Part shown: positions 1-36,149 of the stretch, piece after piece
Layout of the letters: every line of letters starts with the position of its first letter
Position numbering within the stretch: the stretch's first letter is position 1
DNA from: Anaerofustis stercorihominis
GTDB taxonomy: Bacteria; Bacillota; Clostridia; Eubacteriales; Anaerofustaceae
Assembly (NCBI RefSeq): GCF_005844425.1
Contig: NZ_SPHL01000019.1
Coordinates: forward strand, 1 to 36,149
Direction: 5' to 3'
Length of the DNA stretch: 36,149 bases
Translations under genes and position numbers: made by a program
Notes under the pieces: model-generated
The model's input: only the letters and a program-made list of their open reading frames with translations
The model's database searches: none
What the model was told of the DNA's origin: nothing

Positions 1-600
1 ACCTAAGTTATATCTAAGCCCTGAAGTATTAACTTCTATTCCTTTATCTTTTCTTATTAGTAATAGTAATATTTCATCTAATACTTCACTAAATTCTTCA
101 TATTCTATTTTCTTTTTAGAATATCCCCCATATCTTACTACATAATCAATATGACCATAAACATCAAACTCATTATATAATTTTATATTTTCAAGAACTT
201 CTTCAAAATATTTTAAATAAGCTTCTTTTCTGGATAAACCACTAAAAAAACTTTTATCCATTGCCATATCTTTTTTACAAGTAATATGAGATGAGCCTAT
301 AACAAAATCAAAAGGATATTGCTTTACCATTGTTTCAACTTTATCTACAATATCTGGCTGTAATCCTATTTCAATGCCAAAATTTGTTTTTAATATAGAA
401 TCATCTTTATATTTTAAATATTCTTTTCTATATTCTGACACATCTAACATTTTTAATTTTGTATCTAAACCTGTATAATCATCCCAATGTTCAGTGAAAG
501 TTATTTCATCAACATTTTTTTCTTTAGAAGTTTCGATGTACTCTTTGAATGTAGATATTCCATCATGAGACAGATTAGTATGCACATGACAATCTTTCAT
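1..600 (-). CDS. PHP-type histidinol-phosphatase (HisJ family), C-terminus cut off by window edge
   Basis: Two hundred codons are open from an ATG at 600 to the window edge, with no stop, so the C-terminus is missing. AAAGGAGAG precedes the ATG at normal spacing. The protein starts with the PHP metal site D-C-H-V-H-T followed by LSHDG, then FTEHWDD, IGSSHIT and YGHIDYVVRYGG, in the order found in HisJ/HolPase-type histidinol phosphatases. These use a trinuclear metal centre to dephosphorylate L-histidinol phosphate, the penultimate step of histidine synthesis, in the cytosol. No other his gene is visible nearby, so the substrate is inferred from family resemblance only; another PHP phosphoesterase role is possible. 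Confidence 0.8.
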   Translation of the reverse strand, partial: MKDCHVHTNLSHDGISTFKEYIETSKEKNVDEITFTEHWDDYTGLDTKLKMLDVSEYRKEYLKYKDDSILKTNFGIEIGLQPDIVDKVETMVKQYPFDFVIGSSHITCKKDMAMDKSFFSGLSRKEAYLKYFEEVLENIKLYNEFDVYGHIDYVVRYGGYSKKKIEYEEFSEVLDEILLLLIRKDKGIEVNTSGLRYNLG

Positions 601-850
601 ATAATAAGCTCTCCTTTAAAATATTTATTAAACTTATATCCTAAATATAAAGCTACAAAATAATATCATATTATCAAATTATTTAAAATATCAAACTTTA
701 ATGTTTATATAAATTTTATTATTCAAATAATTTTGCATTGAAAATTTTTAAGTTGAAAAGAATATTTATAAACACAAAATAATTTACTGAAATATTAAAA
801 ATAAGTTTAATTAAATACCGCACTTTGAAATATTTGAATAAATATTTATA
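601..850. other. AT-rich intergenic stretch without a recognised gene
   Basis: Very AT-rich DNA between the histidinol-phosphatase-like gene and the tRNA terminator. No open reading frame with a ribosome site, no RNA gene and no strong hairpin is visible. It presumably carries the promoter of the minus-strand gene, but several overlapping TTGATA/TATTAT-like hexamers near 660-690 make a single assignment unsafe. Confidence 0.4.
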
Positions 851-888
851 AAATAAAAAAACTGTAAAACCATTTAGGCTTTACAGTA
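851..888 (-). terminator. Intrinsic terminator downstream of tRNA-Leu
   Basis: Read on the minus strand, ACTGTAAA and TTTTACAGT pair around a short loop, with CC/GG pairs inside, followed by a T-rich tract (TTTTTTTATTTT). It lies 13 bases beyond the CCA end of the tRNA. Confidence 0.8.
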
Positions 889-900
889 ATATATCTAAGC

Positions 901-987
901 TGGTGCCGATGGTGGGATTCGAACCCACACGATATTGCTATCGACGGATTTTGAGTCCGTTGCGTCTGCCAATTTCACCACATCGGC
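901..987 (-). tRNA. tRNA-Leu, anticodon CAA
   Basis: The minus strand folds as a class II tRNA. The acceptor stem is GCCGATG/CATCGGC with discriminator A and an encoded CCA. The D-loop region is AATTGGCAGACGC. The anticodon arm ACGGA-CTCAAAA-TCCGT gives anticodon CAA (reading UUG). A long variable arm (CGATAGCAATATCG) and a T-arm with GGTTCGAATCC follow. The long variable arm together with anticodon CAA identifies leucine. Confidence 0.96.
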
Positions 988-1001
988 AAAATACCTTATG
1001 T

Positions 1002-1030
1002 ATTATATCATCATTGACCTTGATTTTCAA
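1002..1030 (-). promoter_or_regulatory. Sigma-A promoter for tRNA-Leu inside the 3' end of the permease gene
   Basis: On the minus strand TTGAAA (1025-1030) and TATAAT (1002-1007) are separated by exactly 17 bases. Transcription would begin near 995, a few bases before the tRNA 5' end. The -35 hexamer lies within the last codons of the upstream permease gene, so the tRNA need not depend on read-through. Confidence 0.75.
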
Positions 1031-1868
1031 GTCCTGAATTATCATTTTTGCCATTTAAAATATTATACATAACCGCTATTAAAACAAGTGCACCACCTAT
1101 AAAAGTCGTTATACTTGGGATTTCCCCTATTACAAGAGCAACCCAAATTGGATTTAATATTGCTTCTAACATTGAAATTAAGGAAGCATCTACGCTTTCC
1201 GTTCTTTCTATGCCTTTTGAGAATAAAGCATAAGATACACCCATTTGGAATATACCAAGAATAATTATTCCAAACACCCCTGCCATATCAAGGGTCGGCT
1301 GATTATTTTGAAGTAATGTCGGTACTGAAATTAAAAATATTAAACCATTACCTAAAATTGTCGCATCTAAAGTATTTGAATCTTCGTATGAATTAAAAAT
1401 AAATACTCCTGAATACCCAATGCCTGCAAGAATTGCAAGAATGTTTCCAAGCATTGCTCCTGAACCTACTTTTTCCATAAAGAATATTATTACACCTATA
1501 AATGCAAGTATAACCGTAAACACCTGTTTTTTTGTAGGGAAACTTTTAAAGAATATAATTGATAAAATTATAACGAATATAGGAGCCGTGTACTGAAGTA
1601 TTATTGCATTTGCGGCAGTGGTAAGTTTTGTTGCGTACACAAATAAAATGCCCATTGTAATATATGATATACTGGCGCATATAACGTGTTTATTTATTTT
1701 AAAATTCATGCTTCCTTTAATTAAAATTAAAGTAATTGTAGATAAAAACGCTCTAACCCCGCTTATTGCCATTGCATCCCATGGAATGTATTTTATAAGT
1801 ACACCGTTTAAACTCCATAAAAAAGCAGCCATAACGATATATATTGCCCCGTTTTTTTGATTGTTCAT
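1011..1868 (-). CDS. DMT superfamily (EamA-type) permease
   Basis: The 285-residue protein is almost entirely hydrophobic, with about ten predicted membrane helices in two repeated halves, as in EamA/DMT-type drug or metabolite exporters. Typical stretches are the N-terminal AAFLWSLNGVLIKYIPWD, the YTAPIFVIILS segment at the end of repeat one, and SMLEAILNPIWVALVIGE in repeat two. The last matches the S-x-x-E-P-hydrophobic hallmark region of EamA proteins. GGGAGG precedes the ATG. The substrate cannot be told from sequence: DMT members carry amino acids, nucleobases or nucleotide sugars. It is divergent from the glycosyltransferase gene at 2005. Confidence 0.85.
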   Translation of the reverse strand: MNNQKNGAIYIVMAAFLWSLNGVLIKYIPWDAMAISGVRAFLSTITLILIKGSMNFKINKHVICASISYITMGILFVYATKLTTAANAIILQYTAPIFVIILSIIFFKSFPTKKQVFTVILAFIGVIIFFMEKVGSGAMLGNILAILAGIGYSGVFIFNSYEDSNTLDATILGNGLIFLISVPTLLQNNQPTLDMAGVFGIIILGIFQMGVSYALFSKGIERTESVDASLISMLEAILNPIWVALVIGEIPSITTFIGGALVLIAVMYNILNGKNDNSGLENQGQ

Positions 1869-2004
1869 TATAAGCCTCCCTTTTTTTAAATACTAAAATA
1901 TTATATCAAAATTTTTAGAATAATTATAATTTTTTTTATCATTTATTTTTTTATGTTTTTTTGGTAAAATATAAAAAAGACATATATTAAAAGGTAGGGA
2001 ATTT

Positions 2005-3027
2005 ATGAAGTACAAAAACATAAATCCTGTTATTCTTATTCCTGCCTACAAACCCGATAAAAAACTTATCGGAGTTGTAAAAGAATTAATTGAACATGAT
2101 GAGAAAATTCTCATTATAAATGACGGAAGCGGAAAAGAATTTGAGGATATTTTTAAACAAGTCGAGGATTTGGGATGTACAGTTCTTGTTCACGAAGAAA
2201 ATAAAGGTAAAGGAAGAGCCTTAAAAACGGGATTTGAATATTGTATTAAACATAATTTAAGCGCTGTTACCGCAGATGCAGACGGACAGCATTTACCAAA
2301 AGATATTTTGAATATCGAAAAAATACTCGATGAAAATCCCGACAAACTTATTTTGGGCGTTAGACATTTCGACAAAACAACACCTCTTAGAAGTTTATTT
2401 GGAAATACAGTAACAAGAAAGATTTTCAAATTTTTAAATAACGGAGATGAAATAGTAGACACACAAACAGGTCTTAGAGGATTTAGTGTTGAAATGCTTA
2501 AAAAAATAATAGACATTGAAGGCGAAAGATATGAATTTGAAATGAATATCTTGCTTGAGCTTAAGAATAGACATATTGAGGTTATTCAAGAGCCAATAAG
2601 CGTTGTATACATAAACGACAACGAATCTTCTCACTACGATACTTTAAGGGATTCTTTCAGGGTATATAAAAGAATTATAAAATATATTCTATCTTCTACA
2701 TCTTCGGGAATTTTGGATTATTTAAGTTTTTGCCTATTTACTTTTATCGGTATACCCACAATAACCGCAACATACATTGCAAGGCTTATTTCTTCCCTGT
2801 TTAATTATACTTTAAACAGAAAGTTCGTTTTTAAAAATGACGGTCACGTTGGCAAAACAATGTTTAAATACTATGTTTTGGTATTTATTGTTGCAGGACT
2901 TAGCGGAATACTTACAAAGGGCGTAAATATGTATCTTGGAATAAACGTATATTTTGCAAAAATTATAGTCGATATGTGTTTGTATATTGTAAGTTACAAT
3001 GGTCAAAAATATTTTGTTTTTAAATAA
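2005..3027 (+). CDS. Glycosyltransferase family 2 fused to a GtrA-like membrane domain
   Basis: The first ~220 residues of 340 are a GT2 (GT-A fold) domain: VILIPAYKPD at the N-terminus, a nucleotide-binding IINDGSG near residues 37-43, KGKGRALKTGF, and the metal-binding D-A-D-G at 91-94. Such enzymes usually transfer sugar from a nucleotide donor to a polyprenyl phosphate. The last ~115 residues contain four hydrophobic helices with a GtrA signature (RLISSLFNYTLNRKFVFK and a final YNGQKYFVFK); GtrA proteins are thought to help move lipid-linked sugar across the membrane. The fusion suggests one protein that both makes and flips a polyprenyl-phosphate sugar for envelope decoration. Acceptor and sugar are unknown. 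A TGGTAAAAT sequence near 1961-1969 may be its extended -10. Confidence 0.88.
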   Translation: MKYKNINPVILIPAYKPDKKLIGVVKELIEHDEKILIINDGSGKEFEDIFKQVEDLGCTVLVHEENKGKGRALKTGFEYCIKHNLSAVTADADGQHLPKDILNIEKILDENPDKLILGVRHFDKTTPLRSLFGNTVTRKIFKFLNNGDEIVDTQTGLRGFSVEMLKKIIDIEGERYEFEMNILLELKNRHIEVIQEPISVVYINDNESSHYDTLRDSFRVYKRIIKYILSSTSSGILDYLSFCLFTFIGIPTITATYIARLISSLFNYTLNRKFVFKNDGHVGKTMFKYYVLVFIVAGLSGILTKGVNMYLGINVYFAKIIVDMCLYIVSYNGQKYFVFK

Positions 3028-3078
3028 TATCACATTTTAATTTATGACATAATATAAAACAGAAAGAAGGTATTAAAC

Positions 3079-3342
3079 ATGAGTTTTAAAATGTATGGAA
3101 TGAACAGTTGCATAGATTGTATCAATGCAAAAAAACTTTTAAAAGAAAAAAACATCAATTATGAACTTATTGAAATAACAGAAGATACAACTTCAATGAA
3201 AGAATTTTTAAAACTAAGAGATAATCTTAACGAATTTGTAAAGGTAAGACAAAGAAGTACAATAGGAGTTCCTTTCTTCGTTTTTGATGACGGAAAAATG
3301 ACTTTTGATGTAGATGAAGCAATTGAACACTATAAAAAATAA
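3079..3342 (+). CDS. Glutaredoxin-like thiol-disulfide oxidoreductase
   Basis: The 87-residue protein has a thioredoxin/glutaredoxin fold pattern: FKMYGMNSC at strand one, a redox C-I-D-C at 11-14, and a cis-proline segment TIGVPFFVFDDGKM around residues 61-74. The size is right for a stand-alone glutaredoxin. The active site differs from the classical CPYC, so its reducing partner is uncertain; clostridia generally lack glutathione, and another low-molecular-weight thiol or thioredoxin reductase may serve. AGAAGG precedes the ATG. It follows the glycosyltransferase gene by about 50 bases and the two may share a transcript ending at the hairpin overlapping its stop codon. Confidence 0.85.
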   Translation: MSFKMYGMNSCIDCINAKKLLKEKNINYELIEITEDTTSMKEFLKLRDNLNEFVKVRQRSTIGVPFFVFDDGKMTFDVDEAIEHYKK

Positions 3343-3365
3343 AGGGTTATCCCCTTTATTTTTTT
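3334..3365. terminator. Bidirectional intrinsic terminator between converging genes
   Basis: AAATAAAGGG and CCCTTTATTT form a stem around TTATC. A-runs on one side and T-runs on the other give a U-tract in both directions. It overlaps the stop codon of the glutaredoxin gene and lies just beyond the lactate dehydrogenase stop, so it can end both converging transcripts. Confidence 0.85.
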
Positions 3366-3377
3366 ACAAAAGATTTC

Positions 3378-4322
3378 TTACAATTTAAGACTTTCTAAAA
3401 CATCTTTAAGTTTAGATGCAGAATTAAATAAATTTTCCTCTTCCCTTTTGCTTAGAGGAATTTCCAAAACTTTATCAATCCCTTTCATACAAACTATACT
3501 TGGAATACTTATACATATATCATTTAAACCATACTCACCGTCAATATAGCTTGAAACAGGAAGAATGGAATGTTCATCTTTTACAAGAGCAGTACATATT
3601 CTTTTTACTGCCATTGCAATACCATAATAAGTAGCACCTTTTCTTTCAATTATCTCATATGCACTGTTTTTTACACCGCTAAATATTTCGTTCATTGCTT
3701 GTTCATGATTAAAATGTCCTCTAAGTTCACAGAAGTTATTTATTTTCATTCCTCCTATATCTGAACTATCCCATACAGCAAGCTCGCTGTCTCCATGTTC
3801 TCCTATAACAAATGCATGGATACTTTTACTGTCAACATTTAAGTGTCTTCCCAGCATATACTGAAATCTTGCACTATCAAGAACCGTTCCGCTTCCTATT
3901 ACTCTTTTTTTATCGTATCCGGATAGTTTTAGAGTAACATAAGTTAAAATATCAACGGGATTTGAAACAACAAGAAGTATTCCTTCAAAACTTGTCTTTG
4001 TAATATTTGGAATAATGGACTTATATATTTTAAAATTTTTATCTATCAAGTCAAGTCTTGTTTCCCCTTTTTCTTGATTTGCTCCTGCTGTTATAATAAC
4101 TACATAACAATCCTTTATATCATCATAGTCCCCTTCATAAATATTAATACTTTCACAAAAAGGTATCCCATGACTTAAATCCATAGCCTCTCCCTTTGCT
4201 TTTTTTCTGTCTTTATCTATTAAAACTATTTCGGAAAAAATTCCTTCCTGCATTAAGGAAAATGCAATACTTGAACCAACCATGCCAAGACCAATTATAG
4301 CTATCTTTTGTTTGTTTAACAT
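3378..4322 (-). CDS. ldh: L-lactate dehydrogenase
   Basis: NAD-dependent reduction of pyruvate to L-lactate, the usual fermentative NADH sink. The 314-residue protein has the Rossmann motif GLGMVGSS near its start, the substrate-binding ANQ-E-K-GETRLDL loop in which Gln favours pyruvate over oxaloacetate, VVSNPVDILTY, and the catalytic histidine in IGEHGDSE. An upstream in-frame ATG at 4352 exists, but AGAAAGGAGG sits 5 bases before the ATG at 4322, which I take as the start. The length fits the family. A terminator lies between it and the upstream aldolase operon, so it probably has its own promoter, though I cannot see a convincing one. Malate dehydrogenase is the main alternative and is disfavoured by the Gln. 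Confidence 0.93.
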   Translation of the reverse strand: MLNKQKIAIIGLGMVGSSIAFSLMQEGIFSEIVLIDKDRKKAKGEAMDLSHGIPFCESINIYEGDYDDIKDCYVVIITAGANQEKGETRLDLIDKNFKIYKSIIPNITKTSFEGILLVVSNPVDILTYVTLKLSGYDKKRVIGSGTVLDSARFQYMLGRHLNVDSKSIHAFVIGEHGDSELAVWDSSDIGGMKINNFCELRGHFNHEQAMNEIFSGVKNSAYEIIERKGATYYGIAMAVKRICTALVKDEHSILPVSSYIDGEYGLNDICISIPSIVCMKGIDKVLEIPLSKREEENLFNSASKLKDVLESLKL

Positions 4323-4365
4323 AATAACCTCCTTTCTGTTTATCTTTTGCATATAGATAAAAAAT

Positions 4366-4396
4366 ATAAAAAAACACGGTAAAAATTTACCGTGTT
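4366..4396 (-). terminator. Intrinsic terminator ending the aldolase operon
   Basis: An 11-bp perfect stem (AACACGGTAAA with TTTACCGTGTT, arms 4373-4383 and 4386-4396) closes on a two-base gap, so the real loop will be wider. On the minus strand it is followed by TTTTTTTATATTTTTT. It separates the DeoC-like gene from lactate dehydrogenase. Confidence 0.88.
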
Positions 4397-4433
4397 AAAA
4401 CTTAAAAAGTTTTTATTGAAAGGATTTTATTAT

Positions 4434-5156
4434 CTAACCTTCATATTTTGGCACAATACCAACTTCCCTCATTAAATCAAGAGCATCTATAATCATTGGA
4501 GCATCTTGTGTTCCTATAAGTTCTGCGCCTGCCATTAAGTATGCATAAGCATTTTGAGGTTTTGGAGCTTTTACTCCTGAAACTTTTAATTTTGTATTTG
4601 TTCCTTTTAAGCAGTCTCTCATTAATACTGTTTGTTCAAGAGTAGGTCCTGCGTAGTGTCCTGTAGATGATTTAACATAATCAATTCCTGTTTCAGCACA
4701 AAGTTCACAGGCTATTTTTATTTCCTCATCAGTAAGCATACAACATTCTATTATCATTTTTGTAAGTACTCCGCCTGCAGCATTAACGTAATCTTTAAAT
4801 TCTTGTTTTATTTCATCGTATTTTTTATCTTTCATTGCCCCCACGTTCATGCAGTTATCAAGAACGGTAGCTCCCATTTTTACAGCTTCTTCAGCTTCAA
4901 AAGCTTTTACGGCACTTGTTTGTTGTCCAAGAGGGAAACCTATTCCAGCGCCTACAAGTAAGTCTGTTCCTTGTAGTTCTTCTGCAACTACTTTTGTCCA
5001 GTATGAAGAAGAAAAGCAAAATGCCTTACAATTATATTTAATTGCTTCTCTACATCCCATTCTTACTTTTTCTTCCGTTAAATCTTTTGCAAGGCTCGCA
5101 TAATCAAAAAGCTTACCCACATCTTTTTTGGTTAGTTTACTAAAATCTACTGCCAT
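4434..5156 (-). CDS. DeoC/DERA-family aldolase with altered phosphate-binding region
   Basis: The 240-residue TIM-barrel protein aligns by motif with 2-deoxyribose-5-phosphate aldolase: GAGIGFPLG, Asp100 in VLDNCMNVGAMK, TKMIIECCMLTDEE, the Schiff-base lysine K162 in YVKSSTG, and the second active lysine K191 in LKVSGV. All three DERA catalytic positions are therefore present. The strands that bind phosphate look different: GGVR is replaced by SGVKAPKP and the terminal GAS-S by LIGTQDAP. The family reaction is reversible acetaldehyde plus glyceraldehyde-3-phosphate condensation, but the actual substrate may differ. It is the last gene of an operon with a PHP phosphoesterase and a class II aldolase, not with the deoxynucleoside salvage genes that usually accompany deoC. 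AAAGGAG precedes the ATG. Confidence 0.8.
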   Translation of the reverse strand: MAVDFSKLTKKDVGKLFDYASLAKDLTEEKVRMGCREAIKYNCKAFCFSSSYWTKVVAEELQGTDLLVGAGIGFPLGQQTSAVKAFEAEEAVKMGATVLDNCMNVGAMKDKKYDEIKQEFKDYVNAAGGVLTKMIIECCMLTDEEIKIACELCAETGIDYVKSSTGHYAGPTLEQTVLMRDCLKGTNTKLKVSGVKAPKPQNAYAYLMAGAELIGTQDAPMIIDALDLMREVGIVPKYEG

Positions 5157-5172
5157 TTTATTCTCCTTTTGT

Positions 5173-6123
5173 TTATATAAGTTTTTTTAGTAATTCGTTG
5201 TTAATGAAATAATCATAATCAATTCCGCATTCACCTATAAATCTTGGATTCTCAGAATCTTTTTTATGGTCTCCGTGGAAATCAGACCCGCCTGAGATTA
5301 TTTTTACTTTATCTTTATATGTATTTCTTACTTCGTTTATTATATCTTCTTTTTTCATGTTTCCGGTGTAGCTTGTTTTATCGTAGGTATAACTTGCTTC
5401 TATACCGTCTAAACCGTTTTTAATAAGATTTTCTATATATTCGCTTCTTGATACTTCTTTTCCATCTAAAACCACTTTATCGGCTATTAAGTAAGGATGA
5501 GCAAGAACTATTATACCGCCTGCATCATGAACTATTTTTATTATATCTACAGGATTTGGTTTTCTTCTTCTGACATTTAATCTTTCATCTTTTTTAGAAA
5601 GTTTCTTTGCGTCAGACCATGTTTTTGTATAGCCTTTATCAGCCATTAAGTTAAAAATAAGTTTCTTTTGAAGCTCTTTTTCACTTCTCTGCTGTCCGCC
5701 GTAATTTAGAACTTCATCAAGAGATATTTCATATCCACACTCATTTAATCTATTTAAGAAATCCTTATAGCTTTCTATTTTGCTGTTTGCTATATCTTCC
5801 ATTACTTCCTTAATTTTTTTATCCTCAAAGTCACAGCCATATGCAACCATGTGAACATCATCAACATCAGTATCACATGAAAATTCACAGGCTTTTAATA
5901 AATGTACACCTTTATTTTTTGCATATTCTACACTGTCAACTTCTTTTCCGTCTACTTCTACTGTTTTTGGAGGAAGCATATCATGGTCAGAAATAGTTAA
6001 AACTTTCATTCCTGATTTTGCTGCCAAATCAATAAGTTCCTTTGGTGTGCAAAGTCCATCCGAACGTGTAGTGTGACAATGCATATCACATAAATAATTA
6101 GGTTTAAAATTATAATCACTCAT
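5173..6123 (-). CDS. PHP-domain metal-dependent phosphoesterase
   Basis: The 316-residue protein carries all PHP metal-binding motifs: DMHCHTTRSDG with H15 and H17, ISDHD with D46 and H47, a histidine in DDVHMVAYG near 91, LAHPYLI with H209, and SGGSDFHGDHK with D281 and H283. Members hydrolyse small phosphate esters or nucleotide phosphates (for example 5'-to-3' nucleases and 3',5'-bisnucleotide phosphatases of the TrpH/YciV type). The length matches that stand-alone class, with an insert between residues ~110 and 190. Its ATG lies inside the end of the upstream aldolase gene (8-base overlap), indicating translational coupling. Sitting between two aldolases, it may act on a sugar phosphate, but that is an inference from context. 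Confidence 0.85.
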   Translation of the reverse strand: MSDYNFKPNYLCDMHCHTTRSDGLCTPKELIDLAAKSGMKVLTISDHDMLPPKTVEVDGKEVDSVEYAKNKGVHLLKACEFSCDTDVDDVHMVAYGCDFEDKKIKEVMEDIANSKIESYKDFLNRLNECGYEISLDEVLNYGGQQRSEKELQKKLIFNLMADKGYTKTWSDAKKLSKKDERLNVRRRKPNPVDIIKIVHDAGGIIVLAHPYLIADKVVLDGKEVSRSEYIENLIKNGLDGIEASYTYDKTSYTGNMKKEDIINEVRNTYKDKVKIISGGSDFHGDHKKDSENPRFIGECGIDYDYFINNELLKKLI

Positions 6124-6982
6124 TGTTTACGCTCCCCTTTCTAAGTGTAAAGAAATTGATGTGTTTGTATGCAAGGTCATAAATTTTCTTATATACATAA
6201 TCGTCCAATGTTAAAGGATTATGTTCATCTCTATGAGTAGAAGAGTATTCATACATACTATCGCAGTAAGCGATTTTTATTGCTGTTGAAATATTTACCT
6301 TACTTGCTCTTAAATCAATTAAAGTATTGAACATTTCATCGCTTAAGCCCGTTCCGCCGTGAAGAACCAAAGGTACAGGTGAAATGGAATCAATTTCTTT
6401 AAATAAATCGTAGTTTAATCTTATTTCTCCTTTATATACCCCGTGAGCCGTGCCAACTGCAGGAGCAAGGAAATCTACACCGGTTTCTTTTAAGTATTTT
6501 TCGCAGTCTTCTTTATTTGCATAAGCAGCATCGTTTGCATGAACTACTATATCATCTTCAACACCTACAATACTTCCTACTTCACCTTCAAGAGTAATAT
6601 CTCTACCTGCTATATAATCTTTAACAACCAAAGTATCTTCTATGTTCTTTTTAAGCGGTGTTTTAGAACCGTCAAACATAATAGAACTCCAGCCTGCATC
6701 TATACATTTTTTCGCATATTCAATGTCTGTGCAGTGATCCAAATGAATGGCAACATCGACCTTTGCCATTTCACATATAGGTCTTAAGAAAGAAATAAAT
6801 TCTTCAATTCCAAATTGTTTTACTGTTTTTACCGAAGTTTGTAAAATAACAGGTACGTTCAAATCCTCTGCGGCACTCACCACAGCCTTTGCCGTTAAGT
6901 AATTTACTATGTTAAACGCTCCTATTGCATAAGAGCCTTCTCTTGCGTCGTTTAACATTTTTTTCATTGATACATAAGCCAT
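6116..6982 (-). CDS. Class II (zinc) ketose-bisphosphate aldolase, FbaA/GatY/KbaY type
   Basis: The 288-residue protein shows the class II aldolase pattern: IGAFNIVN, HLDHCTD with catalytic D82 and zinc ligand H83, LEGEVGSIVG with E134, GTAHGVYKG with zinc ligand H180, LHGGTG with H208, and KVNISTAIK. It cleaves a ketose 1-phosphate or 1,6-bisphosphate into dihydroxyacetone phosphate and an aldehyde. GTAHG rather than GTSHG is typical of the tagatose/IolJ-like branch, so I do not assign fructose bisphosphate specifically. It is the first gene of the operon, with AAGGAGG before the ATG and a strong promoter upstream. Confidence 0.88.
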   Translation of the reverse strand: MAYVSMKKMLNDAREGSYAIGAFNIVNYLTAKAVVSAAEDLNVPVILQTSVKTVKQFGIEEFISFLRPICEMAKVDVAIHLDHCTDIEYAKKCIDAGWSSIMFDGSKTPLKKNIEDTLVVKDYIAGRDITLEGEVGSIVGVEDDIVVHANDAAYANKEDCEKYLKETGVDFLAPAVGTAHGVYKGEIRLNYDLFKEIDSISPVPLVLHGGTGLSDEMFNTLIDLRASKVNISTAIKIAYCDSMYEYSSTHRDEHNPLTLDDYVYKKIYDLAYKHINFFTLRKGSVNNE

Positions 6983-7010
6983 ATTTACGCCTCCTTATAT
7001 AATATGTGCT

Positions 7011-7040
7011 ATAACCACATATAACCACTTAATACCAGTA
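7011..7040 (-). promoter_or_regulatory. Three tandem 10-bp direct repeats over the aldolase operon start site (candidate operator)
   Basis: On the plus strand three adjoining decamers read ATAACCACAT, ATAACCACTT and AATACCAGTA. The CCA core recurs at 7015, 7025 and 7035, exactly 10 bases apart, so the cores face the same side of the helix. The block runs from the -10 hexamer through the expected transcription start. That is a natural position for a repressor bound cooperatively. No regulator gene is adjacent. Confidence 0.6.
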
Positions 7041-7065
7041 TATGTATAAAGCCCCTTTTTGTCAA
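7037..7065 (-). promoter_or_regulatory. Sigma-A promoter of the aldolase operon
   Basis: On the minus strand a perfect TTGACA (7060-7065) and TATACT (7037-7042) are separated by 17 bases. Transcription should start near 7030, about 48 bases before the aldolase ATG. Confidence 0.85.
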
Positions 7066-7224
7066 TAGTTTTTAATACATTTAACCTTTTATAAAGAGTA
7101 TTTTTATAGATATTTTATATAACATATTCATTAAGAAAAGAATTTATTAAAATTACAAATAAATAAAACATGAATTTAATCTTATTAAAAATACATATTT
7201 AAAACATATACAAATAATTCACTA
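7066..7224. other. AT-rich spacer between aldolase promoter and SASP terminator
   Basis: No reading frame with a ribosome site and no structured element can be seen in this stretch. It is one of the most AT-rich parts of the window. Confidence 0.4.
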
Positions 7225-7260
7225 AATTAAAAAAGGAAACGGAAAACCGTTTCCTTTTTA
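7225..7260 (-). terminator. Intrinsic terminator of the SASP gene
   Basis: A 13-bp stem with arms 7230-7242 and 7247-7259 (core GGAAACGG/CCGTTTCC) closes on a four-base loop. On the minus strand it runs into TTTTTTAATTT. It lies about 25 bases beyond the SASP stop codon. Confidence 0.88.
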
Positions 7261-7285
7261 TATTAATCAAAATGATTAAGTCTTA

Positions 7286-7462
7286 CTATTTCATAGAGTT
7301 TTCGTAAGATTCAACCATTCTTTTAACCATTTCACCACCGATTGAACCGGCTTCTTTGCTAGTTAAGTTACCATTATATCCTTCTTTAAGGTTAATGCTA
7401 AGTTCACTGGCAACTTGTTTTTTAAATTGGTCTAAGCCTTTTTTAGCTTCTTTTTTAGTCAT
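7286..7462 (-). CDS. Alpha/beta-type small acid-soluble spore protein
   Basis: The 58-residue protein shows the alpha/beta SASP pattern throughout: N-terminal TKKEAKKGLDQFK, then KQVASELSINLKEGYNGNLT, and SKEAGSIGGEMVKRMVESYE. The QVASELG-like motif (here ELS) with the E-S cleavage region is the site recognised by the germination protease Gpr. These proteins coat and protect DNA in the spore core and are degraded for amino acids on outgrowth. GGAGGTGA lies just before the ATG. It is monocistronic, with a forespore-type promoter and its own terminator. It shows that this organism makes true endospores, or descends recently from one that did. Confidence 0.96.
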   Translation of the reverse strand: MTKKEAKKGLDQFKKQVASELSINLKEGYNGNLTSKEAGSIGGEMVKRMVESYENSMK

Positions 7463-7496
7463 TTTTTTTCACCTCCATTTATAAGTGTTATACTTA

Positions 7497-7525
7497 TATT
7501 ATGGACGTAATATTTTAAAATACAC
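7497..7525 (-). promoter_or_regulatory. Sigma-G-like promoter of the SASP gene
   Basis: On the minus strand CATAATA (7497-7503) fits the CATNHTA -10 element of sigma-G promoters exactly. Seventeen bases upstream is GTGTA, matching GHATR in four of five positions. The predicted start lies about 30 bases before the SASP ATG. SASP genes are classical sigma-G targets. Confidence 0.6.
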
Positions 7526-7543
7526 TGGTAAGTTATTCCTTGT

Positions 7544-8029
7544 TTATTCAAATTTAAAAAGGCTTCTTTTTCTTGAATTTTTTAATGTATTATATTTTTC
7601 TTTTAAAATTGAATTTTCGTAAGTCTTTTCTTTTAATTTCATTTTAAGCCTTGCATTTTCTGCAATAAGTTCATCTCTTTGTTTAAAGTTATCCTGTTTT
7701 TTTAATTCTTCTATTTCTTCTCTTAGAGAATTTATCGTCTTTATAAGGCAGGTTATGTTATTTTCTTCTTCTTTCGGTTTTTCTTCTTCAATCTCTTCAA
7801 AAATAATTTTATTTTTGCTTTCCGATAAAGTTTCTTTAATTTCTTTGTTTTTCTTTCCCTCGTCTTTAAGAGATTCTATGTAACGGAAAATATCTATTTC
7901 CCTTGTTGTATAATATCTTCTGTTGTTTGAACTTCTTGGAATTTCAAGACCGAACTCATCTTCATAAAATCTTAGTAAATAAGGCTTACAATTTAAAATA
8001 TTTGATGCTTGTGTAATAGTATATTTCAA
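7544..8029 (-). CDS. MerR-family transcriptional regulator with coiled-coil tail
   Basis: Residues 1-70 of 161 form a MerR winged helix-turn-helix: YTITQASNILNCKPYLLRFY, then RSSNNRRYYTTREIDIFRYI. The rest is strongly charged, with heptad-like runs (EEIEELKKQDNFKQRDELIAEN and beyond), which suggests a long coiled coil and not a ligand-binding domain. The start appears to be TTG at 8029, with AAGGAG seven bases upstream; no nearby ATG fits. Proteins of this RacA-like or short MerR type act in DNA binding and sometimes chromosome anchoring, but the target is unknown here. It may be the tail of the upstream thiI-containing transcript or independent. Confidence 0.8.
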   Translation of the reverse strand: MKYTITQASNILNCKPYLLRFYEDEFGLEIPRSSNNRRYYTTREIDIFRYIESLKDEGKKNKEIKETLSESKNKIIFEEIEEEKPKEEENNITCLIKTINSLREEIEELKKQDNFKQRDELIAENARLKMKLKEKTYENSILKEKYNTLKNSRKRSLFKFE

Positions 8030-8116
8030 AACTTAACTCCTTAAACGGTTTTTATATATATTACTCCAAATAATTTAAAAAATAAGCCTTAATTTGTCGT
8101 TTATTCAGTTTTATTT

Positions 8117-9271
8117 TTATAATTTAATAATTTCAATATTTTCTACTGCTTCATCTATCAAATCATCAATATCAAGTTTTGCTTCTTCTTCCAAAACTCT
8201 CTCAAGTTTAGGTTTAATTATAGGATGTTTTGGAACGAATATTGTACAACAGTCTTCATATGGTCTTATTGAAATATCATAAGCACCGATTTTTCTTGAT
8301 ATATCCACTATTTCAGTTTTATCAAAAGCAATTAATGGTCTTAAAATAGGTAAGTCTGAGCAAGCATTTGTACAAGAAATTCCTTCAATAGTTTGAGATG
8401 CAACTTGTCCAAGGCTTTCACCTGTTATAAGAGCTTTTAAATCGAATTTATCTTTTAATCTGTTAGCAATTTTAATCATATATCTTCTAAGAATTACGGT
8501 TAAATATTCGCCTTCACAGTTTTTTATAATTGCTTCTTGAATTTTTGTAAGAGAAACATTTACAAGAGTTATACCCATGTTATAATCGCTTAAAACTTCT
8601 GCAAGATCTTTAACCTTTTCTTTTGCGTCCATGCTTGTAAATGGATAGCTGTGAAAATGAAGTCCTACAACTTTCATACCTCTTTTATTCATTAAGTATC
8701 CTGCAACAGGAGAATCAAGTCCACCTGATAAAAGAAGTCCGCCTACTCCGCTGCTGTTTACAGGAAGTCCAGCATTACATCTTATATCTCCTGCATAAAC
8801 ATATGCATTTTCTCTTATTTCAACTTTTAAAATTGTATCAGGATTTTTTACGTCAACCTTTAAATCATCTGTATTGATAAGTACATAAGCCCCTACATCT
8901 TTACTTATTTCAGGAGATTTCATAGGGAATTTTTTATCGCTTCTTTTTGTTTCTACTTTAAAAGTTTTGTAATTCCCCTCTTTCATTACTTTAAGAGCTA
9001 CTTCTTTAATTTTGTTCATATCCTTTTCAAGTTCGTAACACTTTGTAAGATATACAATCCCAAATACTTTCTTAAGCCTTTCTATAATGGCCTCTTCATC
9101 AGTTTCATTATATCCGCTTACTATAATTCTGCTTTGAATTGTATGCAGTTTAACATTCTCAAATTTTCTTAGAGAAAGTCTAATGTTTTTTTGAAGTAAA
9201 TCTATAAAGAATTTTCTGTTAAGACCTTTAAGACTTATTTCTCCATATTTTACCATTATTATTTTATTCAT
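8117..9271 (-). CDS. thiI: tRNA 4-thiouridine synthase ThiI, without rhodanese domain
   Basis: The 384-residue protein has the N-terminal ferredoxin-like and THUMP domains (YGEISLKGLNRKFF at 9-22), then the PP-loop ATP pyrophosphatase signature SGGLDSPVAG at 182-191, and a C-terminal LPILRPLIAFDKTEI. ThiI adenylates U8 of tRNA and installs sulfur, giving a near-UV sensor; in some bacteria it also serves thiazole synthesis. It ends without the rhodanese domain found in Escherichia coli, as in Bacillus, where a dedicated cysteine desulfurase passes sulfur directly. That desulfurase gene is immediately upstream, 7 bases away. Confidence 0.95.
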   Translation of the reverse strand: MNKIIMVKYGEISLKGLNRKFFIDLLQKNIRLSLRKFENVKLHTIQSRIIVSGYNETDEEAIIERLKKVFGIVYLTKCYELEKDMNKIKEVALKVMKEGNYKTFKVETKRSDKKFPMKSPEISKDVGAYVLINTDDLKVDVKNPDTILKVEIRENAYVYAGDIRCNAGLPVNSSGVGGLLLSGGLDSPVAGYLMNKRGMKVVGLHFHSYPFTSMDAKEKVKDLAEVLSDYNMGITLVNVSLTKIQEAIIKNCEGEYLTVILRRYMIKIANRLKDKFDLKALITGESLGQVASQTIEGISCTNACSDLPILRPLIAFDKTEIVDISRKIGAYDISIRPYEDCCTIFVPKHPIIKPKLERVLEEEAKLDIDDLIDEAVENIEIIKL

Positions 9272-9278
9272 ATATTTT

Positions 9279-10448
9279 CTACCTACTCATTTTATTTAAA
9301 AGATGTAATCTTTCTAAGTTTTCTTTTAATTTTGTAATAAAAACATCAATTTGTTCTTTTGTATTAAATTCACTAAAACTTATTCTTATAGTTCCGTTTA
9401 TTAAATCATCATCAACGTCTATTGCCTTTAATATGCTATTTACTGTTGTGTTTCTTGAAGAACAGGCACTTGAAACGGAAACATAAATATTATCTTCTTC
9501 AAGCATATGAAGAAGTACTTCTCCTTTTATACCTTTAAAACTTACATTTAAAATATGATAAGAAATATCGGCTTTTTCATAAGGAGTATTAATATGATAA
9601 TCTTTAATCTCAGAAGATAGTTTACTTACCGTATATAAAAACAAATCCTTAAAAATCTTTTTATTTTCTTCAAAGTTTTTCTTTGTAATTTTAACTGCTT
9701 CGTCTAAGCCTGCAATTAAAGGAGTGTTTATTGTTCCGCTTCTGTAACTTTCCTGTTGTCCGCCTCCGTGAAGAAGTGGAAGAAGAGTTATATTTTCCTT
9801 TAATACTAAAGCTCCTATTCCCTTTGGACCATGGAATTTATGAGCACTTAAGGAAATCATATCAGCATCTTTTAGTTTTAAATCAACTTTTCCAACAGCT
9901 TGAGTTGCGTCTATGTGAACAAGAACATTTTCGTTTTTTTCTTTTACTTTTTTTATTATTTTTTCAACATCCTGAACAACGCCAAATTCGTTGTTTACAT
10001 AAATTATGCTTATAAGTTTTGTATTCTTATCAATACTGTTTACTAATTCTTCTAAATTTATTACACCATTTTTATCAACTGGAACATATTTTGTTTTTAC
10101 ATTCAAATCTTCATAATAATGAAATACATTTGTAACACAAGGATGTTCGATATTGGTTGTAATAATATTGATGTTTTCGGGATGTTTGATTTTTCCTATT
10201 GTTCCTTTAATGGCCATATTTACACTTTCCGTTGCACCGGATGTAAAAATGACTCTTCTATTTTCTTTTATGTTTAAAAAATCAAGTAAGTTATCTTTTG
10301 TTTCTTTTAATATTTTACCGGCTTCAAACCCTTTTTTATGAACGGCTGATGCATTTGCATAGTCATATAAAAGATATTTTTCTATTTTTTTTGCCGCTTC
10401 TTTATAACACATGGTTGTGGCGGCGTTATCCAAATATATTTCTTCCAT
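9279..10448 (-). CDS. Cysteine desulfurase (NifS/IscS class, ThiI partner)
   Basis: PLP enzyme that takes sulfur from cysteine as a persulfide. The 389-residue protein begins EEIYLDNAATT and has the PLP lysine K204 in SLSAHKFHGPKG, the GGGQQESYRSGT segment, and the catalytic cysteine C329 in SVSSACSS. This is the group I arrangement, with a flexible active-site loop. The next gene is thiI, so its main job is probably supplying sulfur for 4-thiouridine, as NifZ does in Bacillus subtilis; no IscU or Suf scaffold is visible in the window. Its ATG directly abuts the stop codon of the upstream racemase-like gene. Confidence 0.93.
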   Translation of the reverse strand: MEEIYLDNAATTMCYKEAAKKIEKYLLYDYANASAVHKKGFEAGKILKETKDNLLDFLNIKENRRVIFTSGATESVNMAIKGTIGKIKHPENINIITTNIEHPCVTNVFHYYEDLNVKTKYVPVDKNGVINLEELVNSIDKNTKLISIIYVNNEFGVVQDVEKIIKKVKEKNENVLVHIDATQAVGKVDLKLKDADMISLSAHKFHGPKGIGALVLKENITLLPLLHGGGQQESYRSGTINTPLIAGLDEAVKITKKNFEENKKIFKDLFLYTVSKLSSEIKDYHINTPYEKADISYHILNVSFKGIKGEVLLHMLEEDNIYVSVSSACSSRNTTVNSILKAIDVDDDLINGTIRISFSEFNTKEQIDVFITKLKENLERLHLLNKMSR

Positions 10449-11510
10449 TTAGTCTATAAACTCCTTAACAACATATTTTGAAGTAAAGGCTCTAAGTGTA
10501 GCGGTATAATACATAAAAAGTTCAAATGTATCACCGATTTTATAATCATTTTTACTGTCTGTGATATCTATAATTAAATGATCGCTGCTTCCTCCAAGGA
10601 TTTTTGTATTTGTATCAAGAGGAAACATATCAAGGTCTATATCCTGTTTTCCTACAGATAAAATCGCTCTTTTTCTTATACCTTCATCAACAAATTCAGG
10701 TTTTGAATTTAAGGCTGAAAAACCTCTTTTGCCTATTGGAATTGAAGGTTTATTTTTTATTTCTATTATCTCGGCTTTTAATATGAAAGCGTCTTTTATC
10801 ATACCGTCAATATGGCTTCTGTAAGTACAGTCTCTACCAAAATAAATAGTATCACCGACTCTTATATTGGTTATTCCTTCAATAGGGTTATCTTCTCTAA
10901 ATAAAGTATAGCTTGTTGAATTTCCGCCTGAAACCACTTCAAGCTTTTGGTTTAACTCACTTTCAAGAAGTTTGTTTACATTCACAAGATGAGTTAGATT
11001 TTTTTCATCAGGCAAAACTCCCCCGTAACAGGTTAAGTTTGTAGCTATACCCTTTATATTAATATTGGAAAGATTTTTCATTTTTTTAGCATTTTCAACG
11101 ATGTCTTTTTCTTCAAAATATCCTTCCCTTAAATCGCCCACATCAAACATTAATAATATATCGTGAGTTTTGTTTTGATATTTTGCAGCCTCGTTTAATG
11201 CTTTTACCGTATCATATTCACTGTTTAAGGATACATCGCTGTATTTTACGACTTCATCTGCCATTGAAATGCTTGGAAGTCTTATAAGCCATTTTTCAGC
11301 ATCTAAATCCTTAATATTTTCAAGATTTTCTATTCTTGAATCCCCAAACTTCTTTATTCCTGCTTCCATTAATGTTTTAACTATTCTTTCATTGCAGGAA
11401 TGAAGTTTCGTAACAGCTGTTACATCTACACCGTATTTTCCAAGAGTTTCTTTAACGGTTATTGCATTATCATGTATTTTGTTTAAATTAATCTTTAATG
11501 TAGGTCTCAT
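10449..11510 (-). CDS. Alanine/ornithine racemase-family PLP enzyme
   Basis: The 353-residue protein resembles the single-domain fold III family typified by the ornithine racemase of clostridial ornithine fermentation. It has PTLKINLNKIHDN at the N-terminus, the PLP lysine K35 in VTAVTKLHSC, FGDSRIENL, LMFDVGDLREGYF, VSGGNSTSYTL and RVGDTIYFGRD. Canonical alanine racemases open with a different lysine motif (AVVKANAYGHG). It probably racemises an amino acid, ornithine being the best guess. No ornithine aminomutase or D-ornithine pathway genes are seen here. It sits between the UPF0210 gene and the desulfurase gene in one tight run. Confidence 0.82.
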   Translation of the reverse strand: MRPTLKINLNKIHDNAITVKETLGKYGVDVTAVTKLHSCNERIVKTLMEAGIKKFGDSRIENLENIKDLDAEKWLIRLPSISMADEVVKYSDVSLNSEYDTVKALNEAAKYQNKTHDILLMFDVGDLREGYFEEKDIVENAKKMKNLSNINIKGIATNLTCYGGVLPDEKNLTHLVNVNKLLESELNQKLEVVSGGNSTSYTLFREDNPIEGITNIRVGDTIYFGRDCTYRSHIDGMIKDAFILKAEIIEIKNKPSIPIGKRGFSALNSKPEFVDEGIRKRAILSVGKQDIDLDMFPLDTNTKILGGSSDHLIIDITDSKNDYKIGDTFELFMYYTATLRAFTSKYVVKEFID

Positions 11511-11523
11511 ACTTTTCCCTTCT

Positions 11524-12882
11524 TTAGTTTTTGAATGAATGTACAGGAGATGGAATTCTTCCCCCTCTTTGAATGAAATCAGAACTGCTGAAGCTGTTTA
11601 CTTCCATAATAGGTGCACTTCCGAAAAGTCCGCCCCAGTCAACTTTATCGCCGACTTTCTTACCATATACAGGAACTACTCTAACAGCAGTTGTTTTATT
11701 GTTTATTACACCAATTGCAGCTTCATCGGCAATCATAGCTGAAATTGTATCTTCAGGTGTTTCCCATGGAATTGCAATCATGTCAAGTCCAACAGAGCAA
11801 ACGCTTGTCATTGCTTCAAGTTTATCAAAATGTAAGCAGCCGTCTTCAACTGCAGCAATCATTCTGTTGTCCTCACTTACAGGAATAAAAGCTCCGCTTA
11901 ATCCTCCAACGTGACTTGATGCCATGATACCGCCTTTTTTAACTGCGTCTGTAAGCATTGCAAGAGCAGCTGTACTTCCGTGAGCACCGCATCTTTCAAG
12001 TCCCATTACTTCAAGAATTTCAGCAACACTGTCTCCTATTGCAGGTGTTGGAGCAAGAGACAAGTCTAAAATTCCGAAAGGAACATCAAGTCTTCTGCTT
12101 ACTTCGTGTCCTATTAAAGAACCGGCTCTTGTTATTTTAAATGCTGTTCTTTTTATTGTTTCAGCAATTTCGTCAACTGTTGCACCTTTCATTCCTTCAA
12201 GTGCAGTTTTAACAACACCAGGACCGCTTACACCGACGTTTATAACTTTTTCAGCTTCTCCTACACCATGAAAAGCTCCTGCCATAAATGGATTATCTTC
12301 AACGGCATTTGCAAATACTACAAATTTTGCACAACCGAATGAGTTATTATCCTTTGTCATGTATGCAGTCTTTTTAATTATAGGACCCATTTTCTTAACA
12401 GCATTAAAGTTTATTCCTGATTTTGTACTTCCAAGGTTTACACTTGAACACATATTTGTTGTTTCTGTTAGGGCATATGGAATTGATTCAAGGAATGAAA
12501 CATCGCTTGTTGTACATCCTTTTTGAACAAGAGCAGAATACCCGCCGATAATATCAACGCCAACTTCTTTAGCGGCATTGTCAAGTGCTTTTGCATACTC
12601 AACCCACTCTTCAACGCTGTTTGCACAAGCAAGAGCTATTGGAGTTACGGAAATTCTTTTGTTTACAATTGGAATACCATATTCATCGGCAACAGTATCC
12701 GCAGTTTTTACCAAGTCTTTTGCAATTGTTGTTATTTTATCGTAAATTTTATTTGTTGCAACTTTATAATTTCTGTCAAAACAATCAAGCAAAGAAATAC
12801 CAAGAGTAGTTGTTCTGATATCCAAATTTTCGGTATCAAGCATCTTGATTGTATCCATTACATCTTTTTTTTGTATAATCAT
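11524..12882 (-). CDS. UPF0210 (DUF711) family protein
   Basis: The 452-residue protein belongs to the conserved UPF0210/DUF711 family, recognisable by [13 protein letters not shown] near the start, [62 protein letters not shown] and a C-terminal [16 protein letters not shown]. Structures of relatives show a barrel similar to pyruvate formate-lyase-type enzymes, but the reaction is unknown. The gene for a small ACT-domain protein lies 11 bases upstream. This UPF0237-UPF0210 pair is conserved in many Firmicutes, so the ACT protein probably senses an amino acid or partners the larger one. Confidence 0.92.
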
Positions 12883-12893
12883 TGTTTTACTCC

Positions 12894-13163
12894 TTAAATT
12901 TTATGCATTGTATCAAATATTTCTTCTTTTTGAATTCTTATTGATAAACCAATTTCTTCAGATAATTTATCAAGTTCTTCCTTAATTGTTTTAAAAGAAG
13001 CTTTATTTTCGTTTATTTTAACAAGCATTAACATTGTAAAATAATCTTGCATAACTGTTTGAGAAATATCTTCAATGTTTACATCATAGTCGTTTAATAC
13101 TTTTGAAACATTATAAATAATCCCTGTTTTATCTTTCCCGATTACTGTGATAATTGCTTTCAT
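12894..13163 (-). CDS. ACT-domain protein (UPF0237 family)
   Basis: At 89 residues this is a single ACT domain. The protein opens with [20 protein letters not shown], the usual GKDxxGI ligand loop, followed by [24 protein letters not shown] domains bind amino acids or other small effectors and usually dimerise. No catalytic or DNA-binding domain is attached, so it probably acts on another protein, most likely the UPF0210 product encoded next. CGGAGGAAG precedes the ATG. It heads the long minus-strand transcript that runs to thiI. Confidence 0.92.
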
Positions 13164-13246
13164 ATCTTCCTCCGATTTAATAAAAATATTTTTAAACTTA
13201 AATTATATATTATCATATTTACCTTTATAATTAAACCCTTGTTTGA

Positions 13247-13252
13247 TATAAT
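13247..13252 (+). promoter_or_regulatory. -10 element for the metallo-beta-lactamase-fold gene
   Basis: A perfect TATAAT stands about 22 bases before the ATG at 13275, preceded by TTTGA. No good -35 hexamer is present at 16-18 bases, so the promoter may be weak or activator-dependent. Confidence 0.5.
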
Positions 13253-13274
13253 TTGGTGAAGCGGAGGTTAAAAA

Positions 13275-13943
13275 ATGAAAGTAAAATATTTATATAACAG
13301 CGGATTTTTAATTGAACTTGATGATTATATTTTTGTAATTGATTCCATGAACAAATTAAAAATTGAAAGTAAAGATAAAAAAGTAATTTGCTTTGCCACT
13401 CATTCCCATATGGATCACTTTAACGATTTTATTCTAAAAGAAGGATTATGTGTTTTAAGCGATGATATAAAAGTAAGGGAAAAAGATAATATTATATTTA
13501 TAAAGCCTTATGATGAAATTGAAACAAATGGAATAAAAATAAAAACATTTGGTTCAACAGACCTTGGGGTAAGTTTTTTAATAAAAGCAGAAGGAAAAAT
13601 ATTCTTCCACAGCGGAGATTTAAACTGGTGGCACTGGGAAAATGATGATAAAAAAACACAGGAAAAAGAAGCTAAAGACTATCAAGATGAAATAATGAAG
13701 TTAAAAGAATATTTACAAAATGAATTTATTGATTATGCATTTATTCCGGTGGACAGAAGATTAAATGAAAACTCAACACTTGCCATTGACTTTTTCTTAA
13801 AAGAAATTAAAACAAAAGATGTTTTCCCTATGCATTTTAGAGAAGATTTAAGATATATTGAGGATTTAAAAGAAATAGAAGAAAAATATAAAAATGTAAA
13901 TATTCATGAAATCACAAAAGAAAATCAAGAATTTATATTTTAA
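13275..13943 (+). CDS. Metallo-beta-lactamase-fold hydrolase (UlaG-like)
   Basis: The 222-residue protein has the MBL zinc signature T-H-S-H-M-D-H with H43, H45, D47 and H48. Later ligand motifs are FFHSGDLNWWHW and a terminal FPMHF. The short form and the KYLYNSGFLIELDD start suggest the UlaG/YfjN-like subgroup of the superfamily, which hydrolyses phosphodiester or lactone bonds. The specific substrate is not predictable. GGAGG precedes the ATG. It is divergent from the ACT-protein gene and stands alone, ending before a shared terminator. Confidence 0.85.
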   Translation: MKVKYLYNSGFLIELDDYIFVIDSMNKLKIESKDKKVICFATHSHMDHFNDFILKEGLCVLSDDIKVREKDNIIFIKPYDEIETNGIKIKTFGSTDLGVSFLIKAEGKIFFHSGDLNWWHWENDDKKTQEKEAKDYQDEIMKLKEYLQNEFIDYAFIPVDRRLNENSTLAIDFFLKEIKTKDVFPMHFREDLRYIEDLKEIEEKYKNVNIHEITKENQEFIF

Positions 13944-14070
13944 AACTATATATAATATTTTGATTAATATTAATAAATTAAATAATAAAATATGTAATAT
14001 TAACATTAATTTTTAAATAATTATGTAATACTATTTAATATAATATAATAAAAAAAATATTAGTTAAACA

Positions 14071-14098
14071 AAAAAAGAAACGCAATGCGTTTCTTTTT
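14071..14098. terminator. Bidirectional terminator between converging genes
   Basis: The perfect palindrome AAAAAGAAACGC and GCGTTTCTTTTT surrounds AAT, with A-runs and T-runs at the outer ends. It touches the stop codon of the GntR gene and lies 130 bases beyond the metallo-beta-lactamase-fold gene. The bases between 13944 and 14070 are AT-rich with no other feature. Confidence 0.85.
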
Positions 14099-14816
14099 AT
14101 TTTTCTCTACCAACCATTTCTATTTCAAGTTCATATTTACTTCCAACGATTTTTGAATGGTCTATACATATAGGTTTTTGTCCCATATAACATGTTCTTT
14201 TAAGTTCGATTAAAGCTGTTCCAACCGCAACATCAAGCATTTGACTTTCTTCAAAAGTTGCGTTCTTTGCAGAAATTAATTCTGTTGCAGAATCGAAGTT
14301 TATTCCATATTCCCTTTCAAGGAATGCATATAAAGATGTAATTTCATCTTGCTTTTTAATGATATCCGGAACATCTTCTTTTCTTAAATAATTTTTTACT
14401 ATTGCTATTGGAATATTGTTTGCAAGCTGTATTCTTTGAATTCTTATTATTACAGTTCCGTTTTCTATGCCAAGTTTTTCACTTATAAAATCATCCGCAG
14501 CAACGGAATCTATAAATATATTTTTAGGTTTAACTTCATAACCTTTATGTCGTAATGTTTCAGAAACAGACGTTACATGATTTAAACTTTGCATTGTTTT
14601 ATTGTCTGTTACAACCGTTCCTTTACCTTGTTGAGCTTTTAAAAATCCTTCTCTTGAAAGTAGGTCAACAGCTTTTCTTACGGTAGTTCTGCTTACACCA
14701 AACATCTTTTCTATTTCAGGTTCCGGAGGTATTAAGTCTCCCGGCTTATAATATCCGTTTTCTATTTTTTCTTTAAAATATTTGTAAAGTTTGCTGTATT
14801 GATATACTTTTTCCAT
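14097..14816 (-). CDS. GntR-family (HutC/UTRA) transcriptional regulator
   Basis: Residues 1-75 of 239 form the GntR winged helix: YKYFKEKIENGYYKPGDLIP, EPEIEKMFGVSRTTVRKAVD, then FLKAQQGKGTVV. The remainder is a UTRA ligand-binding domain (EKLGIENGTVIIRIQRIQL near 95-113, then SLYAFLEREYGINFDSATE). HutC members respond to sugars, amino acids or their phosphates and usually repress neighbouring catabolic genes. No obvious target is adjacent; the neighbours are spo0A and a lone hydrolase. It may regulate genes elsewhere or itself. Confidence 0.92.
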   Translation of the reverse strand: MEKVYQYSKLYKYFKEKIENGYYKPGDLIPPEPEIEKMFGVSRTTVRKAVDLLSREGFLKAQQGKGTVVTDNKTMQSLNHVTSVSETLRHKGYEVKPKNIFIDSVAADDFISEKLGIENGTVIIRIQRIQLANNIPIAIVKNYLRKEDVPDIIKKQDEITSLYAFLEREYGINFDSATELISAKNATFEESQMLDVAVGTALIELKRTCYMGQKPICIDHSKIVGSKYELEIEMVGREK

Positions 14817-14839
14817 ATTTCATACCTCCTATTATCAAT

Positions 14840-14868
14840 ATTTTAATATAAAAACGTACTTAAATCAA
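14840..14868 (-). promoter_or_regulatory. Sigma-A promoter of the GntR gene
   Basis: On the minus strand TTGATT (14863-14868) and TAAAAT (14840-14845) are separated by 17 bases. The start would be about 15 bases before the ATG, with AGGAGG in the short leader. Confidence 0.65.
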
Positions 14869-14908
14869 CAAAAAAGATACAAAACATCATTATCACTATG
14901 ATTTTCAT

Positions 14909-14938
14909 AAAAAAAGACGTGCCTTTTGCACGTCTTTT
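14909..14938 (-). terminator. Intrinsic terminator overlapping the spo0A stop codon
   Basis: GACGTGC and GCACGTC pair around a five-base loop, with flanking A/T pairs and a TTTTTTT tract on the minus strand. The first bases of the stem belong to the stop codon of spo0A, so coding and termination signals overlap. Confidence 0.9.
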
Positions 14939-15710
14939 AAGCATACTGTCCAATGTCAAGTCTCATTTTATCCGCAACCATTGCAATAAATTCCGAATTG
15001 GTAGGTTTACCTTTATTTTGGTCTATTGTATAACCAAATATTTTATCTATTGTCTCAACTCTTCCTCTATTCCAAGCAACTTCTATTGCATGTCTTATTG
15101 CTCTTTCAACTCTACTTGGTGTTGTACCGTATTTTTCTGCAATCATAGGATATAAAGTTTTTGTTATTCCTCCAAGTAATTCAACATTATCAATAACAAG
15201 TTTTATTGCTTCTCTTAAATAAATATATCCTTTTATATGAGCAGGAACACCTACTTCATGAAGTATTGATGTTACCATAACTTGATAATCTTTATCTTTC
15301 TTTTCTTTTTCTTCCTTTGCTTCTTCGTTCATATCGGGAGAAAAATATGCATCTATCTCTCTCGTTAATTCATCAAAATTAAAAGGTTTTAAGAAATAAT
15401 AATCAGCTCCTAAATTTACTGTTTGTCTTGTAAAAGATTCTCCTCCAACAGCTGACATCATAACAACATGAGGGTCGTAGTTACCCATATCACTTTTATT
15501 TAATTTTTCAAGTACACCGATACCGTCTAGCATTGGCATTATCGTATCCAAAAGTAAAATATCCGGCTTTTCGTTTTCAACAACATCCAAAAGGTCATTG
15601 CCGTTTCCTACCACCCCCACTACATTAAAATTTTCTCTTCCTTCAAAATGGTCTTTTACAGCCAAAGCAAATTTTTCGTTATCATCTGCAATTGCAACTT
15701 TATATACCAT
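14937..15710 (-). CDS. spo0A: Sporulation master regulator Spo0A
   Basis: The 257-residue protein has an N-terminal receiver with the acidic pair D9/D10, phosphoacceptor D55 in LLLDTIMP and the conserved K108 in YFLKPF. A charged linker near 125-140 ([15 protein letters not shown]) leads to the Spo0A-specific effector domain, with [18 protein letters not shown] as its recognition region. Phosphorylated Spo0A binds 0A boxes to start sporulation and control stationary-phase genes. The gene directly follows spoIVB, the invariant order in spore formers. GGGAGG precedes the ATG. The 80-base upstream gap presumably contains its promoter, but I see neither a strong sigma-A nor a sigma-H match. Confidence 0.98.
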
Positions 15711-15791
15711 AATTTTTCCTCCCGATTTAATATTATTTTGTTTTATTTTAATTTCTTTTAAAGATTACTACAATTTTAATGCAAAGTTTGT

Positions 15792-17069
15792 CTAATTTTG
15801 CTCGGTTAACAAATCTTCTAAAAGCCATTCAATATAAATTCCATATCCTTTGGTTGGGTCTGTTACAAATACATGGGTAACAGCTCCGACGATTTTGCCG
15901 TTTTGAATTATGGGACTACCACTCATTCCTTGTACAATACCGCCTGTTTTTGAAAGAAGTTCTTTATCGGTAACCTCGATTAACATACTTTTGGTGTTTT
16001 TCTTGGTTTGTTTATAGGTCTTTTTAATTTTTATGTCGAAAAGTTTCGGACCTTCATTATCAATAGTAGTTAAAATCTGAGCATCGCCCTCTTTTATTTT
16101 ATCTTGAAGGGCAATTTCCATTGGAGAAGATGAAGAATTAACTTTCTTTGTAACATCACCGTAAATTCCAAAATCATTATTAAGTTCAATTGAACCGATT
16201 ATGTCTTTGTTATCTGCTTTTAAAACTCCTCTAAGCTCTCCGGGATTGTTTCTTTTTCCTTTTACAATGCTTATAAGTTCGCTTTCAATCAAATCTCCGT
16301 TTTTTACGGGCATTATTATTCCTGTATCAACATCATTTATGCTATGCCCCAAAGCAACGAATCTATTTAACTTATCATTGTAGCAAGTAAGCGTTCCTAT
16401 CCCTGCAACGCTGTCTCTTACCCATAAGCCTATTTTATATTTATTATCGTCTTTTGCTTTTACAGGTTTTACTGTTACTGTCTGCTCAACATTTTCTCTT
16501 TTTATTACAACTTCAATTTCCTTATGGTCGATTTTGTTTAACTGCTCGATAACTTCATCGGCATTATAAACCTTACTATCTCCTATTTCGACTATTATAT
16601 CCCCTGTTTTTATCCCTGCATCTTTTGCAGGACAAACTTCATTACCGCTAATATCTATAAAGGATTGAAACTGAACGGCAATGGCTCCTTTGGTATTCAT
16701 ACTAACCCCAACAAGCTGTCCTGACGGATAAAGCTTTGTGTTTGGTATAACGTTTATGTTATAGTTATTTATTGGTATGATTCCAAAAAGTTTTGCCTTT
16801 AGTTTATATTCGCCCGCCGAAGATGAATAAACTTCTATTTTATTATCTTCAACATCACTTTTTGAAGAAGTTGTCCCATTTACTTTTAAATCTTCGCTTT
16901 CATTTTCAATTTTACAGTTTTTTGGCAAATCTAAAGAAACACTGGTTGTCTGAGAGGATAACACAGCAATCTCTTTAGTATTTATATTTAAGTAAGATAG
17001 GTAAACTGAAAATATAAAAATTATAGTTAAAAATCCTAAAAGTAATTTTTTTCTTGAAAATATATTCAC
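15792..17069 (-). CDS. spoIVB: SpoIVB sporulation serine peptidase
   Basis: Forespore-made peptidase (family S55) that crosses into the intermembrane space and triggers pro-sigma-K processing. The 425-residue protein has one N-terminal membrane segment (residues ~9-27), a PDZ domain around 115-205 (GVSMNTKGAIAVQF, then AGIKTGDIIVEIG), and a catalytic domain with H242 in ALGHSIND, D368 in LIEVTDKEL and S383 in QGMSGSP. The triad spacing agrees with the Bacillus subtilis enzyme. The start is GTG at 17069, with GAGGT upstream. A separate forespore promoter lies between recN and this gene. Confidence 0.97.
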   Translation of the reverse strand: MNIFSRKKLLLGFLTIIFIFSVYLSYLNINTKEIAVLSSQTTSVSLDLPKNCKIENESEDLKVNGTTSSKSDVEDNKIEVYSSSAGEYKLKAKLFGIIPINNYNINVIPNTKLYPSGQLVGVSMNTKGAIAVQFQSFIDISGNEVCPAKDAGIKTGDIIVEIGDSKVYNADEVIEQLNKIDHKEIEVVIKRENVEQTVTVKPVKAKDDNKYKIGLWVRDSVAGIGTLTCYNDKLNRFVALGHSINDVDTGIIMPVKNGDLIESELISIVKGKRNNPGELRGVLKADNKDIIGSIELNNDFGIYGDVTKKVNSSSSPMEIALQDKIKEGDAQILTTIDNEGPKLFDIKIKKTYKQTKKNTKSMLIEVTDKELLSKTGGIVQGMSGSPIIQNGKIVGAVTHVFVTDPTKGYGIYIEWLLEDLLTEQN

Positions 17070-17097
17070 ACTTAGTACCTCGTTTGTTTTTTTGATT

Positions 17098-17128
17098 TAT
17101 TGTTCCCAATATTACAAAAAATATAAAC
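17098..17128 (-). promoter_or_regulatory. Sigma-F-type promoter of spoIVB
   Basis: On the minus strand GTTTA (17124-17128) is followed after exactly 16 bases by GGGAACAATA (17098-17107). This matches the sigma-F consensus GYWTA-N16-GGNNANANTR at every defined position. It lies between the recN stop codon and the GTG of spoIVB, about 30 bases before the start codon, so spoIVB can be expressed in the forespore independently of the vegetative operon. Confidence 0.8.
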
Positions 17129-17143
17129 GAAGCACAAAAGTGA

Positions 17144-18841
17144 TTATTGATTTTTTAATTTGTCAGCATTTTCAATCATGTCTTTTGCGTACATGATTGC
17201 ATTTTCACTGGTGTTTTCACCGCTTATTATTCTTACAAGTTCCTCTACTTTTTCTTCCTCATTAAGTTTTGTGAAAGATGTAAATGTCTTATCATCTTTT
17301 ACTTCTTTTTTAATGAAATAATTCGTATCTGCCATTGAAGCAATTTGAGGAAGATGCGTTATTGCAAGAATTTGGTGGTTTTTTGAAAGTTCCCACATTT
17401 GTTTTCCTACGATTAAAGCAGTTTGTCCGCTTATTCCCGTATCTATTTCATCAAATATCAAACAATCAACATTATCATTTTCCGATAAAATTCTCTTAAA
17501 TGATAACATTACTCTTGAAATTTCACCGCCTGATGCTATTTTATTCAGTGGTTTTAAACTTTCTCCTTTATTTGTTGAAATCATGAAAGCTATATCATCA
17601 ATTCCTTTTTTAGTATAGTTTTCATTCTTTTCAAGGTCTTTAAATTCACAGGCAAAAACCGTTCCTTTCATTGAAAGAAGCTGAAGATTTTCTGTTATTT
17701 TTTTACAAAACTCATCTGCAATTTTTTTTCTTTTATCTCTTAAGGTTTTTGCGTGTTTTAAATATTCTTTTTTCTTTTTATCCACGTCTTTTTTAAGAGA
17801 ATTTAGAGTATCTTCATAGTTATCTATAAGCTCGATATTATTTTGTAGTTCCTTTTTATATTCTAAAATTTCTTCTATTGTTACTCCATATTTCTTTTTA
17901 AGATAATTTATCTTATTTAATTTACTTTCTATATCGTTTAATTCTTCGGGGTTAAATGAAATATTATCTCTGTAATCCCTTAAGAAAAACACTACCTCTT
18001 CTATTAATGTATTTGCCTCGTTTAGCATTTCTACATTTTCTTTTACGCTTTCATCATAATCAAGAACCTTTGAAAAAGAATCGTTTGCCAAGGTTAAATT
18101 TGATAAAACGTTACTGTCTGATTTATATAAAAGAGAGTATGCACTGTCTATATCTGAATATATATTTTGTGAATTTAGAAGAATTTTTTCTCTTTTTTCA
18201 AGCTCTTCATCTTCTCCTATTTCAAGGTCTACTTCATTTATTTCTTCAAATTGTCTTTTAAAATTATCTAAATTATCACTGTTTTCCTTTGATTTTTTTT
18301 CAAGTTCAGTAAGTTCTTTTAAAGCCTTTTTATATTCATCATAAGATAAAGAAACCTTGTTTAGATCTTCTTTTATTTTATTTTGTCCATATGAATCAAG
18401 AAAACTTAAATGAGTATTTTGGTTTAGGAGTTTTTGATGTTCATGTTGTCCGTGAATATCAATAAGGTGAGTTCCAACTTCTTTTAGAGTTGATACATTA
18501 ACCAATGTTGAATTGATCTTGCATATATTTCTTCCTTTTAATGAAATCTCTCTTGTTAAAATAAGTGTTTGATCGCTATAGTCAATAGATAAATCATCAA
18601 GGACTTCCTTTAATTCATGATTGTTTTCTTCAACAGTAAACAAAGCCTGAATAACGGCTTTATCTTTTCCCGTTCTTATGTTTTCCGTTTTTGCATGTTC
18701 CCCAAGAACCAGCGATAAAGCACCAATAATTATGGACTTTCCAGCCCCCGTTTCACCTGTTATTATGTTTAAACCTTCATCAAATTCAATACTTAAATTA
18801 TCTATAATTGCATAATTGTTTATATTAAGCGATAAAAGCAT
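17144..18841 (-). CDS. recN: DNA repair ATPase RecN
   Basis: SMC-like protein recruited early to double-strand breaks. The 565-residue protein has Walker A G-E-T-G-A-G-K-S at 29-36, a long central coiled coil (about 150-380) and C-terminal LASGGEISRVMLSFK (ABC signature) and DCLIFDEIDTGISG (Walker B), followed by AITHLPQIAS. It matches the family length. The gene lies one base after argR in the conserved nadK-argR-recN-spoIVB-spo0A order. Confidence 0.97.
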   Translation of the reverse strand: MLLSLNINNYAIIDNLSIEFDEGLNIITGETGAGKSIIIGALSLVLGEHAKTENIRTGKDKAVIQALFTVEENNHELKEVLDDLSIDYSDQTLILTREISLKGRNICKINSTLVNVSTLKEVGTHLIDIHGQHEHQKLLNQNTHLSFLDSYGQNKIKEDLNKVSLSYDEYKKALKELTELEKKSKENSDNLDNFKRQFEEINEVDLEIGEDEELEKREKILLNSQNIYSDIDSAYSLLYKSDSNVLSNLTLANDSFSKVLDYDESVKENVEMLNEANTLIEEVVFFLRDYRDNISFNPEELNDIESKLNKINYLKKKYGVTIEEILEYKKELQNNIELIDNYEDTLNSLKKDVDKKKKEYLKHAKTLRDKRKKIADEFCKKITENLQLLSMKGTVFACEFKDLEKNENYTKKGIDDIAFMISTNKGESLKPLNKIASGGEISRVMLSFKRILSENDNVDCLIFDEIDTGISGQTALIVGKQMWELSKNHQILAITHLPQIASMADTNYFIKKEVKDDKTFTSFTKLNEEEKVEELVRIISGENTSENAIMYAKDMIENADKLKNQ

Positions 18842-18842
18842 T

Positions 18843-19301
18843 TTATTTTCCTTTCTTTAAGAGAGATTCAAACTTTTTAACCAATTCTTTTGCGTCATCT
18901 TCACTTCTTACAAGTATGAAAAGTGTATCATCTCCCGCAACCGTTCCTACAATTTCATTTAATTTTAAAGCATCAATTGCAACACCTGCAGCTTGAGCCA
19001 TTCCTGTTATTGTATGAAGGCATACAAAGTTGTTTGCATAATCAATTGTTAAAACAGCTTCTCTAAAAACACTTACAATTCTGTCATCTAAATTTGAACT
19101 TTGATTTGAATATGCAGCATATTTATATTTACCGCTTTTTGTCATTACCTTTATTAGTTTCATCTGTCTGATGTCTCTCGAAACTGTTGCCTGGGTTACG
19201 TTTATTCCAGCTTCTTTTAAATATTTTGTTAAGTCTTCTTGTGTTTCAACTTCGTATTTGTTTAGTATTTCAAGTATTTTTGAATGTCTGTCAATCTTCA
19301 T
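18843..19301 (-). CDS. argR: Arginine repressor ArgR/AhrC
   Basis: The 152-residue protein has the N-terminal winged helix (SKILEILNKYEVETQEDL, VTQATVSRDIRQMKLIKV) and the C-terminal hexamerisation and arginine-binding domain (IVGTVAGDDTLFILVRSEDDA). It represses arginine synthesis and can activate catabolism when bound to arginine. A TTG at 19307 is in frame, but AGGAG is nine bases before the ATG at 19301, which is the better start. The start overlaps the end of nadK by 11 bases. Confidence 0.95.
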   Translation of the reverse strand: MKIDRHSKILEILNKYEVETQEDLTKYLKEAGINVTQATVSRDIRQMKLIKVMTKSGKYKYAAYSNQSSNLDDRIVSVFREAVLTIDYANNFVCLHTITGMAQAAGVAIDALKLNEIVGTVAGDDTLFILVRSEDDAKELVKKFESLLKKGK

Positions 19302-20151
19302 GAACAAATTCTCCTTCTACTATTGGGTTTTTTATCTTGTTTACAAGTAAAGAATAGAAATTATAATCATCAAATCTTATGAAATTGGCTTTAAGTGAAC
19401 TTTTCTTTACTATTATTTCATTTCCTTTTATATCAGGTTCAACACTGTCGATATAAACACTCGTTATTTTAGGGTTAAATCTTATTTTTACAACATCATT
19501 TGAATTAACGATAATGCTTGTTGAATTTAAAGTATGAGCACAAATAGGATTTATTATAAACAAATCGCAGTTTGGATTTACAACTGGACCTCCACTTGAA
19601 AGATTATAAGCAGTTGAACCTGTAGGTCCTGCTATAATTACGCCATCAGCAAGATAGTCAGCAAAAACTTCATCGTTTATAAACACCTTATATTCTGCAA
19701 CTCCATAGTGGTTTTTCCTAAATAAAACAGTATCATTTAAGGCAAAACCAAGTTTATTATTATCTTTGTCATACACATCAAGAAGCATTCTTTTATCTAG
19801 TGTATATTCACCATTTAACGCCTTATCTATGCATTCCATCCATTCGTTTCTTTCTACATTTGCAAGAAAACCGACTTTTCCAAAGTTAATTCCAAGAATG
19901 GGTTTTTCGTATTCTCCTATTTGAGATAAGGCTTTTAAAATTGTTCCGTCTCCTCCAATTATTATAATAAAGGAAACTTTTTTTATATTTTCTTCGTTTA
20001 ATATTGAAAAGCTGTCATATTCGGGATTTTTCAATGGTTCTTCAAGATACATATGTACATTTTTTCCATACAGATAATGAACTATTTGTCTTGTGAAATC
20101 CATGTATCTGTCTTTTTTATAATTTGTTATTATTCCTACATATTTTTCCAT
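19291..20151 (-). CDS. nadK: NAD kinase
   Basis: Phosphorylates NAD to NADP using ATP or polyphosphate. The protein (286 residues from the chosen start) contains the kinase signature IIIGGDGTILKAL and PILGINFGKVGFLAN, DGVIIAGPTGSTAYNLSSGGP, and INPICAHTLNSTSIIV. The open frame extends upstream to 20193, but MEKYVGIITNYKKD is the expected N-terminus, so I start at the ATG at 20151. Its AAGGAG is 13 bases away, slightly far; coupling to the tlyA stop codon at 20156 may compensate. Confidence 0.94.
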   Translation of the reverse strand: MEKYVGIITNYKKDRYMDFTRQIVHYLYGKNVHMYLEEPLKNPEYDSFSILNEENIKKVSFIIIIGGDGTILKALSQIGEYEKPILGINFGKVGFLANVERNEWMECIDKALNGEYTLDKRMLLDVYDKDNNKLGFALNDTVLFRKNHYGVAEYKVFINDEVFADYLADGVIIAGPTGSTAYNLSSGGPVVNPNCDLFIINPICAHTLNSTSIIVNSNDVVKIRFNPKITSVYIDSVEPDIKGNEIIVKKSSLKANFIRFDDYNFYSLLVNKIKNPIVEGEFVHED

Positions 20152-20155
20152 AATG

Positions 20156-20959
20156 TCAGTCAATCTCCTTATGCGCATTTTCAACACATTCATCTACTAT
20201 ATTATCAATATCTATAAGGTTTTCTTCATTTTTTGTTACATATGCAATAAATTCTCTGTTGCCTTTAGGTCCTTTTATAGGTGAAAAATCAAGTTTTTCA
20301 ACATATAATCCCTTTTCTTTAAGCCCCAAAATCACATCTTTAACAACTTTTTTATGAATGTTTTTATCTTTTATTATTCCATTCCCAACAAGTTCTCTTC
20401 CCGCTTCAAACTGTGGTTTTATAAGGCATATATATACTCCGTCGTCTTTTAAGAAATTAAGCAGATTATCTGCAAGTTTTAAAATTGAAATAAATGATAC
20501 GTCCATAACGGCAATATCAATCATTTCCCCAACTTTATCAAATTCCATATTTCTGAAATTCGTTTTTTCAAGACAAACAACTCTTTCGTCTTGTCTTAAT
20601 TTATAGGCAAACTGCCCGTATCCAACGTCTATGCTGTATACTTTTTTTGCTCCGTTTTGAAGCAGACAGTCTGTAAAGCCTCCGCTTGACGCTCCTACAT
20701 CCATACAAATCTTATCTTTAACATCAACATCAAAAACTTTGATTGCTTTATCAAGTTTGAAACCGCCTCTGCTTACAAAGGGATTATCATTTCCTTTTAT
20801 AATAATATTTGAATAAATATCCACCTTTGTTCCCGCTTTATCGACTCTTTGGTCGTTTACAAAAACAAGACCAGCCATTATAAGCCTCTTTGCCTTTTCT
20901 CTGCTTTCTGCCATTCCGCTTTCAAAAAGCAAAACATCTAATCTTTCTTTGGTTTTCAT
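20156..20959 (-). CDS. tlyA: TlyA-family rRNA 2'-O-methyltransferase
   Basis: The 267-residue protein begins with an S4 RNA-binding domain (RLDVLLFESGMAESREKAKR, VFVNDQRVDKAGTKV), then an FtsJ-like methyltransferase with the SAM loop CMDVGASSGGFTDCLLQNGA, VYSIDVGYGQFAYKLR and LIKPQFEAGRE. TlyA of mycobacteria methylates 16S and 23S rRNA and affects capreomycin sensitivity; the older 'hemolysin' name is probably a misnomer. Its ATG overlaps the stop codon of the upstream membrane protein gene by four bases. Confidence 0.94.
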   Translation of the reverse strand: MKTKERLDVLLFESGMAESREKAKRLIMAGLVFVNDQRVDKAGTKVDIYSNIIIKGNDNPFVSRGGFKLDKAIKVFDVDVKDKICMDVGASSGGFTDCLLQNGAKKVYSIDVGYGQFAYKLRQDERVVCLEKTNFRNMEFDKVGEMIDIAVMDVSFISILKLADNLLNFLKDDGVYICLIKPQFEAGRELVGNGIIKDKNIHKKVVKDVILGLKEKGLYVEKLDFSPIKGPKGNREFIAYVTKNEENLIDIDNIVDECVENAHKEID

Positions 20960-21510
20960 TTTTTTATCCTCCCTTTAATAGAGAAAAATTCCACAAAAAC
21001 CGCCGCTTTTCTTACTATCTCGGTGGAGTTGTTCATTGAAATGTGTTTTCCAAAGGCTTTTCCCCCAACTGTCAAAGCAGCGACAACACCGTTTAAAACA
21101 ACACTTATTATAACGGTTTCTTTTAAATTATATATACTAGCGATTTTTACTATAATTATTGCAACGGTGGCACCACTTATGATACCGCATATATCTCCGA
21201 TAACGTCATTACATATATTTGAAACCTGAGAAGCTTTTTTAACAAGGTCAACAGCCTTTCTTGCTCCTTTAACTTTATTTGCTGCCATTGCATTAAAAGG
21301 TGCAACCCCCTCTGTCGTTACCGCAGTTCCAACCATATCGCATATTATACCTATCAATATTATTGCAAAAAGCACAAAGAGTGCACCAACCAAGCCCGCA
21401 TTCCCCACAAGAGATTCGCTTATTACGTTAAAGGCCATAGATAAAAAGAATGTTAAAAACGTAATTTTTATAGCCCAGCTTTTTCCGTCTTGTTTTTTAT
21501 TCTTTGACAT
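20956..21510 (-). CDS. Conserved membrane protein, DUF21/CNNM-like
   Basis: The 184-residue protein has about four hydrophobic segments (ITFLTFFLSMAFNVISESL, GALFVLFAIILIGIICDMVG, ISGATVAIIIVKIA, VVLNGVVAALTVGG). Between them are polar stretches with TAVTTEGVAPFNAMAANKVKGA and ASQVSNICNDVIGDICGII. The pattern recalls the N-terminal membrane domain (DUF21) of CorB/CorC-type Mg/Co transporters without the CBS domains. The assignment is tentative and function is unknown. GGAGG precedes the ATG. It is the first gene of the tlyA-to-spo0A run, behind a promoter with Spo0A-box-like sites. Confidence 0.65.
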   Translation of the reverse strand: MSKNKKQDGKSWAIKITFLTFFLSMAFNVISESLVGNAGLVGALFVLFAIILIGIICDMVGTAVTTEGVAPFNAMAANKVKGARKAVDLVKKASQVSNICNDVIGDICGIISGATVAIIIVKIASIYNLKETVIISVVLNGVVAALTVGGKAFGKHISMNNSTEIVRKAAVFVEFFSIKGRIKK

Positions 21511-21562
21511 ATTTCCTCCGATTTCTACTAATTATATCACAAAATATTTTTATTTTTTTACC

Positions 21563-21590
21563 ATTATAAAACTCGACAATTTTTTATCAA
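21563..21590 (-). promoter_or_regulatory. Sigma-A promoter heading the tlyA-nadK-argR-recN run
   Basis: On the minus strand TTGATA (21585-21590) and a perfect TATAAT (21563-21568) are separated by 16 bases. A second, extended -10 TGATATAAT occurs nearer the gene (21531-21539) but lacks a -35. Either could drive the operon. Confidence 0.65.
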
Positions 21591-21601
21591 AAATTCGTCA
21601 A
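21572..21601 (-). promoter_or_regulatory. Pair of Spo0A-box-like sequences at the operon promoter
   Basis: TTGACGAA (21594-21601) contains an exact TGNCGAA core. TTGTCGAG (21572-21579) matches six of the seven core positions. They are direct repeats 22 bases apart, two helical turns. One is immediately upstream of the -35 and the other between -35 and -10, so bound Spo0A~P would be expected to repress. Confidence 0.5.
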
Positions 21602-21607
21602 TTTTTA

Positions 21608-21811
21608 TTAATAATATCCGTTTCTTTTACTATCTTCGCTATCGGCAATTCTCTCTAAGCTATTTGATATTGATTTTATATCCTTAAAATATTCTTCTAT
21701 TTTTATTTTTAAATACCCTAAAAATGATATTACCGAAACAAGTACCATGAATAATAAAACAGGATTTATTATATTTATTATTTTAGTCAAATAATCCAAA
21801 AAACTATTCAT
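21608..21811 (-). CDS. Small single-pass membrane protein, unknown function
   Basis: From the ATG at 21811 (GGAGAG seven bases upstream; an earlier in-frame ATG at 21841 has no site) the protein has 67 residues. One membrane helix (residues ~15-35, INPVLLFMVLVSVISFLGYL) is followed by a charged amphipathic stretch KIEEYFKDIKSISNSLERIA, possibly a short coiled coil. I do not recognise a family. It is divergent from the DUF421 gene and lies upstream of the operon leading to spo0A on the same strand. Confidence 0.6.
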   Translation of the reverse strand: MNSFLDYLTKIINIINPVLLFMVLVSVISFLGYLKIKIEEYFKDIKSISNSLERIADSEDSKRNGYY

Positions 21812-21884
21812 ATTTATTCTCTCCATGTTATAAAAATACAATTATATCATATACTAAAATTAAAAAAAAAGAAAGGTTTTAATT

Positions 21885-22517
21885 ATGTTAATTTGTTTTA
21901 TTCGTGTTGCACTTATATATTTTTTGGTTTTATTCGCCATAAGATTTTTAGGAAAAAGACAGATAAGCGAATATCAGCCTTTTGAACTTGTAATAACAAT
22001 AATGATAGCGGATATTGTAACTGAACCTATCGGCGACGTTAATATTCCCCTTTTAAACGGAATAATTCCTCTTATTGTTTTAATATTTCTTCAAACCTGT
22101 ATATCTCTTCTAACATTTAAAAACGAAAGAATAAGGACTTTTATATGCGGTAAACCAGAATATCTTATATATAACGGCAAGATAATGCAAAAGCAAATGT
22201 CAAAGATGCTAATAGGCATTGATGATTTATGCGAACAATTAAGAAACAATGATATTCTCGACTTAAACGAGGTTTCTTATTTGATTTTAGAAGCTAACGG
22301 AAATCCCAGTTTTGTAGACAAACAAGAAGGTTCACTTCCAATAAGCCTCATTAAGTATGGTAAAAGACTGAGTAAAAGTCTTCCTCTTGCAAATTATACC
22401 GATGAAAGGCTTGATAAGGAACTTAGAAAAAATAACATCGTGAATGATAAGGATGTCTTTTGGGCATACGTATACCAAAATCAGTTATATATAATAAGAA
22501 AGGATAGTTTAAAATGA
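21885..22517 (+). CDS. DUF421 (YetF/UPF0702-type) membrane protein
   Basis: The 210-residue protein has three N-terminal membrane helices (ALIYFLVLFAIRFLGKRQIS, FELVITIMIADIVTEPIGD, LLNGIIPLIVLIFLQTCISL) and a cytosolic domain with GKPEYLIYNGKIMQKQMSKM and LNEVSYLILEANG. This is the YetF/YrbG pattern. In Bacillus subtilis YetF is found in spores and other family members have no assigned role. AAAGG precedes the ATG. The next gene overlaps it by four bases (ATGA), so the two are translationally coupled. Confidence 0.9.
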   Translation: MLICFIRVALIYFLVLFAIRFLGKRQISEYQPFELVITIMIADIVTEPIGDVNIPLLNGIIPLIVLIFLQTCISLLTFKNERIRTFICGKPEYLIYNGKIMQKQMSKMLIGIDDLCEQLRNNDILDLNEVSYLILEANGNPSFVDKQEGSLPISLIKYGKRLSKSLPLANYTDERLDKELRKNNIVNDKDVFWAYVYQNQLYIIRKDSLK

Positions 22518-22894
22518 GATCTTTTTGTTTTGCGGCGGCACTTTTGATTACACTTCTTGGGATAAATGTTTACTGTTATAACTTTATAAAAGAGTCATCA
22601 ATAAAACTTGAAAACAATATTGACGAGATAGTTTATTACTTAAACAAAAATGATGATGAAAATGTAGAGAAAAGTTTTAATGAGTTAAAAGAACAAACAA
22701 TAGAAAGTAAAAAAGTATGGTTTCTTATAATAAATCACGAAGAAATTGATAACGTAGATGTAAAGATAAAGGAATGTGAAGGATATATAAAAAAAGAAGC
22801 CGACAATGAATTATTGGCCTCTTTAAATTCTCTTAAATTTTATATAAACAATATCTACGAAAGGGAAAAAGTCAACATCCCTAACATTTTTTAA
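22514..22894 (+). CDS. DUF4363 family protein, partner of DUF421 protein
   Basis: The 126-residue protein starts with a membrane anchor or signal helix (FCFAAALLITLLGINVYCY) and continues as an all-helical outside domain (NNIDEIVYYLNKNDDENVEKSF, then SKKVWFLIINHEEIDNVDVKI). The size and pattern match DUF4363, which commonly accompanies DUF421 genes in clostridia. Function is unknown. The stop codon overlaps the 3' end of the convergent tyrA gene by 14 bases, with no terminator between. Confidence 0.85.
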   Translation: MRSFCFAAALLITLLGINVYCYNFIKESSIKLENNIDEIVYYLNKNDDENVEKSFNELKEQTIESKKVWFLIINHEEIDNVDVKIKECEGYIKKEADNELLASLNSLKFYINNIYEREKVNIPNIF

Positions 22895-23732
22895 TGTGAT
22901 ATTCGTTGCTTTTTTCTTTTAAAATTCTTCCTTCTCTTAAAAGCTGTTCCATTTTATCCATGTCTTCACTTTCAAGAGCTTCTTTATATTCTTCTAATTT
23001 TTCTATTATATTTTCAACCTCGAATAAAAGGGCATCTTTATTCATGATAAAAAGTTCGCTCCACATATATTCGTTTAACTTTGCAACTCTTGTTAAATCA
23101 AGAAAACTTCCCGCAGAAAAGCCTTTCTCTTCCAAAATTGAAGGGCTTTTTACATATGCGTTTGAAACAACGTGTGCAAGCTGAGATGTAAAAGCGATTA
23201 TCTTATCGTGTTCTCTTGGAGTTGATAAAACACATTCTTTAAACTTCATTTGTTTCACAAGCTGTTTTATAATATTTATCTTATCTTTATTTGTATTTTC
23301 CGTTACGGTAACAATAAAACTTGCCCCTTTAAATAAATCTGAAACAGCCGCATCGTATCCCCAAAGTTCTCTTCCTGCCATAGGATGAGCTCCAACATAA
23401 TCTATATTTCTTTTTATCGCTTCAGGTTCAATTTTATTTACTATCTGCTCTTTAACCCCGCATAAGTCCATAAGGGTAGAATGTTCTTTCATTGTTTCCA
23501 TTACTTTAAAAGCAAGGTTAATAGTATTAACAGGATGAAGAGCTATTACAACCATATCCATTTCTTTCATATCATCAATTAAAATAATATCGTCAATTGC
23601 TCCGTCCCTTTTTGCCTTAACCAACGTTTCAGAGTCTATATCATAACCGAAAACTTTATTTGTCGTATATTTCTTTATTGCTTTTGCAAAAGAGGCTCCT
23701 ATAAGCCCAAGTCCCACTACTGCTATGTTCAT
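22881..23732 (-). CDS. tyrA: Prephenate dehydrogenase
   Basis: NAD-dependent oxidative decarboxylation of prephenate to 4-hydroxyphenylpyruvate, toward tyrosine. The 283-residue protein has the Rossmann GLGLIGASFAKAIKK at 7-21, GAHPMAGRELWGYDAAVSDLFKGA and TSQLAHVVSNAYV. It has no ACT or chorismate mutase domain, so it is a stand-alone dehydrogenase. It lies outside the aromatic operon, 11 bases behind a TraB-family gene with which it is probably co-transcribed. No leader-peptide attenuator is seen in front of it. Confidence 0.94.
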   Translation of the reverse strand: MNIAVVGLGLIGASFAKAIKKYTTNKVFGYDIDSETLVKAKRDGAIDDIILIDDMKEMDMVVIALHPVNTINLAFKVMETMKEHSTLMDLCGVKEQIVNKIEPEAIKRNIDYVGAHPMAGRELWGYDAAVSDLFKGASFIVTVTENTNKDKINIIKQLVKQMKFKECVLSTPREHDKIIAFTSQLAHVVSNAYVKSPSILEEKGFSAGSFLDLTRVAKLNEYMWSELFIMNKDALLFEVENIIEKLEEYKEALESEDMDKMEQLLREGRILKEKSNEYHIKKC

Positions 23733-23743
23733 GTTATCACTCC

Positions 23744-24907
23744 TTAAAAAATTTGAAGAAAACTTTTAAATATGTCAGCCCCTGCAATAATCGTTCCTAT
23801 TGTACTTCCAAGATTAGCAAAGGTAACTACCAAAAGTATTTTTGTTATTCTGTTTTTCCAAAGTCCCTTTAAACTCTCTAAATCAGAACTTAAGTTTTCA
23901 AAATCGGAAACTTTTGGTTTTCTTATATATGCTTCCACAAGCCCTGCAAACCACCCTGCCGCAAGAAGCGGATTAAGGGAAGTTATTGGAGCAGCTAAAA
24001 ATGCCGTTATAATGGCTGGAATACTTCCAAAAGCAAGGACTACGCCAAGAGCACTTAATGTTCCATTAAAAAGTATCCAACTTATTATTTGAGAAAATCC
24101 CGTATCAGCGCTTTTAAAAAAGCTGAATATTATCATTAAGATAATAAATGCCGGAATTCCAAAGCCTATAACTTTTCCCGTTTTTCCGGGTTTTGGTATT
24201 TCTTCTATTTCCTTTAAATCTATGTCTTCTTGTATATTTTTTATTATTCCGTTTAAATGAGCCGCACCTACAACGGCAACTATTTTTTCGCATTTTGCGT
24301 TTTTTATCTTTTGAGAAAGATATATGTCACGTTCATCTACAAGGTATTTTTTTAAATCCGGAAATGATGTGCTTATATCAAGCAACGCATTTTCTATATA
24401 ATCCCCTTGTTTTATATTTTCAAGATCCTCTTCGCTTAATTCTTCATCTTCAAAAAAGCTCATAATAAGACCATACAGAAGTTTCATCTTTTCCATAAAA
24501 GACATCTTCCTGAATATTCTAAGAAAAGTTGTCTTAATATCTCTATCTGCTAAAGTAAGCTTTGCTCCTATTTCTTCGGCAGTATTTATTGCATTTATCA
24601 TTTCCTGCCCTGAGTTAATATCAAAACTTTCGGCAATTCTTTTTTGATAAGAACTTAAAATAAGGTTTATCAAAAGAAGAGTCGTTTTCTTTTCCTTAAT
24701 AACATTTACGATGTCCGTATCCTGCCATCTTTCATTATTTTTAATTGAAGAATATCTACCCTCATCAAGCTCTATACAGACATTATCGGGCTTTATTTCT
24801 CTTATCATTTCTTCAACTTGAATGGCACTTTCTCTTGATACGTGTGCCGTACCTATAAGGGTAATTTCTTTACCGTTTATATTAAGCTGTTTAACTGTTT
24901 CAGACAT
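23744..24907 (-). CDS. TraB/PrgY-family membrane protein
   Basis: The 387-residue protein has an N-terminal TraB domain: EITLIGTAHVSRESA near 15-29, CIELDEGRY at 48-56, and AVVGAAHLNGIIKNI near 212. This is followed by four or so membrane helices in the C-terminal third (GFGIPAFIILMIIFSFF, LGVVLAFGSIPAIITAFLAAP, ITKILLVVTFANLGSTIGT). Family members include the pheromone-shutdown protein PrgY and putative membrane metalloproteases related to Tiki. Substrates in bacteria that lack pheromone plasmids are unknown. Its pairing with tyrA is unexplained. Confidence 0.88.
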   Translation of the reverse strand: MSETVKQLNINGKEITLIGTAHVSRESAIQVEEMIREIKPDNVCIELDEGRYSSIKNNERWQDTDIVNVIKEKKTTLLLINLILSSYQKRIAESFDINSGQEMINAINTAEEIGAKLTLADRDIKTTFLRIFRKMSFMEKMKLLYGLIMSFFEDEELSEEDLENIKQGDYIENALLDISTSFPDLKKYLVDERDIYLSQKIKNAKCEKIVAVVGAAHLNGIIKNIQEDIDLKEIEEIPKPGKTGKVIGFGIPAFIILMIIFSFFKSADTGFSQIISWILFNGTLSALGVVLAFGSIPAIITAFLAAPITSLNPLLAAGWFAGLVEAYIRKPKVSDFENLSSDLESLKGLWKNRITKILLVVTFANLGSTIGTIIAGADIFKSFLQIF

Positions 24908-24929
24908 TTTGCCTCCGTAAAATAATTAC

Positions 24930-24959
24930 AAATTACCCCCTTAAAAAAGGGGGTAATTT
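24930..24959 (-). terminator. Strong hairpin downstream of the ribonucleotide reductase gene
   Basis: AAATTACCCCC and GGGGGTAATTT form an 11-bp perfect stem with A/T pairs continuing inward. On the minus strand the tail is TTTGTAATTATTTT, an imperfect U-tract. It sits between nrdJ and the TraB gene and probably ends the nrdJ transcript. Confidence 0.7.
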
Positions 24960-25004
24960 ATTTTATCATTTTTTATTTAATTTATAAAGCATATTTAAAA
25001 AATT

Positions 25005-27977
25005 TTAGCTGCAACCTGTTGTTGAACCGCAGTCTGCACATACTTTACATGTTCCGTTTCTAAAAAGTCTGTTTGATGAACAAACCGGACAAACCTCTCC
25101 GTACACTCTTGTTGTATTTGGGTCGTCTTTTATCTGTTCATAGCTAAGCTGTTCTTTTTCTTGTCTTTCTTCTTTTATTATTTTATTGCTTATGCTGTCG
25201 TTTATTTCTTCTTCTTGTGGTTTTTCCGGTTTTACTTCAACTCTTGTAAAATCCCCAAGTTCTATATCTATTATCTTACTTAATAAATCAGCAATACTTG
25301 AAGCATTTTTAATGTAAGGATGTCTTGATACAAATCCGCTTGGTTCAAATTGTTGACCTCTTAGAAGTCTTGAAATTTCCTTTGCAGGAATGTTGTATTG
25401 AAGCATATTTGATATTGATTTTGAAAGAGAAGCAAGCAGTCCTTTTACTACTGTTCCTTCTTTGTCTGTTGAAACAAATATTTCAGACATTCTTCCGTCT
25501 TGGTAGAATCCTATTGTTACATATAATTCAATATCACCTATCTTAGCAGCATGAGTTCTGCTTCTTCTCATTCCGTCAGGTTTAATTCTGTGAAGTGTTC
25601 CTCTCTTACAGTGTTTTGCATAATCAAGAAGTCCTTGATATGTAAGGTCTTCCAAAGAATCGCTTTCACTTTTTATTGATGTATTAAGAGGTTGAGATGC
25701 CTTTGAACCATCTCTGTAAACAGAAATAGCTTTAACCCCTGACATATAAGAAAGTTTATATATATCGCTTATGTCTTCATAAGTTGCGTTAGAAGGCATG
25801 TTTACTGTTTTTGATAAAGAACCGCTTATAAGAGGAGTTACTGCCGCTACCATTAAAACATGTCCGCTTGGAGAAATTTCGTTTGCAGTTTCAAATATTT
25901 TCTTATCCTCTTCTCTTAAGTGTGGTGCATCATTTAATGAATAGTGCATAAAGTTTCCTATTTCATCTTTTTCAAGAAGATAATCTTTAATATCTTTTAT
26001 TTCTTCTTCTTTATATCCTAAATTTCTAAGAGCAATTTCCAATATTGGATTTACAAGTTCCATTGTTCCCCCACCTGAAAGGGATTTATAAACAACGTTT
26101 GAATAGAAAGGCTCAAGTGATGTTGCACCGCAGTCCATGGCAAATGAAATTGTTCCTGTTGGAGCAATAACAGTTGTTTGAGCATTTCTGATTCCATATG
26201 CTTCGGCATGTTCAAGAGCTTTTGTCCATAAAATTCTGCTTGCATTTAAAACTTCTTCAAGTCCCATTTCAGAAATTACATCTTCATCAAGTTTTAAAGG
26301 AACATAATCAAGCCCTTCAAAATTATCATCTAAAGCAAGAGAACATCTTGCAGAGTTTCTAAGTACTCTTAACACATACTCAGCATTAATATCAAATTTT
26401 TCAAATGGTCCGACACTTCTTGCCATTAAAGCAGAAACAAGATAAGATTGTGCGGTCATAATAGAGCATAATGCTGCAGTTAAGTTTCTTCCTTCGTCGC
26501 TGTCGTATGGGTAACCGAATACCATAAGAAGAGAAGCCATATTTGCAAGTCCAAGGCCTGTTGTTCTAAACATATAACTCTTTCTTGCTATTTCTTCAGT
26601 TGGGAATTGTCCCCAATGAATTGATGCTTCAAGAACAAGTTGTATTAAAGAAATCAAATGAATATAATCATTTAATTTAAAAATTCCTTCTTCTTCGTTA
26701 TAGAATCTGTAAATATTGATTGACGCAAGGTTACAAGCAGTATTATCAAGGAAAGCATACTCACTGCATGGGTTTGTTGCGTTTATTCTGTTGTATTTTG
26801 CACCTACGTTTCCGTCTTCACCTGCAGGGCAAGTATGCCAAGCATTGAAAACATCATCAAATTGAACCGCAGGGTCTGCACAGTTCCATGCTGATTTACA
26901 AATTAAATCCCATAAGTCTTTTACTTTAACTTCCTTATTTACTTCTTCATCAACTCTTCCTTTAAGTTCAAAAGTAGCATCAGGATTTTCTCTTAAGTTT
27001 AAGACTTTTTCCATAAATTCTCTATTTAGTCTTACAGAGTTATTTCCATTTTGTCCGCTTACTGTTTGATATGCTTCACCGTCCATTGAAGTATCATATC
27101 CCATTTTGCCAAGAGCTCTTACTTTATCTTCTTCTCTTGCTTTCCAAGAAATAAAATCTTCAATTTCAGGATGGTCAATATCGGCTATAACCATTTTTGC
27201 AGCTCTTCTTGTTGTTCCACCGCTTTTTATTGCTCCGGCATTTCTGTCAAAACCTTTTAAAAAGCTCATCATACCAGAAGATTTTCCGCCGCTTGAAAGT
27301 TTTTCGTTTAATGCTCTTAGATTAGAAAAGTTAGTTCCTACCCCTGAACCGCCTTTAAATAACTTTGTTTCTGTAACGTATTGTTCAGAAATAGAATTAT
27401 CACCAAGCAATGTATCTTTTATAGAAAGAATAAAGCAGGCTGAGGCTTGTGTTCTTGTGTATCTGTCTTTACTCTTCTTTACGCTTCTGCTTTCAGGGTC
27501 AAAGTAGAACATATTGTCACTTTCACCGCTTATGCCATAGTTTCTCTTTATTCCTGTGTTAAACCATTGTGGAGAGTTTGGAGCCCACATTTGATTTAAA
27601 AGAGCATAAGCTACTTCATCATAAAAAATATTATATTGATTTTGAGTTGTTATAAGCCCTTCATCAACAAGAGCATCTGCCCAAAATCCTACCATTCTGT
27701 CCACTACTTGCTTTATGCTTGTTTCGTGTCCGTTATCTTTTCCTACCCCTGCTTTTCTAAAATATTTTGATGCTATGATATTACATGCATTTTTTGAATA
27801 AAATTCAGGGAATTCCAAATCGTGCATTTCAAAAATATTTTTTTGAGTTTTATAATCAAAAATCTCAACATCTACGGTTTTATATTCAAATAAATCATAA
27901 ACCGTAATGCTGCTATCTTCTTCAAGTCTTTTGGTAAAACGTCTTTTGAAAATATTGTTTACACTTAAATTATCCAT
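25005..27977 (-). CDS. nrdJ: Adenosylcobalamin-dependent class II ribonucleotide reductase
   Basis: Reduces ribonucleotides to deoxyribonucleotides with an adenosylcobalamin-generated thiyl radical, independent of oxygen. From the ATG at 27977 (AAAGGTG upstream; the frame runs open to 28034) it has 990 residues. Motifs are QASACFILSIKDTL (first redox cysteine), GGSGVGTNFSNLRAL, NPCSEYAFLDNTACNLASINI (radical-site region), PTGTISFAMDCGATSLEP and a C-terminal CPVC...CKVCADCG zinc-ribbon-like tail ending TGCS with redox cysteines. No intein is present. No cobalamin riboswitch is visible upstream. It is monocistronic. Confidence 0.95.
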   Translation of the reverse strand: MDNLSVNNIFKRRFTKRLEEDSSITVYDLFEYKTVDVEIFDYKTQKNIFEMHDLEFPEFYSKNACNIIASKYFRKAGVGKDNGHETSIKQVVDRMVGFWADALVDEGLITTQNQYNIFYDEVAYALLNQMWAPNSPQWFNTGIKRNYGISGESDNMFYFDPESRSVKKSKDRYTRTQASACFILSIKDTLLGDNSISEQYVTETKLFKGGSGVGTNFSNLRALNEKLSSGGKSSGMMSFLKGFDRNAGAIKSGGTTRRAAKMVIADIDHPEIEDFISWKAREEDKVRALGKMGYDTSMDGEAYQTVSGQNGNNSVRLNREFMEKVLNLRENPDATFELKGRVDEEVNKEVKVKDLWDLICKSAWNCADPAVQFDDVFNAWHTCPAGEDGNVGAKYNRINATNPCSEYAFLDNTACNLASINIYRFYNEEEGIFKLNDYIHLISLIQLVLEASIHWGQFPTEEIARKSYMFRTTGLGLANMASLLMVFGYPYDSDEGRNLTAALCSIMTAQSYLVSALMARSVGPFEKFDINAEYVLRVLRNSARCSLALDDNFEGLDYVPLKLDEDVISEMGLEEVLNASRILWTKALEHAEAYGIRNAQTTVIAPTGTISFAMDCGATSLEPFYSNVVYKSLSGGGTMELVNPILEIALRNLGYKEEEIKDIKDYLLEKDEIGNFMHYSLNDAPHLREEDKKIFETANEISPSGHVLMVAAVTPLISGSLSKTVNMPSNATYEDISDIYKLSYMSGVKAISVYRDGSKASQPLNTSIKSESDSLEDLTYQGLLDYAKHCKRGTLHRIKPDGMRRSRTHAAKIGDIELYVTIGFYQDGRMSEIFVSTDKEGTVVKGLLASLSKSISNMLQYNIPAKEISRLLRGQQFEPSGFVSRHPYIKNASSIADLLSKIIDIELGDFTRVEVKPEKPQEEEINDSISNKIIKEERQEKEQLSYEQIKDDPNTTRVYGEVCPVCSSNRLFRNGTCKVCADCGSTTGCS

Positions 27978-28047
27978 AAAGTTCACCTTTCTTATGTAAA
28001 ATACTCTACCACATATAGTATAAATTACATACATTAATACAATTATT

Positions 28048-28075
28048 AGTATATCATTTATTATTGTAATTGCAA
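28048..28075 (-). promoter_or_regulatory. Sigma-A promoter of nrdJ
   Basis: On the minus strand TTGCAA (28070-28075) and TATACT (28048-28053) are separated by 16 bases. This leaves a leader of about 65 bases before the chosen ATG, with AAAGGTG near its end. Confidence 0.55.
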
Positions 28076-28090
28076 TACGTTTTCTATAAC

Positions 28091-28127
28091 AAAAAACAAA
28101 AAAAGAACGCTATAAAACGTTCTTTTT
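28091..28127 (-). terminator. Terminator of the aromatic operon, overlapping the aroK 3' end
   Basis: AAAAAGAACG (5' arm on the minus strand 28118-28127) pairs with CGTTCTTTTT around an eight-base loop that contains the aroK stop codon; a T-rich tract follows. The last codons of aroK form one arm. Confidence 0.85.
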
Positions 28128-28619
28128 ATTTAATTCTTTAATTATGTTTTCTATACAGTATTTAAAATAACCGTTATTGCTTACTTCAATATCACAGTAT
28201 TTTTTATATAAACCAATTCTGTTATTATACAAATTATAAATATGCTCTTCGTTATTTTTTAAAAGTGGTCTGTCCTTACCGAGATTTTTGGATTTTAATA
28301 TATTTTCAACACTTCTGTTTATAAATACTATTATGCTCGTTTGTTTAAAATAATCAATGTTTTCTTTTCTTGTGACTATTCCGCCTCCTGAAGAAATAAG
28401 AGTGGAATTTAATTTTGAAAGCTCTTTTGAATAAAAGGTTTCTATATCTCTAAAACTTTCTTCACCGTCTTTAAATATTTCACTGATTTTTTTGTTTGTC
28501 TTTTCTTCAATGTAATTATCCATATCGATAAAAGTTAAACCAAGCTTACTTGCAAGTTCCTTACCTATACTGCTTTTACCACAGCCCGGCATACCGATTA
28601 ATAAAATATTCTTTTGCAT
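28110..28619 (-). CDS. aroK: Shikimate kinase
   Basis: Phosphorylates shikimate to shikimate 3-phosphate with ATP. The 169-residue protein opens with the Walker A GMPGCGKSSIGK at 9-20 and has FIDMDNYIEEKTNKKISEIF, FRDIETFYSKEL, SSGGGIVTRKEN (shikimate-binding Gly triplet) and the lid segment KDRPLLKNNEE. Size and motifs fit the AroK/AroL family. It is the last gene of the operon, two bases after aroE. Confidence 0.95.
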   Translation of the reverse strand: MQKNILLIGMPGCGKSSIGKELASKLGLTFIDMDNYIEEKTNKKISEIFKDGEESFRDIETFYSKELSKLNSTLISSGGGIVTRKENIDYFKQTSIIVFINRSVENILKSKNLGKDRPLLKNNEEHIYNLYNNRIGLYKKYCDIEVSNNGYFKYCIENIIKELNKKNVL

Positions 28620-28621
28620 TT

Positions 28622-29425
28622 TTATATTTCCTTTTTAAGTTTGGATATAATCTTATTTGTATCTTCTTTTGAAATTACAAAGTCATTCCATATTTCTTCA
28701 GATTTTAAACCTTGCATAATAAGCATTTCAATTCCGCCGCAAGTTTTCTTACCTAAGTTTTCACCTATTTCCATAAACTTTGTTTTTAGCGGATTATAAA
28801 CAACATCAACAACATAATCAAAGTTTTTGATTATATCTTCATTAACAGGAGAAAAATCAACTTTAGGATACATTCCAACAGGTGTTGTATTTATTATTAC
28901 TTGAGCTTTTATTTCTTTTAAATCTTCATAGTCGATTAAATTAACGTCATTTTTTGCTTGTTTATCGCTTTTGTTACGACTTACCAAATAAACTTCTTTT
29001 GCACCTAAATCCTTAACGCAAGAAATAACGGCCTTGCTTGCGCCGCCGCTGCCTAGTATTACAACCCTACTATTATTTATTTCTACATTGTTCACGTTAA
29101 GCTGATACATAAAGCCGTAATAATCGGTATTATATCCGTAAAGTTTTCCATTAACATTTTTTATTGTATTAACGGCACCGATTTTTTCAGCCTCTTCGCT
29201 TATAAAATCCAAACCATCCATAACGGTTCTTTTATAAGGAATAGTTACGTTTATTCCGTCAAGATTATTTTTTTTCATAAAATCTTTTATATTTTGTGCC
29301 GTATCAACATCTATTTCATAAAGCTCATACTCATAGTTTAAATTTAATACATCAAAAGCCGTATTATGCAAAATTTTTGAAAAACTATGAGGTAATTTTT
29401 CACCAATTAAACCAAATTTTTTCAT
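28622..29425 (-). CDS. aroE: Shikimate dehydrogenase
   Basis: NADPH-dependent reduction of 3-dehydroshikimate. The 267-residue protein has IGEKLPHSFSKILHN at the N-terminus (shikimate-binding serines), catalytic K65 in INVTIPYK and D101 in YGYNTDYYGF, the NADP loop VVILGSGGASKAV, VYLVSRNKSD, and a C-terminal GIEMLIMQGLKSEEIW. Two bases separate it from the preceding chorismate mutase gene. Confidence 0.95.
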   Translation of the reverse strand: MKKFGLIGEKLPHSFSKILHNTAFDVLNLNYEYELYEIDVDTAQNIKDFMKKNNLDGINVTIPYKRTVMDGLDFISEEAEKIGAVNTIKNVNGKLYGYNTDYYGFMYQLNVNNVEINNSRVVILGSGGASKAVISCVKDLGAKEVYLVSRNKSDKQAKNDVNLIDYEDLKEIKAQVIINTTPVGMYPKVDFSPVNEDIIKNFDYVVDVVYNPLKTKFMEIGENLGKKTCGGIEMLIMQGLKSEEIWNDFVISKEDTNKIISKLKKEI

Positions 29426-29427
29426 AT

Positions 29428-30345
29428 CTATCCTTTATATGTTCCAAGAATTCTTATATATGGCAAATCACCGTCAAGTCCGTATAACATTTTTAAAACA
29501 TTGCTATCTTGTAAACTGCCGTCAAAATTAATGTAAATCGTAAATTCTTTTCTGTATATATTTGTTTCTTTTGAATCTATTTTATTAATGTGGATATTAT
29601 AATTTGCAAAGTATCTTATTAAATGACTTAATGATTTAGATTTATTGTCGATTTTAACAAGTAAATCTACTTTAGTACAATCTTTGCAGAAATATTTATC
29701 TTTACCAAGAATTATAAATTTGTTTAAATCTTCAAGTTTATCAGATTTATTTTTGTTTATTACGTTTAAGTTATCATCAACAATAAACTTATCTTTTATA
29801 TAAACATTATCATAAGTCTCAAGAAAAGAATACATTTTTGCGATATGCCCGTCTCCGGCATTATCTAAAGCCAAAAAGGCAAAGTCTATTTCCCCGTTTG
29901 AAACAGCTTTTAAAATATCTTCGTATTCTTCAAATTTAATTACTTCAAGGTCTTTTTTAAAATATAAATTCATTGCATCTATTGACAAATGATTTATTTT
30001 ATCTATGTAACCTATCTTATTAGCACTTTCAACCAAATCAATAGTATATTTTTCTTTTATTATGTTTATTGCCTTATCGGCAATTGCTTTTCTTTGAAAA
30101 TTCTTACTTATATCCATAATATGATTGAAAAAGTCGGCAATCTCTTCTGAATAATCTTTGTTTTTAAGATTGTTTATTGCATTTTCAACTACCTGTGCTT
30201 CTCTTTTGGTATTTAATACTTCGATATTATTTTCTTTTTTATACTTCGCCACGTCTACGACAGTATTCATTCTTTCTTCAAAAAGTTTCACTAACTCTTT
30301 ATCTATTTCGTCAATTCTTCTTCTTGATTCTTCCAAACTCTTCAT
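29428..30345 (-). CDS. pheA: Chorismate mutase fused to a degenerate prephenate dehydratase-like region and ACT domain
   Basis: The 305-residue protein begins with an AroQ-type chorismate mutase with active-site residues in place: SRRRIDEIDKELVKLFEERM (residues 7-26), K37, NTKREAQVVENA (R48, E49) and Q84 in NFQRK. From ~100 to 215 follows a region aligned in order with prephenate dehydratase, but altered. The hallmark TRF tripeptide reads N-K-F at 208-210, the ENS element reads D-N-A in ALDNAGDGHI, and the glycine-rich GSFSxxAA entry is IDKINHLSIDAM. An ACT-like tail (220-300) lacks ESRP. It probably makes prephenate; whether it also makes phenylpyruvate is doubtful. The symbol reflects position and domain order, not proven activity. 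Confidence 0.78.
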   Translation of the reverse strand: MKSLEESRRRIDEIDKELVKLFEERMNTVVDVAKYKKENNIEVLNTKREAQVVENAINNLKNKDYSEEIADFFNHIMDISKNFQRKAIADKAINIIKEKYTIDLVESANKIGYIDKINHLSIDAMNLYFKKDLEVIKFEEYEDILKAVSNGEIDFAFLALDNAGDGHIAKMYSFLETYDNVYIKDKFIVDDNLNVINKNKSDKLEDLNKFIILGKDKYFCKDCTKVDLLVKIDNKSKSLSHLIRYFANYNIHINKIDSKETNIYRKEFTIYINFDGSLQDSNVLKMLYGLDGDLPYIRILGTYKG

Positions 30346-30354
30346 ACATAACTC

Positions 30355-31434
30355 CTAATCACATAACAAAAAATCATATAAACAAATTGCACTTGCCGCT
30401 TCTATTACAGGAACAGCTCTTTTTACAATAACGGGATCGTGCCTTCCCACTATTTCCAAACTTGTATTTTCCTTTGTTTCGACATTTATGGTTCTTTGCT
30501 TTCTTGAGATGCTTGCAGTTGGTTTTATTGCAACACTAAAGCATATTGGCTGTCCGTTTGATATTCCTCCCAAAACTCCGCCGTTGTTATTTGTGAAAGT
30601 TTTTACATTGCCATTTTCATCATAATAATATTCATCGTTTGCTTCACTTCCAAACATATCGGCAAAAGCAAAACCTTCACCAAACTCAACACCCTTAACT
30701 GCCGGAACAGAAAATAGGATATGAGCCATTCTTGATTCAATGCTGTCAAAAAACGGAGAACCGATACCTGCCTTAAAACCTATTATACCACATTCGATGA
30801 TTCCTCCAATGCTGTTTTTTTCATTTTTTGCATTTAAAATTACATCTTCCATCTCTTTTTGCCTTGTTTTATCTAAAAGCGGAAATGATTCGTTTTTCAA
30901 TCCAATCAGAATATCTTTGTTTATATTTGTGTAATCGAAACTCAAATCTTCGACTTTGTTTATCTTTTTTATATGTGCACCTATGTATACTCCTTCTTTT
31001 TCTAAAAGTTGTTTTGCAATTGCACCTGCAAAGGTTAAAGAAAGAGTAAGTCTGCCGGAGAAGTTTCCTCCTCCTCTGTAATCATTGCTTCCGTGATGTT
31101 TTACATATGCGGGATAATCTGCATGAGAAGGTCTCATTTTTACTTTAAGCTCGCTGTAATCTTTACTTCTTGTATTGCTGTTTTCAAATATTGCACAAAG
31201 AGGAGAACCTGCTGTTTTATTATCAAAATAACCGCTTATTATCTTTGGAGTATCGGCTTCTTTTCTTGGAGTTGAAAATTTATCGCCCCCTTGTCTTCTT
31301 TTAAGTTCAAAATCTATTTTATCAAAATCAAGGGTTACTCCTGCTGGAATTCCGTCAATAACAACGCCGATTGCTTCGCTGTGAGACTGCCCGAATATAG
31401 TTACTTTAAATTTATTTCCAAATGTCGCACTCAT
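30355..31434 (-). CDS. aroC: Chorismate synthase
   Basis: Converts 5-enolpyruvylshikimate 3-phosphate to chorismate using reduced FMN. The 359-residue protein has GQSHSEAIGVVIDGIPAG, KRRQGGDKFSTPRKEADTP, RPSHADYPAYVKHHGSNDYRGGGNFSGR, GGVLGGISNGQPI and RHDPVIVKRAVPVIEAA, the complete family signature set. Its ATG lies 23 bases inside the end of aroA, so the two are translationally coupled. Confidence 0.97.
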   Translation of the reverse strand: MSATFGNKFKVTIFGQSHSEAIGVVIDGIPAGVTLDFDKIDFELKRRQGGDKFSTPRKEADTPKIISGYFDNKTAGSPLCAIFENSNTRSKDYSELKVKMRPSHADYPAYVKHHGSNDYRGGGNFSGRLTLSLTFAGAIAKQLLEKEGVYIGAHIKKINKVEDLSFDYTNINKDILIGLKNESFPLLDKTRQKEMEDVILNAKNEKNSIGGIIECGIIGFKAGIGSPFFDSIESRMAHILFSVPAVKGVEFGEGFAFADMFGSEANDEYYYDENGNVKTFTNNNGGVLGGISNGQPICFSVAIKPTASISRKQRTINVETKENTSLEIVGRHDPVIVKRAVPVIEAASAICLYDFLLCD

Positions 31435-32650
31435 TTATTTCTCCTCCAAGTTTCTTAAAGTCTTCATAAAAATGCGGATAAGATTTTTTAACACACATAT
31501 AATCTTTTATTATGATATCATCTTTGCATCTGCTTGATGCAATGGCAAGACTCATTGAAATTCTATGGTCTTTGAAAGAATCAACATATCCTCCATTTAA
31601 AGAATCAACACCGTTTATTGTAAGGCTTTCTTCATGTTCTATAATATCAGCACCAAGTTTATTTAACTGAGTTGAAATTGCAGTTAGTCTGTCACATTCC
31701 TTTATTCTAAGTCTTCCTGCATTTATAATTTCAGTTTTCCCTTTAGTTAAAGCTGCACACACCGTAAGGATAGGAATAATATCAGGGCAGTTTGCTGCGT
31801 CAATCACTTTGTTTTCATCATTTTTAAGTACTTCAAGCCATTTTAATATTTCTTTATCACCTTGAAGAGAATTTTCATCAAGACCTTTTATGTCTATATC
31901 ATTACCAATATAGTTCGCACTAAGGAAGAATGCTGCCTGGGAATAGTCTCCTTCAACGGTATAATCCATTGCCTTATATTCCTGGTTTCCTTTTATTATA
32001 AATTCTTTATAGTCCTTATTTTCAATTTCTATACCGAATTTTTCAAGCATTGAAAGAGTCAAATCCAAATAACTTTTTGATTCAAGTTTTGAAATTATTA
32101 CAATTTTGCTATCATCATTTAAAAGAGGAAGAGCAAAAAGAAGTCCGGTTATAAACTGAGAGCTTATGTCTCCTCTTACATAAAATGTATCAGCTTTTAA
32201 TTTTCCCTCTACTTGCAAATCCAAAATATCTTTTTTATAAGAATATTTTATTCCTTGTTTGTCAAATATTTCGTAAAAAACATTAAGAGGTCTTTTGCCT
32301 AAGTTTCCTTTACCGATAAAAGTCTTTTTTTGATTAAGAAGCATTGTTATTGGAACGAAAAATCTTAAAGTAGAGCCTGACTCGTTACAGTCCACTATAA
32401 AATCTTCATTGTTTGGAGACGATAAAATCCCCTCTACCGCTACTTTTCTATTATCTATTTCTATTTTTGCTCCCATGCTTCTTGCTGCGTTTATGGTTGC
32501 TATTATATCATCGGATAAGTCTATATTATCTATTATAGACTTACCCTTTGAAAGAGCAGCACATATAATTGCCCTGTGAGCCATGCTTTTTGAAGGAGGA
32601 ACAACTACTTCCCCTGATAATTTTCTTGGTTTAATTAAAATATTGTCCAT
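31412..32650 (-). CDS. aroA: 5-enolpyruvylshikimate-3-phosphate synthase
   Basis: Transfers enolpyruvyl from PEP to shikimate 3-phosphate. The 412-residue protein has VVPPSKSMAHRAIICAAL (K21, S22, R26 region), DCNESGSTLRFFVPI, GDISSQFITGLLFALP, VEGDYSQAAFFLSA, RLRIKECDRLTAI and SFKDHRISMSLAIA. Relative to the family, the usual N-G-T-x-x-R loop is replaced by N-E-S-G-S-T-L-R, as is frequent in class II synthases. It adjoins aroB with no gap. Confidence 0.95.
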   Translation of the reverse strand: MDNILIKPRKLSGEVVVPPSKSMAHRAIICAALSKGKSIIDNIDLSDDIIATINAARSMGAKIEIDNRKVAVEGILSSPNNEDFIVDCNESGSTLRFFVPITMLLNQKKTFIGKGNLGKRPLNVFYEIFDKQGIKYSYKKDILDLQVEGKLKADTFYVRGDISSQFITGLLFALPLLNDDSKIVIISKLESKSYLDLTLSMLEKFGIEIENKDYKEFIIKGNQEYKAMDYTVEGDYSQAAFFLSANYIGNDIDIKGLDENSLQGDKEILKWLEVLKNDENKVIDAANCPDIIPILTVCAALTKGKTEIINAGRLRIKECDRLTAISTQLNKLGADIIEHEESLTINGVDSLNGGYVDSFKDHRISMSLAIASSRCKDDIIIKDYMCVKKSYPHFYEDFKKLGGEINECDIWK

Positions 32651-33712
32651 TTACTCATCCTTAAAAAATTGTGTATTTGTCTTATGTATATAACATTTTC
32701 CTATTTCATTTAAAAGAATTACGTTTAAAACTTTTCCTTCGTTTTTCTTGTCGGTAGAAATATGAGAAAGAATACTGTCATTATTTATTGCCCCGATATC
32801 GTATTCCATATCAAAGTTAATTAAAATATCTTTTATTTTATCGCTTACGCCTTTAGGTGTAAGACCAAGTTTTTCACTGTGTTTTGTTATTTCATACATT
32901 CCAATCCCCACAGCTTCACCATGAGTATATTTTTCATAGTTAAAGTGAGCTTCTATTCCATGAGCAAGAGTATGACCAAAATTAAGCTTCATTCTCTCCC
33001 CTGTATCTTTTTCATCTTCTTCAACTACAATTCTCTTTAAATTACAGCTTGTGTATACTATATGTTCTATATTATCAAGTATATCTTCTTTTGTTTTAAG
33101 ATTATATAAAAATTCAAAGAAATCTTTATCAAATATAAGACCGTATTTTATTACCTCAGCCAAACCGTCTTTTATGTTTCTAAGGGACAAAGTTGTTAAG
33201 ACATTTGTATCAATAAGCACAAGCTTTGGTTGATGAAAACTTCCAACTAAGTTTTTGCCTTTTTTAAGGTCTATTGCAACTTTTCCACCAACAGAACTAT
33301 CTACTTGAGATAAAAGAGTTGTAGGAATTTGAATAAAACCAACTCCTCTTAGAAATGTAGATGCAACAAAACCGCCAAGGTCACCTATAACTCCGCCCCC
33401 CAAAGTTATAATCATGTCTTTTCTAGTCATGTTAAAATCAATAAGAGCATTATATATAGGTTCAAGAGATTCTATGGATTTTGTTTTCTCTCCGTTTGGA
33501 AGAATTATATAATCAACATTAAAACCTCCGTCTTTAAGGTTATTTATAACTTTATCAAGATAAAATCTTGCAACTATATCGTCGGTTATAATAAATAGTT
33601 TTTCTCCCTTATATACTTTTTTTATTTCTTCTGATAATGATTTTAAAATACCTTCTTTAATAATAATATCGTAAGATTTTTCATTAAGATTTACATGAAT
33701 TTTCTTAGCCAT
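32651..33712 (-). CDS. aroB: 3-dehydroquinate synthase
   Basis: Zinc- and NAD-dependent cyclisation of DAHP to 3-dehydroquinate. The 353-residue protein has LPNGEKTKSIE, ITLGGGVIGDLGGFVASTFLRG, QIPTTLLSQVDSSVGGKVAID, NLVGSFHQPKLVLID, ERMKLNFGHTLAHGIEA and YTHGEAVGIGM, with zinc ligands in the last two. I use the ATG at 33712, where AAGGAAAAAATT precedes MAKKIHVNL; the frame extends 13 codons into the end of aroF without a ribosome site. The gap to aroF is 10 bases. Confidence 0.96.
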   Translation of the reverse strand: MAKKIHVNLNEKSYDIIIKEGILKSLSEEIKKVYKGEKLFIITDDIVARFYLDKVINNLKDGGFNVDYIILPNGEKTKSIESLEPIYNALIDFNMTRKDMIITLGGGVIGDLGGFVASTFLRGVGFIQIPTTLLSQVDSSVGGKVAIDLKKGKNLVGSFHQPKLVLIDTNVLTTLSLRNIKDGLAEVIKYGLIFDKDFFEFLYNLKTKEDILDNIEHIVYTSCNLKRIVVEEDEKDTGERMKLNFGHTLAHGIEAHFNYEKYTHGEAVGIGMYEITKHSEKLGLTPKGVSDKIKDILINFDMEYDIGAINNDSILSHISTDKKNEGKVLNVILLNEIGKCYIHKTNTQFFKDE

Positions 33713-33722
33713 AATTTTTTCC

Positions 33723-34736
33723 TTATAGAGTTCTTCCAACGATTGGAGCAAGTTTTCTTAAATCTGTCATTAAATCGTCGAATGCTTCAGGTTTTAGAGA
33801 TTGTTGTCCGTCACATAAAGCGTTTAATGGATCGTTATGAACTTCGATAATAAGTCCGTCTGCACCTGCAACGATTGCTGCTTTAGCTAAAGATTCAACC
33901 ATCCACCATTTACCTGTTGCGTGTGATGGATCAATGATAATTGGTAAGTGGCTTAATTTTTTGATTGCTGGAATTGCGCTTAAATCAAGAGTATTTCTTG
34001 TGTATGTTTCAAATGTTCTAATACCTCTTTCACAAAGGATAACATTTTCGTTTCCGCCTGCCATAATGTATTCAGCTGACATTAGAAGTTCTTCGATTGT
34101 TGCACTTAAACCTCTTTTTAAAAGAATAGGTTTTCTGATTTTACCAAGTTCTTTTAATAAATCGAAGTTTTGCATATTTCTTGCACCGATTTGGATTACA
34201 TCAACATCTTCAACGAATTTTTCAAGGTCGTTTGTAGACATTAATTCAGTAACGATTGGAAGTCCTGTTTCTTTTCTTGCTTCTTTTAAAAGTTCAAGTC
34301 CATCGTATCCTAGACCTTGGAAAGCGTATGGGGAAGTTCTTGGTTTGAAAGCACCGCCTCTTAAGAAATTTGCACCTGAAGCTTTTACATCTTTTGCAAC
34401 TTGTGTAATTTGTTCTCTTGTTTCAACTGAACAAGGTCCTGCGATAATTGCAAGTTTTTCACCACCTATAACTTGGTTTCCAACTTTAATTTCGCTGTCG
34501 TTTGGGTGGAACATTCTGTTTGCTTTTTTGTAAGGTTCTTCAACATGTAAAACTCTTCTTACGATTGAGTTTGCTTCAAGTGTTTTTGCATCTAAAACAG
34601 ATGTATCACCTACTAAACCAAGTACAGTAAGTTCTTCTCCTTCGATTGGTTGGATTTTTAAATTTTTGCTTTCGATTTGAGCAACCAATTTGGCTACTTC
34701 AAGTTTGTCTGAGTTGGGTTGTAATACTACTATCAT
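33723..34736 (-). CDS. aroF: DAHP synthase, type I-beta with N-terminal regulatory domain
   Basis: First committed step of the shikimate pathway, joining PEP and erythrose 4-phosphate. The 337-residue protein has an N-terminal ferredoxin-like domain of ~70 residues (MIVVLQPNSDKLEVAKLVAQ) of the type that mediates feedback control by Phe/Tyr in Thermotoga. The barrel then shows IIAGPCSVETREQ, RGGAFKPRTSPYAFQGLG, VIQIGARNMQNFDLL, LLKRGLSATIEE and IIDPSHATGKW. It is the first gene of the operon, about 35 bases beyond an attenuator terminator, and so is controlled both by transcription attenuation and probably allosterically. Confidence 0.97.
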   Translation of the reverse strand: MIVVLQPNSDKLEVAKLVAQIESKNLKIQPIEGEELTVLGLVGDTSVLDAKTLEANSIVRRVLHVEEPYKKANRMFHPNDSEIKVGNQVIGGEKLAIIAGPCSVETREQITQVAKDVKASGANFLRGGAFKPRTSPYAFQGLGYDGLELLKEARKETGLPIVTELMSTNDLEKFVEDVDVIQIGARNMQNFDLLKELGKIRKPILLKRGLSATIEELLMSAEYIMAGGNENVILCERGIRTFETYTRNTLDLSAIPAIKKLSHLPIIIDPSHATGKWWMVESLAKAAIVAGADGLIIEVHNDPLNALCDGQQSLKPEAFDDLMTDLRKLAPIVGRTL

Positions 34737-34772
34737 TTTGATTTTCTCCTTTAAGTTAATTTTTTAGTTTTG

Positions 34773-34808
34773 TAAAATAAAAAAGGGAACTCCTTTTAAT
34801 GAGTTCCC
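34773..34808 (-). terminator. Attenuator terminator in the aro operon leader
   Basis: On the minus strand GGGAACTC (34801-34808) pairs with GAGTTCCC (34785-34792) across an eight-base loop, followed by TTTTTTATTTT. It lies between the leader-peptide stop codon and the aroF ribosome site, where it would stop transcription before the operon. Confidence 0.92.
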
Positions 34809-34864
34809 CAAATTCTTTACTTTGCGTTTTTTAAATACATTTAAAGATTATACTCACTAAAAGG
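34792..34864 (-). promoter_or_regulatory. Antiterminator pairing competing with the aro attenuator
   Basis: The leader RNA segment CCUUUUAGUGAGU (34852-34864), within the last codons of the leader peptide, can pair with ACUCAUUAAAAGG (34792-34804) over 13 pairs with one G-U. The second segment includes the upper half of the terminator 5' arm, its loop and the first base of the 3' arm, so the two structures exclude each other. A ribosome finishing at the leader stop codon would cover the first segment; one stalled at the Phe/Tyr cluster would leave it free. Confidence 0.75.
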
Positions 34865-34963
34865 CTTATCTGTACGTGAAAAAGAACCTGCAAAGAAATA
34901 AAAGTTTGCAAAGCTAAAATAGTTATAAAATTTAAAGCTATTTAGTTCTCTTAAACCTTTCAT
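34841..34963 (-). CDS. Phe/Tyr-rich leader peptide of the aromatic operon
   Basis: A 40-codon frame opens at an ATG preceded by AAAGGAGAAG. It encodes nine Phe and four Tyr. Residues 10-24 alone hold seven Phe and three Tyr in the order F-K-F-Y-N-Y-F-S-F-A-N-F-Y-F-F. The peptide has no signal, domain or recognisable family, and its promoter, frame and following terminator have the layout of a regulatory leader such as pheL. Its role would be to measure charged tRNA-Phe and tRNA-Tyr by ribosome stalling. The frame also extends upstream of this ATG, but the RNA probably starts only about 25 bases before it. A seven-codon frame (ATG at 34840) begins directly after the stop codon and could allow re-initiation. 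Confidence 0.9.
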   Translation of the reverse strand: MKGLRELNSFKFYNYFSFANFYFFAGSFSRTDKPFSEYNL

Positions 34964-34994
34964 TTTAATCTTCTCCTTTGTATTCTTGTTTGAT

Positions 34995-35023
34995 ATAATA
35001 CACTTATTGTTTTTAATTGTCAA
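34995..35023 (-). promoter_or_regulatory. Sigma-A promoter of the aromatic operon
   Basis: On the minus strand a perfect TTGACA (35018-35023) and TATTAT (34995-35000) are separated by 17 bases. Transcription should begin near 34988, giving a ~250-base leader before aroF that includes the leader peptide and terminator. Confidence 0.88.
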
Positions 35024-35140
35024 GAATATTTAGTAAATTTATGAAATTTTTTCATACAGTTTACTTTTTATATAACAAAAAATGATTTATTTTCATTACG
35101 TTTTATTAATTTTTTTAATTATGAAAAATCAACAATATAT

Positions 35141-35758
35141 TTAATATATACCATATTCTTCCATCATATTTATGATTCCCTCATATATTTTTCCCATAAT
35201 AATGTTTTGATCTTCATCGCTAAGAGGCTCTACTTTCCATTTTCCATCTACTTTTACAAGATTAAGCTCAATTTCTTCAGTATAAACATCAGGTTTAAAA
35301 GTTTCTAATGATTCAAAAAAACAATCCTCAATATATTGCTTTGTTTCTTCATCCGTCATTGAAGAATTATTTGCTTGTTCTTTTGCGCCTTTTACCACTG
35401 CATATGCAACTACTTCGCCAATATTTTCATTTGTTATCTCAGCCTTTACCACTGCTGTATCACCTTTTTCTTCTACATCTATAATTTTATATTGCATATT
35501 TTTTGTAGTACGTGCATAAACGTCAGTGCTGTTTAATACCCCTTGTTCTATCATCTTATTAAATTCTTCTTCTATAGAATAGTCTATATTTAATACATCG
35601 TCTAACATTGTAAGGTCAAAATTTTTATACCCCTCAAGCAAGGTAACTGCAACACCTTTAGGTGAATTTGTTTGTTCATTTGAATTTGAACACCCAAAAC
35701 CTATCAAAGAAAACATAAAAACTAAAATTAATAAAATACTACTTTTAAATTTTTTCAT
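35141..35758 (-). CDS. Predicted lipoprotein, DUF5105-like
   Basis: The 205-residue protein has a lipoprotein signal peptide: KKFKSS, a hydrophobic core, then the lipobox L-I-G-F-G-C with C23. The mature part begins with a low-complexity SNSNEQTNS linker. The remaining domain (KGVAVTLLEGYKNFDLTMLD... then YKIIDVEEKGDTAVVKAEI... and VKVDGKWKVEPLSDED) has the helix-then-sheet pattern of NTF2-like folds, as in DUF5105 proteins of Firmicutes. The function is unknown and it is likely anchored on the outer face of the membrane. AGGGG precedes the ATG. No terminator is apparent at its 3' end. Confidence 0.75.
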   Translation of the reverse strand: MKKFKSSILLILVFMFSLIGFGCSNSNEQTNSPKGVAVTLLEGYKNFDLTMLDDVLNIDYSIEEEFNKMIEQGVLNSTDVYARTTKNMQYKIIDVEEKGDTAVVKAEITNENIGEVVAYAVVKGAKEQANNSSMTDEETKQYIEDCFFESLETFKPDVYTEEIELNLVKVDGKWKVEPLSDEDQNIIMGKIYEGIINMMEEYGIY

Positions 35759-35961
35759 ATTAATTTCCCCTTATTTTTTTATTTTATTATAATACTTTAC
35801 TTTAATATAATTAAAACATAATTACTATATATTGTAAATCACATAGTAATTATTTGTGAAAATTATATTATAATAATTAACTTTTAATTAAGTATTTATT
35901 AAATATGAATTTTAAACATTTATTACTGATATAATTAACATAATTTAAGGAGGGAATTATT

Positions 35962-36149
35962 ATGAAAGTTAATTTACAATCTTTTAACCGGAATTTAAAA
36001 GAAAGTTTTAAAAGATTTTTATCATCATTTGTATTTTTGATTTTTTATTTAACAAATACTATAATAATGTATTCTTTAGATGTTACTGAAAAAATGTTTT
36101 ACTGCATAAATAAAGGTATTTTTGCAGGCATTTTTATATCTATATTTAT
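35962..36149 (+). CDS. Membrane protein N-terminus, cut by window edge (possibly DUF4153)
   Basis: An ATG follows AAGGAGGG and the frame stays open for 62 codons to the window end. It begins with a basic stretch (VNLQSFNRNLKESFKR) followed by a hydrophobic helix FLSSFVFLIFYLTNTIIM and a second one (GIFAGIFISIF). The layout resembles the start of DUF4153 multi-pass proteins, but too little is visible to be sure. Confidence 0.65.
   Translation, partial: MKVNLQSFNRNLKESFKRFLSSFVFLIFYLTNTIIMYSLDVTEKMFYCINKGIFAGIFISIF

Follow-up and report, generated by a model that had tools for sequence, protein, structure and literature searches.

The window analysed here, the whole 36,149-nucleotide stretch of Anaerofustis stercorihominis DNA, carries on its minus strand seven aromatic-pathway genes that overlap or stand no more than 10 nt apart. 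They are, from aroF to aroK, aroF (33723-34736), encoding a DAHP synthase with a ferredoxin-like domain (Pfam DAHP_synth_1 and DAHP_snth_FXD); aroB, 3-dehydroquinate synthase (32651-33751); aroA, EPSP synthase (31412-32650); aroC, chorismate synthase (30355-31434); a gene for a chorismate mutase with a partial prephenate dehydratase (PDT) domain (29428-30345); aroE, shikimate dehydrogenase (28622-29425); and aroK, shikimate kinase (28110-28619), with aroB, aroA, aroC, aroE and aroK likewise assigned by Pfam. All seven are presumably co-transcribed. The chorismate mutase protein has a full CM_2 domain and only positions 13-90 of the 181 positions of the PDT domain, and this remnant may since have taken on the role of a regulatory domain. 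A full PDT gene is found at another site of the same genome (G000:C85), and a prephenate dehydrogenase domain is encoded at 23241-23690 of the window.

The region 5' of aroF has the layout of a regulatory leader on the same strand. It begins with a promoter (34995-35023) that agrees with 11 of 12 consensus positions: TTGACA (35023-35018), a 17-nt spacer and TATTAT (35000-34995). Inspection of the sequence shows a ribosome binding site, AGGAG (34973-34977), followed by an open reading frame (34841-34963; ATG 34963-34961, TAA 34843-34841) for a 40-residue peptide, MKGLRELNSFKFYNYFSFANFYFFAGSFSRTDKPFSEYNL, that contains 9 Phe, 4 Tyr and no Trp. Ten of its aromatic residues fall within residues 10-24. 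Codons 2-7 of this frame (34945-34960, segment 1) pair in the minimum free energy fold with a stretch 3' of the aromatic run, and within the run itself lies a 6-bp hairpin, UGCAAA/UUUGCA (34889-34910), referred to below as H. Close to the end of the frame is the 5' strand of a candidate antiterminator, CCUUUUAGUGAGU (34852-34864, segment 2), whose 3' strand, ACUCAUUAAAAGG (34792-34804, segment 3), overlaps the 5' arm, the loop and the beginning of the 3' arm of an intrinsic terminator (34776-34809; stem 34809-34784 plus a T tail). The ribosome binding site of aroF, AGGAG (34746-34750), was likewise recognized by inspection. A preliminary description of this DNA had listed the promoter, ribosome binding site, 40-codon frame, stop codon, terminator and aroF ribosome binding site; each was found in its place, and our recount of the aromatic residues at positions 10-24 gave the same ten.

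Both further genomes located within the genus retain the aromatic codons, promoter and terminator: G001 keeps the promoter pair, and in G002 the pair recurs with a single changed position in its -10 box. Promoter-like sites are rarer than chance across the whole region (9, versus 15.5 in its own shuffles). In G002 (locus L002) a 1-nt insertion beside an A run turns the leader ATG into ATAG, which may be a sequencing error next to the A run or may mark a leader without a start.

Frames this rich in aromatic residues seldom arise by chance at this site. When the 400 nt 5' of aroF were dinucleotide-shuffled and frames of 15-75 amino acids were scanned with a 16-residue window, only 1 of 3000 shuffles gave 10 or more aromatic residues per 16. 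The preliminary description had suggested looking for short Phe/Tyr-rich frames 5' of aroF in relatives, and such frames proved to be common. A search of 101 genomes located AroF in 81, with the window's genome counted, and further named aroF loci were taken as the best 80 of at least 586 matches in the genome collection; after L041 and L125 were dropped beforehand, 148 usable upstream regions were available. An aromatic frame, defined by a threshold set after a first look as 8 or more aromatic residues per 16, is present in 88 of the 148 regions, versus 3 on the antisense strand and a mean of 1.4 in shuffles; the 148 include many close relatives (17 from genus g10), and these counts are not counts of independent events. 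Weaker leaders may be present in some of the 60 regions that miss this threshold. Bearers known by name are, among others, Clostridium chromiireducens, C. tetanomorphum, C. homopropionicum and Clostridioides difficile CD160, together with Pelosinus fermentans, Sporomusa acidovorans and Megasphaera sp. NM10, which we take to be Negativicutes.

The leaders start with ATG in 84 of 88 cases (GTG in 3, TTG in 1). All 88 contain both Phe and Tyr, with 528 Phe and 429 Tyr altogether, and Tyr-rich runs occur in some relatives. This codon content fits the combined Phe and Tyr sensor that had been proposed; the restriction to these two amino acids fits the window, whose peptide has no Trp, but does not extend to the relatives, since Trp codons are additionally present in 56 of the 88 leaders. 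Terminators conserved in relatives that lack aromatic enrichment, which had been named beforehand as evidence against attenuation, are not the pattern observed: a script called a terminator-like stem in 85 of the 88 aromatic-frame regions (in three of these the stem is actually H), and also in 30 of the other 60, T-box loci included.

The sensor codons appear to be maintained as codons. Genus g10 (family f3) contributes 16 loci, among which 289 aromatic-codon pairs differ; of these, 201 are synonymous, 56 lead to another aromatic residue and 32 to a non-aromatic one, so that 257 of the 289 remain aromatic. Differences are concentrated at third positions (0.184, versus 0.094 and 0.103 at the other two). 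Because only 2 of the 9 single changes of TTT retain an aromatic residue, this degree of retention reflects coding constraint. The other groups are smaller or noisier than g10, and group names of the type Acetobacterium-like are guesses. Synonymous, other aromatic and non-aromatic changes number 22, 4 and 4 in g22; 24, 28 and 32 in an Oscillibacter-like group; 6, 8 and 8 in f5; 0, 2 and 0 in the window's genus; and 150, 214 and 387 in a Clostridium-like group of 16 loci, where the alignment is uncertain and the position differences are 0.305, 0.331 and 0.372. By eye, the sequence GTACAA after the GYF codons seems conserved between L010, L012, L006 and L008 on the one hand and L018 and L021 on the other, with the reading frame at this site shifted by 1 base between the two groups; a role at the RNA level is possible.

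In the window, the alternative pairings of the leader are modest. Segments 2 and 3 form 13 contiguous pairs, one of them G-U, with a duplex energy matched by 24 of 1000 shuffles, and the duplex of segments 1 and 2 is matched by 29 of 1000. The same tests were applied to 82 loci with aromatic frames, leaving out L091, L099 and L100, where the terminator called by the script is H. In 51 of the 82 loci the 1:2 pairing is as good as or better than 95 of its 100 shuffles, and in 31 (32 in other runs) this holds for the 2:3 pairing; only 15 of the 82 have both at this level with 4 or more bases of segment 2 in common. Many Clostridium loci have in common (U)AAUGAGU as segment 2 and ACUCAUU(A) as segment 3, and others, among them the spirochaete loci L118 and L129, achieve an equally good 2:3 pairing with unrelated letters. 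The pairings are not uniform: in L003, of the same genus as the window, the 1:2 duplex is at chance level, being equalled by 278 of 1000 shuffles, and in genus g10 the 2:3 duplex is mostly at the shuffle level. Of the 32 loci in which 2:3 pairing is strong, 31 (a count made without a control) have a 5' strand that begins before the leader stop or within the 12 nt after it, where a ribosome completing the frame would cover it.

Folding of the window leader with a masked ribosome, at a stage when the 3' arm of the terminator has not yet been made, predicts a sharp change near the end of the frame. The probability of the antiterminator is 0.96-0.99 for ribosome positions through codon 29, falls to 0.82, 0.60 and 0.29 at codons 30, 31 and 32, and lies at 0.00-0.01 between codon 33 and the stop. 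Without a ribosome, before synthesis of the terminator 3' arm, it is still at 0.99. In the full transcript the terminator prevails at nearly all ribosome positions, and the antiterminator is ahead at codon 29 only; kinetics, which lie outside the fold model, must therefore decide the switch. RNAalifold applied to two alignments, A2 (17 sequences) and A3 (9 sequences), did not return the 1:2 and 2:3 helices as drawn, so these helices rest on the duplex tests. What it returned for A2 was H, the terminator, a long-range helix and two small hairpins, with a covariation term of only -1.38; for A3 it returned H, an invariant helix around H and the terminator, with a term of -0.52. In A2, which represents genus g10, columns 39-45 pair with columns 148-154, joining the region of the leader ribosome binding site to a stretch 3' of the aromatic run, and in this model the helix would hide the leader start in untranslated RNA.

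Hairpin H lies inside the sensor codons. An example is CUGG-G-GCUAU-UUUU-AUGGC-G-CUGG, located within the aromatic run; a central G.G mismatch of this kind is present in 31 of the 85 best hairpins. In a recoding test of 68 loci (17 of the 85 were dropped because no aroF sequence was available for them or they contained unread bases), the aromatic segment of 50 loci surpasses 190 or more of its 200 synonymous recodings in stability, with a mean z of -2.44. No such excess is seen at the spirochaete loci L118, L124 and L129. Codon choice is also skewed: AGC accounts for 99 of the 115 Ser codons in the aromatic segments, versus 284 of 1243 in the aroF genes. In an alignment of H from 20 leaders, 93.1% of cells pair, versus 87.7% in shuffles; 6 of the 11 pairs are changed on both sides, and the covariation score of 0.401 was reached by none of 500 shuffles. 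Sliding the structure by -1 also gave 6 two-sided pairs, but the score was 0.122 and the paired fraction only 37.3% of cells; this control is partly circular in that the structure was derived from the same sequences. In the window, where only the reduced 6-bp hairpin is retained at the position of H, the aromatic segment is equalled or surpassed in stability by 5 of its 200 synonymous recodings.

A covariance model of H trained on aroF leaders (R1) was used to search more widely. Against 87 non-training sources (502 kb), some of them near kin of the training sequences, it gave 28 matches with E up to 1 in 26 sources. Twenty-six of the 28 mark candidate leaders, one belonging to a chorismate mutase-shikimate kinase fusion and the rest to aroF; the other two are on the opposite strand in Pelosinus, and the one inspected precedes a shikimate kinase gene. 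None of the 28 falls on the window or on L003, and R1 has no match anywhere in the window's genome. Two genome scans followed the same model under strict filters, with gene identities assigned by position or Pfam. Over 198 related genomes there are 35 matches with E<=0.05, comprising 25 leaders of aromatic genes (22 of aroF and one each of a chorismate mutase-shikimate kinase fusion, pheA and aroB), 9 sites that the surrounding frames show to be something else and 1 uninspected match; 20 of the 21 matches with E<0.001 are aromatic leaders, versus only 5 of the remaining 14 (one uninspected). Over 398 genomes of the phylum there are 14 matches with E<=0.002, namely 7 at aroF (1 repeated from the 198-genome scan), 1 at a gene for an ACT-domain pair and 6 by chance; the 6 best are all aromatic leaders, followed by 2 of the other 8. 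The weaker R1 matches mingle with chance matches inside genes.

Leaders of this kind also stand, in single cases, in front of genes other than aroF, at L174:1501-1611 (minus strand), L207, L212, L091 (minus strand, about 5944-6081) and L232, where the genes behind them are a chorismate mutase-shikimate kinase fusion, pheA, aroB, aroK and an ACT-domain gene, respectively. The genome with the leader before aroB (G006, E 0.004) is of the same taxonomic family as that of the window. A peptide profile, A1, of which the window peptide is itself a row, has one strong copy in the window's genome (E 1.3e-9) and matches with E<=0.05 in 33 of 61 genomes, including a few further weak matches elsewhere. 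The next A1 match in the window's genome (E 0.2) was set aside as a second leader; it is antisense inside a gene that by eye resembles one for an acetyltransferase.

Comparison with Rfam 15, which had been suggested as a check for an existing family, gave no match at the gathering level at the window leader or at the loci of 19 relatives. The T-box model (RF00230) does not match the window leader at its gathering score, and the three T-boxes of the window's genome that pass the cut-off are all elsewhere. Two further candidates at the window leader are at chance level: Phe_leader (RF01859; 16.7 bits versus a gathering score of 55, E 4.7) and the trpB-motif (E 3.3). T-boxes do exceed the gathering score in 6 of 20 aroF loci from the 60 sub-threshold regions that were compared with Rfam (L048, L058, L064, L068, L114 and L122). 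T-box and leader peptide seem to replace each other at aroF.

As in an attenuator, the window combines a frame rich in codons for the end products, a terminator before the first gene and a mutually exclusive antiterminator near the leader stop. On these features and the comparison with relatives, we consider it probable, at roughly 0.87, that the window encodes a ribosome-mediated transcription attenuator with the logic of pheL and trpL. The preliminary description had proposed such translation-coupled control, and the retained aromatic codons, the alternative pairings, the terminator and the similar leaders before other aromatic genes all support it; stalling of the ribosome, and a response to starvation for each of the amino acids, are what we infer from them. 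RNA polymerase would transcribe the leader while a ribosome translates the 40-codon frame. With ample Phe-tRNA and Tyr-tRNA, the ribosome would reach the last codons or the stop and cover segment 2, leaving segment 3 free to form the terminator, and transcription would stop before aroF. When Phe-tRNA, Tyr-tRNA or both are short, it would stall in codons 10-24 and leave segment 2 exposed; segment 2 would then pair with segment 3, the terminator would not form, and aroF, aroB, aroA, aroC, the chorismate mutase gene, aroE and aroK would be transcribed. Segment 1, which pairs with the segment 2 region, may keep an untranslated leader switched off.

Several other readings of the locus can be weighed against this one. 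An RNA sensor, riboswitch-like or T-box-like, in which the short frame is incidental or secondary, would account for the stability excess of H in 50 of 68 loci and for its covariation, and could accommodate both the seeming conservation of GTACAA across a frame shift and the loss of the leader ATG in G002. Such a sensor would not be expected to preserve aromatic codons in g10 mainly through synonymous changes or exchanges for other aromatics, nor to carry ATG at 84 of 88 frames and codons that suit the genes controlled; together with the lack of a gathering-level Rfam match at the window and the 19 relatives' loci, this makes it quite improbable. Alternatively, the nascent peptide could itself cause arrest by sensing free aromatic amino acids inside the ribosome, through a motif of the form ...WGFYFSAGYF..C that recurs in several families. 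Much of this motif is encoded by the arms of H and of the 1:2 stem, and since its codons form helix arms and H covaries, RNA pairing can explain the motif; the window peptide moreover keeps only YFFAG of it. For an arrest peptide we see very little probability, and GYFAC was set aside as an arrest motif, as many of its codons are RNA helix arms.

That the frame is a chance one, or the gene of a small membrane protein, beside an ordinary terminator is hardly credible. Phe/Tyr-rich frames do arise in T-rich DNA, as the antisense second-best A1 match in the genome illustrates, but chance would explain neither their recurrence before aroF and other aromatic genes, nor their placement relative to the terminator, nor the pairings. 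A special case of the attenuator is that it works through Phe-tRNA alone and the Tyr codons are passengers. The window, with 9 Phe versus 4 Tyr, leans in this direction, and AroR is reported in a review to respond to Phe but not Tyr (PMC11802643). Against this stand the occurrence of both residues in every one of the 88 leaders, with totals of 528 Phe and 429 Tyr, and the Tyr-rich runs of some relatives, and we regard control by Phe-tRNA alone as rather unlikely.

Accounts of how clostridia regulate their amino acid genes usually centre on T-boxes and TRAP-like control. In the T-box, control is tRNA-dependent and the tRNA is read directly, without a leader peptide; it does the same job as the leader before aroF in other loci and is absent at the window site. 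The proteobacterial pheL leader (Phe_leader) has Phe codons, a terminator and an antiterminator, and its logic is the same as that of the window, although the RF01859 model is not matched. An AroR leader before aroF of C. glutamicum was reportedly described by Neshat et al. in 2014. The preliminary description knew of no example of this exact arrangement; AroR, uORFC-13-1 and two Phe/Tyr shikimate uORFs are precedents. AroR is described in a review as a Phe-Tyr-Phe leader peptide before an operon with a DAHP synthase gene, at which ribosome stalling increases transcription under Phe limitation (PMC11802643). It is like the window in placing an aromatic leader peptide before a DAHP synthase operon, and differs in being actinobacterial and in having three named sensor residues, whereas the window has 13 aromatic residues. 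The uORFC-13-1 motif, as far as the accessible text of its report goes, also precedes aroF and comprises 24 sequences from Acholeplasma and environmental sources only (PMC8632094). Going by that description, the sole basis of the comparison, it shares with the window a uORF with Phe codon(s), a promoter, a ribosome binding site and a terminator before aroF, and has an extra base-paired substructure (PMC8632094).

According to the legend of their Fig. 6b, Stav et al. (2019) gave structure models for two candidate uORFs with F and Y that are associated with shikimate metabolism genes (PMC6429828). Because Clostridium novyi is among the five genomes surveyed there (PMC6429828), these uORFs, compared through the legend, may belong to the same family as the clostridial leaders. 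Ribosome-mediated attenuators have also been proposed in other Firmicutes, C. difficile and its relatives included, for other amino acids and genes: a Leu leader peptide at ilv of S. aureus (PMC5794164), His leaders in the B. cereus group, Peptostreptococcaceae and Erysipelotrichales (PMC9413887), and leader-peptide attenuators of bacillar hisS/hisZ (PMC2965389). The clostridial aroF leader is a widespread member of an already known type of regulator. Among the open-access full texts covered, none surfaced that describes a clostridial aromatic leader family by name, and aroF is absent from the main text of a 2024 survey of 50 genomes (PMC11109978). What may be new is the breadth of its distribution, the Trp codons of the relatives, the reuse before other aromatic genes and the location of H inside the sensor codons.

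More tentatively, and at somewhat less than even odds, the leaders could be a distinct RNA family, without a gathering match in Rfam 15 at those compared, that controls an aromatic regulon in Clostridia, Negativicutes and perhaps some spirochaetes. Its peptides would contain Phe, Tyr and often Trp; the covarying H, nested in the 1:2 stem, would be a timing device that acts through polymerase pausing or a barrier opened solely by a ribosome in motion; and the whole leader would have been exchanged with T-boxes in evolution. If the attenuator reading is true, entry into the shikimate pathway in many anaerobes would be set by the speed of translation at Phe/Tyr(/Trp) codons, and the conserved small frames before aromatic genes would be explained. 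Leaders are also carried by metagenome-assembled genomes labelled Treponema and Spirochaetaceae. One of these, L119, is on a contig that may be misbinned, because its leader is nearly identical to that of Clostridium lacusfryxellense (L132). In both L119 and L132 the sequence of a terminator arm is duplicated just 5' of the terminator, an arrangement resembling tandem terminators.
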